NCBI GenBank assembly: GCA_026400845.1
Contig: JAPLOH010000037.1
Span: 1-45,543, forward strand
Reading direction: 5' to 3'
DNA length: 45,543 nucleotides
Origin: Alphaproteobacteria bacterium
Lineage (GTDB): Bacteria > Pseudomonadota > Alphaproteobacteria > Acetobacterales > Acetobacteraceae
In this document: positions 1 through 45,543 of the stretch, in pieces
How the letters are laid out: each line of letters starts with the position of its first letter
Position numbering within the stretch: position 1 is the first letter of the stretch
Position numbers and translations under genes: made by a program
Notes under the pieces: model-generated
Seen by the model: the letters and a program-made list of their open reading frames with translations, nothing else
The model's database searches: none
Told to the model about the DNA's origin: nothing

Positions 1-44
1 CCGATGAAGCCGCGAATCTCCCCGAAACGCGCCGCCTTGACCAT
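1..44 (-). CDS. Possible 5' end of a gene leaving the window
   Basis: An ATG on the minus strand at 44 opens a reading frame of 14 codons (MVKAARFGEIRGFI) that runs off the left edge. A GGAAC sequence lies just before the ATG and could be a weak ribosome binding site. Too little is visible to name a family. It could equally be a chance open stretch. Confidence 0.3.
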   Translation of the reverse strand, partial: MVKAARFGEIRGFI

Positions 45-159
45 TGTTCCAACCCGCCCCGCGATGAAACGCAGCCTCTACGGGACAGCCGCGAATCGGG
101 GCTAGATCAGGCTGAATTGAAATGAGGGGATTCGTGAGGGCCGAGACCACAGCTTTTGA

Positions 160-200
160 AGCTCTTTGGCCTTTTTCCAAAAAAGAACCGCTTCCTTCCC
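160..200 (+). repeat. Hairpin repeat, copy 1 (diverged)
   Basis: This is a diverged copy of the A/T-armed hairpin repeat also found near 6330, 16550 and 36210. The arms are 168-176 and 179-189 around a CC loop, and the usual GCTTCC-type flank follows at 190-199. Pairing is imperfect here. It abuts the stop codon of the serine hydrolase remnant, whose stop occupies 200-202. Confidence 0.6.
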
Positions 201-1321
201 TACAAAATCGCCGAATGCACGAAATTGCTGACCAAATCCAACCGCACCGAATGCCACGGATCGGGGATGCGGCAGTTCGTCAGATAGGCGAAGGACACGC
301 CCGAATCCGGGTCGGCCCAGCAATAGGAGTTGCCGGCGCCGCCGTGGCCGAAGGTGCGGGGGGAGGCGAAGCTGCCGAGGCCGCGGATGGTGGGGGTGGT
401 GCCGCGCAGGTGGGGGCCGATGCCGCGGTGCATCGGCATGCCCATGTTTTCATCCACCATGTCGCCGGTCCAGTTGCGGATGGCGTAGTCGAGCACGCGC
501 GGGCCGACTAAGCGACGGCCTGCGAGTTCGCCGCCGGCGAGCATGGCCTGGTAGAAGGCGACCATGCCGCGCGCGGTGGCGTAGCCGCCGCCGCCGGGGA
601 CGCCGGCGCGGCGGAAGGCTTCGCTGTTGTTGCTGGCGACCGGGGTGTTGCCGGTGTCGGTCGGCTCATGCATGTCGGTGGCGCGGGTGAGTTGTCTCTT
701 GCTGGTCATGCCGATGACGATTTAATCGCCGAGGCCGAGGCGGTCGGTGACGGTTTCGCGGATGACGTCGCGGAAATCGCGGCCGGTTACCGCCTCGATC
801 AGCACCGCGGCCGTCCAGTGGGCGGTGGCGCCATGGTAGAACAGGCGGCTGCCCGGGGTGAATTCGAGCGGGTAGTTGCAGACCACTTCGCGCATCAGCT
901 TGTGGTCGGCCCAGACCTCGGACGGCGTTTCGGCGCGGGGGAAGCCGCCGAGATGCGTCATCACCTGCAGGATGGTGATGGCTTGCTTGCCGTGCTGGGC
1001 GAATTCGGGGATGTGGTCGGACACGCGATCGACGAAGCGGAAGGCGCCTTGTTCGGCCAGCACCCACATGGCGGCGGCGGTGACCACCTTGGTGTTGGAG
1101 AACAACAGCCACAGCGAGTCGTCCTTGGCCTTCTTGCCCGCGGCGGCCTCGCCGAAGGTTTGGAAATGGGCGAGTTTGCCGTGGCGCGCGATGGCGATCT
1201 GGCAGCCGGGATAGCGGCCATCGGCGATATGCGTCTCGATCAGCGCGCCGAGCCGGGCGATCTGCTCGGGGCGCAGCCCGGCGGCATCGAGCGTGGTGGT
1301 GGGAAGGGGAAATCCGGCCAT
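200..1321 (-). pseudogene. Serine hydrolase (beta-lactamase/esterase family) interrupted by an in-frame stop
   Basis: Read from the ATG at 1321 this is a 374-codon frame of the class C beta-lactamase/penicillin-binding-like serine hydrolase family, a normal length for that family. The SxxK motif is S75-N-T-K78. A tyrosine of the second motif is likely Y162 (FYHG), and the HGG of the third motif is near residue 326. Codon 200 is TAA (722-724), directly after GLGD, and the same frame continues without a shift through IVIGM to the natural end at 200. One base change, for example GAA to TAA, would explain it. The first 199 residues lack the HGG motif and are unlikely to be active. A restart at the in-frame ATG at 709 would lack SxxK. 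A sequencing error is possible. The substrate cannot be told. Confidence 0.8.
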
Positions 1322-1444
1322 GGCGTCCTCCGCGTTTCGTTGATGCAAGCTTCCAACGTAACGCGCCGCGGCGCAACAGGGCCGCGTTGACAGCCGCCCG
1401 CCCGCGGCGCTCACTTCCCCCGCATGCAACCGCAGGGGGCCAAC

Positions 1445-2794
1445 ATGTCGAGTAGCACCATCTCCAACTCGCGGCTGGATCGTTTTCTCGCGCCGGACAG
1501 CCGCACCGCGCGCAGCATTACGCGCGCGCGGGAGGTGCTGCCGGGCGGCACGTCGCGGCATCATTATTTGTTCGCCCCCTGGCCGATCATCGCCAGCCAC
1601 GGCAAAGGCTGCCGGCTCGTCGATATCGAGGGCGACAGCCGCATCGACTGCCTCAACAACATGACCGCGCTGGTGCATGGGCATTCCGATGACGACGTGA
1701 ACCGCGCCATTATCGCGCAGGTGGAGAAGGGGGTTTCGTTCTCCGAGCCCGCCGAGCCCGAGGCCGCCCTGGCGCGGCTGATCGTCGAGCGGGTGCCGAG
1801 CGTGGAGAAGGTGCATTTCCGCTCCTCCGGCACCGAGGCGGTGATGATGGCGATCAAGCTGTCCCGCGCCTACACCGGCCGCTCCGCCATCGCCAAGTTC
1901 GAGGGCGGCTATCACGGCTATTACGACTACGTGCAGATGAGCACGACCTCGACCGAAGCCAACTGGGGCAGCTCGGCCGCGCCGACGCCGGTGCCAAGCT
2001 CCGGCGGCATTTCCGCCAATGTGGCGGACGAGGTGGTGGTGCTGCCGTTCAACGATGCGGACGGGGTGGAGCGGCTGCTGGCGCAGCACGGGTCGCGGGT
2101 GGCGGCGCTGCTGGTGGAGCCGCTCTCCAACCGCAACGGCATGGTGCTGCCGCGGCCGGGCTTCTACGACTTCCTGCGCGAGATCACCCGCAGGCACGGC
2201 ATCGTGCTGATTTTCGACGAGGTGATCGCGTTTCGCGTCGGCACCGATGGCGCCCAGGGGCGCTATGGCGGCGACCCCGATCTCACCACCTTCGGCAAAA
2301 TCATTGGCGGCGGGCTGGCCATCGGCGCGGTCGGCGGGCGCGACGAGATCATGGCGCTGCTGGACCCCGCGCATCAAGGTGCCAAGGTGATTTCGGGCGG
2401 CACCTATTCCGGCAATCCGCTGGCCGCGGTGGCGGGGGTGGCGACGCTGGAGAAGCTGACGCCCGCGGTGTTCGCCCATCTCGATGCCATGGGCAAGCGC
2501 ATGCGCGATGGGGCGAATGCCATCCTGCGCCGCCACGGGGCGAAGGCCCAGGTGGCCGGTGATGGCTCGCTGTTCCAGGTGGTGCCGACCGACGTGGAAC
2601 TGGTGAACTACCGCTCCATCCCCCGCGGCCCCGAGGCCAACGCCTGGCTCGACAGACTGCACCGCGGCCTGATGGTGAACGGCATGATCATCTCCCATCG
2701 CGGGCTGTCCTGCGTGTCGAGCGCGATGGGGGCGGGGGATGTCGATGAGTGCCTGGCCGCCTTCGAGCAGGCGGTGGCGGGGCTCGACGCGTGA
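1445..2794 (+). CDS. Class III PLP aminotransferase, glutamate-1-semialdehyde aminomutase-like
   Basis: The 449-residue product is a fold-type I, class III pyridoxal-phosphate enzyme. It has the substrate-loop motif SSGTEAVMMA, the cofactor-binding aspartate in IFDEVIAFR, and the Schiff-base lysine K285 in TTFGKIIGGG. The closest named relatives are glutamate-1-semialdehyde 2,1-aminomutase-like proteins, but many such proteins are catabolic omega-aminotransferases. The neighbours are a fumarylacetoacetase-family hydrolase and an aldolase rather than heme genes, so a catabolic role is more likely (inference). The ATG at 1445 was preferred to one at 1424 because a GCAGGGGG sequence sits just upstream of it. 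The stop overlaps the GTG start of the next gene by four bases, which indicates translational coupling. Confidence 0.88.
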   Translation: MSSSTISNSRLDRFLAPDSRTARSITRAREVLPGGTSRHHYLFAPWPIIASHGKGCRLVDIEGDSRIDCLNNMTALVHGHSDDDVNRAIIAQVEKGVSFSEPAEPEAALARLIVERVPSVEKVHFRSSGTEAVMMAIKLSRAYTGRSAIAKFEGGYHGYYDYVQMSTTSTEANWGSSAAPTPVPSSGGISANVADEVVVLPFNDADGVERLLAQHGSRVAALLVEPLSNRNGMVLPRPGFYDFLREITRRHGIVLIFDEVIAFRVGTDGAQGRYGGDPDLTTFGKIIGGGLAIGAVGGRDEIMALLDPAHQGAKVISGGTYSGNPLAAVAGVATLEKLTPAVFAHLDAMGKRMRDGANAILRRHGAKAQVAGDGSLFQVVPTDVELVNYRSIPRGPEANAWLDRLHRGLMVNGMIISHRGLSCVSSAMGAGDVDECLAAFEQAVAGLDA

Positions 2795-3582
2795 CTTTGT
2801 GGGTTCGCTACGCCGACGGTGCGGCGGAGGGTTTCGGCACGCTGGACGGCGAGACCATCGCCGCCCACGAGGGCGACATGTTCGCGCAGCCCACCCCGAC
2901 CGGGGAGACGGTGGCGCTCGCCGAAGTGCGCCTGCTGGCGCCGGTGCGGCCGCGGCTGTTCATCGGGCTGTGGAACAATTTCCACGCCGTCGCCACCGCG
3001 CAGGGCTACGGCATCCCCGATTTTCCTCTGTATTTCCTGAAATCACCGGGCTCCATCATCGGGCCGGAGGAGGCGATCCGGGCGCCGGAATCCTACGCCG
3101 GGCGGATCGTTTATGAGGGCGAGCTTGGCGTGGTGATCGGCCAGCGGTGCAGCGATATCGACGAGGCGGCGGCCGAGGCGGCGATCTTCGGCTATGTCTG
3201 CGTCAACGACGTCACCGCGCCGGATTTGTTCGGCGATAATCCGCGCTTCGAGCAATGGGCGCGGGCCAAGGGCTGCGACACGTTCGGCCCCATCGGCCCG
3301 GCGATCGCCACCGGGCTCGACTGGCGGGACCTGCGGGTGCGCACGCTGCTCAACGGGCGGGAGCGGCAGAACTACGAGGTGGCGGACATGATCCTGCCGC
3401 CGCCCCGCATCGTCAGCCTGCTCTCACGCGAGATGACGCTGCTGCCCGGCGATCTCATCACCTGCGGCACGGCGGCCGGCATTCTGCCGATGCGCCCCGG
3501 CGCCACCGTTGAAGTGGCGATCGAGGGCATCGGCGTGCTGCGCAACAATGTGGCCAAGCGGGATCAGGCGGCCAGCGCCTGA
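2791..3582 (+). CDS. Fumarylacetoacetate hydrolase (FAH) family protein
   Basis: This 263-residue protein has the FAH fold signature. Likely divalent-metal ligands are E109 and E111 in VYEGELGVVIG and D140 in VNDVTAPD. The C-terminal LLPGDLITCGTAAGI is typical of the family. FAH enzymes hydrolyse or decarboxylate acylpyruvates, or hydrate oxo-pentenoates, and the exact reaction cannot be told from sequence. The start is taken as GTG at 2791, inside the GTGA overlap with the aminotransferase stop; an in-frame ATG at 2749 lies within the upstream gene and adds a low-complexity stretch. The two genes form a coupled pair, so an amino acid deaminated by the first may be processed by the second (inference). 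The gene ends 10 bases from the convergent aldolase gene. Confidence 0.85.
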   Translation: MTLWVRYADGAAEGFGTLDGETIAAHEGDMFAQPTPTGETVALAEVRLLAPVRPRLFIGLWNNFHAVATAQGYGIPDFPLYFLKSPGSIIGPEEAIRAPESYAGRIVYEGELGVVIGQRCSDIDEAAAEAAIFGYVCVNDVTAPDLFGDNPRFEQWARAKGCDTFGPIGPAIATGLDWRDLRVRTLLNGRERQNYEVADMILPPPRIVSLLSREMTLLPGDLITCGTAAGILPMRPGATVEVAIEGIGVLRNNVAKRDQAASA

Positions 3583-3592
3583 TCCCGGCCAA

Positions 3593-4453
3593 TCAGCGGT
3601 AGAGATCGCCCGCCTTGGCCTTCTTGCCGCCACGCTTGGCGGCCTTGGGCGGCGGCGCGGCGAGCAGCTCCTGCATGGTGGCGCCACGGGTTTTCCAGAA
3701 ATTGCTGAGAATGGTGGCATCCCAGCCGATGCAGAAATGCCGCACGCCCATTTCGATATAGCGCGCGGCCTGCTCGGGCTCGGCGATCTCGATACGGGGG
3801 TGGATGCCGAGCTTGAGCGCCGTCTCGATGGTCTTGGCTTCCGCCTTCATCACATCAGGATGCGCGCGATTGCCGGTCTGGCCGATCGACATCGAATAGT
3901 CGGAGCCGCCGAACTGCACCATGTCGATGCCGGGCACGGCGAGGATGGCGTCGAGGTTGTCCACGCATTCCTTCTTCTCGACCATGATGGCGATCACCAC
4001 GTCATCGAGCGACTTCACATAGGCCGGCGAGCCGCCCTCGCGGTTGGTGCCGACGTCGCGGCGCATGCCGACGCCGGTGAGTCCGAGGCCGCGGCGGTTG
4101 CCCGGCGTTTCGGCCCGCACGGCGGCCACCGCGGTGCGGGCATCCTCGACGGTGCGGATGTCGGCGAACAGCACGGACTGGAAACCCGAGCCGATCGCGC
4201 GCATCGCCTGGTGGATGTATTCGCCCTGCTCGATCTTGATCATCCCGCCGATCCCCGCGAGTTCGAAGGCGCGGCCGAGATTGTCGAGATCATGCATGGT
4301 GAAGGGGGCGTATTCGGCGACGAACTCCACGTAGTCGTAATGCCCGCCGGCGGCGCCGATCAGCTCCACCAAAGTGGGCCAGCAGGACAGGATATGGGTG
4401 CCGAGCGTCGGCTCCCCGGCATCGAGTTTCTCGCGAAGACGATTGGCGCGCAT
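3593..4453 (-). CDS. HpcH/HpaI family aldolase
   Basis: The 286-residue product belongs to the class II, metal-dependent HpcH/HpaI aldolase/citrate lyase family. These enzymes cleave 4-hydroxy-2-oxo acids to pyruvate or oxaloacetate plus an aldehyde. Visible family features are the N-terminal LGTHILSCWPTLVELIGAAG, the MIKIEQGE strand that normally carries metal and substrate contacts, and GIDMVQFGGSDYSMSIG near residue 200. The C-terminus is a lysine/alanine-rich tail (KAAKRGGKKAKAG) that the core fold does not need. It is transcribed convergently with the FAH gene and divergently from the ABC transporter operon at 4556, so the 102-base gap may carry both promoters. The substrate is unknown. 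Confidence 0.87.
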   Translation of the reverse strand: MRANRLREKLDAGEPTLGTHILSCWPTLVELIGAAGGHYDYVEFVAEYAPFTMHDLDNLGRAFELAGIGGMIKIEQGEYIHQAMRAIGSGFQSVLFADIRTVEDARTAVAAVRAETPGNRRGLGLTGVGMRRDVGTNREGGSPAYVKSLDDVVIAIMVEKKECVDNLDAILAVPGIDMVQFGGSDYSMSIGQTGNRAHPDVMKAEAKTIETALKLGIHPRIEIAEPEQAARYIEMGVRHFCIGWDATILSNFWKTRGATMQELLAAPPPKAAKRGGKKAKAGDLYR

Positions 4454-4508
4454 TTTCTGCTCCTGGTTGGGTTTCCGCGATTGAGTGTGGCGCCGACGGG
4501 TTATCAGG

Positions 4509-4523
4509 GCAAGGCGCCCTTGC
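4509..4523. promoter_or_regulatory. Candidate operator dyad between divergent genes
   Basis: GCAAGG and CCTTGC form a perfect 6-bp inverted repeat around a CGC spacer. It lies between the HpaI aldolase gene and the first permease gene, 33 bases before the permease ATG. The placement suits a regulator site for a divergent pair. The function is inferred from position only. Confidence 0.3.
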
Positions 4524-4555
4524 TCAGCATGGCCCCACCACCCTAGGTTGGCGCA

Positions 4556-5473
4556 ATGCTGGCATTTCTCCTCCGACGTCTCCTGCTCGCGGTCCTGGTC
4601 ACGCTGACGGTGCTGACCGTGAGCTTCGCGCTGACGCGGCTATCCGGCGATCTGGCGATCGCCATCGCCGGGCCGCAGGCGACGCAGCTCGACATCGAGA
4701 TCATCCGCAAGGCCTATGGGCTCGACCGCCCGGTGATCGTGCAGTTTTTCGACTGGGTGTGGTCGGCCGCCCGCGGCGATCTCGGCCGCTCCTACCTCTA
4801 CCACGAGCCGGTCGCCAACCTGATCCGCGCCCGCCTGCCGGTGACGATGACGCTCGGGCTGACCGGGCTGCTGATCGCGCTCAGCACCGCGATCCCGATC
4901 GGGATTTTCGCTGCCATGCGCGAGGGCACGGTGATCGACCGCGCGGTGATGATGGTCGCGGTGATTGGCCAGGCGATGCCGAGTTTCTGGCTCGGCCTGG
5001 TGCTCATCATCACCTTCGGCCTCCAGCTCGGCTGGCTGCCAATCTCGGGGGTCGATTCGTGGGACGGCTATGTGCTGCCCGGCATCGTGCTCGCCTTTTC
5101 CGCCATCCCCGCATTGATGCGGCTCACCCGCTCCGGGATGGTTGATGCGTTGGCGTCGGACTACATCCGCACCGCGCGGGCCAAGGGCTTGAGCCGGTGG
5201 TCGATCGTCATGAAGCATGCGCTGCGCAACGCCGCGATGCCGGTGGTGGCGGTGGCGGCGGTGCAGCTCGGTTTCATGCTCTCGGGCTCGATCGTGATCG
5301 AGAGCGTGTTTGCCCTGCACGGCGTGGGCTATCTCGGCTGGGAGTCGATTTCGAAGAACGACTTCCCTGTGGTGCAGGCGGTGGTGCTGTTTCTGGCGGT
5401 AATCTACATCCTGCTCACTTTGCTGTCGGACCTGCTGAACGCTTTCCTCGATCCAAGACTGCGGACCACCTGA
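4556..5473 (+). CDS. Peptide/opine-type ABC transporter permease, DppB-like
   Basis: This 305-residue inner-membrane protein has the layout of DppB/GsiC permeases. A first helix (LLRRLLLAVLVTLTVLTVSFAL) is followed by a periplasmic stretch with GLDRPVIVQF and GDLGRS. Several further helices follow, with an EAA-type cytoplasmic loop (DYIRTARAKGLSRWSIVMKH) that contacts the ATPase. It opens a four-gene operon with a second permease three bases downstream and two ATPases. No substrate-binding protein gene is attached, so the substrate is unknown; family members move di- and oligopeptides, glutathione or nickel. Confidence 0.93.
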   Translation: MLAFLLRRLLLAVLVTLTVLTVSFALTRLSGDLAIAIAGPQATQLDIEIIRKAYGLDRPVIVQFFDWVWSAARGDLGRSYLYHEPVANLIRARLPVTMTLGLTGLLIALSTAIPIGIFAAMREGTVIDRAVMMVAVIGQAMPSFWLGLVLIITFGLQLGWLPISGVDSWDGYVLPGIVLAFSAIPALMRLTRSGMVDALASDYIRTARAKGLSRWSIVMKHALRNAAMPVVAVAAVQLGFMLSGSIVIESVFALHGVGYLGWESISKNDFPVVQAVVLFLAVIYILLTLLSDLLNAFLDPRLRTT

Positions 5474-5476
5474 AGC

Positions 5477-6307
5477 ATGTCGATCCGTAAAATCGCCGCC
5501 TCCATCGGCGCCGTCATTGTCCTCGGCGTGCTGCTGATGGCGATCTTCGCGCCGCTGCTGGTGCCGCATGACCCCTTCGCGCAGGATCTCAACCTCCGTT
5601 TGGTGCCGCCCTCCTTCATGGAGGGCGGGCGGTCCGACCATTTCCTTGGCACCGACCAGTTGGGGCGCGATTACTTCTCCCGCCTGATCTACGGCTCGCG
5701 CATCTCGATGCTGATCGGGCTCGCGACTGTCATCACCTCCGGCCTGATCGGGGTGACGCTCGGCATGCTCGGCGGCTTTATCGGCGGGCGGGTGGATATG
5801 GTGGTGATGTTCATCATCACCTGCCGGCTCTCGATCCCGCTGATCCTGGTGGCGCTCGCCGTGGTCTCGCTGATCGGTAGTTCGCTGACCGTGGTGGTGA
5901 TGACGTTGGGGCTGCTGCTGTGGGAGCGTTTCGCGGTCGTCACCCGCACCACCGTGATGCAGGTCCGCACGCTCGACTACGTGGCGGCCGCCTGGGCGGC
6001 CGGCTGCTCGCGCACCCATATCCTGCTGCGCGAGGTGCTGCCCAACATCGTGCACCACCTCGTGGTGGTCGCCACGCTGGAGATGGCGATCGCCATCCTG
6101 CTGGAGGCCGCACTCTCCTTCCTCGGCCTCGGCGTGCCGCCGCCGCTGCCCTCCTGGGGGCTGATGATTTCGGAGGCCAAGGACTACATGTTCTTCAGCC
6201 CCTGGGTGATCATGGTGCCCGGCGTGTCACTGTTCGTGCTGGTGCTCGGCATCAACTTCCTGGGCGACGGGCTGCGCGACATGCTCGGCGCGACGAGGGA
6301 CGCGTGA
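5477..6307 (+). CDS. Peptide/opine-type ABC transporter permease, DppC-like
   Basis: The 276-residue product is the DppC/GsiD-type partner permease. It shows the N-terminal helix followed by LLVPHDPF, the family motif FLGTDQLGRDYFSRLIYGSR, and an EAA loop (DYVAAAWAAGCSRTHILLRE). The C-terminal GINFLGDGLRDML is almost invariant in the family. It starts three bases after the DppB-like gene and would form the membrane heterodimer with it. Its stop is followed within about 15 bases by a hairpin repeat that separates it from the ATPase genes. Confidence 0.93.
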   Translation: MSIRKIAASIGAVIVLGVLLMAIFAPLLVPHDPFAQDLNLRLVPPSFMEGGRSDHFLGTDQLGRDYFSRLIYGSRISMLIGLATVITSGLIGVTLGMLGGFIGGRVDMVVMFIITCRLSIPLILVALAVVSLIGSSLTVVVMTLGLLLWERFAVVTRTTVMQVRTLDYVAAAWAAGCSRTHILLREVLPNIVHHLVVVATLEMAIAILLEAALSFLGLGVPPPLPSWGLMISEAKDYMFFSPWVIMVPGVSLFVLVLGINFLGDGLRDMLGATRDA

Positions 6308-6321
6308 TGCCAAGGGAGCGG

Positions 6322-6371
6322 ATAAAAAGTTTTTTTGGTTCTTTTTGTTCACAAAAAGAACTGCTTCCCTG
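6322..6371 (+). repeat. Hairpin repeat, copy 2
   Basis: This is the best-formed copy of the repeat. Arms GTTCTTTTTGT (6338-6348) and ACAAAAAGAAC (6351-6361) are perfectly complementary across a two-base TC loop. A T-run precedes the hairpin and GCTTCCCT follows it. It lies inside the ABC operon between the permease and ATPase genes and ends at the ribosome binding site (GGAG) of the first ATPase gene. A hairpin flanked by T-runs here could reduce read-through or stabilise mRNA (inference). Confidence 0.8.
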
Positions 6372-6383
6372 GAGTTGGCTCTG

Positions 6384-7364
6384 ATGAGCGCGTTACTTGA
6401 GGTGAGCGGCCTGCGCGTCCGCTTCAACGAGAAGGCCGAGGCGGTGCGTGGCGTTTCGATCACGGTCAACAAGGGCGAAACGCATTGCCTGGTCGGCGAA
6501 AGCGGTTGCGGCAAGTCGGTCTCGGCGCTGGCGGTGATGGGGCTGCTGGCCAAGGGCGGCATCCGTACCGCGGATGCGTTGTCCTTCGCCGGGCAGGATT
6601 TGCGCGGCCTCACGGAGGGCCAGATGTCCCGCCTGCGCGGCGACAAGATGGCGATGATTTTCCAGGAGCCGATGACCTCGCTGAACCCCGCCTACACCAT
6701 CGGCTCGCAAATGGCCGAAGTGCTGGTGCGTCATCGCGGCGGCTCCAAGCGCGCGGCGCTGGACCGCGCGGCGGCCCTGCTCGGCCGCGTCGGCATCACC
6801 GCGCCTGGCCTGCGGCTTGGCCAGTTTCCGCATCAGCTTTCGGGCGGCCTGCGCCAGCGGGTGATGATCGCCATGGCGCTGATGTGCGACCCCGACCTGC
6901 TGATCGCCGACGAGCCGACCACCGCGCTCGACGTGACGGTGCAGGCGCAGATCCTGCGGCTGCTGATGGAACTGCAGGCCGAGCTCGGCCTCGCCATCCT
7001 GCTGATCACCCATGATCTCGGCATCGTCGCGCGCATGGCGCACCGGGTGAGCGTGATGTATGCGGGCAAGGTGGTGGAGAGTGCCTCGGCCGAGGCGCTG
7101 TTCGCGGCACCCACCCACCCCTATACGCGCGGCCTGCTGGATTGCGTTCCGATCCCCGGCAAGATCGCCCGCGGGGCGCCGCTCGGCAGCATTCCCGGCA
7201 CCGTGCCGCGCATTTCGCTCGGCTTCCAGGGCTGCGGTTTTCGCGACCGCTGCGGCCATGCCGATGCGAGTTGCGCGCAGGACGTGCCGGCGCAGTCGTT
7301 CGCCGAGGGTCATGACTATGCCTGCCGCCTGCCCGCCGGCTGGGCCACGGAGCGGGCAGCATGA
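6384..7364 (+). CDS. ABC transporter ATP-binding protein, DppD-like
   Basis: This 326-residue ATPase has Walker A GESGCGKS, signature LSGGLRQR, Walker [13 protein letters not shown] and the switch histidine in LLITHDLG. The C-terminal oligopeptide/dipeptide extension carries [12 protein letters not shown] and a cysteine cluster ([17 protein letters not shown]) that resembles the iron-sulfur-type motif of DppD/OppD relatives. The ATG at 6384 was chosen because GGAG lies nine bases upstream; an upstream in-frame TTG lies inside the hairpin repeat. It overlaps the next ATPase gene by ATGA. It should pair with the DppF-like subunit to power the upstream permeases, and possibly also the ATPase-less permease pair at 12053-13821 (inference). 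Confidence 0.93.
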
Positions 7365-8305
7365 GCGCGACCATCGAGATCCGTGACGTCGCGAAGATCT
7401 TCCGCCAGTTCTCCGGCGTGTTCACCGCGCCACGCATGGTGCGCGCGGTGGATGGCGTATCGCTCACCGTACCCGCCGGCGGCTGCTTCGGTATCGTCGG
7501 TGAATCCGGCTGCGGCAAGTCCACTCTGGCGCGGCTGATCCTCGGCCTGCACCCGGCCAGCAGCGGCGATATCCTGGTCGACGGGCGCTCGCTGATGGCG
7601 ATGCCGCGCCGCGAGCGCGCCCGGCTGATCCAGCCGGTATTCCAGGACCCGTTCTCCTCGCTCAACCCGCGCCGCAGCATCCATGACATCGTTGGCCTGC
7701 CGCTGGCCGCGCAGGGAATTTCCGGCTCGGAGATCACCAAGCGGGTGCACGCGATGCTCGAGCGGGTCGGCCTGCGCGCCGAGATGGCTGGCCGCAGTCC
7801 GGCGCAGCTTTCAGGTGGCCAGCGCCAGCGCGTGGCGATCGCCCGTGCCCTGGTGCTCGGCCCGCGCATCGTGGTGTGCGACGAACCGACCTCGGCGCTC
7901 GACGTGTCGGTGCAGGCGCAGATCCTCAATCTGCTCGCCGATCTGCGCCGTGACATGGGGCTGACCCTGGTGTTCATCAGCCATAATCTCGCGGTGGTGG
8001 AGCATATCTGCGACGAGGTGGCGGTGATGTATCTCGGCCGCGTCGTCGAGCACGCCGAAACCGACGCGCTGTTCCGCGCCCCCACCCACCCCTATACCCG
8101 CGCCTTGCTGGCCTCGGTGCTGACGCCCGAGCCCGGCCTCGGCATCCCCGATGTCGGGCTGGGCGATGCCTATCCGGACCCCGCCAACATCCCGCCCGGC
8201 TGCCGCTTCCACCCGCGCTGCCCGATGGTGACGGCGGCGTGCCGCACAGAGTTGCAAGTGCCGCGCAGGGTCGGCGAACGTGTGGTGGAGTGCATGCTGG
8301 CCTGA
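7361..8305 (+). CDS. ABC transporter ATP-binding protein, DppF-like
   Basis: The 314-residue product carries Walker [10 protein letters not shown], signature LSGGQRQRVAIARAL, Walker B VVCDEPTSALD and switch region FISHNLAVVEH. The C-terminal domain has HPYTRALLASVL followed by PPGCRFHPRCPM, as in OppF/DppF proteins. The start overlaps the stop of the DppD-like gene by four bases, so the two ATPases are translationally coupled. It is the last gene of the operon; the next gene is a cytochrome 77 bases downstream with its own promoter-like sequence. Confidence 0.93.
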   Translation: MSATIEIRDVAKIFRQFSGVFTAPRMVRAVDGVSLTVPAGGCFGIVGESGCGKSTLARLILGLHPASSGDILVDGRSLMAMPRRERARLIQPVFQDPFSSLNPRRSIHDIVGLPLAAQGISGSEITKRVHAMLERVGLRAEMAGRSPAQLSGGQRQRVAIARALVLGPRIVVCDEPTSALDVSVQAQILNLLADLRRDMGLTLVFISHNLAVVEHICDEVAVMYLGRVVEHAETDALFRAPTHPYTRALLASVLTPEPGLGIPDVGLGDAYPDPANIPPGCRFHPRCPMVTAACRTELQVPRRVGERVVECMLA

Positions 8306-8316
8306 CCAGAACGCGC

Positions 8317-8345
8317 TTGCCGCACTGCGGCATGACGGCTTAAAG
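8317..8345 (+). promoter_or_regulatory. Candidate promoter of the cytochrome c gene
   Basis: TTGCCG (8317-8322) and TTAAAG (8340-8345) are separated by 17 bases, a sigma-70-like arrangement 38 bases upstream of the cytochrome c ATG. The -10 element overlaps a dyad. It was found by eye, with no transcript evidence. Confidence 0.4.
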
Positions 8346-8360
8346 CGGCGGCGTTTAAGC
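8338..8360. promoter_or_regulatory. Dyad upstream of the cytochrome c gene
   Basis: GCTTAAA and TTTAAGC form a perfect 7-bp inverted repeat with a nine-base GC spacer. It overlaps the predicted -10 element and ends 22 bases before the cytochrome ATG, the expected position for a repressor site. I do not recognise the consensus. Confidence 0.35.
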
Positions 8361-8382
8361 GCCTTGTCCGGAGGTTTTCATC

Positions 8383-8754
8383 ATGCGTGCATTCGCTACC
8401 ATGGCTGTGCTGGCCGCGGCCCTCGCCCTCGCACCGCCCGCCGCCGCCGCCGACCCCGAGAGCGGCCAGAAGATTTTCAAAACCCAGTGCGGCGCCTGCC
8501 ATGCCGTCGCCGCCGGCCGCAATCTCGTCGGCCCCAGCCAGTTCGGCATCGTCGGGCGCAAATCCGGCTCGGTCGAGGGGTTCCGCTACTCGGCGGCCAA
8601 CAAGGCGGCGAACCTCACTTGGGATGCCGCGACGCTCGATACCTATCTCACCAACCCCAAGGCGATGATCCCCGGCACCACCATGACCTTCGCCGGGATC
8701 AAAAGCGCCGAGCAGCGCGCCGACGTCATCGCCTATCTCGCCACGCTGAAATAG
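8383..8754 (+). CDS. Class I c-type cytochrome, cytochrome c2-like
   Basis: This is a 123-residue periplasmic electron carrier. A signal peptide covers about residues 1-22 (ends APPAAA). The heme-attachment motif is C36-G-A-C-H40, and the distal methionine is M101 in PGTTMTFAG, the classical class I placement. After heme attachment the protein would shuttle electrons between membrane complexes. It lies directly upstream of a Cyc2-like outer-membrane heme protein on the same strand, so it may be that protein's periplasmic electron partner (inference). A GGAG-containing ribosome site precedes the ATG. Confidence 0.93.
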   Translation: MRAFATMAVLAAALALAPPAAAADPESGQKIFKTQCGACHAVAAGRNLVGPSQFGIVGRKSGSVEGFRYSAANKAANLTWDAATLDTYLTNPKAMIPGTTMTFAGIKSAEQRADVIAYLATLK

Positions 8755-8767
8755 GTCCAGCCAATCC

Positions 8768-8799
8768 GCGGGGTCGTTGATTGAAGTCAATGACCCCGC
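8768..8799 (+). promoter_or_regulatory. Strong RNA hairpin between the two cytochrome genes
   Basis: Two 13-base arms (8768-8780 and 8787-8799) pair throughout, with one G-U pair, around a six-base loop. There is no T-run after it, so it is a poor intrinsic terminator. It could be an mRNA stability or processing element that sets different levels of the two proteins, or an operator. It lies 46 bases before the heme-barrel start codon. Confidence 0.5.
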
Positions 8800-8845
8800 C
8801 AGCCATGCGCCCATGCTCCCCCCCGAATGGACGGGGAGAAGGACC

Positions 8846-10210
8846 ATGCAGGGTTTACGATCAGCAATCACCGGGGCAGCGGCCGTGACCGCCGCCCTCA
8901 TCGGGTTCGCCCGCACGGCGGAAGCGGTTCCCAGCTTCGCCGCCCAGACCGGGCAGCCCTGCGCGGCCTGCCATGTCGGCGGCTTCGGCCCGCAACTCAC
9001 CCCATTCGGACGGGCCTTCAAGATCGGCGGCTTCACCCAGGGCGGCGGCGAGGACACGCTGCGCGACAAGATACCGTTCTCGGCGATGGTGCTGACATCG
9101 TTCACCAACACGGCGAAGGCGCAGCCGGGGCCGGCCTCCCAGCACTTTTCCAGCAACAACAACTTCGCGATCGACCAGGTCAGCATCTTCTACGGCCATC
9201 GCGTGAACGACTATGTCGGCGCGCTGGTGCAGGCGACCTATAGCGGCGTCAACGGCGCATCGTCCGACCCCGCGGCGTCGAGCCTGTTCCTCGACAACAG
9301 CGACATCCGCGTCACCGCGCCGTTCGAATATGGCGACTCCACCATCCGGCTCGGCATTTCGCTGAACAACAACCCCACGGTGCAGGACCCCTACCACACC
9401 ACCTTCGCCTGGGGCTTCCCCTACGTCTCCTCGCCGCTGAACCTGACGCCGGGGGCCAATCCGCTGCTGGCCGGCAGCTTCGCCGGCTCCAGCATCGGCG
9501 CCACCGCCTATGCGTGGTGGAACAACGCGCTCTACGTCGAATTCGGCGGCTATCGCGCGATGGACCAGGGCATGGCCAAGAAATTCGGCGTCTTCCCGGG
9601 CATCGGCACCATCAGCGGCGTCGCGCCCTATGGACGCATCGCCTATGAGTGGAACTGGAATGGCCAGTCCGCCCATGTCGGCCTGCTCGGCATGTCCGCC
9701 GCCGTCCAGCCCAACTACATCGCCGGCATCGGCACCGACAAAACCGACCTCGCGGCCGATGCCTCCTACCAGTTCATGGGTGACGGCACCCATATCTTCA
9801 CCCTCCAGGCGATCGGCCTGCACGAGATGCAGTCGCTCGGCGCCACCGCCGGACAGGGGGGCGCGGATCGCGCCAAGCACACGCTCGATCAGGTGCGCCT
9901 CAACGCCTCCTACTATTACCAGAACACCTATGGCCTGACGGTCGGCCTGGTCCGCACCTGGGGCACCTCGGATGCCACCTACTACGGTACCAACAGCGGG
10001 CGGCCGAGCAGCACCGGCCTGCTGCTCGAGGCGGACTGGATCCCCTTCGGCAAGGAAGGCAGCTGGGGCGCGCCGCTCGCCAACCTGCGCTTCGGCGCGC
10101 AGTTCACCGCCTTCACCGAGTTCGACGGCGCGGTGAAGAACTACGACGGCGCCGGGCGCAATGCGCGGGACAACAACACGCTCTACCTCTTCACCTGGCT
10201 CATCTTCTGA
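8846..10210 (+). CDS. Cyc2-like outer-membrane monoheme cytochrome fused to a beta-barrel
   Basis: The 454-residue product has a signal peptide (about residues 1-27, ending TAEA). A single heme site follows, C39-A-A-C-H43 in GQPCAACHVGG, then LTPFGRAFKIGGF. The remaining roughly 380 residues are rich in alternating aromatic, Gly, Asn and Ser strands and end in phenylalanine, as outer-membrane beta-barrels do. One N-terminal heme ahead of a porin-like barrel is the layout of Cyc2, the Fe(II) oxidase of Acidithiobacillus, and Cyt572 of Leptospirillum. Many uncharacterised relatives share it, so iron oxidation is a hypothesis. The ATG at 8846 was chosen for the GGGAGAAGGA before it. The upstream soluble cytochrome could take electrons from it. 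Confidence 0.75.
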   Translation: MQGLRSAITGAAAVTAALIGFARTAEAVPSFAAQTGQPCAACHVGGFGPQLTPFGRAFKIGGFTQGGGEDTLRDKIPFSAMVLTSFTNTAKAQPGPASQHFSSNNNFAIDQVSIFYGHRVNDYVGALVQATYSGVNGASSDPAASSLFLDNSDIRVTAPFEYGDSTIRLGISLNNNPTVQDPYHTTFAWGFPYVSSPLNLTPGANPLLAGSFAGSSIGATAYAWWNNALYVEFGGYRAMDQGMAKKFGVFPGIGTISGVAPYGRIAYEWNWNGQSAHVGLLGMSAAVQPNYIAGIGTDKTDLAADASYQFMGDGTHIFTLQAIGLHEMQSLGATAGQGGADRAKHTLDQVRLNASYYYQNTYGLTVGLVRTWGTSDATYYGTNSGRPSSTGLLLEADWIPFGKEGSWGAPLANLRFGAQFTAFTEFDGAVKNYDGAGRNARDNNTLYLFTWLIF

Positions 10211-10232
10211 CCGCCCACGGATAACCTACGCC

Positions 10233-10268
10233 GCCGCCGGCCGTGCCCCCGCATGGCCGGCGGCTTTC
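10233..10268 (+). terminator. Likely terminator after the heme-barrel gene
   Basis: GCCGCCGGCC (10233-10242) and GGCCGGCGGC (10255-10264) are perfectly complementary across a 12-base loop and are followed by TTTCGT. The T-run is short but the position, 23 bases after the stop codon, fits an intrinsic terminator. Confidence 0.6.
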
Positions 10269-10336
10269 GTGTCAGAGGCCCCGGAATCGCACGGCTCGGC
10301 CATTGACCACGGCGCGACGGACGACGAGAAACAGGC

Positions 10337-11191
10337 ATGACCATACCGCGCCGTGCCCTCGTTTCCGGACTCATCGCCGCCTCAGCGATACGGCGTCCCG
10401 CTGCCGCCCAGATGGCCTTTGGGGTGGACGCAGCGCCGGCCGCAAGCCCTGTGAAACCCCGCTGGCAGCGCAACGCGGCGCCGACGCCGCGGCATGACGG
10501 CCGCCCCGTGATCACCCTGGTGATCGACGACATGGGCGTCGTGCACCCTGGCACCAACCGCGTGATGGCCCTGCCCGGCCCTCTTACTTTGGCGTGGTTT
10601 CCATTCGCGCACGCCCTGTCGCAACAGGTCGCCGAAGCCACCAGCCGTGGCCACGAAGCAATCCTGCACATGCCGATGCAGGCCAATGGCCGCTCCACCG
10701 CCTGGACCGGGCCCGACCCGCTGCGCGTGGACATCGCGCCCGAGGAAAACCTCCGCCGCCTCCAGGCCGCGCTTGATGCCGTGCCCGCCACCGTCGGCCT
10801 CAACAACCACATGGGCAGCGTCGCCACCCTCGACGGTCCGCTGATGGCAATTGTCGCCGCCGAGGCCAGGCGGCGCGAGATGCTGGTGCTCGACAGCCTC
10901 ACCATTCCGCACAGCATGGTCTATCGCGAGGCGATCAACGCCGGCGTGCCGGCCGCCGCGCGGGACGTGTTCATCGACCCAATGGCCTCTGCCACCGTGA
11001 TCCGCCAGCAACTCGTCCAGGTTGAAGCGATCGCCAGCCGCTACGGCCACGTCATCGCCATCGGCCACCCCTGGCCGCTTACCATCGACGCGCTGGAAAA
11101 CTGGATGCCCGGGCTCGCCGACCGCGGTTTTGCCCTGTGGCCGCTCTCGGCCACGGTGGCGTGGCGGAACGACATCCGTCTCGCGGTGTAG
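10337..11191 (+). CDS. Divergent polysaccharide deacetylase family protein (YibQ/DUF610 type)
   Basis: This 284-residue protein matches the divergent polysaccharide deacetylase family in its ordered motifs: ITLVIDDMG near residue 57, ILHMPMQ, GLNNHMGS, DVFIDPMA and VIAIGHPWP. The first about 25 residues (RRALVSGLIAASAIRRPAAA) look like a twin-arginine or Sec signal, so the product is probably exported. The aspartate pair and histidines suggest a metal site like that of NodB-fold deacetylases, but the substrate of this family is not established. It stands alone between a terminator and a convergent gene, so context says little. Confidence 0.82.
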   Translation: MTIPRRALVSGLIAASAIRRPAAAQMAFGVDAAPAASPVKPRWQRNAAPTPRHDGRPVITLVIDDMGVVHPGTNRVMALPGPLTLAWFPFAHALSQQVAEATSRGHEAILHMPMQANGRSTAWTGPDPLRVDIAPEENLRRLQAALDAVPATVGLNNHMGSVATLDGPLMAIVAAEARRREMLVLDSLTIPHSMVYREAINAGVPAAARDVFIDPMASATVIRQQLVQVEAIASRYGHVIAIGHPWPLTIDALENWMPGLADRGFALWPLSATVAWRNDIRLAV

Positions 11192-11213
11192 CGCCCGGCC
11201 GCGGGCCGGGCGC
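11191..11213. terminator. Hairpin between convergent genes
   Basis: GCGCCCGGCC and GGCCGGGCGC form a perfect 10-bp stem with a GCG loop. It fills the 30-base gap between the convergent deacetylase and dehydrogenase genes. There is no T-run on either side, so it would act as a pause or factor-assisted terminator for both strands. Confidence 0.5.
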
Positions 11214-11221
11214 CGCCCCAC

Positions 11222-12022
11222 TCAGCGCGGCTTGAGGCCAACCCCCGACCCGGCAGAGCCGGTGCGGCCGCCGTCGATCACCATCTGGGTGCCGGTGATG
11301 GAGCCGGCGAGGTCCGAGCACAGATAGATCGCGAGGTTGGCCACTTCTTCTGCGGTGGCGTAGCGGCCGGATGGGATGGCAGCGCGGTTGGCGGCGATCA
11401 CCGCGTCGGGGTCCTCCGGGTTCCGCTGGGCTTCGAGCGAGCGCATCATGCGGGTATCGACCGGGCCGGGGCAGATCGCGTTCACCCTGAGGCCGAAGCG
11501 GGCGACGTCGGCGGAGGCCGATTTGGTGAGCCCGATCACCGCATGCTTGGAGGCGATATAGGCGGACATGCCGGGGCCGCCGACGAGGCCGGCGATGGAG
11601 GCGGTGTTGACCACCGCGCCGCTGCCCTGGCGCAGCATCACCGGCAGCACGTGCTTCATGCCGAGAAACACGCCGCGCAGGTTGATGGCGATCACGCGGT
11701 CGAACATCTCCTCGTCATAGTCCATGATCGGGGCGGTTTTGCCCTCGATGCCGGCGTTGTTGAAGAAGCAGTCGATGCGGCCATAGGCGTCGAGCGTGGC
11801 TTTCACGTAGTTCTGCACGTCGGCGGATTTCGAGACGTCGGCGGGGATGAACCGGACGTCGCGGCCCTGCTGGTGCAGGATGTCGGCGGTGCCCTGGCCG
11901 AGCGTAGCGTCGCGATCGACCACCACCACCTGAGCGCCGCGCTCGGCGAAACCCACTGCCGCGGCCCGGCCGATGCCGCCGCCACCGCCGGTGATGAGGG
12001 CCACTTTTCCGGTGAAATCCAT
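11222..12022 (-). CDS. Short-chain dehydrogenase/reductase (SDR)
   Basis: The 266-residue product is a classical SDR. It has the nucleotide-binding motif TGGGGGIG (residues 11-18), NNAG (88-91), and catalytic S142, Y155 and K159 in the YIASK motif. The PGPVDTRMM segment and the C-terminal GTQMVIDGGRT are also standard. D36 at the end of the second strand (VVVVDRD) favours NAD over NADP. It is the last gene of a minus-strand operon with a binding protein and two permeases, so it probably oxidises or reduces the imported compound or a derivative of it (inference). The substrate is unknown. Confidence 0.92.
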   Translation of the reverse strand: MDFTGKVALITGGGGGIGRAAAVGFAERGAQVVVVDRDATLGQGTADILHQQGRDVRFIPADVSKSADVQNYVKATLDAYGRIDCFFNNAGIEGKTAPIMDYDEEMFDRVIAINLRGVFLGMKHVLPVMLRQGSGAVVNTASIAGLVGGPGMSAYIASKHAVIGLTKSASADVARFGLRVNAICPGPVDTRMMRSLEAQRNPEDPDAVIAANRAAIPSGRYATAEEVANLAIYLCSDLAGSITGTQMVIDGGRTGSAGSGVGLKPR

Positions 12023-12052
12023 GGTTTCGTTCTTCCCTAACTCTTTAACCGG

Positions 12053-12877
12053 TTAGCGCATGATGCGCCGCATGCGCGGGTCGAGCGCATCGCGCAACCC
12101 GTCGCCAAGGAGGTTCAGCCCGAGTACGAGCATGGCGATCGCGACCCCCGGCGACAGCGCGATCCATGGCGCCTCGACCATGTTGTCGCGCCCGTCGGCG
12201 ATGATCGAGCCCAGGGTCGGCCGCGGCGGTGGCGGGCCGACGCCGACGAAACTCAGCACCGCCTCGGCGAGAATGGCGATGGCGAACACATAGGTCTGCT
12301 GCACCACCCAGGGTGCGGCGCAGGCCGGCAGCACGTGGCGATAGAGCAGCCGCATGGTGCGCGCACCCACCGCGCGGGCGGCCTCGACATAGTCCTGCGA
12401 GCGGGCCACGAGCACCGCGCCGCGCATCACCCGCGCGGTGCGCGGCGTGTAGGCGACGGACAGCGCGATCACCACGGTACCCTCGCTCGGCCCGAGCGTG
12501 GCGGCCAGCGCGATCGCCAGCAGCAGGCCGGGGAAGGCCATCAGCCCATCCATCACCCGCATCAGCCAGACATCGACGCCGCGCCACCAGCCCGAGACCA
12601 ACCCGATGAACCCGCCGGCGAGGCCCGAGACCACGGCGACGATGAGGGCGATGCGCAGCGACACCTGGGCGCCGAACAGGATGCGGCTCAGCACGTCCCG
12701 CCCGTAGCGGTCGGTGCCGAGGAGGAACACGTCATCCGGCACGCCGAGGCGGTTGCGATAATTGTTCTTCACCGGGTCGAACGGTGCCAGCCAGTCCGCG
12801 GCCAGGGCTGCCAGCACGACCAGGGCGACCAGGGTGAGACCGATAGCGAAGTTCCGCCGGGCGAGCAGGGACCTCAT
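12053..12877 (-). CDS. Peptide/opine-type ABC permease, DppC-like (ATPase-less operon)
   Basis: This 274-residue permease has an N-terminal helix (FAIGLTLVALVVLAALAADWL), the family motif LLGTDRYGRDVLSRILFG, an EAA loop (DYVEAARAVGARTMRLLYRH) and the terminal GLNLLGDGLRDALDPR. The ATG at 12877 was chosen because it overlaps the stop of the upstream DppB-like gene (ATGA); longer frames enter that gene. No ATPase genes are present in this operon, unlike the set at 4556-8305. The dehydrogenase gene follows after 30 bases. Confidence 0.92.
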   Translation of the reverse strand: MRSLLARRNFAIGLTLVALVVLAALAADWLAPFDPVKNNYRNRLGVPDDVFLLGTDRYGRDVLSRILFGAQVSLRIALIVAVVSGLAGGFIGLVSGWWRGVDVWLMRVMDGLMAFPGLLLAIALAATLGPSEGTVVIALSVAYTPRTARVMRGAVLVARSQDYVEAARAVGARTMRLLYRHVLPACAAPWVVQQTYVFAIAILAEAVLSFVGVGPPPPRPTLGSIIADGRDNMVEAPWIALSPGVAIAMLVLGLNLLGDGLRDALDPRMRRIMR

Positions 12878-13821
12878 GCGTCCTCGCGCATGCGAGGATC
12901 GACCCAGAGATAGAGAAGATCCACCAGCAGGTTGACGGCGACGAAAATGAAGGTGGTCAGCAGCAGCCCGCCCTGGATGATCGGCCAATCCCGCCGCAGC
13001 ACGGCGCCGATCACCAGGCGCCCGACGCCGGGCAGCGAGAACACCTGCTCGATCACCAACGCGCCGCCAAGGGACAGCCCAAAGCCGATGCCGATCACGG
13101 TCAGGATCGGCACCAGCGAACCGGCCAGCACGTGGCGGGCATAGACCCGCGGTTCGGTGAGGCCCTTGGCGCGCGCCGTGCGGATGTGGTCGCTGCTGGC
13201 TACCTCCAGCGCCGCGGCGCGGGTCATCCGCGCGATCGGGCCGAGTTGGGTCAGCGCAAGCGCGCCGGCCGGCATCGCGATACAGCGCAGCCAGCCGGTG
13301 AAGCTCGTCATCGGATCAACGAAGCCGCCGGTCGGCAGCCAGCCGAGCTTGACACCGAACAGCCATATCAGCAGCAGCCCGAGCCAGAAATCCGGCAGCG
13401 ACAATCCGATCAGGGCGGCCCCCATCGCGGCCTGGTCCGGCCATCGCCGCGCCTTGGACGCCGCCAGCAGCCCGGCGGGGATGCCGATCAGGCTGGCGAT
13501 GGTGAGCGCCACCAAGGTCAGCGACAAAGTCACCGGCAGGCGCTGCAAAACCGCCTCGCCGACGCTCTGGTTGAGCAGCACGGAGCGCCCGAGATCCCCG
13601 CGCAGCACCCCGCCATACCACTGCACCATGCGCACCAGCGGCGGCTTGTCGAGCCCGAGATCGACGCGGATGCGTTCGACATCGGCCGTGCTCGCGGTCG
13701 GTCCGGCGATTTCAGTCGCGATGTCGCCCGGCACCAGCAAGGTGAGCCCGAAGCTCACCAGCGAGACGACGAGCAGAACCGGGACGGCCGCCAGCAGCCG
13801 GACGATGATCAGCCGAAGCAT
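12874..13821 (-). CDS. Peptide/opine-type ABC permease, DppB-like (ATPase-less operon)
   Basis: The 315-residue product is a DppB-type permease. It shows the first helix followed by LLVPGDIATEIAGP, LGLDKPPLVRMVQWYGG and GDLGRSVLLNQSV. The EAA loop is DHIRTARAKGLTEPRVYARH, and the C-terminus ends LVDLLYLWVDPRMREDA. It lies 36 bases downstream of the binding-protein gene on the same strand and overlaps the DppC-like gene by four bases. Together they form a binding protein-permease-permease unit that must obtain ATPases from elsewhere, for example the pair at 6384-8305 (inference). Confidence 0.92.
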   Translation of the reverse strand: MLRLIIVRLLAAVPVLLVVSLVSFGLTLLVPGDIATEIAGPTASTADVERIRVDLGLDKPPLVRMVQWYGGVLRGDLGRSVLLNQSVGEAVLQRLPVTLSLTLVALTIASLIGIPAGLLAASKARRWPDQAAMGAALIGLSLPDFWLGLLLIWLFGVKLGWLPTGGFVDPMTSFTGWLRCIAMPAGALALTQLGPIARMTRAAALEVASSDHIRTARAKGLTEPRVYARHVLAGSLVPILTVIGIGFGLSLGGALVIEQVFSLPGVGRLVIGAVLRRDWPIIQGGLLLTTFIFVAVNLLVDLLYLWVDPRMREDA

Positions 13822-13857
13822 GCCGGCGGCGGTCCCTACCCCTTCACTTCAGTCCGC

Positions 13858-15429
13858 TCAGGAGAACCAGCAATCCCACATCCGCGGAATGCGGTACGGC
13901 ACGTAGTTCATCACATTGGCCCGCGTGGCCTGCACGATGCCGGCCTCGCCGACCTTCACCGCGATGGCCTGGTCGTAGATGCGGTTCTGGAAGTCCTTCA
14001 CCGCCGCCTTGCGGTCCTCGAGCTTGAGCTGGGTGGCGAGGCGCTGATTGCACTGCTCCAGCACCGCGTCCTGCTTGATCTGGACCGACTGGCTCCCAGC
14101 GAAGAAGCCGACCACGTTGTATGGCCCCTCGTAGGGCTCGATGCCCATCATCAGCGGCCACAGGTTCCAGCCCTCGGGCTTGGAGCGGGCGGTGTAGACG
14201 GTCGGCCAATCCATCACGTTCAGCTTCACGTTGAAGCCAGCGGCACGCAGCTGCTGCGCCTCCACGGTGCCGGCATCGAGATGCGGCTTGTTGGAACTGT
14301 CGCAAATCAGCACCAGCTCCTCGTTGTTGTAGCCGGCCGCCTTGAGCAGGGCCTTGGCCTTGTTCAAATCCTGCTTGGCGAAGGCTTCGAGCCCGTCGGT
14401 GCCGGGGAAGTAGGTGGTGCCGGGATACTGCCAGGCCGGCCCCATGCGGTAGAGCCCGTCGGTGGCGATGGCCATGATCTCCTCGAGATCGAGCGCCGCC
14501 TGGATGGCACGGCGGATCTCGACCCGCGACGTCAGGCCCCAGTTGTTGTTCATCATCAGCGTCATGAACGCCCAGGGCAGCATCGGGTAGGTCTTGATGT
14601 TCTTGTCGTCCTTGAGCCGGCGCGACGAGGCGACATCCATCGCTTCAAGCACATGCAGCTCGCCCGTCTGCAAGCCCGCGGTGCGCGCACCGCCCTCGGG
14701 CATGATCCGCACGGTGACACTGTCGAAATAGGCGGTCTTCTTGCCGGTGAAGCCATCGCGCTTTTCGTAGGCGGTGTTCTGCACGTAGTCGTCGAACCGG
14801 GCCATTTTGACGTGGCTGTCGGGCTTGTACTCGACGAAGCGGAACGGGCCGGTGCCGGTCATGCTGACCTGGCCCATCGCCTTGCCGCCGTCCTCTTCCG
14901 GCATGATCACGAAGGGCGCGCGCGGGCTGCTGATCGCCTCGATCAGCCCCGGGAAAACCGCCGAGAGCTTCAATACCAGGGTCTTGCTGTCCGGCGTCTC
15001 ATAGGCCGCCACCGGCTTCAGAACGTCGCGCGAGGTGCCGACCTTGGCGTAGCGCTCCATGCTGGCTTTGGCGTCGGCCGAGGTCATCACCTTGCCGTTG
15101 TGGAACTTCACGCCGCCGCGCAGCGTGAACTTGTAGGTCAGCCCGTCGGCCGAGATGTCGACACCCTCGGCCAGTTCGGGTTTGGGATTGGCCTGCTCGT
15201 CACGGGTGTAGAGGCTCTCGAACATGTGCATCGAGAGATTGCGCGCGGCCTGCGCCGAGGTCGCCTGCGCATCGATGGTGGGCGGTGCAGCCTGCATGGC
15301 GACGATCACATCGCCGCCTTTCCTGCCCTGCATCCCCACGCTTTGCGCAATCGCCGGCATCGGCAATCCCGTGGATGCCGCCAGACCCGCTGTACCAAGA
15401 CCCGTTGCAAATGAACGACGCCGGAGCAT
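13858..15429 (-). CDS. ABC transporter substrate-binding protein, family 5
   Basis: This 523-residue periplasmic binding protein belongs to the DppA/OppA-type solute-binding family 5. The leader MLRRRSFATGLGTAGLAAS has a twin-arginine pattern (RRSF), suggesting Tat export of a folded protein. Typical features are YTRDEQANPKPELAEGVDISADG, LTYKFTLRGGVKFHNGKVMTSADAKASMERY and VEIRRAIQAALDLEEIMAIA. It is the first gene of the minus-strand operon and is probably highly expressed. Its start is separated by 116 bases from the divergent class II aldolase gene, so that gap should hold promoters for both. The ligand is unknown; family members bind peptides, opines, glutathione or sugars. Confidence 0.93.
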   Translation of the reverse strand: MLRRRSFATGLGTAGLAASTGLPMPAIAQSVGMQGRKGGDVIVAMQAAPPTIDAQATSAQAARNLSMHMFESLYTRDEQANPKPELAEGVDISADGLTYKFTLRGGVKFHNGKVMTSADAKASMERYAKVGTSRDVLKPVAAYETPDSKTLVLKLSAVFPGLIEAISSPRAPFVIMPEEDGGKAMGQVSMTGTGPFRFVEYKPDSHVKMARFDDYVQNTAYEKRDGFTGKKTAYFDSVTVRIMPEGGARTAGLQTGELHVLEAMDVASSRRLKDDKNIKTYPMLPWAFMTLMMNNNWGLTSRVEIRRAIQAALDLEEIMAIATDGLYRMGPAWQYPGTTYFPGTDGLEAFAKQDLNKAKALLKAAGYNNEELVLICDSSNKPHLDAGTVEAQQLRAAGFNVKLNVMDWPTVYTARSKPEGWNLWPLMMGIEPYEGPYNVVGFFAGSQSVQIKQDAVLEQCNQRLATQLKLEDRKAAVKDFQNRIYDQAIAVKVGEAGIVQATRANVMNYVPYRIPRMWDCWFS

Positions 15430-15545
15430 TGTGTTCCCCTCCTTGTCTACGCCAGAACCCGATGCTGCTCAGTCTTCGGGCCTCTTGGCAAGACGCTTAT
15501 CCCGTCGCACGATGGATTTCGCCGATTTCCGGCCGGAGGCGCCCA

Positions 15546-16319
15546 ATGTCCGCCATCATTCGTTCCCTCTCCTCGACCGAAGCCGAGATCGCCGAATGGG
15601 AGCTGCGCTGCGACATGGCCGCCGTGTTCCGTGAAAGCGCCCGCCTCGGCTGGAACGAACAGATCGCCAACCACAACTCCATCATGCTGCCCCAGCGCCA
15701 CCCCGGCGAGGCACCGACCTTCCTCATCAACCCGCGCGGCTGGCGCTTCGACGAGCTCACCGCATCGAGCCTCATCGTCTGCGACCTCGACGGCAACGTG
15801 CTGCGCGGCAACGGCGAACTGCGCCGCGTCGCCTTCTTCATTCACACCCGCATCCATATCGCCAACCCCGCCGCCACCTGCGTGCTGCACGTCCACCCGC
15901 AATACCTCACCGCGCTGTCGATGCTGGAAGAACCCGAATTCGAACTCTCCCACTTCAACAACACGCTGCTGAACGACCGCGTGGTGTTCGACACCAACGC
16001 CGTCTCCGGCGCCAATTCCTTCTCCGAAGGCGACCGCATCGCCGGCCTGCTCGGCAACAAATCCATCCTGGTGATGGGCCACCACGGCGTCACCGTCGTC
16101 GGGCCGGATCTCGCGTCCGCCTTCGACGAACTCTACTTCGCCGAACGCACGACCATGTACCAGATGACCGCCTGGACCAGCGGCCGCAAACTCAAGCAAC
16201 TCCCCGAAACCTCGCGCCAGAACTACAACGGCCCCTGGGGCGAACGCCTCGACGCCCGCCTGCACCTCGACGCCGTGCGCCGTGTGCTCGATCGGAGGGA
16301 GCCGGACTATAAGAGCTAA
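15546..16319 (+). CDS. Class II aldolase/adducin family protein (paralogue 1)
   Basis: The 257-residue protein has the zinc site of class II aldolases: H115 and H117 in VLHVHPQY and H180 in MGHHGVTVVG. E91 in GNGELRR is in the place of the catalytic glutamate of fuculose-phosphate aldolase. Such enzymes cleave sugar phosphates by retro-aldol reaction, or decarboxylate or epimerise related substrates. A second copy of identical length lies at 19080; an ungapped count by eye gives about 68 percent identity with all metal ligands shared. The ATG at 15546 was chosen because the homology between the two copies starts there. It is divergent from the binding-protein operon, which links it to the imported substrate (inference). 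Confidence 0.87.
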   Translation: MSAIIRSLSSTEAEIAEWELRCDMAAVFRESARLGWNEQIANHNSIMLPQRHPGEAPTFLINPRGWRFDELTASSLIVCDLDGNVLRGNGELRRVAFFIHTRIHIANPAATCVLHVHPQYLTALSMLEEPEFELSHFNNTLLNDRVVFDTNAVSGANSFSEGDRIAGLLGNKSILVMGHHGVTVVGPDLASAFDELYFAERTTMYQMTAWTSGRKLKQLPETSRQNYNGPWGERLDARLHLDAVRRVLDRREPDYKS

Positions 16320-16326
16320 TCGTCAA

Positions 16327-16378
16327 GCAAGGCTCCGCCGGCTAGGGGCCTCAAGGCCCCTAGGACCCCGCCACTGCT
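16327..16378 (+). repeat. GC-rich palindromic repeat, full copy
   Basis: The unit begins GCAAGGCTCCGCCGGC (16327-16342) and continues into a perfect stem, CTAGGGGCCT (16342-16351) with AGGCCCCTAG (16354-16363) around CA, then GGACCCCGCC. The same 16-base head recurs at 20451. It begins eight bases after the aldolase stop codon. It may be a dispersed repeat that doubles as a transcription terminator. Confidence 0.65.
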
Positions 16379-16379
16379 T

Positions 16380-16535
16380 GCGGCTGGGGCGACGGCCTTC
16401 GGGTGATAACTCCGTTCTTGCTTGCGCCGCAGGCAATCAAACCACCTGCCGCGCGAACTCTTTGGGATGATTGGCTGCGCCTCTCTCCGCACGCGAGATC
16501 GCGGGATCACAACCGAAGGCCGCCCATCCAGCCGC
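16380..16535. repeat. Fold-back element with about 30-base inverted ends
   Basis: The left end (16380-16407) and right end (16506-16535) are inverted copies. GCGGCTGG, CGGCCTTCGG and GTGAT are shared exactly, with a short mismatched segment and a two-base insertion in the right end. Weaker internal complementarity involves GCGCCGCAGGCAATC (left) and GATTGGCTGCGC (right). No reading frame here resembles a protein. It could be a small non-autonomous mobile element or a structured RNA. With its flanking repeats it fills most of the 349-base gene-free stretch 16320-16668. Confidence 0.55.
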
Positions 16536-16542
16536 GAGCCGG

Positions 16543-16590
16543 GTAAAGTTTTTTTGCTCCTTTTTGTTCACAAAAAGAAGCGCTTTCCCC
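16543..16590 (+). repeat. Hairpin repeat, copy 3
   Basis: Arms CTTTTTGT (16560-16567) and ACAAAAAG (16570-16577) pair perfectly around a TC loop, with a T-run before and a CTTTCCCCTCC flank after. It is closely similar to the copy at 6322-6371, including the loop. It lies about 80 bases upstream of the binding-protein ATG at 16669 and immediately follows the fold-back element. Confidence 0.75.
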
Positions 16591-16668
16591 TCCTGCTGCT
16601 TGGGCTTGCCACATCGCCGCCAACCCGCCCATGATCCGCCCCTAATCGCACTGACCCGGAGACCACGC

Positions 16669-18174
16669 ATGCGCATTTCGCCCTGGATGCTCGCGGGGGC
16701 GTTGTTCCTCGCCCCATTTGCCGTGCAGGCCCAGCCCTTGCGCGTGGCGCTGGAGTTCGACCCGGCGCCGCTCGATCCCGCCACTGACGGCAGCTACACC
16801 AACCGCGTCGTCACCACGCTGATGTGCGACAGCCTGATCGATCTCACGCCCGACCTCAAATTCGTCCCCGAGTTGGCGACCTCGTGGGAATGGTCGGCCG
16901 ACCGGCTATCGCTCACCCTCAAGCTGCGCCCTGGCGTGTTGTTCCAGGACGGTACGCCGTTCGATGCCGCCGCCATGGCCGCCAATATCGAGCGCTACAA
17001 GACCGTCGCCTATTCCACCCGCAAGGCGGAGATGGCCGCGATTTCGGGCGCTGAGGTGATCGACCCGCTGACGCTGCGCGTGAACCTCTCGCGCCCCTAC
17101 GCGCCGCTCATCATGCTGTTGGCCAACCGGCCGGGCACGCCGTATTCGCCGAAAATCCTCGGCCTTTCCCGCGAAGAGATCGCCAACAAGCCGGTCTGCG
17201 CCGGGCCGTTCGCCTTCAAGGCGCGGGTGGTCACCGACCACATCACGCTCGAGCGCTTCCCCGGCTATTGGAATGCCGGCGCCATCAAGTTCTCCTCGGT
17301 GGTGTTCCGCACCATCACCGACGTCAATATCCGCAAGGTCGACCTCGCTGCTGGCGCACTTGAGGTCTCGCAGTCGATCGCGCCGACCGATGTCGCCTCG
17401 GTGTCGGGCAATGCGAAGATGAAAGTCGCCAAGTCCCCGTCGCTCGGCTTCGTGCCGATCGAGTTCAACGTCGGCAACGGCAAGGCGGCCGACACCCCGC
17501 TGGGGCGCGACCCCAGGGTGCGCCGCGCCTTCTCGCTGGCGATTGACCGCGCGGTATTGAACCAGGTCGCCTTCGAGGGTCAGTACGTGCCTTCCAACCA
17601 GATGGAAGCGCCGGGCAGCACCTATTTCCACCCCGGCCATCCCGTCCCCGCGCGTGATGTCGATGCGGCGAAGAAGCAGCTCGCCGAGGCCGGCGTGAAG
17701 ACTGTCGCCTTCACGCTGCGTATCGGCACCGACCCGCTCGACGAGCAGGTGGCGCAGATCGTCCAGGCGATGGTGAAGGATGCCGGCTTCGAGATGAAGA
17801 TCCTCAAGCAGGATGCCGCCGCCCTGGTCGCCGCCACCCAGTCCGGTGATTTCGAGGCCTCCATGCTGCTGTGGTCCGGCCGCGCCGACCCCGACGGCAA
17901 TCTGCCGCTCTGGGTCACCAGCAAGGGCTTCGTGAACTGGGGCAAGTACAACAACCCCAAGCTGGATGATGTGCTCACCCAGGCCACCACCGTCGGCGAC
18001 ATTCCTGCCCGTCAGGCCTTCTATCGGCAAGCCGTCGACATTTTCATGAACGATCAGCCGCATGTCATCCTCTACCATTACAGCAAGATCTGGGGCCTGT
18101 CGGGCAAGCTGCAGGGCTTCGCCGGCCGGCCTGACGGGCTGTGGCGGCCGGAGGGCATGAGCCTCGCGCCGTGA
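16669..18174 (+). CDS. ABC transporter substrate-binding protein, family 5 (orphan)
   Basis: This is a 501-residue family 5 solute-binding protein with a Sec-type signal peptide (MRISPWMLAGALFLAPFAVQA). Family features include LRVALEFDPAPLDPATDG, LTLKLRPGVLFQDGTPFDAAAM and VRRAFSLAIDRAVLNQVAFEG. The ATG at 16669 has GGAG seven bases upstream; longer frames run into the hairpin repeat. No permease gene adjoins it. It is followed 12 bases later by a PfkB kinase, then a class II aldolase and a transglutaminase-like gene. It could serve the binding-protein-less transporter at 4556-8305 (inference). Confidence 0.92.
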   Translation: MRISPWMLAGALFLAPFAVQAQPLRVALEFDPAPLDPATDGSYTNRVVTTLMCDSLIDLTPDLKFVPELATSWEWSADRLSLTLKLRPGVLFQDGTPFDAAAMAANIERYKTVAYSTRKAEMAAISGAEVIDPLTLRVNLSRPYAPLIMLLANRPGTPYSPKILGLSREEIANKPVCAGPFAFKARVVTDHITLERFPGYWNAGAIKFSSVVFRTITDVNIRKVDLAAGALEVSQSIAPTDVASVSGNAKMKVAKSPSLGFVPIEFNVGNGKAADTPLGRDPRVRRAFSLAIDRAVLNQVAFEGQYVPSNQMEAPGSTYFHPGHPVPARDVDAAKKQLAEAGVKTVAFTLRIGTDPLDEQVAQIVQAMVKDAGFEMKILKQDAAALVAATQSGDFEASMLLWSGRADPDGNLPLWVTSKGFVNWGKYNNPKLDDVLTQATTVGDIPARQAFYRQAVDIFMNDQPHVILYHYSKIWGLSGKLQGFAGRPDGLWRPEGMSLAP

Positions 18175-18186
18175 GGCGCGGCGCAG

Positions 18187-19083
18187 ATGAGCCCAGCGGG
18201 GGCCGAGCTTTTCGTGCTCGGCAACGCCTCCATCGACGTGACGCTGAACGTGCCCCGCCTGCCGGCGCCAGGTGAGACTCTGATGGCGCGCGGCATCGTC
18301 CGCGCGCCCGGCGGCAAAGGGCTCAACCAGGCCGTTGTTGCCGCCCGGGCGGGTGCGCGGGTGCGCTTCTGCGCGCCCATCGGGCGGGAGCCGGAAGCGG
18401 CGCTGCTGCACGCGGCCATGGCGCGCGAACCCTTCGCCGATCTACGCCTGATCCTCGCCGAACAGCCGACCGATCTCTCGACCCTCATCGTCGCCGCATC
18501 GGGCGAGAACAGCATCATCAGCACCGGCGATTGCGCCGACGCGCTGACCCCCTACATCGCCAAGACCTTCGCCCGCCCGATGCGCGCGCAGGACTGGCTG
18601 CTGATCCAGGGCAATCTCTCCGAGGCCGCCACCTGGGCCGCGGTGTCGCTGGCGCGGAACGTGGTGTTCAACACCGCTCCGATCCGCTGGATCTCGCCCC
18701 GCATCCTCGCCGCATCAACCGTGGTGGTGGCCAACCAGGTAGAGGCGGCCGAGATCACCGGCCTCACCGATCCGCATGAAGCCGCCCGCGCCCTCGGCGG
18801 AGTGATCGGCATCGTGACGCTGGGTGCCGAAGGCTGCATCCTCGCCGAGAGCGGCCGCACCCGCCACATTCCCGCCCCCGCCGTGACCGCCGTCGACACC
18901 ACCGGCGCCGGCGACGCGTTTTGCGGCGCGCTCGCCGCTTCCCTCACGGCCGGCGTGCCGATCGAACCCGCCATCATCGCCGCCCAGCACGCCGCCGCAC
19001 TCTCCGTCACCCGTCCGGGCTGCTACGGTGCCCTGCCCAGCGCCGCCGAACTGCAATCGCTCACCCAAGGAGCCCACACATGA
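18187..19083 (+). CDS. PfkB/ribokinase family carbohydrate kinase
   Basis: The 298-residue protein has the two PfkB signatures: an N-terminal APGGKGLNQAVVAARAG glycine motif and a C-terminal VDTTGAGDAFCGALAASL with catalytic base D243. LGNASIDVTLNVPRLPAPGET at the start and VVANQVEAAEITG in the middle match ribokinase-type members. It would phosphorylate a sugar or nucleoside using ATP. Its stop overlaps the next class II aldolase start (ATGA), so kinase and aldolase are translationally coupled. That pairing suggests a kinase-then-aldolase route for a sugar or sugar acid (inference). Confidence 0.9.
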   Translation: MSPAGAELFVLGNASIDVTLNVPRLPAPGETLMARGIVRAPGGKGLNQAVVAARAGARVRFCAPIGREPEAALLHAAMAREPFADLRLILAEQPTDLSTLIVAASGENSIISTGDCADALTPYIAKTFARPMRAQDWLLIQGNLSEAATWAAVSLARNVVFNTAPIRWISPRILAASTVVVANQVEAAEITGLTDPHEAARALGGVIGIVTLGAEGCILAESGRTRHIPAPAVTAVDTTGAGDAFCGALAASLTAGVPIEPAIIAAQHAAALSVTRPGCYGALPSAAELQSLTQGAHT

Positions 19084-19853
19084 CCGCCATCGTGCAATCC
19101 CTCTCCAACAGCGAAGCCGACGCCGAGGAGTGGCAGCTCCGCTGCGACATGGCCGCCGTTTTCCGCATCTCCGCCCGCCTCGGCTGGAACGAGCAGATCG
19201 GCAACCACAACTCCCTCATGCTCCCCCAGCGCACGCCGGACGAGAAGCCGACCTTCCTGATCAACGCCCGCGGCTGGCGCTTCGAGGAGCTGACGGCCTC
19301 CAACCTCATCGTCTGCGACCTCGACGGCAACGTGCTCCGCGGCACCGGCGAACTGCGCAAGGTCGCCTTCCACATCCACGCCCGCATCCACCTGCGCAAC
19401 CCCGCCGCCACCTGCGTGCTGCACGTCCACCCGCAATACCTCACCGCGCTGTCGATGCTGCAAAACCCCGAAATGGCGCTCGCGCACCACAACAACCTCG
19501 TGCTGAACGATCGCGTGGTGCTCGACGTGCTGGGTGACGAACCGGTCGCCGACACGTCCGAGGGTGACCGTATCGCCGACCTGATGGGCAACAAAACCAT
19601 CATGATCATGGCCAGCCACGGCGTCACCGTCGTCGGCCCCACGGTGCATGACGCGTTTGACGAACTGTTTGGCGCCGAGCGCACCACGATGTACCAGATC
19701 ACCGCCATGTCCACCGGCCAACCGCTGCGCCGCCTGCCCGAACGCCTGCGCCGCCACAACCACGGCCCCCGCAGCAGCCACGCCGACGCCCGCCTCCACC
19801 TCGACGCCTGGCGCCGCATCCTCGACAAGCAGGAACCGGAATATGCAAGCTGA
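19080..19853 (+). CDS. Class II aldolase/adducin family protein (paralogue 2)
   Basis: This 257-residue paralogue of the gene at 15546 keeps the same residue numbers for the active site: E91, H115, H117 and H180. The two proteins align without gaps. The most divergent stretch is about residues 128-160, which could contribute to different substrate preference. The start codon overlaps the kinase stop, and the stop overlaps the next gene by 11 bases. Its place directly after a PfkB kinase suggests it acts on a phosphorylated substrate, but this is inference. Confidence 0.88.
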   Translation: MTAIVQSLSNSEADAEEWQLRCDMAAVFRISARLGWNEQIGNHNSLMLPQRTPDEKPTFLINARGWRFEELTASNLIVCDLDGNVLRGTGELRKVAFHIHARIHLRNPAATCVLHVHPQYLTALSMLQNPEMALAHHNNLVLNDRVVLDVLGDEPVADTSEGDRIADLMGNKTIMIMASHGVTVVGPTVHDAFDELFGAERTTMYQITAMSTGQPLRRLPERLRRHNHGPRSSHADARLHLDAWRRILDKQEPEYAS

Positions 19854-20433
19854 TCCTGCTGACTTCCTCGCCGCGAGCCGGGTGATCGATTTCGATCACC
19901 CGGCCGTCGCCGCCAAGGCCGCCGAACTCCGCGGCACCAGCACGAACCCGGTGGACATCACCGCCGCCTGTTTCGCCTTCGTCCGCGACGCAATCCCCCA
20001 CTCCGTCGACATCGAGGCGGAGACGGTCCCCTGCCGCGCCTCGGACGTGCTCGCCGCCGGCACCGGCTACTGCTACGCCAAAAGCCACCTCCTGGCCGCC
20101 CTGCTGCGCGCCAACGCCATCCCCACCGCCCTGGTCTACCAGCGCCTATCGCTCAACGACACGGGGCCGCCCTTCATCCTGCACGGCCTCAACGCCGTCC
20201 ACCTCCCCGACCTCGGCTGGCACCGCATCGACGCCCGCGGCAACAAACCCGGCCTCGAGACGGTGTTCGACCCCACCCGCGAATCGCTCGCTTACCCCCC
20301 TCGCCTGCCCGGCGAGGCCACCCTCCCCGGCCTCTACGCCGACCCTCTGCCGGTCGTCGAAGCCGCCCTCACCGACGCGCCAGGTTGGCGCACGGTGATC
20401 GAGCGGCGGCCGGATATCGAGCCCGAGGGGTAA
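19843..20433 (+). CDS. Transglutaminase-like cysteine peptidase-fold protein
   Basis: The 196-residue product has the transglutaminase-like core. A likely catalytic triad is C77 in GTGYCYAKSHLLAALLRA, H114 in ILHGLNAVHL and D130 in WHRIDARGN. There is no signal peptide, so it acts in the cytoplasm. Bacterial members are mostly peptidases or amidases rather than cross-linking enzymes. It overlaps the aldolase gene by 11 bases and is the last gene of the unit. It might open an amide or peptide bond in the imported compound (inference). Confidence 0.82.
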   Translation: MQADPADFLAASRVIDFDHPAVAAKAAELRGTSTNPVDITAACFAFVRDAIPHSVDIEAETVPCRASDVLAAGTGYCYAKSHLLAALLRANAIPTALVYQRLSLNDTGPPFILHGLNAVHLPDLGWHRIDARGNKPGLETVFDPTRESLAYPPRLPGEATLPGLYADPLPVVEAALTDAPGWRTVIERRPDIEPEG

Positions 20434-20450
20434 TTTTCAGAGAACGGAAC

Positions 20451-20472
20451 GCAAGGCTCCGCCGGCCAGGGG
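20451..20472 (+). repeat. GC-rich repeat, truncated copy, followed by a G9 run
   Basis: GCAAGGCTCCGCCGGC (20451-20466) is identical to the head of the repeat at 16327. The palindrome that follows in the full copy is replaced by a run of nine G (20469-20477). It lies 17 bases after the transglutaminase-like stop codon. Confidence 0.55.
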
Positions 20473-20502
20473 GGGGGCGGAGCGCGATGAAGATGGACGC
20501 GT

Positions 20503-20531
20503 TTGGTGGCGGCCGGGATTTCCTGTATCCT
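20503..20531 (+). promoter_or_regulatory. Candidate promoter of the DDN-like gene
   Basis: TTGGTG (20503-20508) and TATCCT (20526-20531) are 17 bases apart, 36 bases before the start codon at 20568. The match is by eye. Confidence 0.35.
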
Positions 20532-20567
20532 TGCCCCATCCAACCCCATGCAGCAGGAATCCGCACG

Positions 20568-21032
20568 ATGAGCGAAGCCAAGCTCGGCCCCAAGCAGGCC
20601 CAATGGATCATCGATCACGCCGACCGCTACATTTCCAGCGGCGGCACCGATGGCCACATGTACACGCTGAAGCCCGCCGGGGGGGAGGAGATGTCCGTTC
20701 CCTCGCTGCTGTTGACCACCACCGGGCGCAAGTCGGGCGAGAATTTCATTTTCCCGCTGTTCTACGGCATGACCGGCAACAGCTACATCATCGTCGCCTC
20801 CAAGGGCGGCGCGCCGGCCCACCCGAGCTGGTATCTCAACCTCGTCGCCACCCCCGAGGTCGGCGTGCAGGTCGGCACCCAGAAGATTCGCGCCATCGCC
20901 CGCACCGCGACCGGCGCCGAGCGGGCCGCGCTGTGGGAGATCGCCATCAAGTTCTGGCCGCCCTACGTGGAATACCAGAAGAAATCCGCCGGCCGCGAAA
21001 TCCCCGTCGTGGTGCTCGACCCGATTTCCTGA
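20568..21032 (+). CDS. Nitroreductase/deazaflavin-dependent (DDN) family protein
   Basis: The 154-residue protein belongs to the split-beta-barrel family of actinobacterial Ddn and related proteins. It shows LLLTTTGRKSGENFIFPLFYG, then YIIVASKGGAPAHPSWYLNLVATPEVGVQVG and an ERAALWEIAIKFWPPYVEYQ helix. Actinobacterial relatives use coenzyme F420, while other members bind FMN, FAD or heme-related ligands. I see no F420-synthesis gene here, so the cofactor is open. The ATG at 20568 was chosen because AGGA lies about nine bases upstream and homology begins there. Confidence 0.82.
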   Translation: MSEAKLGPKQAQWIIDHADRYISSGGTDGHMYTLKPAGGEEMSVPSLLLTTTGRKSGENFIFPLFYGMTGNSYIIVASKGGAPAHPSWYLNLVATPEVGVQVGTQKIRAIARTATGAERAALWEIAIKFWPPYVEYQKKSAGREIPVVVLDPIS

Positions 21033-21126
21033 TCGTCGCCCCCATCGCTTGGCGTTGGCATGACCGCACGCCCGCCGGCACGCTGTTCGTCGGCGGGCTG
21101 GCGACCCCCGCCCGGGAATTCGACAC

Positions 21127-21153
21127 CGCCGTCATCGCCTGTGCGTGACGGCG
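21127..21153 (+). terminator. Hairpin upstream of the first Hint gene
   Basis: CGCCGTCA and TGACGGCG pair perfectly around an 11-base loop, about 95 bases after the DDN-like stop. A short TTTT follows at 21161-21164. It may be a terminator separating the two genes. Confidence 0.35.
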
Positions 21154-21213
21154 GCGTTGCTTTTGCGGGGGGGGGCGTAGGCTGACGATGTAGAGCCGGA
21201 ACGGAGGGCGGAT

Positions 21214-23610
21214 ATGGCGACCTATAGTTGGAACGGCGGCTCCGGCGTCTGGACTCTGGCATCGAACTGGACGGTCGGCGGCATCCCCGCCACCGTCAGC
21301 CCCGGCGCATCCGACGACGTGGTGATCGCCGCGGCCGGCGTCTACACGATTTCGCTCGGCACCGCGTCGGCCGCCTCGCTCACGCTGACCGATCCGAACG
21401 CGTCGGTGGTGATCGGCGGCGGCTTGACCGTGCAGGGCAGCCTCACCAATGCCGGGACGATCAAGCTCGCGACCGGTGCGTCGCTGACCGACCTGGGACA
21501 AAGCGGCGCATTTTTTACCAATAGCGGCAGCATTGTCGTCGGCAACGGTGGCTCGCTGACGATCTTCGCGGCGGCTACCACGGCCGGGCTGGGCACGCTG
21601 GTCAACAACGGCGGCAACATGGCGCTGACGCTGGTGCTGGACAATACCGGCGCGGTGTTCGTGCCGCCTTCGGTTGGCAGCAACGGCTGGATCGCGGGTA
21701 CCGTCTTTCATGGCGTGATTTCGACCGGCGCGGGAGCGAAGTTCGGCAACATCCTCAATTCCGGCGTGCAGCTCGTCGGCGTGACCGTCGACGGCGGACT
21801 GTATCTCGAAGGTGCCAACGGCAGCATCACCGGCGGAATTACCCTGCACCAGGCAGACGGCACCGGTGCGGGCACGCTGACGGTGGACGGGAATCTGAAC
21901 ATTCTCGACACTGAGAGCCTGGACAACGGTACCCTCACGCTCAGCCCCGCGATCTTCGGCGGCTTCGGCAATTCGCTCAACGTGTGGAACGGCGTGACGT
22001 TCGGCCCCGGCTTCACGCTGAAGAGCCCGGAGGGCGGCTATGGCACCGCCATGACCGGCGCCGGCGGCGTGGTCAACCAGGGCACGATCAGCGCACAGCA
22101 ACCGCTCTATGTCACCACGGCCTCACTGACGAATTCCGGCCTGATCGCGACCGGCACCAATTTTATCAACTTCGGGATGCTGTCACGGCCCGGACCATCG
22201 CTGACGACCTTCAACACCACCGACGGCATCGTCACCAACGACGGCATCGTGCTGTCCGGGGGCGGCGACGTGGTGTTTCGCGGCTCCGTGCTTGGCAGCG
22301 GCACCATCGCAGTCTCCGCCAACGGTACGATCAACGGCGCCATCGAAATGACTGGCTTCTACGACCGGCAGGTGTTTGCCTTCCTCGACAGCAGCGCGAG
22401 CCTGCTGAAGTTCGACGCGCCGTCAGGCATCAACGCGGTGCTCGGCTTCCGGCCCGGCAACACCATCGAATTGGTCGGCACGCCGGCCAGCGTCGTGTTC
22501 AACAACACCACGTTGAGCGTGCAAAGCGGCGGCACCACAATCGCCGGCTTCGTGCTGCCCGACGTGGCGCCCGGCTGGTCCTTTCAGGCGACCACCGACG
22601 CCTTCGCCAACACCTTCATCACCGAAATCCCCTGCTTTGCCGCGGGCACCAGGCTCGCCACAGCGGAGGGCGAAGTCCCGGTCGAGCAGCTTCGCGAGGG
22701 CGACCTTCTGCGCACTGCCGGCGGCGCGCTGGCCCCGGTGCGCTGGATCGGCCGCCGCACCGTCAACTGCGCCCGCCACCCAAGGCCGTGGGACGTACTA
22801 CCCATCCGCGTTGCCGCCGGTGCTTTCGCCCCCGGGCAACCCCTGCGGGACCTGTGGCTGAGCCCGGACCACGCGGTGTTCCACGCCGGCCACCTTATCC
22901 CGGTGCGCTACCTCCTCAACGGCCGCACGATCCGTCAGGTCGAGGTGGAGAGCGTCACCTATCTCCATGTCGAACTGCCCGCGCATGATATCGTGCTGGC
23001 GGAGGGGCTCGCGTGCGAATCCTATCTCGACACCGGCAACCGCGCGGCGTTCGCCGGCGCCATTACCGACCTGCACCCCGATTTCGCCCGCGCCGCCTGG
23101 TCCCGTGCCGCCTGGACCCGTGCCGCCTGTGCGAAGCTGGTCATCGACGGCCCCATCCGCACCGCCGCCCGCCGCCATTTGCTGGCCCGCGCCGAGGCGG
23201 GCGGGCATCGGCTGACGAATGATCCCGGGCTCGTCATCGCCAGCGGCCCACGCATCCTGTCGCCCTTCGTGGCCGGGCCAAACTGGCGGCTCACCGTGCC
23301 GGACGGCGGTGCCGTCGATCTGCGCTCCCGCGCCTTCATCCCGGCCCACACCCGAGCCGATGCGGACGACACCCGCCGGCTCGGCGTTGCCATCGCCAAT
23401 CCGCGGATCGATGGCAGGGCGATCCCGCTCGACCACCCCTGCTTTGGCGCCGGCTGGCACGCCCCCGAGCCGGACTGGCGCTGGAGCGATGGCATGGCCC
23501 GCCTGCTGCTGCATGGCGGGGCGGAATTTGCGTTCGATCTCGTCATGGCCGGCCGCTACTGGGCGGACTGCGCGCCCGCCGTGCTTCCCACGCGGGCGCT
23601 GGTTGCCTAG
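21214..23610 (+). CDS. Hint-domain protein with a repeat-rich beta passenger
   Basis: The 798-residue protein has three parts. Residues 1 to about 470 are Gly/Thr/Asn-rich short repeats (LTNAGTIKL, LTNSGLIATG, FVNNGGN-type turns) like adhesin or autotransporter beta-helices. A Hint (hedgehog/intein) domain begins at C474 (PCFAAGTRLATAEGE), with VEQLREGDLL, PVRWIGRRTV, LSPDHAVFHAGHLIPVRYL and LAEGLACESYLDTGN. About 200 C-terminal residues, unassigned, follow. Hint domains can cleave the bond before the cysteine. There is no classical signal peptide; related proteins are thought to leave by type I secretion, but no export genes lie here. A three-unit 15-bp tandem repeat encodes ARAAWSRAAWTRAAC. 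A paralogue lies at 27656. Confidence 0.83.
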   Translation: MATYSWNGGSGVWTLASNWTVGGIPATVSPGASDDVVIAAAGVYTISLGTASAASLTLTDPNASVVIGGGLTVQGSLTNAGTIKLATGASLTDLGQSGAFFTNSGSIVVGNGGSLTIFAAATTAGLGTLVNNGGNMALTLVLDNTGAVFVPPSVGSNGWIAGTVFHGVISTGAGAKFGNILNSGVQLVGVTVDGGLYLEGANGSITGGITLHQADGTGAGTLTVDGNLNILDTESLDNGTLTLSPAIFGGFGNSLNVWNGVTFGPGFTLKSPEGGYGTAMTGAGGVVNQGTISAQQPLYVTTASLTNSGLIATGTNFINFGMLSRPGPSLTTFNTTDGIVTNDGIVLSGGGDVVFRGSVLGSGTIAVSANGTINGAIEMTGFYDRQVFAFLDSSASLLKFDAPSGINAVLGFRPGNTIELVGTPASVVFNNTTLSVQSGGTTIAGFVLPDVAPGWSFQATTDAFANTFITEIPCFAAGTRLATAEGEVPVEQLREGDLLRTAGGALAPVRWIGRRTVNCARHPRPWDVLPIRVAAGAFAPGQPLRDLWLSPDHAVFHAGHLIPVRYLLNGRTIRQVEVESVTYLHVELPAHDIVLAEGLACESYLDTGNRAAFAGAITDLHPDFARAAWSRAAWTRAACAKLVIDGPIRTAARRHLLARAEAGGHRLTNDPGLVIASGPRILSPFVAGPNWRLTVPDGGAVDLRSRAFIPAHTRADADDTRRLGVAIANPRIDGRAIPLDHPCFGAGWHAPEPDWRWSDGMARLLLHGGAEFAFDLVMAGRYWADCAPAVLPTRALVA

Positions 23611-23640
23611 TCTCCCCGCGACGGACCGGGAGACCACACC

Positions 23641-26600
23641 ATGAGCGCGCGCTACCGCATCGGCTTCGACATCGGCGGCACTTTCACCGACTTCATCCTG
23701 CTCGACGCGGAGCGCCAGGATATCCGGCTGCACAAATGCCTCACCACCCCCGCCGACCCCTCGGTCGGCGCACTCGAAGGGCTCGGTGAAATCGTCGCCG
23801 CCGCCGGGCTTTCGCTCGCCGATATCGGCGATATCGTCCACGGCACCACGCTGGTCACCAACGCGCTGATCGAGCGGCGGGGCGCGAAACTCGGGCTGCT
23901 GACCACCAAGGGGTTCCGCGACATCATCGAGATGGGCACCGAGCAGCGCTACGACATCTACGACCTGTTCCTGCAATATCCCGCGCCGCTGGTCCCCCGC
24001 CGTCGCCGCCTGGAAATCCCCGAGCGGCTCGATCGCGACGGGCTCGTCGTCACCGAGATCGACCTCGACGCGGTGCGCGCCGCGGCCAAGACACTGGTGG
24101 ATGACGGGGTGGAGGCGATCGCCGTCGGCTTCCTGCATGCCTACCGCAACCCCGCCCATGAGCGTGCCGCCGGCAACGCCATCCGCGCACTTTATCCGGA
24201 CATCGCGATTTCGCTGTCGTCGGACGTGGTGGCCGAGCTGTGGGAATACCAGCGCATCGCCACCACCTGCGCCAACGCCTTCGTGCAGCCGCTGATGGAC
24301 CGCTATGTCCGCCGCCTGGAGCGCGAGCTGTGGCAGCGCGGTTTTCGCGGGGCGCTTTATCTGATGCACTCCGCCGGCGGCCTGGTGTCGCCCGACACGG
24401 CGCGCGCCTTCCCGATCCGTCTGCTCGAATCCGGCCCCGCGGGCGGCGGTCTCGCCACCGCTTTTTTCGGCAAGCTGGCCGGCAAATCCGACGTGATTTC
24501 CTTCGACATGGGCGGCACCACCGCGAAAGCGTGCCTGATCGAGAACGGCGCGGCTTCGGTGGCGGCCGAAATGGAGGCGGCGCGCGTGCATCGCTTCAAG
24601 AAGGGCTCGGGCCTGCCGATCAAGGCGCCGGTGATCGACATGATCGAGATCGGCGCCGGGGGTGGCTCGCTGGCCTCGGTTGACGAGGTCGGTCTGCTCC
24701 GCGTCGGCCCGCATTCCGCTGGCGCCGATCCCGGCCCGGCCTGCTACGGCCGCGGCGGCACACAGCCGACGGTGACCGACGCCAACCTCGTCCTCGGCTA
24801 TTACGACCCCGGCTTCTTCCTCGGCGGCCGCATGTCGCTCGACACTGCCGCCGCGAAAGCCGCGCTCGAAAGCGTCGGCGGCAAGATCGGGCTCGATGCG
24901 GTGCAAACCGCCTGGGGCATTCATCGCGTGGTCACCGAAAGCATGGCCGCCGCCGCCCGCATCCATATCGTCGAGAAAGGCCGCGATCCGCGCGCCTACG
25001 CCATGGTCGGCTTCGGCGGCGCGGGGCCCGCCCATGCGGCGGGGGTGGCGCGCATCCTTGGCGTCGGCGAGGTGCTGATCCCGCCCGCCTCCGGCGCCGC
25101 CTCGGCCCTCGGCTTTCTCGCAGCACCCCTCTCCTTCGAGCAGGTGCAGTCCCAGCCGCTGCGCCTCGATGACCCCACGGCCGCCGAGCGGATCGACGCC
25201 GTACTGCGCGAAGTGGAGGCCGCGACGCAAGCCCGCATCACCGCCGCCGGCATCGCCGGGGCGGATGTGGTGACCGAGCGCACCGCCGACATGCGGCTGT
25301 TCGGGCAGCTCCACGAAATCAACGTCAAGCTGCCGGAGGGCGCGATCACGCCCTCCAGCATGCCCGCCATCCGCGCCGAATTCGCCCGCGCCTATGCCGA
25401 GCGCTACACCTCGGTCTACGAGGGCATGGCGGTCCAGCTGGTCTCCATCCGCATCCGCTGCCGCGGCCCGATCCCCGAGCTCACCCTCGCCCAGGCCGAA
25501 CCGGCCGCCACCGGCGCGGCGCAGAAGGGCAGCCGACGGGCCTATTTCGGTGACGGCTTCGTGGATACCCCGGTGTACGACCGCTATGCGCTCGGCGCCG
25601 GCGCGGAAATCGCCGGCCCCGCCATCATCGAGGAGCGCGAGGCGACCACCATCCTCGCGCCGGGCGACCGCATGACGGTCGATACCACCGGCACCATGCG
25701 GATCACCATCGCCATCACCGAGGCCGCCGCCGCCCGCATCACGCCCGCGACCCCGCTCGCCGAGGCGCGCGCGCTGATCGAGAGCGATCCGGTGTCGCTC
25801 GAGATCATGTGGGCGCGGCTGATCACCGTGGTGGAGGAGATGTGGCACACCATCGTGCGCACCGCCTTCTCGCTGATCGTCTCCGAGGCGCAGGATTTCG
25901 CGACCGACCTGCTGGACCCCGATGGCGAAAGCCTGGCCCATTCGCCGCGCGCCATGCCGGTCTTCAACCTCACCGTGCCCATCGCGGTGAAGGCGCTGCT
26001 GAAGAAATACCCCGCCCACACCTTGAAGCCCGGCGACGTGCTGATCACCAACGACCCCTGGCTCTGCGCCGGGCATTTGTTCGACATCGCCGTCGTCACC
26101 CCCGTGTTCCGCGATGGGCGGGTGGTGGCGTTGACCGCGACGGTCGGCCATGTCGGCGATATCGGCGGCACCAAGGATAGTTTGCGGGCGCGCGAGATCT
26201 ATGACGAGGGCTTCCAGATCCCGCCGATGAAGCTCTATTCGGCCGGTGAGCCCAACGAGACGCTGCTCACCTTGCTGCACGAGAACGTGCGCAAGGCCGA
26301 CGAGGTGCTGGGCGACCTGCACTCCTTCGTCGCCGCCAATCAGCTCGGCGCCGACCGGCTCGTCGAGTTCATGAACGACTACGGCATGCACGACCTCCGC
26401 GCGCTGGCCGCCGTGGTGCAGGATCGTTCCGAACAGGCGATGCGCGAGGCCATTCGTGCGTTGCCGGACGGCATTTATGAGAGCGAGATCCACAACAACC
26501 CGCTCGGCACCAGGCTGCGCTACCCGGTGAAGGTGACGGTCGCCGGTGACACCATCGAGGTCGACTTCGAAGGCGCGCCGCCGCAGCAGGTGCAGGGCGG

Positions 26601-27456
26601 GCTCAACTGCACCTTCACCTACACCGCGGCGCACACGACCTATCCGCTGAAATGCATCCTCTCGCCGCAGATCCGCAGCAATGCCGGCTGCTACCGGCCC
26701 TTCACGGTGAAGGCGCCCGCCGGCTCCATCCTCAACTGCGACAGGCCGGTGGCGGTGAACCTGCGCACCCGAACCGGCTGGTATATCGCCCCCAACATAT
26801 TCCGCGCGCTGTCCGAGGCGGCGCCGAACCAGGTGCAGGCGGCCACCGGCCTGCCCCATGCCGTCAACATCTACGGGCGCGACGCCGATGGCCACACCTA
26901 TGCCGACCATTTCTTCATGGGCGGCGGCCAGGGCGCCTGCTCGCGCTCCGACGGCAAGTCCGCTTTGCTCTACCCGACGTCGGCGGCCAACACGTCGATC
27001 GAGCTGATGGAAACCCGCGCCCCGGTGCTGGTGCTGGAAAAGACGCTGGTCACCGATAGCGGCGGGCCGGGCCGTCAGCGCGGCGGCATGGGGGTGCGCA
27101 CCTCCTTGCGCAAACTGCACGATGACGGGCGGCCGACCTTGTTCTCGGTCTATCCCGAAGGCGTCGGCATCGCCAACGAAGGCCTGTTCGGCGGCCGCCA
27201 CGGTGGCGGCGTGCATGGCGTGGTGCGGGATCTCGACGGCAATGTGGTGCACGATTGCGGCACCGGCGAGCTCCTCAGCATCGATCGCACCGACCGCATC
27301 GTCGAGGTGCAACTCGCCGGCGGCTCCGGCTACGGCGACCCGCAGCAGCGCCGCCGCCAATCCCTCGATGACGACGTCGCTGACGGATATGTCAGCCCGG
27401 CGGCCGCGGCCGGCGCCTATGGTGGCGGCAGCAAGCCGGCCACCGCCGCCGAGTAG
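23641..27456 (+). CDS. Fused hydantoinase A/B (5-oxoprolinase-type) protein
   Basis: This 1271-residue protein joins HyuA and HyuB in one chain, as in 5-oxoprolinase. The HyuA half (to about residue 700) has the ATP-binding motifs FDIGGTFTDF (9-18), HGTTLVTNALIERRGAK, SFDMGGTTAKACLI and a GGSLASVDEVGLLRVGP segment. The HyuB half (from about 714, DPVSLEIMWARL) includes TNDPWLCAGHLFDIAVVTPVF, GLNCTFTYTAAHTTYP and SGGPGRQRGGMGVR. Relatives hydrolyse 5-oxoproline or N-methylhydantoin, or carboxylate acetophenone or acetone, with ATP. It sits alone between two Hint-domain paralogues with no hydantoin racemase or carbamoylase nearby. The peptide-type transporters favour 5-oxoproline or a related cyclic amide (inference). 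Confidence 0.9.
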   Translation: MSARYRIGFDIGGTFTDFILLDAERQDIRLHKCLTTPADPSVGALEGLGEIVAAAGLSLADIGDIVHGTTLVTNALIERRGAKLGLLTTKGFRDIIEMGTEQRYDIYDLFLQYPAPLVPRRRRLEIPERLDRDGLVVTEIDLDAVRAAAKTLVDDGVEAIAVGFLHAYRNPAHERAAGNAIRALYPDIAISLSSDVVAELWEYQRIATTCANAFVQPLMDRYVRRLERELWQRGFRGALYLMHSAGGLVSPDTARAFPIRLLESGPAGGGLATAFFGKLAGKSDVISFDMGGTTAKACLIENGAASVAAEMEAARVHRFKKGSGLPIKAPVIDMIEIGAGGGSLASVDEVGLLRVGPHSAGADPGPACYGRGGTQPTVTDANLVLGYYDPGFFLGGRMSLDTAAAKAALESVGGKIGLDAVQTAWGIHRVVTESMAAAARIHIVEKGRDPRAYAMVGFGGAGPAHAAGVARILGVGEVLIPPASGAASALGFLAAPLSFEQVQSQPLRLDDPTAAERIDAVLREVEAATQARITAAGIAGADVVTERTADMRLFGQLHEINVKLPEGAITPSSMPAIRAEFARAYAERYTSVYEGMAVQLVSIRIRCRGPIPELTLAQAEPAATGAAQKGSRRAYFGDGFVDTPVYDRYALGAGAEIAGPAIIEEREATTILAPGDRMTVDTTGTMRITIAITEAAAARITPATPLAEARALIESDPVSLEIMWARLITVVEEMWHTIVRTAFSLIVSEAQDFATDLLDPDGESLAHSPRAMPVFNLTVPIAVKALLKKYPAHTLKPGDVLITNDPWLCAGHLFDIAVVTPVFRDGRVVALTATVGHVGDIGGTKDSLRAREIYDEGFQIPPMKLYSAGEPNETLLTLLHENVRKADEVLGDLHSFVAANQLGADRLVEFMNDYGMHDLRALAAVVQDRSEQAMREAIRALPDGIYESEIHNNPLGTRLRYPVKVTVAGDTIEVDFEGAPPQQVQGGLNCTFTYTAAHTTYPLKCILSPQIRSNAGCYRPFTVKAPAGSILNCDRPVAVNLRTRTGWYIAPNIFRALSEAAPNQVQAATGLPHAVNIYGRDADGHTYADHFFMGGGQGACSRSDGKSALLYPTSAANTSIELMETRAPVLVLEKTLVTDSGGPGRQRGGMGVRTSLRKLHDDGRPTLFSVYPEGVGIANEGLFGGRHGGGVHGVVRDLDGNVVHDCGTGELLSIDRTDRIVEVQLAGGSGYGDPQQRRRQSLDDDVADGYVSPAAAAGAYGGGSKPATAAE

Positions 27457-27655
27457 CGAACACATCCGCGTGGGGAAGGGTCATCTCTCCATAGTTTAAT
27501 CGCCGGTTATGCCGCCGGCGCGGCTGAGTGCGGCATTCTCTGGTGGGCGTGGCCACGAGGCTACGGCATCGTATCGCGCATGGCGTGCGACAACCCGTGG
27601 GCTGCGCCATTTTTCGCCGCCAGGCCGCCCAACGATAGGGACCAACAGAGCAACG

Positions 27656-29644
27656 ATGCCGACGACTTTCGCCCTGCCAACCTACAGCACGATCTACGCC
27701 TTCGGCGGCAGCCAATCGGATGCCGGCAATACCTCGATCCTCAGCTCCGGCGGCAGGCCGACCTCGCCGCCCTATTTTGCGGAGACCTACGCCGTGCCGG
27801 GAAGCGCGCCGGTTACCGCGAGCGTCTACAGCAACGGGCCGACCTGGGTGCAGGACCTTTCGATCAGCCTCGGGCTCGGGGTGCTGGCGCCGAGCCTTGC
27901 CGGCGGAACGGATTTCGCGTACGGCGGCGCCACCACCGGCCCGACCCCGCAAAACCCGGGGCGCAACGCCCATTCGCTGCCGCAACAGATCGCGGATTTC
28001 CAGGTCGCCATCCCGAACCCCTCGGCAAGCGCGCTCTACACCATCAGTATCGGCGTGAACGATGTCACCGCGCTGATCGGCAACCCGTTGCTGTCGCAAA
28101 CGGCGATCCGCAACGGCATCACTGCGTCGGTCAACAACGAGTTGGCGTCGATCAACCAACTCATCGCCGGCGGTGCCAGTCACATCCTGGTCACCAACAT
28201 CCCCGATCTCGGCCTGGTCCCGTCGGTCACCGAGGGGCTTACAAATGGCACCAACACGCCGTCGGCAGCATTCGACGCCCAGGCGACAGCGGCTGCAGCC
28301 CTCTACAATTCGTTGCTGGCAACCGGCATCGCCGCCATCTCGGCAACCGGGTTCGACATCAAGATCGAGGACCTGTTCCTGCTGATCGACAATGCGTCGG
28401 CCAACCCGGCCTCGTACGGTCTGCTCGACACCACCACGACGGTATGGTCCGGTGGGGTCGGCGACCCCACCAGCGGTACGTTGATCTCGACGAACCCCTT
28501 GGTGCAGAACCAGTACCTGTTCTTCGACCACATGCACCTCACGCAAACCGGCCAACTCGCGGTCGCATCCGGCGCGCAGTCGATCCTGTCCGGCGGCGTG
28601 CAGTGCTTCGCCGAAGGCACGCGGATCGACACCAAACGGGGGCCGATCGCGGTTGAGCGTCTCTCCGCCGGAGATCTTGTCCGGCTGGCCGAGGGCGGCG
28701 AGGCGCCGGTGGTCTGGCTCGGCCATCGCACGATCGACTGTGGGCGCCATCCGCGCCCGTGGGATGTCCAGCCGGTCCGGGTGCGGGCAAATGCCTTCGC
28801 CCCCGGGCGCCCACGACGCGACATTCTGCTTTCGCCCGACCACGCGATCCGCGCCGGCGGCGGGTTGATCCCCGTCCGCTATCTGGTCAACGGCGCGAGC
28901 ATCGTCCAGGAGGCGGCCGGGCGGATCACCTACTGGCATGTTGAGCTCGCGGCCCATGCGTTCATCCTCGCCGAGGGCCTCGCCTGTGAGTCCTATCTCG
29001 ACACCGGCAACCGCGCCGCCTTCGCCAATGGCGGCATGGTGGCGCTGCACCCTGACTTCGACTCGCGGGCGGTGGCAGAGCAGATCTGGGCCGAGCGCGC
29101 CTGTGCGCCGCTGATCCGCGAGGACAACGCCCTGAACGCGGTGCGGGCCACCCTGCTGCGAAGAGTGCCGCGGCTCGGTTTCGCAGTGACCCGCGAACCG
29201 GGGCTTCATCTTATCGCCGGTGGGAGCCGCATCGCACCGAGGCTGGTGCACGGCGGGATGCACCGCTTCGCCCTGCCACCGGGCGTGACGGAGGTGATGA
29301 TCCGCTCGACCAGCGGCGTTCCGGCCGAGCACGATCCGGGCAGCCAGGACCGCAGGCGCCCCGGCGTCATGATCGCCGCGATGATCTTTCGCCGCTCCTG
29401 CCAGCGGCCTGATGTGCCGCCCGCCGGGCCGCATCTGGGGTTCAACCCCGTCGAGCATGCCGGGGCCAAGACGCGGCGCTGGACGGACGGTGCCGGCGTG
29501 GTCGCCATCCCCGAAAGCTTCGCCGGCCAGCCATGTCTGCTCGATCTCCACATCGTCGCGGTGCAGCCGAGCTGGCAGTCGGTGCCGTGCGTGAAAAGGG
29601 TTGCAACCGCCGCCCGGCGCGGCCAATTTTCCGCCCATGCCTGA
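27656..29644 (+). CDS. SGNH/GDSL hydrolase fused to a Hint domain
   Basis: Residues 1 to about 310 of this 662-residue protein form an SGNH/GDSL esterase domain: AFGGSQSDAGN (block I, with FGGS where FGDS is usual), DFAYGGATTG (block II), SIGVNDVTAL (block III) and FFDHMHLTQTGQ (block V Asp-x-x-His). A Hint domain starts at C317 (QCFAEGTRIDTKRGP) and shares LSPDHAI, LIPVRYLVNG and LAEGLACESYLDTGNRAAF with the protein at 21214. About 170 residues follow it. Such passengers may be released by self-cleavage at the cysteine. The ATG at 27656 was chosen because a longer frame adds an unrelated Arg-rich lead. The stop overlaps the Nudix start by eight bases. Confidence 0.85.
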   Translation: MPTTFALPTYSTIYAFGGSQSDAGNTSILSSGGRPTSPPYFAETYAVPGSAPVTASVYSNGPTWVQDLSISLGLGVLAPSLAGGTDFAYGGATTGPTPQNPGRNAHSLPQQIADFQVAIPNPSASALYTISIGVNDVTALIGNPLLSQTAIRNGITASVNNELASINQLIAGGASHILVTNIPDLGLVPSVTEGLTNGTNTPSAAFDAQATAAAALYNSLLATGIAAISATGFDIKIEDLFLLIDNASANPASYGLLDTTTTVWSGGVGDPTSGTLISTNPLVQNQYLFFDHMHLTQTGQLAVASGAQSILSGGVQCFAEGTRIDTKRGPIAVERLSAGDLVRLAEGGEAPVVWLGHRTIDCGRHPRPWDVQPVRVRANAFAPGRPRRDILLSPDHAIRAGGGLIPVRYLVNGASIVQEAAGRITYWHVELAAHAFILAEGLACESYLDTGNRAAFANGGMVALHPDFDSRAVAEQIWAERACAPLIREDNALNAVRATLLRRVPRLGFAVTREPGLHLIAGGSRIAPRLVHGGMHRFALPPGVTEVMIRSTSGVPAEHDPGSQDRRRPGVMIAAMIFRRSCQRPDVPPAGPHLGFNPVEHAGAKTRRWTDGAGVVAIPESFAGQPCLLDLHIVAVQPSWQSVPCVKRVATAARRGQFSAHA

Positions 29645-30191
29645 TTTCATCCGCCAGATCCCCGAGGGCGACAACCGCGAGCGGCAAGTCTGCCGCGATT
29701 GCGGCCATGTCGACTACCAGAACCCGAAAATCGTCGTCGGCGCCGTCGTCGCCCACGAAGGCCGGGTCCTGCTGTGCAAACGGGCCATCGAGCCCCGTCG
29801 CGGCTACTGGACCTTGCCGGCCGGCTACATGGAGCTCGGCGAAACCACCGAGGAGGGCGCCGCCCGCGAGGTGATGGAGGAGGCCGAAGCCACGATCACG
29901 CTGGAGGGCATGCTCGCCGTCTATTCCATCAGCCGGATCGGCCAGGTGCAACTGATTTTTCGCGCGCGTTTCGCCAATCCGGACCACCCTCACTTCGCCG
30001 CCGGGCCCGAAAGCGAGGACGTCCGCCTGTTCGCCTGGGACGAGATCCCGTGGGACGAACTCGCCTTCCCGACCGTCCGCTGGTCGCTCGACACCTGGCG
30101 GGAAAATCCCGTCGGGCCGCTCGGCGCGCCGTCCGGCAATCCGGCGGAGGACCCGCGCGGCCAGAAGCGATCGCAACCCCGGCCCGGCTGA
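29637..30191 (+). CDS. Nudix hydrolase with an N-terminal CxxC
   Basis: This 184-residue Nudix protein has the box GYMELGETTEEGAAREVMEE. The glycine near the end of the consensus (EExGU) is replaced by glutamate (EEAEA), while the catalytic Glu residues remain. Its N-terminus, IPEGDNRERQVCRDCGHVDYQNPKIVVGAVV, is typical of a Nudix subfamily that has a zinc-ribbon-like head; only one CxxC pair is present, so metal binding may be partial. Substrates are nucleoside diphosphate derivatives, identity unknown. It begins inside the end of the Hint gene and ends six bases from the convergent ftsY gene. Confidence 0.87.
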   Translation: MPDFIRQIPEGDNRERQVCRDCGHVDYQNPKIVVGAVVAHEGRVLLCKRAIEPRRGYWTLPAGYMELGETTEEGAAREVMEEAEATITLEGMLAVYSISRIGQVQLIFRARFANPDHPHFAAGPESEDVRLFAWDEIPWDELAFPTVRWSLDTWRENPVGPLGAPSGNPAEDPRGQKRSQPRPG

Positions 30192-30196
30192 TCGTT

Positions 30197-31117
30197 CTAT
30201 AACCCAACCAATCCGCGCGCAAAATCCCGCGCGTCGAACGGCCGCAGATCGCCGGCCTGCTCGCCGACCCCCACCGCGTGCACCGGCAGGGCGAACTCCT
30301 CGGCCAGCGCCACCACGATGCCGCCCCGCGCACTGCCATCGAGCTTGGTGACCACGAGCCCGGTCACGTCCACCATCTCCTTGAACACCCGCACCTGCTG
30401 CATGGCGTTCTGCCCGGTGGTGGCATCGAGCACCAACAGCACCGAGTGCGGTGCCGTCGCGTCCTGCTTCTTCAACACGCGGATGATCTTGCGCAGTTCT
30501 TCCATCAGCGCCGCCTTGTTGTGCAGCCGCCCGGCGGTATCCACCAGCAGGACATCGGAGCCGGCCGCCTGCGCCTTGGAGAGCGCGTCGAAGGCCAGCC
30601 CCGCAGCGTCGGAATTGGCGGGAGCGAAAATCACCGGGGCGCCGGTCCGTTGGCCCCAGATCTGCAACTGCTCCACAGCGGCGGCGCGGAACGTGTCGCC
30701 CGCCACCAGCATCGGCTTCAGCCCCTGCTCGCCATAGCTCTGCGCGAGCTTGCCGATCGTGGTGGTCTTGCCCGTCCCGTTCACGCCGACCACCAGCACC
30801 ACATGCGGCTTGAGCGCCCGGTCGATCTCGAGCGGCCGGGCGACCGGGGCCAGTATCGCGGCGATCTCCTCGGCCAGCGCCTGCTTGATCTCGTCCTCGC
30901 CGACCTCCTTGCCAAAGCGGGTGCGGCGGAAACTCGCGATCACCTGGCCGGCCACCGCCGTGCCAAGATCGGCGGAAATCAGCAGATCCTCCAGCTCCTC
31001 CAGCGCCGCATCATCCAGCTTGCGCTTGGTGAACACGGCGGTGATCCCGCTCGCCAGCTTCTCGGTGCTGCGCGCGAGCCCCTGCTTGAGGCGGGAGAAG
31101 AAGGCGCCAATGGCCAT
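30197..31117 (-). CDS. ftsY: Signal recognition particle receptor FtsY
   Basis: The 306-residue GTPase docks ribosome-SRP complexes at the membrane. The NG domain is complete: an N-domain helix bundle (residues 1 to about 90), the P-loop GVNGTGKTTTIGKLA, DTAGRLHNKAALMEEL, TKLDGSARGG and a terminal GVGEQAGDLRPFDARDFARGLVG. The acidic A domain of E. coli FtsY is missing, as in many alphaproteobacteria. It is the last gene of dapF-mtaB-ftsY; its start codon shares one base with the mtaB stop. Translation is therefore probably coupled to mtaB. Confidence 0.97.
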   Translation of the reverse strand: MAIGAFFSRLKQGLARSTEKLASGITAVFTKRKLDDAALEELEDLLISADLGTAVAGQVIASFRRTRFGKEVGEDEIKQALAEEIAAILAPVARPLEIDRALKPHVVLVVGVNGTGKTTTIGKLAQSYGEQGLKPMLVAGDTFRAAAVEQLQIWGQRTGAPVIFAPANSDAAGLAFDALSKAQAAGSDVLLVDTAGRLHNKAALMEELRKIIRVLKKQDATAPHSVLLVLDATTGQNAMQQVRVFKEMVDVTGLVVTKLDGSARGGIVVALAEEFALPVHAVGVGEQAGDLRPFDARDFARGLVGL

Positions 31118-32340
31118 CAGGCGGGCTCCGCGATCAGGGTGCCACCTTCGGCGCCGACGATGCGGGCGGCGAACAGCTTGCCCGGAATGCCCGCCACCTT
31201 GATGGGCGAAAAATGTTCGGTGTGCCCGCCGCTCTCGGTCTCGGCCAGCACCATGGCGAGGCTGCCGACCTGCCCGTCATGGAACCGCCGCGCCGCCCGC
31301 GCCGAGGCCGCGCGCAGCCGGGCGGCGCGCTCCTTGCGCAGCGGCTTCGGCACCGCGGGCATCCGCGCCGCCGGCGTGCCGGGCCGCTCGCTGTAGGGGA
31401 ACACGTGCAAATAGGGGATGTCGTTCGCCTCGACGAAATTCAGCGTCTCGGCGAACAGCTCCTCCGTCTCGGTCGGGAATCCCGCGATGAGGTCCGCCCC
31501 GATGGCGATCCCCGGCCGCAGCGCCCGCGCCCGGGCGATGGCGGCGGCGGCATCGGCCGCGAGATGGCGACGCTTCATGCGCTTGAGGATGAGGTCCGAG
31601 CCCGCCTGCAAGGAAAGGTGCAGATGCGGCATCACCCGCGGCTCGTTGCCGATCAGCCGCCAGATATCCTCGTCGATCTCCACCGGATCGAGCGAAGACA
31701 ACCGCAGCCGCGGCAGGTCCGGCACCAAGGCGAGCAGGCGGCGCGCCATCTGGCCGAGGCTCGGTGCGCCCGGCAAATCCGGCCCGTAGCTGGTGAGGTC
31801 CACCCCGGTCAGCACCACCTCGCGATAGCCCGAGGCGACCAGGGTCCGCACCTGCTCGACAATCGCCCCGATCGGCACCGAGCGGCTCGGCCCACGGCCA
31901 TAGGGGATGATGCAGAAGGTGCAGCGATGGTCGCAGCCCTGCTGCACCTGCACGAAGGCCCGCGTGCGGCCAACAAAATCGGTGACGAGATGGCTGGCGG
32001 TCTCGCGGATCGCCATGATGTCGGCCACCGCCGAGGGGGCATCCACCGCCCAACTCTCCGGCTTCAGCTTCTCCGCATTGCCGAGCACGCGGGTGACGCC
32101 GGGCAGGCTGGCCCAGGCATCCGGCGCGATCTGCGCCGCGCAGCCGGTCACCACGATGCGCGCCTCCGGCCGCTCCCGGTGCAGGCGGCGGATCGCCTGG
32201 CGCGCCTGCCGCTCCGCCTCGCCGGTCACGGCGCAGGTGTTGACGATCACCGTATCGGTGAGGTCGGCGGCATGGCCGCGCATCACCTCACTCTCATAGG
32301 TGTTGAGCCGGCAGCCGAAGGTGAGGATATCGACGCTCAT
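31117..32340 (-). CDS. mtaB: tRNA t6A37 methylthiotransferase MtaB
   Basis: This 407-residue radical-SAM enzyme adds a methylthio group to t6A37 of tRNA, giving ms2t6A. An N-terminal UPF0004 domain opens with [16 protein letters not shown] and [19 protein letters not shown]. The radical SAM cluster motif is [20 protein letters not shown] (CxxxCxxC), and a C-terminal TRAM-like segment ends at [14 protein letters not shown] distinguishes MtaB from MiaB and RimO. It overlaps dapF by ATGA at its start. Longer frames upstream lie antisense or inside dapF and were discarded. Confidence 0.95.
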
Positions 32341-33173
32341 GCCGGGAAGGCCGACAGGTCGATCATGCCGCGAAACGCGGTCGCCACCGGCCCGGTCATC
32401 ATCACATGCCCGTCGTCGCGCCACTCCATGTCGAGCGCACCGCCATCGGCGATGATGCGGGCGCGCCGCCCGGTGAGCCCACGGCGGGCGGCATTCACGA
32501 TGGTGGCACACGCTCCAGACCCGCAGGCCAACGTCAACCCCGCACTCCGCTCCCACACCCGCAGCCGGATGCGGTCGGGCGCCAGGATGGTGGCGAACCC
32601 GATATTCGCGCGCTCAGGGAACAGCGGCGCATGCTCCAGCACCGGGCCGAGCGCCTCAACGTCGAGCGTCTCAACATCGGGCACGAAGAACGTCGCATGC
32701 GGATTGCCCATCGAGGCCCCGGCAGGGTCACGCACCGGCCCCTCCGCCAGCGGCAGATGCAGCGTGTCGGCCGCATAAGCGAGCGGAATATCCTGCCAGC
32801 CCAGCCGGGCCGGCCCCATATCCACCGTCACCGTGCCGTCCGCATTGATCACCGCCGGCAGATTGCCGGAGATCGTCTGCACCACCAGCTGCGTCCGACC
32901 GGTCTCCGCCGCATAGAGCGAGGCAACGCAACGCGTCGCATTGCCGCAGGCCCCGGCCTCGGAGCCATCGGGGTTGCGGATACGCATGAACACATCGGCG
33001 TTGGAACCAGCGGGCGGCCGCTCCATCACGATGAACTGGTCGCAGCCGATGCCGGTCCAGCGGTTGGCGATGGCGGCGGCGCGGGCCTCCGTGAGGCCAA
33101 GCTGGGCCGGCCGCTCGTCGAAGATGACGAAGTCGTTGCCGCAGCCATGCATCTTGAGGAACGGGGCTTCCAT
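32337..33173 (-). CDS. dapF: Diaminopimelate epimerase DapF
   Basis: The 278-residue enzyme interconverts LL- and meso-diaminopimelate for lysine and peptidoglycan synthesis. Both catalytic cysteines are present: [11 protein letters not shown] in the first half and [12 protein letters not shown] in the second. [15 protein letters not shown] at the start and [12 protein letters not shown] in the middle are family hallmarks. The ATG at 33173 gives [15 protein letters not shown], the usual N-terminus; an ATG at 33209 would add 12 residues. It heads the dapF-mtaB-ftsY operon. Confidence 0.95.
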
Positions 33174-33218
33174 GGCCGCGTTATATGGGAGGCCCCGCTC
33201 CGTTGCCATGCAGGGCTT

Positions 33219-34250
33219 CTATGCGGGAAGCGACACCCAGCCGCCGGACTTGGCGCTGGCGGTGATCGCTTCGAGGGCCATGGCGATATCGACGGATTCG
33301 GCCTCCGTGGCCCCGTTCCAGCCGCTGCCGGTCCGCACCAGCGTGGCGAAGCTCTCGGCCTCCAGGCGGAACCCGTCGGCGCCGTCGATCTCTTCGGCCA
33401 CCAGCGGGTTGGTGTTGGGCACGCCGCGCTTCACGCGCAGCATCAGCTTGCCCTCGGCGGGGGCGTGGTTGGCGTAGCTGGTCTCGATCACCCCGTCATC
33501 GCCCACGATGGTGGCGTGGCGGTGGGCGGAGGAGGACATGCTGGTGGAAATCTGCGCCAGCGCGCCCGAGGGGAATTCCAGCGTGGCGGCCACCGTGAGA
33601 TCCACGCCCGTCGTGGTGTTCCGCGCCGTCGCGTGCACCCGGGTCGGCCGTTCGCCGGTCACCAGGCGCACGAAGCTCATCGCATAGGTGCCGGCATCGA
33701 GCAGCGCTCCGCCGCCACGCGCGGGCACCAGGCGGATATTGGCCGGATCACCCTTCGGCGTGCCGTCGGCATGCACCAGGCCGAAGCCGAAGGCGGCGAA
33801 CACGGTTTGCACGCGGCCGATGGCGCCGCCACCCACCAGTTCGCGCACCTTCAGCGTCTGCGGCTGGGACATGTAGGGGTAGGCCTCGCGCAGATACACG
33901 TTGTTCGCCTTCGCGGCGGCGAACATCGCCTCCGCCTCGGCGCCGCCCATGCAGAGCGGCTTCTCGCTGAGGATATGCTTGCCGGCCTGCGCCGCCTTGA
34001 TCGCCCACTCCGCATGCATGTCATTGGGCAGCGGAATGTAGACCGCCTCGATCTCGGGGTCCGCCAGCAACGCCTCGTAGGAGCCCAGCGCGCGGGGAAT
34101 GCCAAGCTCGGCGGCGAAGGCCTGCGCCTTGTCGATCCCCCGGCTGGCCACCGCGGCGACGGTCGCGAGGCTGGAACCGGCGACGCCGCGGGTGAATTGC
34201 CGCGCAATATTGGCGGCGCCGAGGATGCCGTAGCGAAGCGGCTGGGTCAT
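33219..34250 (-). CDS. Gfo/Idh/MocA family oxidoreductase
   Basis: The 343-residue product has the N-terminal NAD(P) fold (YGILGAANIARQF), the family motif E96-K-P98 in HILSEKPLCMGG with the catalytic lysine K97, and a C-terminal alpha/beta domain (GGGALLDAGTYAMSFVRLVTGERPTRVHA). Members oxidise or reduce sugars, inositols and bile pigments, and the specific substrate cannot be called. The ATG at 34250 overlaps the stop of an upstream orphan ORF by four bases, which suggests co-translation. The longer frame upstream is Arg-rich and unlike the family. Confidence 0.9.
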   Translation of the reverse strand: MTQPLRYGILGAANIARQFTRGVAGSSLATVAAVASRGIDKAQAFAAELGIPRALGSYEALLADPEIEAVYIPLPNDMHAEWAIKAAQAGKHILSEKPLCMGGAEAEAMFAAAKANNVYLREAYPYMSQPQTLKVRELVGGGAIGRVQTVFAAFGFGLVHADGTPKGDPANIRLVPARGGGALLDAGTYAMSFVRLVTGERPTRVHATARNTTTGVDLTVAATLEFPSGALAQISTSMSSSAHRHATIVGDDGVIETSYANHAPAEGKLMLRVKRGVPNTNPLVAEEIDGADGFRLEAESFATLVRTGSGWNGATEAESVDIAMALEAITASAKSGGWVSLPA

Positions 34251-34837
34251 GTTCGTCTCCTGTGGTTGCCCGGAGAATGCGGCAGTTGCGCGCCCTCGAC
34301 CAGGGGCGCGCGCGGAAGCCCGCCGCGGACGAGCCTCCGTGGCGTGGGCTTTGCCGATGCAGGCACGGCGAACGGCCAAGGCGGCGGATGCGGCGGCGGC
34401 CGGCGATACGCGCTGCGCAGTTCGGCCCAGCCAAGCGCGCGCGGGAACGGAACCTGCGGCGATGGGATGCGCGACGTTGCCACCCCCAGAGTTTCGGCCG
34501 GATCAATCCTCCGGGCCGGCCGGTCGCGCCGGTTGTCCTGGGCGCGATCGTGCGGCGCGGCCGCACCGTCCCGCCTCCCCTTACGCGGCGAAGACCCGAC
34601 CGGCGGTAGCACGCCGCACTCCAGCCGGGCAATCAGCCGCGCCATGGCGTCCCGCCACGCGTTCAACTGCCGCCACAGCGGGCCGGCGCAGGTGATGAAC
34701 ACCCAACGCCGCAAGGAGAAGCGCGGCGCGGCGGCGAACAACACCGCATCCAGACAGCCAAGCACCGCCACGAGCACGCAGCGGAGCGCATCCGCGGCGG
34801 GCTGGGCAGGCTCGGGAAGGGTGGCGTTGTTGTTCAT
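34247..34837 (-). CDS. Orphan protein coupled to the oxidoreductase gene
   Basis: This 196-codon frame has high GC at third positions and overlaps the Gfo/Idh/MocA start by ATGA, both of which favour a real gene. I do not recognise the protein. Residues about 15-55 are hydrophobic (ALRCVLVAVLGCLDAVLFAA, RRWVFITCAGPLW) and may form a membrane-associated hairpin. The remainder is Pro/Arg-rich and probably disordered. TATAGA lies 12 bases upstream of the ATG, a possible -10 for a leaderless or short-leader message. A frameshifted remnant of a longer gene cannot be excluded. Confidence 0.5.
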   Translation of the reverse strand: MNNNATLPEPAQPAADALRCVLVAVLGCLDAVLFAAAPRFSLRRWVFITCAGPLWRQLNAWRDAMARLIARLECGVLPPVGSSPRKGRRDGAAAPHDRAQDNRRDRPARRIDPAETLGVATSRIPSPQVPFPRALGWAELRSAYRRPPPHPPPWPFAVPASAKPTPRRLVRGGLPRAPLVEGAQLPHSPGNHRRRT

Positions 34838-34898
34838 GATTTGTTTCTATAGAACTCCAGCCGCCAGCGCAAGGGCAAATTTTCCGAAATAGAAGAAA

Positions 34899-35282
34899 TT
34901 AAGGCGGTGCGATCAGCGACAGCCGATTGCCCGGCGCCGGCTCCGGCGTGCGAATGCCCACACTGAAACTCGCCGTGCCGCCACCCACCGGCGTTGTATA
35001 AGTCATCGCCACCCCCGGCGCCGGCACACTGCGTCCGGTGAGCGCCGCCGCCCCAGCGGGGACGCCCGGAATCGAGGAGGGCGCCACCAGGCGATTCCGC
35101 GGCGGAGCCATCCCGTCATAAGGTCCGATCGCATCGAACCGCAGCGTCGGCGCCGCCACCGCGCCTGGTGCCACCGCGACGCAGCAGGTGCTCTGCACCG
35201 CCTGGGCATGCGCGGTTCCAGTCGCCGCGACCAGGGCGACGATCGCGGCAGCGTACGCGAGAGGGTGGAACCGGCGAACCAT
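34899..35282 (-). CDS. Small secreted orphan protein
   Basis: The 127-residue product begins with a clear signal peptide (LAYAAAIVALVAATGTAHAQA, cleavage near residue 27) and then shows a CC pair, a Pro/Gly/Ala-rich middle and TTPVGGGTASFSVGIRT near the end. No domain is recognised. It is probably periplasmic or exported. It stands alone, between the orphan membrane-like ORF and the XRE-type regulator. Confidence 0.7.
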   Translation of the reverse strand: MVRRFHPLAYAAAIVALVAATGTAHAQAVQSTCCVAVAPGAVAAPTLRFDAIGPYDGMAPPRNRLVAPSSIPGVPAGAAALTGRSVPAPGVAMTYTTPVGGGTASFSVGIRTPEPAPGNRLSLIAPP

Positions 35283-35385
35283 GGGCTAAATATAGGGCAA
35301 ACGAACGCCACATGCACGTGCTCCACCGCATCAAGCACAGGGAGAGCCGCCACCAAAAGCAAGCTGTTGTTTTAACTATTGAGCA

Positions 35386-35415
35386 TTGACCTCCGACCAA
35401 TTTGACGCTTATATC
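35386..35415 (+). promoter_or_regulatory. Candidate promoter of the XRE-type regulator gene
   Basis: TTGACC (35386-35391) and TATATC (35410-35415) are separated by 18 bases in an AT-richer stretch, 30 bases before the start codon at 35445. A GAGGAG ribosome site follows. This is the strongest sigma-70-like match I noticed in the window. Confidence 0.5.
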
Positions 35416-35444
35416 AAGGCTCCCATTCCTATGAGGAGCGAAAT

Positions 35445-35744
35445 ATGCCCCCTATCCGGACCGACGCGACCAGCCAGACCCAGTCCGTCCGGCAGACTCT
35501 GGAACCGCTTCTGCGCGAAATGCGGGCAGCCCGCGCCCCCGTGGCCCCCGAGTGGGTCGGCCCGCGCGAACTGCGCGCGATCAGGCGCCACATGCGCTGG
35601 ACCCAGACCGACATGGCAACCCGCTTGAACGAGGCCATCGGCGGGAAATACCGCCAAACCGACATCAGCCAATACGAACGCGGTGCTCGACCCAACCCAC
35701 CGCTATTGCGCGACCTGACCATATTCTTCCACGCCTACGAGTAG
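35445..35744 (+). CDS. Small XRE-type helix-turn-helix regulator
   Basis: This 99-residue protein has a C-terminal Cro/CI-like helix-turn-helix, about residues 43-95: ELRAIRRHMRWTQTDMATRL, then the recognition-helix region YRQTDISQYERGARPNPPLL. The first 40 residues are a basic, probably helical lead (QTLEPLLREMRAARAP). Such short proteins act as local repressors. The next gene downstream is a VOC protein 72 bases away, which could be a target, but autoregulation is as likely (inference). Confidence 0.8.
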   Translation: MPPIRTDATSQTQSVRQTLEPLLREMRAARAPVAPEWVGPRELRAIRRHMRWTQTDMATRLNEAIGGKYRQTDISQYERGARPNPPLLRDLTIFFHAYE

Positions 35745-35816
35745 GGCGCTGGCGAAACCCGGTCCGCTCCTATCGAGCCCCTCGCGCGGGCCGAATTCGT
35801 GCACAGGATCACTTGA

Positions 35817-36284
35817 ATGCTGAGCTACATTACGGTCGGGGCCAAAGACATCGCGCGCTCCGAAGCGTTCTACGCGTCGGTTCTGGTGCCGGTCGGGCCG
35901 GGCCGTATCGGTGGCCCTGGTGCAGTGTACGTGAAGAAGTCATTCGACGGGCACGAGGCGACTGCTGGGAACGGCTGCATGACCGCATATCAGGCCCAGG
36001 CGCAGAAGGTGGTCCGCACCCGTCACGAAGCGGGCCTCGCCGCCGGCGGTTCGGATGAAGGCCCCCCCGGATTCCGGGACGAGTACAGCGACCGGTTCTA
36101 TGTCGGCTATCTCCGCGACCCGCTTGGCAACAAGCTCGCCATCTTCAGCGCAAACCCGGCCGAGCCCTGTCGACGGCAACTTGGGGACCGAAGAACCGAA
36201 CGGACAAAAGTTTTTTGGTTCTTTTTTCCAAAAAAGAACCCCTTCCTTCTCCTACCTTGCGCCCCATCGTCCGCATCGCTATAA
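35817..36284 (+). CDS. VOC (glyoxalase/bleomycin resistance) family protein with a repeat-derived tail
   Basis: The 155-residue product starts with MLSYITVGAKDIARSEAFY and contains KSFDGHEATAGNGCMTAY and FYVGYLRDPLGNKLAIF, the pattern of small VOC proteins. The middle is shorter than in usual members of this subfamily, where a longer loop with a conserved Tyr/Gly segment lies before the FDG motif. The core ends near residue 123. The last about 30 residues (RTERTKVFWFFFPKKNPF and onward) are encoded by the hairpin repeat at 36205-36250, so the original stop seems to have been replaced. The activity is unknown and may be impaired. Confidence 0.75.
   Translation: MLSYITVGAKDIARSEAFYASVLVPVGPGRIGGPGAVYVKKSFDGHEATAGNGCMTAYQAQAQKVVRTRHEAGLAAGGSDEGPPGFRDEYSDRFYVGYLRDPLGNKLAIFSANPAEPCRRQLGDRRTERTKVFWFFFPKKNPFLLLPCAPSSASL
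36205..36250 (+). repeat. Hairpin repeat, copy 4
   Basis: Arms GGTTCTTTTTT (36217-36227) and AAAAAAGAACC (36230-36240) pair perfectly across a CC loop, with a T-run before and CCTTCCTTCTCC after. It lies inside the 3' end of the VOC gene, where it encodes the tail, and just upstream of the rpmI promoter-like sequence. The loop differs (CC) from the copies at 6322 and 16543 (TC). Confidence 0.8.
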
Positions 36285-36285
36285 G
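36257..36285 (+). promoter_or_regulatory. Candidate promoter of rpmI-rplT
   Basis: TTGCGC (36257-36262) and TATAAG (36280-36285) are exactly 17 bases apart. Transcription from it would give a leader of about 80 bases before rpmI. That leader contains an inverted repeat, CCGGGC/GCCCGG (36305-36310 and 36322-36327), which may take part in autoregulation by L20, as known in other bacteria (inference). Confidence 0.5.
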
Positions 36286-36373
36286 CCCGCCCTCATCTGC
36301 GAGTCCGGGCCTGTAGGGCATGCCCGGCCGCGATGCCTGCGTTGTGCGGGGGCTTTGTTTAGAGGAGTATCAA

Positions 36374-36577
36374 ATGCCCAAGATGAAGACCAAGTCATCG
36401 GTCAAGAAGCGCTTCAAGATCACTGCCACGGGCAAGGTTCTGGCCGGCCCCGGCAACAAGCGCCATGGCCTGATCAATCGCTCCCAGAAGATGAAGCGGC
36501 AGGGCCGCGGCAGCCAGGTGCTGACGGAGGCCGATGGCCTCACCGTCAAGCAGTGGGCGCCGTACGGTCTGGCCTGA
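36374..36577 (+). CDS. rpmI: 50S ribosomal protein L35
   Basis: The 67-residue basic protein [20 protein letters not shown] is a full-length bL35 of the large ribosomal subunit, with the family segment [22 protein letters not shown] lies just upstream of the ATG at 36374. It is followed 12 bases later by rplT. infC, which often precedes rpmI, is not beside it here; the upstream gene is a VOC protein. Confidence 0.97.
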
Positions 36578-36589
36578 GGGAGAGCATAA

Positions 36590-36970
36590 ATGGCACGCGT
36601 CAAGCGGGGCGTAACGACACACGCCCGTCACAAAAAGGTCATCGACGCCTCCAAGGGCTTCTTCGGCCGGTCGTCCACCAATTACCGCATCGCGCTGGAG
36701 CGCCTCGAGAAGTCTCTCCAGTACGCCTATCGCGATCGTCGGGTGAAGAAGCGCGAGTTCCGCGGCCTGTGGATCCAGCGCATCAACGCCGCCGTGCGTG
36801 AGCATGGCCTCACCTATTCGAAGTTCATCTTCGGGCTGAAGGCGACCGGGATCGAGATGGATCGCAAGATTCTTGCGGCCATCGCCTATGACGATCCGGC
36901 GTCGTTTAGCGCCATCGTGCAGCAGGTCCAGGCCGTTATGGCCGCGGCTGAGGAAGCCCCCGCTTCCTAG
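36590..36970 (+). CDS. rplT: 50S ribosomal protein L20
   Basis: The 126-residue protein [20 protein letters not shown] is full-length bL20. It has a basic N-terminal helix and the C-terminal globular part ([20 protein letters not shown]) that binds 23S rRNA, plus a short acidic tail (AAAEEAPAS). L20 represses its own operon in several bacteria. A clear terminator follows at 37019. Confidence 0.97.
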
Positions 36971-37018
36971 ATATCAGCCGTCCGGCCTGTCCCCTTCCAG
37001 GGACGCACGATAAAACGT

Positions 37019-37048
37019 AAAGGGCTGCCCGCGAGGGCGGCCCTTTTT
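37019..37048 (+). terminator. Intrinsic terminator after rplT
   Basis: AAAGGGCTGCCC and GGGCGGCCCTTT form a 12-bp stem with one G-U pair around GCGA, and a run of five T ends the structure. This is the cleanest intrinsic terminator in the window. It separates rpmI-rplT from pheS and may allow some read-through. Confidence 0.88.
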
Positions 37049-37077
37049 CGTCCGCACTCCCAGTGATGCAGGATGCC

Positions 37078-38148
37078 ATGACCGACGATCTCTCCGCGTT
37101 GATTTCCGAAACCGAGGCCGCCCTGGCCGCATCCACCGATCTGCGGACGTGGGACGCGGTGCGCGTCGCGGTGATGGGCAAGAACGGCAGCTTGACCAAC
37201 AAGCTCAAGGAGCTCGGCAAGGTCGCGCCGGAAGAGCGGCGCACCCGCGGCGCCGCGCTCAATGTGGTGAAGGACGCGATCACCGCCGCGATCGAAGCGC
37301 GCCGGGCCGCCCTCGATGCGGCGGCGCTCGATGCGCGCCTCGCCGCAGAACGGATGGACGTGACCTTGCCGCCGCGCCCGGTGGTCAATGGCCTGATCCA
37401 CCCGATCAGCCGCACCATGGAAGAGATGGCGGCGATTTTCGGCGCCATGGGCTTCGCCATCGCCGAGGGCCCGGACGTGGAGGATGACTGGCGCAATTTC
37501 GGCGCGCTCAACATCCCCGCTCACCACTCCGCCCGCGAGGATATGGACACCTTCTACGTGCCAGCGCTGGAAGCCGGCGGCCGCCGCCGGGTGATGCGCA
37601 CCCATACCTCGCCCGTGCAGGTGCGCACGATGATTGCGCAGGAGCCGCCGATCCGCGTGATCGTGCCCGGCCGCACCTACCGCGCCGACCATGACGCGAC
37701 GCACAGCCCAATGTTCCACCAGGTCGAGGGCCTCGCGATCGATCGCGGCCTGACGCTCGGCCACCTCAAGGGCTGCCTGATCGACTTCCTGCGCATTTTC
37801 TTTGGCATCTCCAACCTGCCGGTGCGCTTCCGCTCCAGCTATTTCCCCTTCACCGAGCCCTCGATGGAGGTCGATATCGGCTGGAACCGCAAAACCGGCG
37901 AGCTCGGCGGCGGCGGTGACTGGCTGGAGATCCTCGGCTCCGGCATGGTCCACCCCAAGGTGCTCGCCAATTGCGGCATCGACGCGCGGGAGTGGCAGGG
38001 CTTCGCCTTCGGCATGGGGATCGAGCGGGTGACGATGCTGAAGCACGGCATCCCCGATCTGCGGCCGTTCTATGAATCCGACATTCGCTGGCTGCGCCAT
38101 TACGGGTTCAACCCGCTGGCGGCGGCCATGCTGCACGAGGGCGTGTGA
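37078..38148 (+). CDS. pheS: Phenylalanyl-tRNA synthetase alpha subunit
   Basis: The 356-residue subunit charges tRNA-Phe together with PheT. An N-terminal coiled coil (residues 1 to about 100) precedes the class II core: motif 1 HPISRTMEEMAAIFGAMGF, motif 2 region MRTHTSPVQVRTM and RVIVPGRTYRADHDATHSP, and motif 3 GFAFGMGIERVTMLKHGI. The ATG at 37078 has AGGA six bases upstream; GTG at 37063 and ATG at 37066 are alternatives. pheT starts one base after the stop. Confidence 0.97.
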   Translation: MTDDLSALISETEAALAASTDLRTWDAVRVAVMGKNGSLTNKLKELGKVAPEERRTRGAALNVVKDAITAAIEARRAALDAAALDARLAAERMDVTLPPRPVVNGLIHPISRTMEEMAAIFGAMGFAIAEGPDVEDDWRNFGALNIPAHHSAREDMDTFYVPALEAGGRRRVMRTHTSPVQVRTMIAQEPPIRVIVPGRTYRADHDATHSPMFHQVEGLAIDRGLTLGHLKGCLIDFLRIFFGISNLPVRFRSSYFPFTEPSMEVDIGWNRKTGELGGGGDWLEILGSGMVHPKVLANCGIDAREWQGFAFGMGIERVTMLKHGIPDLRPFYESDIRWLRHYGFNPLAAAMLHEGV

Positions 38149-38149
38149 G

Positions 38150-40603
38150 ATGAAGTTCTCCCTCTCCTGGCTCAAGACCCATCTTGAGACCACCGCATCC
38201 CTGTCTGAAATCACCGACGCGCTGACCATGATCGGCCTCGAACTCGAGGGCGTGGAGGATCGCGGCGCGGCGCTTTCCGGCTTCAAGGTCGCGCACGTGA
38301 TCGAGGCGGTGCAGCACCCCAATGCGGACCGGCTGCGCGCCTGCAAGGTGGATGACGGCAGCAAGATCTACTCGGTCGTCTGCGGCGCGCCGAACGCCCG
38401 CACCGGCATGAAGGGCGTCTTCGCCGCCGCCGGTCTGTATATCCCCGGCACCGACATGACGTTGAAGGTCGGCGAAATCCGCGGCGTGAAGTCCGAGGGC
38501 ATGCTGCTCTCCATGCGCGAAATGGGCCTCGGCGATGACCATACCGGCATCGTCGACCTGCCCGCGGATGCGCCGATCGGCACGCCCTACCCGGTCTGGG
38601 CCGGCATGGATGACCCGATTATCGATATCGCTGTCACCCCCAATCGCGGCGATGCGCTCTCCGTGCGCGGCGTGGCGCGCGATCTCGCGGCGGCCGGCAT
38701 CGGCACGCTGAAGCCACTCGCGATGCCCAGCATCGCCGCCCAGGGCGCCAGCGCGGTGCAATGGGCGATCGAGATGCCGGAGACCTGCACCTGGGTGCTC
38801 GGCCGCACCGTGCGCGGGGTGAAGAACGGCCCCAGCCCGCAATGGCTGCAGGACCGGCTGACCTCGATCGGCCTGCGCCCCATCAACGCCCTTGTGGACA
38901 TCACCAATTTCTTCACCATCGACCTCGGCCGCCCGCTGCATGTGTTCGACGCCGACAAGATCGCCGGCGGCAAGCTGACCTTCCGCCCCGGCGCCGGCGA
39001 GACCTTCCGCGCCCTGAACGGCAAGGACTACACGGTGCGCCCCGTCGATTGCGCGATCGCCGATACGGCCGGCGTGCAATCGCTCGCCGGCGTAATTGGC
39101 GGCGAAGCCACGGGCTGCGATGAGGGCACCACCAACGTCTTCATCGAGTGCGCCCTGTTCAACCCGGTCGCCGTCGCGCTCTCCGGCCGCCACCACGGCA
39201 TCGTCTCGGACGCCCGCAGCCGCTTCGAGCGCGGCATCGACCCCGCTTTGCTGCCGGCGGCGACCGACATGGCGGCCGCGATGGTGATGGAACTCTGCGG
39301 CGGCGTCGCCTCCGAGGTGGCAGCCGCCGGCGCCGAACCTGGCTGGCGGCGCACTGCCACGCTGCGCTTCGCCCGCCTGTCGGAGTTCGGCGGGCTCGAC
39401 GTTCCCGCCGATGAGGCGGTGACACGGCTGGAACGCCTCGGCTTCACCGTCGCGGCGCGCGATGCCGCCTCGGTGACGGTGAACGTGCCGTCCTGGCGCA
39501 ATGACGTCGCAGCCGCTTCGGCGCTCGAGCCGGACCCGGCGATGGCGCCCGAAAAGGCCGCCAAGGCCGCCGCCGGGCGCGATGCGATGGAGCCGGAGGC
39601 CGACCTCGTCGAGGAAGTCCTGCGCCTCGGCGGCCTCGACGCCGTGCCGCCCGTCTCGATGCCCGCGCTCGCCCCGGTGCCGCTGCCAACGCTGACGCCG
39701 CGCCAAACTCGCAACGCCCTGGCACGGCGCATCATCGCTGCCGCCGGCTATGCGGAGTCCGTTACCTTCAGCTTCATGCCCGCCAAGGAAGCCGCGCTGT
39801 TCGGCCCGGTCCCCGAGGTGCTGCGCCTGATGAACCCCATCGCCGCCGATCTCGACCAGCTCCGCGCCACCCCCCTCGCCACCCTGGCGATGGCGGCCCA
39901 ACGCAACGCCGCGCGCGGCTACGCCGACGTCAACCTGTTCGAAATCGGCCCCGCCTTCCGCGAAGACGGGCAGACGGTGATGGCCGCCGGCATCCGCGCC
40001 GGCCTCACCCCCCGCGCCTGGAACGCGCCCCAGGCCGGCGGTGACGCGATGGCGGCCAAGGCCGACGTCTGGGCCGTTCTCTCCGCGCTGGGTGTCCCGA
40101 TGGAAGCCCTCACGGTCACGGCCGATGCACCCCCCCACTACCACCCCGGCCGCTCCGGCACGGTCCGTCAGGGCCCCAAGACGGTGCTCGCCACCTTCGG
40201 CGCCCTGCATCCCCGCGTTCTGGCGGCGCTCGACCTCGCCGGCCCCGCGGTCGCTTTCGAGATCGACCTCAACGCCATCCAGGAACCCAAGCGCCGCAAG
40301 AAGAGCCTGCCCGACCTGCCCGCCTTCCAGCCGGTGAAGCGCGACTTCGCCTTCGTGGTCGATGGCGCCGTCACCGCCGACGCCCTGATCCGCGCCGCCC
40401 GCGGCGCCGAGCGCACGCTGATCGCGGGTGTGGCGCTGTTCGACCGCTACGAGGGCGACAAGATGGACGCCGGCAAAAAGTCGCTCGCCATCGAAGTCAC
40501 CTTCCAGCCGCGTGAGCGAACGCTGACGGACGCTGAAATCGAGGCGGCCTGTGCCAAGGTGGTCGCGGCGGTGGCGAAGGCGACGGGAGGTGTGTTAAGG
40601 TAG
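38150..40603 (+). CDS. pheT: Phenylalanyl-tRNA synthetase beta subunit
   Basis: The 817-residue subunit has the N-terminal tRNA-binding OB domain (GFKVAHVIEAVQHPNADRLR, residues about 40-150), the B3/B4 editing domain (GLRPINALVDITNFFTIDLG and RFERGIDP), the B5 and core domains, and a C-terminal anticodon-binding domain (FQPVKRDFAFVVDG, ending near 817). The B5 region contains an extra Ala/Lys-rich stretch (about residues 460-485, AMAPEKAAKAAAGRDAMEPE) that looks like an insertion in a loop. It is coupled to pheS with a one-base gap. Confidence 0.97.
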   Translation: MKFSLSWLKTHLETTASLSEITDALTMIGLELEGVEDRGAALSGFKVAHVIEAVQHPNADRLRACKVDDGSKIYSVVCGAPNARTGMKGVFAAAGLYIPGTDMTLKVGEIRGVKSEGMLLSMREMGLGDDHTGIVDLPADAPIGTPYPVWAGMDDPIIDIAVTPNRGDALSVRGVARDLAAAGIGTLKPLAMPSIAAQGASAVQWAIEMPETCTWVLGRTVRGVKNGPSPQWLQDRLTSIGLRPINALVDITNFFTIDLGRPLHVFDADKIAGGKLTFRPGAGETFRALNGKDYTVRPVDCAIADTAGVQSLAGVIGGEATGCDEGTTNVFIECALFNPVAVALSGRHHGIVSDARSRFERGIDPALLPAATDMAAAMVMELCGGVASEVAAAGAEPGWRRTATLRFARLSEFGGLDVPADEAVTRLERLGFTVAARDAASVTVNVPSWRNDVAAASALEPDPAMAPEKAAKAAAGRDAMEPEADLVEEVLRLGGLDAVPPVSMPALAPVPLPTLTPRQTRNALARRIIAAAGYAESVTFSFMPAKEAALFGPVPEVLRLMNPIAADLDQLRATPLATLAMAAQRNAARGYADVNLFEIGPAFREDGQTVMAAGIRAGLTPRAWNAPQAGGDAMAAKADVWAVLSALGVPMEALTVTADAPPHYHPGRSGTVRQGPKTVLATFGALHPRVLAALDLAGPAVAFEIDLNAIQEPKRRKKSLPDLPAFQPVKRDFAFVVDGAVTADALIRAARGAERTLIAGVALFDRYEGDKMDAGKKSLAIEVTFQPRERTLTDAEIEAACAKVVAAVAKATGGVLR

Positions 40604-40627
40604 CCTTCCTTTCGAGGAGGACTCACC

Positions 40628-40864
40628 ATGGTTGCCGTTCTGCCGGTTCCACAGTCTGAACTGAAAAAGCTTGCCGAAGCCAATCTGGCACTTTCCAGTG
40701 AGGCCAAGGAACTTTTGGCGATGATCGAGCGGGTGCCCGACGCCGACCTGCGCAACAAGATGTGGGCGTCCGTCAGCGTCATGATTGGGGTCGGCGAGAC
40801 GATCGATCGGACAGTGCGGGCGGCCGCCTATACGGCGAACAACGTCAACACGGTCGCCGCATAA
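40628..40864 (+). CDS. Small orphan protein, first of a two-gene pair
   Basis: This 78-residue protein has a strong ribosome site (GAGGAGGA) before the ATG at 40628. The sequence LKKLAEANLALSSEAKELLAMIERV and LRNKMWASVSVMIGVGETIDRTVRAAAYT suggests two amphipathic helices and no membrane segment. I recognise no family. Its stop shares one base with the start of the next gene (TAATG), so the two are translated together. They lie 25 bases after pheT and before lepA. Confidence 0.7.
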   Translation: MVAVLPVPQSELKKLAEANLALSSEAKELLAMIERVPDADLRNKMWASVSVMIGVGETIDRTVRAAAYTANNVNTVAA

Positions 40865-41244
40865 TGTCCGGTATTACCGGAGGTCCCGGCCCCACCGGGT
40901 CTACCGGCGACCCTGCACCAGTGCCGCCGGGGCGTGGTGCCTTGCTGCTCGACCGGCTTTCGTCGTTGTCGTCCAATTTGGCGGAGTCGGTCGGGCTGGT
41001 GGAGCGGCCGCAACCGCAGGTGTCCCAGGCCGACAAGGACCGGTCCTGGATCGCCAAGCAGATCATCACGGTCTTCGTCTCCGTCATCGCCTTCTTCTTC
41101 GCGTTGCTGACCCTGAACGGCATTCTGACAGGTGACTGGGCAACCGTCGTCCTGCACGGAACGGAGATCATCAAGACCGCGGTTCTCCCCATCGTAACCC
41201 TGGTTCTTGGTTTCTATTTCGGCAGCCGCGACGGCAAGGGCTGA
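40864..41244 (+). CDS. Orphan membrane protein with two helices, second of a two-gene pair
   Basis: The 126-residue protein opens with a collagen-like Gly-Pro-rich lead ([16 protein letters not shown]) and a helical, partly charged region to about residue 65. Two membrane helices follow: [20 protein letters not shown] and [16 protein letters not shown]. No domain is recognised; the layout resembles small membrane effectors, holins or assembly factors. The ATG at 40864 overlaps the upstream stop. lepA begins 31 bases later. Confidence 0.7.
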
Positions 41245-41275
41245 CAGGACGGCCGGACAAGTCTATCTCCCCCCC

Positions 41276-43081
41276 ATGACCGACACTCCGCTCTCCCTGA
41301 TCCGCAACTTCTCCATCATCGCCCATATCGATCATGGCAAGTCCACGCTCGCCGACCGGTTGATCCAGCATACTGGCGGGCTGACCGCGCGCGAGATGAC
41401 CGAGCAGGTGCTCGACAATATGGAGCTCGAGAAAGAGCGCGGCATCACCATCAAGGCGCAGACCGTCCGGCTCGACTACCCAGCCAAGGACGGCAAGACC
41501 TATGTGCTGAACCTGATGGACACCCCGGGCCATGTCGACTTCGCCTATGAGGTGAGCCGCTCGCTGGCGGCCTGCGAGGGCTCGCTGCTGGTGGTGGATG
41601 CCTCGCAAGGGGTGGAGGCGCAAACGCTCGCCAACGTCTACCAGGCGCTCGATGCCAACCACGAGATCGTCCCCATTCTCAACAAGGTCGATCTTCCCGC
41701 CGCCGAGCCCGAGAAGGTGAAGCAGCAGATCGAGGACGTGATCGGGCTTGATGCCTCCGAGGCGGTGATGATCTCGGCCAAAACCGGGCTCAACATCGAA
41801 GGCGTGCTGGAGGCGCTGGTCACCCGCCTGCCGCCCCCCACCGGGGACAGCAAGGCGCCGCTCAAGGCCCTCGTGGTCGATAGTTGGTACGACCAGTATC
41901 TCGGCGTCGTCATCCTGATCCGCATCAAGGACGGGCATATCCGCAAGGGCCAGAAAATCCGCTTCATGGCCCGCGGCACGGTGCATCACGTCGACCAGGT
42001 CGGCGTTTTCCGGCCGCGCCTGGAAGTCATGGAAGACCTCGGGCCGGGCGAGATGGGGTACATCACCGCCTCGATCAAAACGGTGGCCGACGTCGCGGTG
42101 GGCGATACCATCACCGATGACCGTGTGCCGGCCGCCCAGGCGTTGGCGGGCTTCAAGCCCTCCATCCCCGTGGTGTGGTGCGGGCTGTTCCCGGTCGATG
42201 CCGATGATTTCGAGAAGCTGCGCGACAGCCTGGCCAAGCTGCGGCTGAACGACGCCTCCTTCCATTACGAGCCGGAATCCTCGGCGGCCCTCGGCTTCGG
42301 CTTCCGCTGCGGCTTCCTCGGGCTGCTGCATTTGGAAATCATCCAGGAGCGCCTGTCGCGCGAGTTCGATCTCGACCTCATCGCCACCGCCCCCTCCGTG
42401 GTCTACCGCATCCACCGCACCTCCGGCGCGGTGGAGGTGCTGCACAACCCCGCCGACATGCCGGACCCATCGCTGATCGACCATATCGAGGAGCCCTGGA
42501 TCAAGGCGACGATCATGGTGCCCGACGACTATCTCGGCTCCATCCTCACCTTGTGCTCCGAACGCCGCGGCCAGCAGGTCGACCTCACCTATGTCGGCAA
42601 CCGCGCCATGGCGGTCTATCGCATACCCCTCAACGAGGTGGTGTTCGACTTCTATGACCGCCTCAAATCGGTCAGCCGCGGCTACGCCAGCTTCGACTAC
42701 GCGATGGACAGCTATCAGGAGGGCGACCTCGTGCGTATCTCCATCCTCGTCAACCAGGACCCGGTGGACGCGCTGTCCTTCATCGCCCACCGCAGCCAGG
42801 CCGACCGGCGCGGGCGGTCGATCTGCGAGAAGCTCAAGGACCTGATCCCGCGCCAGCTCTTCAAAATCGCCATCCAGGCGGCGATCGGCGGGCGGGTGAT
42901 CGCGCGCGAAACCATCGGCGCGCTGTCCAAGGACGTCACAGCCAAGTGCTACGGCGGCGATATCTCGCGCAAGCGCAAGCTGCTGGACAAGCAGAAGGAG
43001 GGCAAGAAGCGCATGCGCCAGTTCGGCAAGGTGGAAATCCCGCAATCGGCCTTCCTCGCCGCCCTCAAGATGGACGCCTGA
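41276..43081 (+). CDS. lepA: Elongation factor 4 (LepA)
   Basis: The 601-residue translational GTPase has G1 [10 protein letters not shown]2 with [12 protein letters not shown]3 DTPGHVD, G4 NKVD and G5 SAKTG. The EF-G-like domains follow, then the LepA-specific C-terminal domain ([47 protein letters not shown]). LepA acts on stalled ribosomes and in 30S assembly. The ATG at 41276 is the start because family homology begins at [14 protein letters not shown]; upstream frames lie over the orphan membrane gene. Confidence 0.97.
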
Positions 43082-43083
43082 GC

Positions 43084-43683
43084 ATGACCCCGTCGGACTA
43101 CGTCACCGACTACCTCGCCCACAGCACGCGGGCGTTGGACGCCTTCGCGGCCGACGCCGCGGCACGGGCGATGCTGGTCAGGATGGCCGAGGCGACGGCG
43201 GCCAGCATGCGCGCCGGCGGCAAGCTGCTGATCGCAGGCAATGGCGGCAGCGCGGCCGATGCCCAGCACATCGCCGGCGAGTTCATCAGCCGGCTGATGT
43301 TCGACCACGCGCCTTTGCCGGCGATCGCACTCACCACCGACACCTCGGCGATCACCGCGACGGCCAATGACTACGGCTACGAGAAGGTGTTCGAGCGCCA
43401 AATTCAGGGCCTCGGCCGCAAGGGCGACGTGTTCCTCGGCATCTCCACCTCCGGCAATTCGCCCAACGTGGTGCGCGCCCTGGAAGCGGCGCGGGCGCAA
43501 GGGCTGGTGACGATGGGCTTCTGCGGCGAGGCCGGCGGGAAGATGGCCGCGCTCTGCGACATGCTGCTCGCCGCCCCCTCGACCTGGACGCCCATCATCC
43601 AGCAGATCCACATCACCGCCGCCCACATCTACTGCGCATTGATCGAGCGGGAAATGTTCCCGAAAGGCATCAAGGCCGGTTAA
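43084..43683 (+). CDS. gmhA: Sedoheptulose 7-phosphate isomerase GmhA
   Basis: This 199-residue SIS-domain isomerase converts D-sedoheptulose 7-phosphate to D-glycero-heptose 7-phosphate, the first step of LPS heptose synthesis. Key segments are [59 protein letters not shown] and the C-terminal [19 protein letters not shown] with the catalytic histidine region. It starts two bases after the lepA stop. Other heptose genes are not in the window. Confidence 0.94.
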
Positions 43684-43698
43684 CCGGCACTCACGCGG

Positions 43699-43731
43699 TC
43701 GTGATCCGGCATTTCCATCCGCCGGTCACGA
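43699..43731 (+). terminator. Weak hairpin after gmhA
   Basis: TCGTGATCCGGC (43699-43710) and GCCGGTCACGA (43721-43731) pair with one bulged T. Only a short TTT follows, so it is a weak terminator or an mRNA end stabiliser. Confidence 0.4.
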
Positions 43732-43801
43732 TGCTTTGATATCGAAGCCCTACGATTGCCGGTACCGTTTTGCTAATCTCGCGGCGCGGGAAGGTGAAAC
43801 C

Positions 43802-44534
43802 ATGTTCGTGCTGATTGTCGCCAGTGATGAGCTATCTGCCCGCGCCGTCGCAGTGGCGCTGGGCACGAGCTGCGATGCGACTGCGTTGTGTGCTGGCGGA
43901 GTGAGCTCGGCCAGCGCCCATCACGCGCGGGAGGCCACTCAGTACGATGCTGTGCTGCTCATCGCGTCGGAGGCGGCGAACACCGCCCCGTCGGACTGCG
44001 GCACGCTGCGCCAGATATGGTCGCATTGCCCCATCCTGGCGCTCTGCGAAATGGCAACGGAGCGGGATATCGTCGCCTGCCTCGATGCCGGCGCCAGCGA
44101 TGTCGTGGCCCTGCCCTATCGCGCCGCCGAGTTGCGCGCCCGGCTGCGAGCGCAGATACGCGCCTTCGCCAACAGCGCCGAGCAGGTATTCCAGATCGGC
44201 CCGTATCGCTTCGACCCCTCGGCGCGCTGTCTGCAGCAACTCTCCACCGGCGAAGCCGTCCGGTTGACGCACAAGGAGACCGAAGTTTCTCCTGCGCGCC
44301 GAAGGTTCCACAGTGTCGCGCCAGAGGCTGCTGCGCGAGGTATGGGGCTACAAGGACGGCGCGGACAGCTACACGGTCGAGTCGCACATCTATCGGTTGC
44401 GCCGCAAGCTGGAGGCCGACCCCGCGCGTCCGCGCTTCATCCTCAGCGAGGAGGGCGGCTATTGCCTGGTCGCCGCCCCGCCACGCCCCTGGCCACCGAT
44501 CCGCGTCGTTGAACCGGTGCCGCTCGCAGGGTAG
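43802..44534 (+). pseudogene. OmpR-type response regulator with degenerate receiver, frameshifted
   Basis: The ATG at 43802 (GGAAGG upstream) begins a receiver-like domain (residues 1 to about 115), followed by a PhoB/OmpR-type winged-helix domain. The frame breaks at about 44285: after LTHKETE an extra G moves translation into a wrong frame, whereas the +1 frame continues FLLRAEGSTVSRQRLLREVW, then SYTVESHIYRLRRKLEADP and a proper end at 44534. The receiver keeps acidic residues in VASDEL, but the phospho-acceptor position is Ile (YDAVLLIAS) and the conserved Lys before Pro is Leu (VALPYRAAEL). It would be a phosphorylation-independent type even if intact. A sequencing error could cause the shift. 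Confidence 0.75.
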
Positions 44535-44561
44535 TGCGGGTCACGCCTACCGGCCCACCGT

Positions 44562-44861
44562 TCAGGCGGCGCGGCGGCGAACTTGGCCAGTGATTTCCTG
44601 GCGGTGGGTGACGGTCAGGACGCCGATGGTCTGACCGATGTTGCCGACCACGAGGTGGACCATTTCGGCCGGCATGGCGGCCATCGCGATGTCGATGCGC
44701 ATCGTGGTGCCGGTCATCTGTGCCTCGAAGCGGTCGGGCGTGAGGTCGCGCTTGGCGAAGGGTTGCAGCAGGCGCGACAGCAGACCGGGCGCGGGGTCGG
44801 CATGGACAGTGATGCGCACGGCGGCGAGCAGGCCGACAAGGGCCCAGGGTTCGGTTGACAT
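44562..44861 (-). CDS. Small orphan protein, possibly ACT-like
   Basis: The 99-residue product has an alternating strand-helix pattern (VRITVHADPAPGLLSRLLQPFAKRDL, MRIDIAMAAMPAEMVHLVVGNIGQ, IGVLTVTHRQ) that resembles a small ACT-type regulatory domain, as in acetolactate synthase small subunits. I cannot confirm the family. There is no signal peptide. It stands alone downstream of the phnC-like gene on the same strand. AAATCATG at its start is also seen at the orphan gene starting at 34837. Confidence 0.6.
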   Translation of the reverse strand: MSTEPWALVGLLAAVRITVHADPAPGLLSRLLQPFAKRDLTPDRFEAQMTGTTMRIDIAMAAMPAEMVHLVVGNIGQTIGVLTVTHRQEITGQVRRRAA

Positions 44862-44904
44862 GATTTGTGAGTCCGGAACGGGAGAAATGCGGCAGGCGCG
44901 TGAA

Positions 44905-44930
44905 AGCCCCGGCTGCTAGGCAGCCGGGCT
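44905..44930 (-). terminator. Hairpin downstream of the phnC-like gene
   Basis: On the minus strand AGCCCGGCTGC and GCAGCCGGGGCT form a long GC stem with one extra base, and TTT follows. It lies about 55 bases after the phnC-like stop and upstream of the ACT-like orphan, so it may end the phosphonate transporter message. Confidence 0.5.
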
Positions 44931-44984
44931 CGTAATTCGCGCAATCTGCGTCCGGAACATCATGCGACGACTATAGCCGCAGTT

Positions 44985-45543
44985 TCAGGCGAGCGCCAGA
45001 GTGCCTTCGGGCATCGGCGCGTGGAATTCGTCCTCGCTGACCCCATAGATGTCCTGCACCTTCGCGGCAGTCAGGTCGGCGGGGGTGCCGTCGAAGACGA
45101 TGCGGCCGGACTGCATCGCCACGATGCGGTCGCAATAGATGCGGGCAGTGTCGAGGTGATGCAGATTGCACAGCACCGTCAGCCCGTCCTCGCGGTTGAT
45201 GCGGCGCAGCGCGTCCATCACGATGCGCGCATTATGCGGGTCGAGGCTGGCGATCGGCTCGTCGGCCAGCAGCAGGCGCGGCTCCTGCAACAAGGCGCGG
45301 CAGATCGCCACCCGCTGTTGCTGGCCGCCCGATACCTGGCCGGCGCGCAGCAGCGCGACCTCCAGCAAATCAAAGCGCTCCAGCGTCTTGAGCGCCAACG
45401 CCCGCTCGCCGGCGCTGAACAGTCCGAGCAGCGAGGGCAAAGTGGCACGGTGGTTGAGCCGGCCCATCAGCACGTTGGTCAGCACATCCAGCCGACCAAC
45501 CAGATTGAATTGCTGGAAAATCATCGCGCAACGCCGCCGCCAG
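44985..45543 (-). CDS. phnC: Phosphonate-type ABC transporter ATPase, PhnC-like (partial, 5' end outside)
   Basis: The visible 185 residues are the C-terminal three quarters of an ABC ATPase. The frame is open to the window edge ([18 protein letters not shown]), so the P-loop lies outside. Present are the Q-loop [20 protein letters not shown], signature [15 protein letters not shown], Walker [13 protein letters not shown] and switch segment [34 protein letters not shown], the D-loop region and DIYGV near the end are typical of PhnC. Importers of this type take up phosphonates, phosphite or related oxyanions. The permease and binding protein are not in the window. Confidence 0.88.

Follow-up and report, generated by a model that had tools for sequence, protein, structure and literature searches.

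The 45,543-nucleotide window, i.e., the whole stretch of DNA that was analysed, carries a gene for a class I c-type cytochrome followed by a gene for a heme-barrel protein of the Cyc2 lineage. We propose, with about even confidence, that this pair constitutes a trans-outer-membrane electron conduit induced at low oxygen, most likely with an inward flow of electrons.

The gene pair and its predicted barrel

A sequence-only reading had placed a cytochrome gene and then a heme-barrel gene on the same strand, and had described the second product as a signal-peptide protein with one N-terminal CAACH, a barrel tail, and a final Phe. The frames, the heme motifs, and the Pfam match agree with this order, and the 454-residue product has the features described. 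The elements of the locus are as follows (read from the sequence where no other source is given).

8383 to 8754, plus strand: class I c-type cytochrome gene, 123 amino acids (Pfam PF00034, Cytochrom_C, 2.8e-10)
8488 to 8502, plus strand: cytochrome heme motif CGACH, residues 36 to 40
8683 to 8685, plus strand: cytochrome Met101, in PGTTMTF
8768 to 8799, plus strand: 14-pair hairpin between the genes, containing the palindrome (fold of 8755 to 8845, z -4.66)
8777 to 8790, plus strand: palindrome TTGATTGAAGTCAA, 9/10 to TTGAT-N4-ATCAA (sequence; enrichment in relatives)
8846 to 10210, plus strand: Cyc2-lineage heme-barrel gene, 454 amino acids, C-terminal Phe (sequence, homology, tree)
8846 to 8926, plus strand: predicted signal peptide of the heme-barrel protein, 27 amino acids, ending AEA (by eye)
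8924 to 8950, plus strand: AVPSFAAQT, the Cyc2 motif with Ala in place of Arg
8960 to 8974, plus strand: heme-barrel heme motif CAACH, residues 39 to 43
8990 to 8998, plus strand: PQL (PXL motif), with 5 residues between CAACH and PQL
9077 to 10204, plus strand: predicted 16-strand barrel, mature residues 51 to 426 (structure prediction)
10233 to 10264, plus strand: terminator-like hairpin with T tail, 3' of the pair (hairpin scan)

The cytochrome frame runs from ATG 8383 to a stop ending at 8754, and its CXXCH, C-terminal Met ligand, and PF00034 match are those of c2/c550-type class I cytochromes; Met101 is presumably the sixth heme ligand, as in the family. The NCBIfam c-550 CycA model matches it at 1.1e-30 with 106.5 bits, below the cut-off of 240, and the protein is therefore not that equivalog. 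This cytochrome is likely the periplasmic partner of the heme-barrel protein. The heme-barrel gene starts at ATG 8846, with a purine-rich stretch directly 5', and ends with a stop reaching 10210, while the TTG start (477 amino acids) is merely the longest frame in the list of open reading frames. The span first marked for the pair, 8317 to 10268, is slightly too wide. Within the signal peptide, A25 and A27 are invariant in the 17 rows of alignment A1, and this peptide (by eye), the single N-terminal CXXCH, and a length above the 365-residue minimum are all as in Cyc2. The terminator-like hairpin comes from a scan that found 3 against 1.3 expected on both strands of 8200 to 10400. The pair is flanked by ABC transporter and deacetylase genes, so that the rusticyanin and cox genes that define a rus operon are not part of the unit. 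Scanning the window for Rfam families and tRNAs gave no match.

The structure prediction that had been suggested as a check returned a confident barrel whose 16 strands are each 9 to 16 residues long (pLDDT 92.0, pTM 0.89). Among solved structures, general porins come closest (OmpC, Z 21.9; OprO, Z 20.6; OprP, E 6.2e-8 in a separate fold search), and a viral fold library gave three matches with E <= 0.001, two of them named porins. The sole matches of a PDB profile search, to azurin (best E 0.091), were taken as chance.

Homology, conserved residues, and the linked cytochrome

Over residues 16 to 454, the heme-barrel protein is 31% identical (E 3e-60) to a heme-barrel protein encoded in the gene run cyc2-cup-coxB-coxA-coxC-ctaA-ctaB-rus. 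Since this homology is full length and the relative lies in a rusticyanin/cox-type operon, the "Cyc2-like" label given from sequence is right, and the layout that it implied is borne out by the barrel prediction, this homology, and the recurring cytochrome partner. On trees of the quick kind, in which the program flagged one long branch (L167), the window protein lies on the same side of a starred branch as the two rows from the rus-operon genome, away from group f38, and it belongs to a sub-lineage in which the heme-domain spacer is longer.

In 77 of the 80 relatives kept, a script detected the heme motif of the window protein within a long reading frame, and the barrel aligns throughout; the loci lacking a motif call (L051, L062, and L072), as well as L015 and L135, were left out of the alignment and counts. 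Of 77 related loci, 48 have a same-strand cytochrome no more than 1 kb away, which lies upstream in 31 of them and downstream in 17. The density of matches to the window cytochrome is 0.349 per kb over the first kb surrounding the gene, falls to 0.072, 0.039, and 0.008 in the following three, and is 0 in about 415 kb at 4 to 8 kb from the gene. With the heme motif at 77/80, the barrel aligned throughout, and cytochrome matches peaking beside the gene, the pair is more than a chance association.

In 76/76 rows, distant ones included (L165 and L167 left out), the two Cys and the His of the heme motif are identical, as are the Pro, Gly, and Phe that follow; since the heme motif was used to choose the rows, only the latter three residues are independent. 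Among the aligned rows, no invariant Met or further His stands out as a distal heme ligand; Lys32 is nearly invariant. The invariance of these residues, together with the rus-operon homology and the linked cytochrome, makes it very improbable that the protein is an ordinary porin with an incidental CXXCH, even though its fold matches common porins and searches of Pfam and NCBIfam, like the PDB sequence searches, name no family for the barrel.

A porin for heme sensing or iron handling outside respiration (e.g., Fe(II) detoxification or sensing), with the cytochrome as a general carrier co-regulated by chance, is unlikely in our view. Carriers of the gene, by record title, include nitrifiers, a methanotroph, and others that are not known to be iron oxidisers, and a sensor role has been proposed for Cyc2 (PMC12442390); against this, the cytochrome linkage survives changes of gene order.

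The motif AXPXFAR[Q/K][T/Y] is described as unique to Cyc2 (PMC8406198), and the window protein departs from it, with Ala33 for Arg. The Arg is kept in 46/78 tree rows and absent in 32/78, a pattern for which the quick tree requires a minimum of 7 changes. The spacer from CXXCH to PXL, published as 4 residues, has 5 here, 3 in the rus-operon heme-barrel, and 4 in the f38 rows, and this spacing is therefore not strict among relatives.

Relation to known electron conduits

The rus-operon Cyc2 proteins, as in Acidithiobacillus, Acidiferrobacter, and Acidihalobacter, share with the window protein the single N-terminal heme, the barrel, and the full-length homology, the comparison having used one such protein. 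Barrel residues D123, N124, D126, R128, D154, R237, D274, D278, and E300 are the same in both heme-barrels of the genome that encodes it. Unlike the rus-operon Cyc2, the window pair is without rus, cup, or cox neighbours, carries the Ala variant and a spacer of 5 residues against 3, and has a putative low-oxygen box in front.

Cyc1B/Cyc2B of At. ferrooxidans is, by its description, likewise a two-gene cytochrome and Cyc2 unit outside the rus operon, and it is linked to anaerobic growth (PMC7735108). The Cyc1 of At. ferrooxidans is diheme (PMC10937671), whereas the cytochrome here is a monoheme class I protein. Cyc2 homologues adjoining mono- or diheme cytochromes are known in Acetobacteraceae (PMC10715153), i.e., the same gene pair in the same bacterial family as many of the relatives here. 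Hence, this kind of gene pair is not new, and the earlier suggestion of a possibly new partner is not supported; in contrast to the present locus, the passages of that source on these homologues mention neither a regulatory box nor the motif variant.

For Cluster 1 Cyc2 (Zetaproteobacteria, Gallionellaceae), the comparison is with f38, a group that appears to be Zetaproteobacteria. Its heme domain is clearly homologous over approximately the first 130 positions (profile E down to 1e-21), its barrel is too diverged for a profile match, its spacer is 4, and its rows lack the box. MtrAB, MtoAB, and PioAB likewise transfer electrons across the outer membrane, but their multiheme cytochrome and the 26-strand porin in which it sits are separate proteins (PMC8406198), as opposed to the one CXXCH fused to a 16-strand barrel here.

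An FNR/FixK-type box before the gene

The palindrome at 8777 to 8790, near the putative promoter, matches at 9 of 10 positions TTGAT-N4-ATCAA, the consensus of an FNR/FixK-type box. Four places in the window come within one mismatch of this box, which is hence unremarkable alone; because such a match is not rare within the window, the case for the box rests on the relatives. Loci offering fewer than 200 bases ahead of the gene were excluded, and in 40 of the 76 that were kept, the window included, a box of at least 9/10 bases precedes the heme-barrel gene. Within the sub-lineage of the window protein, Rhodopila globiformis DSM 161 has a 10/10 box, and Acidisphaera rubrifaciens has one of 9/10 that precedes the cytochrome gene. 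Permuted arms gave a box in at most 1/76 loci, and the true arms rank first of all 1024; random 250-base windows reached at least 9/10 in 2.2% of cases, a null that includes windows over true sites. The position is also recurrent, with 34 of the 40 boxes at -60 to -102, distances that are approximate since starts were picked by rule (ATG near 36 residues before CXXCH).

The box is absent in 36/76 loci, or 31 when the region before the upstream cytochrome is added. There is none in 11/11 rows of f38 (one of them with fewer than 100 bases to search), none before the rus-operon heme-barrel gene, and none of at least 9 before the heme-barrel gene of four plasmid relatives among the nine matched. 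The host genome's own paralogue and its own ccoN score 6/10 each, below 9/10; ccoN had been chosen as the positive control and thus failed.

Four HTH_Crp_2 matches in the genome exceed the cut-off, two of which (L184 and L185) have ExxSR in frame, a motif that we take to be significant for a CRP/FNR-type regulator. The recurrence of the box predicts a low-oxygen use of the gene; such a use would fit an FNR/FixK-type box, which is compatible with oxidation and with reduction alike. A full-text literature search on cyc2 and FNR found no report of an FNR-type box before cyc2. As for the hairpin around the palindrome, shuffling the flanks with the box fixed gave p <= 0.05 in 5/18 loci with an upstream cytochrome and 2/22 without; a conserved RNA element is weakly supported in relatives and is not claimed.

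Direction of electron flow

The sequence-only reading had noted that the pair stands without a terminal oxidase or rusticyanin. This holds for the neighbourhood; genome-wide, aa3 and cbb3 oxidase genes are present elsewhere, but searches of the host genome gave no match for rusticyanin, HiPIP, or a photosystem. The single RuBisCO-type match, of unassigned form, scores 58.6 bits against a Pfam cut-off of 30.1, and it would allow for lithoautotrophy without establishing it.

In the model that we propose, the barrel would sit in the outer membrane with its single N-terminal heme plugging the periplasmic mouth, and a small extracellular redox species would enter the pore, where it would give an electron to the heme or take one from it. 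The class I cytochrome c encoded alongside would shuttle electrons between the barrel heme and the inner membrane, and a CRP/FNR-family regulator acting at the TTGAT-N4-ATCAA box would turn the gene on at low oxygen. With inward flow, the donor would be Fe(II) or another reduced extracellular compound at an oxic-anoxic boundary, and cytochrome c would pass its electrons on to an oxidase of the cbb3 or aa3 type, an additional energy source for a heterotroph.

The same conduit may run in reverse, with a heterotroph at low oxygen delivering electrons to Fe(III) or humic acceptors outside the cell, a reading that we consider possible although rather doubtful. It would predict a low-oxygen box, as found. 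Acidiphilium is a member of the window's wider family, and a relative is carried by a plasmid of Acidiphilium cryptum; an A. ferrooxidans plasmid relative, whose scores equal those of the Acidiphilium one, is nevertheless without the box. Fe(III) reduction is known in Acidiphilium, and one species apparently achieves it via an oxygen-inducible system (PMC8790237), and the stand-alone Cyc1B/Cyc2B of At. ferrooxidans rises in anaerobic Fe(III)-reducing growth, yet on H2 and Fe(III) this B pair is scarcer than the rus-operon A pair (PMC7735108). Moreover, there is biochemical evidence of Fe(II) oxidation for three Cyc2 representatives, one per published cluster (PMC8406198), which argues against the reverse direction.

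Altogether, inward Fe(II) oxidation to cbb3 or aa3 is the most likely direction and our first choice, with outward Fe(III) reduction as a serious rival. The conduit proposed here is supported by the barrel model, the rus-operon homology, the cytochrome pairing, the box, the oxidase genes, and the tested Cyc2 representatives. We count against it the Arg-to-Ala change, the longer PXL spacing, and the lack of rusticyanin, HiPIP, and photosystem matches, as well as the loci without a box, the several box-like sites in the window, and the finding that the one genome of the set searched that has rusticyanin over the cut-off (G738) gave no match to the heme-barrel family.

The gene cyc2 is widely used for calling bacteria iron oxidisers, yet a large part of Cyc2 Clusters 2 and 3, which awaits verification, has no more than a distant relationship to any tested protein (PMC8406198). 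Because the "diagnostic" Arg has changed repeatedly, many such proteins would be overlooked by a rule that requires the exact motif. The recurring FNR/FixK-type box ties cyc2 genes to oxygen, not iron, and offers a simple, direct way of testing when they are used. More tentatively still, the stand-alone cytochrome and Cyc2 pair could be a member of a low-oxygen regulon across many Pseudomonadota that live as heterotrophs, phototrophs, or nitrifiers, acting mainly as an outward or bidirectional one-heme reductase of Fe(III) or humics. If this is true, a supposed marker gene of iron oxidation would instead mark low-oxygen extracellular electron exchange.

The gene pair and its predicted barrel

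The window is contig C108 of a 5.4-Mb genome (97.8% complete), and its pair of genes, separated by a gap of 91 bases, is flanked by an oligopeptide ABC transporter cluster before it and a divergent polysaccharide deacetylase after it.

8383-8754, + strand: class I cytochrome c, 123 residues
8777-8790, + strand: TTGATTGAAGTCAA, box-like palindrome read in the gap between the two genes
8846-10210, + strand: heme-barrel protein, 454 residues; signal peptide, CAACH at residues 39-43, Phe at the C terminus

The gene pair is real, and the sequence-only reading had described it accurately; both genes, the signal peptide, the CAACH, and the terminal Phe are read in the sequence. That reading had also recognized a known kind of system, a Cyc2-type pair, which is correct. 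AlphaFold2, run on the window protein and 77 relatives, predicted the 16-strand barrel on which the proposal turned (pLDDT 92.0, pTM 0.89; model without heme), with four short N-terminal helices followed by strands of 9 to 16 residues. The nearest solved structures are porins of 16 strands each, namely, OmpC (Z 21.9, rmsd 3.9, 304 residues), OprO (Z 20.6), and OprP (E 6.2e-8). OprO and OprP are presented as structural relatives of Cyc2 in the available sections of Keffer et al. (PMC8406198). We infer that the heme-barrel sits in the outer membrane. Besides the heme His, mature Lys32 is the sole potential heme ligand kept in 76/76 rows counted, the exceptions being Arg in relative L167 (outside this count) and Met in relative L133 (outside the tree); these 76 rows held no invariant Met or second His as sixth heme ligand.

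Elsewhere, the window's genome holds a second heme-barrel copy (43% identical) and two more cytochrome relatives (63% and 38% identity). Downstream of the second copy (locus L173 on contig C7, 8604-9962, - strand), in the same orientation, lies a multicopper oxidase (7160-7981, - strand, PF07731), a conceivable metal-oxidase partner, whose frame includes a run of unknown bases. The window also encodes, at 21214-23607, a protein of 798 residues that has a Hint_2 domain and weakly matches a family of hyphal cell-wall proteins.

Association with a cytochrome

In 48 of 77 loci, a match to the window's cytochrome is found on the same strand no more than 1 kb away (31 upstream, 17 downstream). Match density falls from 0.349 per kb within the nearest kb to 0 across ~415 kb at 4 to 8 kb; some of the 29 loci without a nearby match have little flank. 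In the 4 plasmid relatives fetched (of 9), an annotated c-type cytochrome lies 3' of the heme-barrel gene. In the sections available, Acetobacteraceae Cyc2 homologues are described as often adjoining mono- or diheme cytochromes (PMC10715153), and homologues are reported from humic-bog (PMC6344600) and mine-drainage (PMC8357290) bacteria, some not known for this trait. Thus, the gene pair itself is already known from these reports, both the pairing and its occurrence in Acetobacteraceae being in print (PMC10715153).

In Methylocystis, three c-type cytochrome genes follow the heme-barrel gene (L145:5624-7603). Two recurrent neighbors, both without a Pfam match, are a 178-residue protein (L065:9336-9869; relatives in 15 loci) and a membrane-like protein of 185 residues (L065:10282-10836; relatives in 9 loci).

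A variant within the Cyc2 lineage

No curated family in Pfam or NCBIfam names the heme-barrel protein. Relatives occur in 43/150 genomes sampled from the same family and in 89/398 sampled across the phylum, and the GTDB genome collection gave 330 confirmed stretches. The best 80 of these 330 were retained for analysis and include, as named carriers, Acidisphaera rubrifaciens, Rhodopila globiformis, Limobrevibacterium gyesilva, Nitrosomonas sp. Nm34, Thiomonas, Methylomicrobium sp. RS1, and Uliginosibacterium gangwonense.

We sought a functional anchor via rusticyanin in 369 genomes (the class of genome G250). Any match was found in 64 and a match above the curated cut-off in only one (G738), which had no match to the heme-barrel family. 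The anchor genome, G792, is a rusticyanin near-miss (137.2 bits versus a cut-off of 146.7), in which one strand carries in a run a heme-barrel, cupredoxin-like, CoxB, CoxA, CoxC-like, CtaA, CtaB, and, last, a rusticyanin-type gene. By NCBIfam, only heme O synthase is above cut-off in this run (CoxB, CoxA, and rusticyanin are below, and CtaA is weak), the cupredoxin and CoxC being assigned from look and position. The rus operon described for Acidihalobacter (PMC10654088) has the same layout but with cyc1 and coxD, for which no frame of at least 110 residues was seen in the G792 run.

The window protein aligns with the G792 operon heme-barrel from its residue 16 through the C terminus at 31% identity (E 3e-60), and this full-length homology, together with the barrel model and the tree position, bears out the Cyc2-like reading. 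A quick maximum-likelihood tree (78 rows) places the window protein in a 48-row group (support 99), whose members are those with a five-residue spacer from CXXCH to PXL that ends in Gly (xxxxGPxL); the same 48 rows split off in a barrel-only tree with the heme domain removed (branch support 98). Since three rows outside this group have a five-residue spacer without that Gly, the spacer requires two changes in all. Both G792 rows are outside the group, yet on the same side of a starred branch, away from f38, a distant heme-barrel group that we infer to be Zetaproteobacteria.

The Arg of the AXPXFAR[Q/K][T/Y] motif, termed unique to Cyc2 in the excerpts available (PMC8406198), is kept in 46/78 rows and absent from 32/78, with at least 7 changes needed. 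The window protein fails the strict motif in this one defining feature, but its architecture, homology, and tree position fit, and it thus belongs to the Cyc2 lineage as a variant. Moreover, D123, N124, D126, R128, D154, R237, D274, D278, and E300 (mature numbering) are common to the window protein and both G792 heme-barrels, and of these nine only N124, R237, and D278 are also found in all 12 f38 rows. This sharing suggests that the rus side has a pore chemistry in common.

A relative on a plasmid record labeled Acidithiobacillus ferrooxidans YQ-N3 (L142:5890-7257) scores identically to its counterpart on a plasmid of Acidiphilium cryptum; it also overlaps a gene annotated as a transposase, and transfer or a record mix-up may lie behind this. 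Uliginosibacterium gangwonense (L100) carries two heme-barrel genes of different sub-lineages (7929-9290 and 11105-12580) ~1.8 kb apart.

A recurrent box, probably for low oxygen

The palindrome between the two genes resembles TTGAT-N4-ATCAA, the FNR/Anr/FixK box. The window alone has 4 places with at most one mismatch, which means little by itself. Across the relatives, a box of at least 9/10 lies within 250 bases upstream of the heme-barrel gene in 40/76 loci (window included; 22 perfect), versus 2.2% of random 250-base windows from the same loci. When all 1024 five-base arms were ranked, TTGAT came first (40) and TTGAC, one base off, second (15), the other 19 permutations of the TTGAT letters occurring in 0 or 1 loci each. 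The box is positioned at -60 to -102 in 34 of the 40 loci, and limiting the loci to proteins less than 65% mutually identical leaves it in 18/42. Five loci (L041, L043, L047, L050, and L052) have it before the upstream cytochrome instead, giving 45/76, and the rest of the 76 lack it in either region.

No box was found in 11/11 f38 rows (L139: fewer than 100 bases to search), in four plasmid relatives, or before the G792 operon heme-barrel gene, the window genome's own paralogue, and its own ccoN. The second G792 heme-barrel has a 9/10 match only at -250, and relatives L113 to L129 have the box in 6/17. Four CRP/FNR-type regulators are above cut-off in the window's genome, two of them with ExxSR, the FNR-type recognition residues, in the predicted frame. 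We read the putative box as placing the gene under the control of oxygen, or of a related signal such as NO, rather than of iron.

A 14-pair GC-rich hairpin with no T tail (window 8768-8799) encloses the box, and some relatives have GC-rich arms of differing sequence around theirs. In a Caballeronia plasmid relative, a HiPIP gene before the pair (L144:2924-3235) carries its own 9/10 box. At G000:C314:7578-14016 (L175), a CRP/FNR regulator has a divergent heme-copper oxidase subunit close by, together with a heme protein whose matches to beta-propellers are weak; this may be a nitrogen-oxide cluster.

Direction of electron flow

The plug heme would exchange electrons, in either direction, with a small extracellular redox partner inside the pore on one side and with the periplasmic cytochrome on the other. 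For oxidases, the window's genome encodes an aa3 type that passes the curated cut-off and parts of a cbb3 type, namely, ccoP and ccoG, both above cut-off, and fragments of ccoN on two contigs. A search of this genome gave no photosystem, HiPIP, or rusticyanin match and one RuBisCO-type match (58.6 bits) of no assigned form. The simplest reading is that electrons would flow inward to an oxidase at low oxygen, in line with the three Cyc2 proteins that have been examined biochemically (PMC8406198). Outward flow through the pair must be taken seriously: At. ferrooxidans has a stand-alone Cyc1B/Cyc2B pair that increases in anaerobic growth on Fe(III), although the rus-operon pair is more abundant under these conditions (PMC7735108), and low-oxygen Fe(III) reduction is reported for Acidiphilium (PMC8790237). 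In Sideroxydans sp. CL21, iron oxidation is not tracked by cyc2 expression, as reported in the accessible text (PMC12442390).

As far as a limited literature search goes, what is new is chiefly the recurrent low-oxygen box, along with the spacer-defined sub-lineage and the repeated Arg change; the latter two may already appear in supplementary motif figures or trees of Cyc2 papers. The recurrent box makes the role of Cyc2-type proteins in non-iron-oxidizers directly testable.
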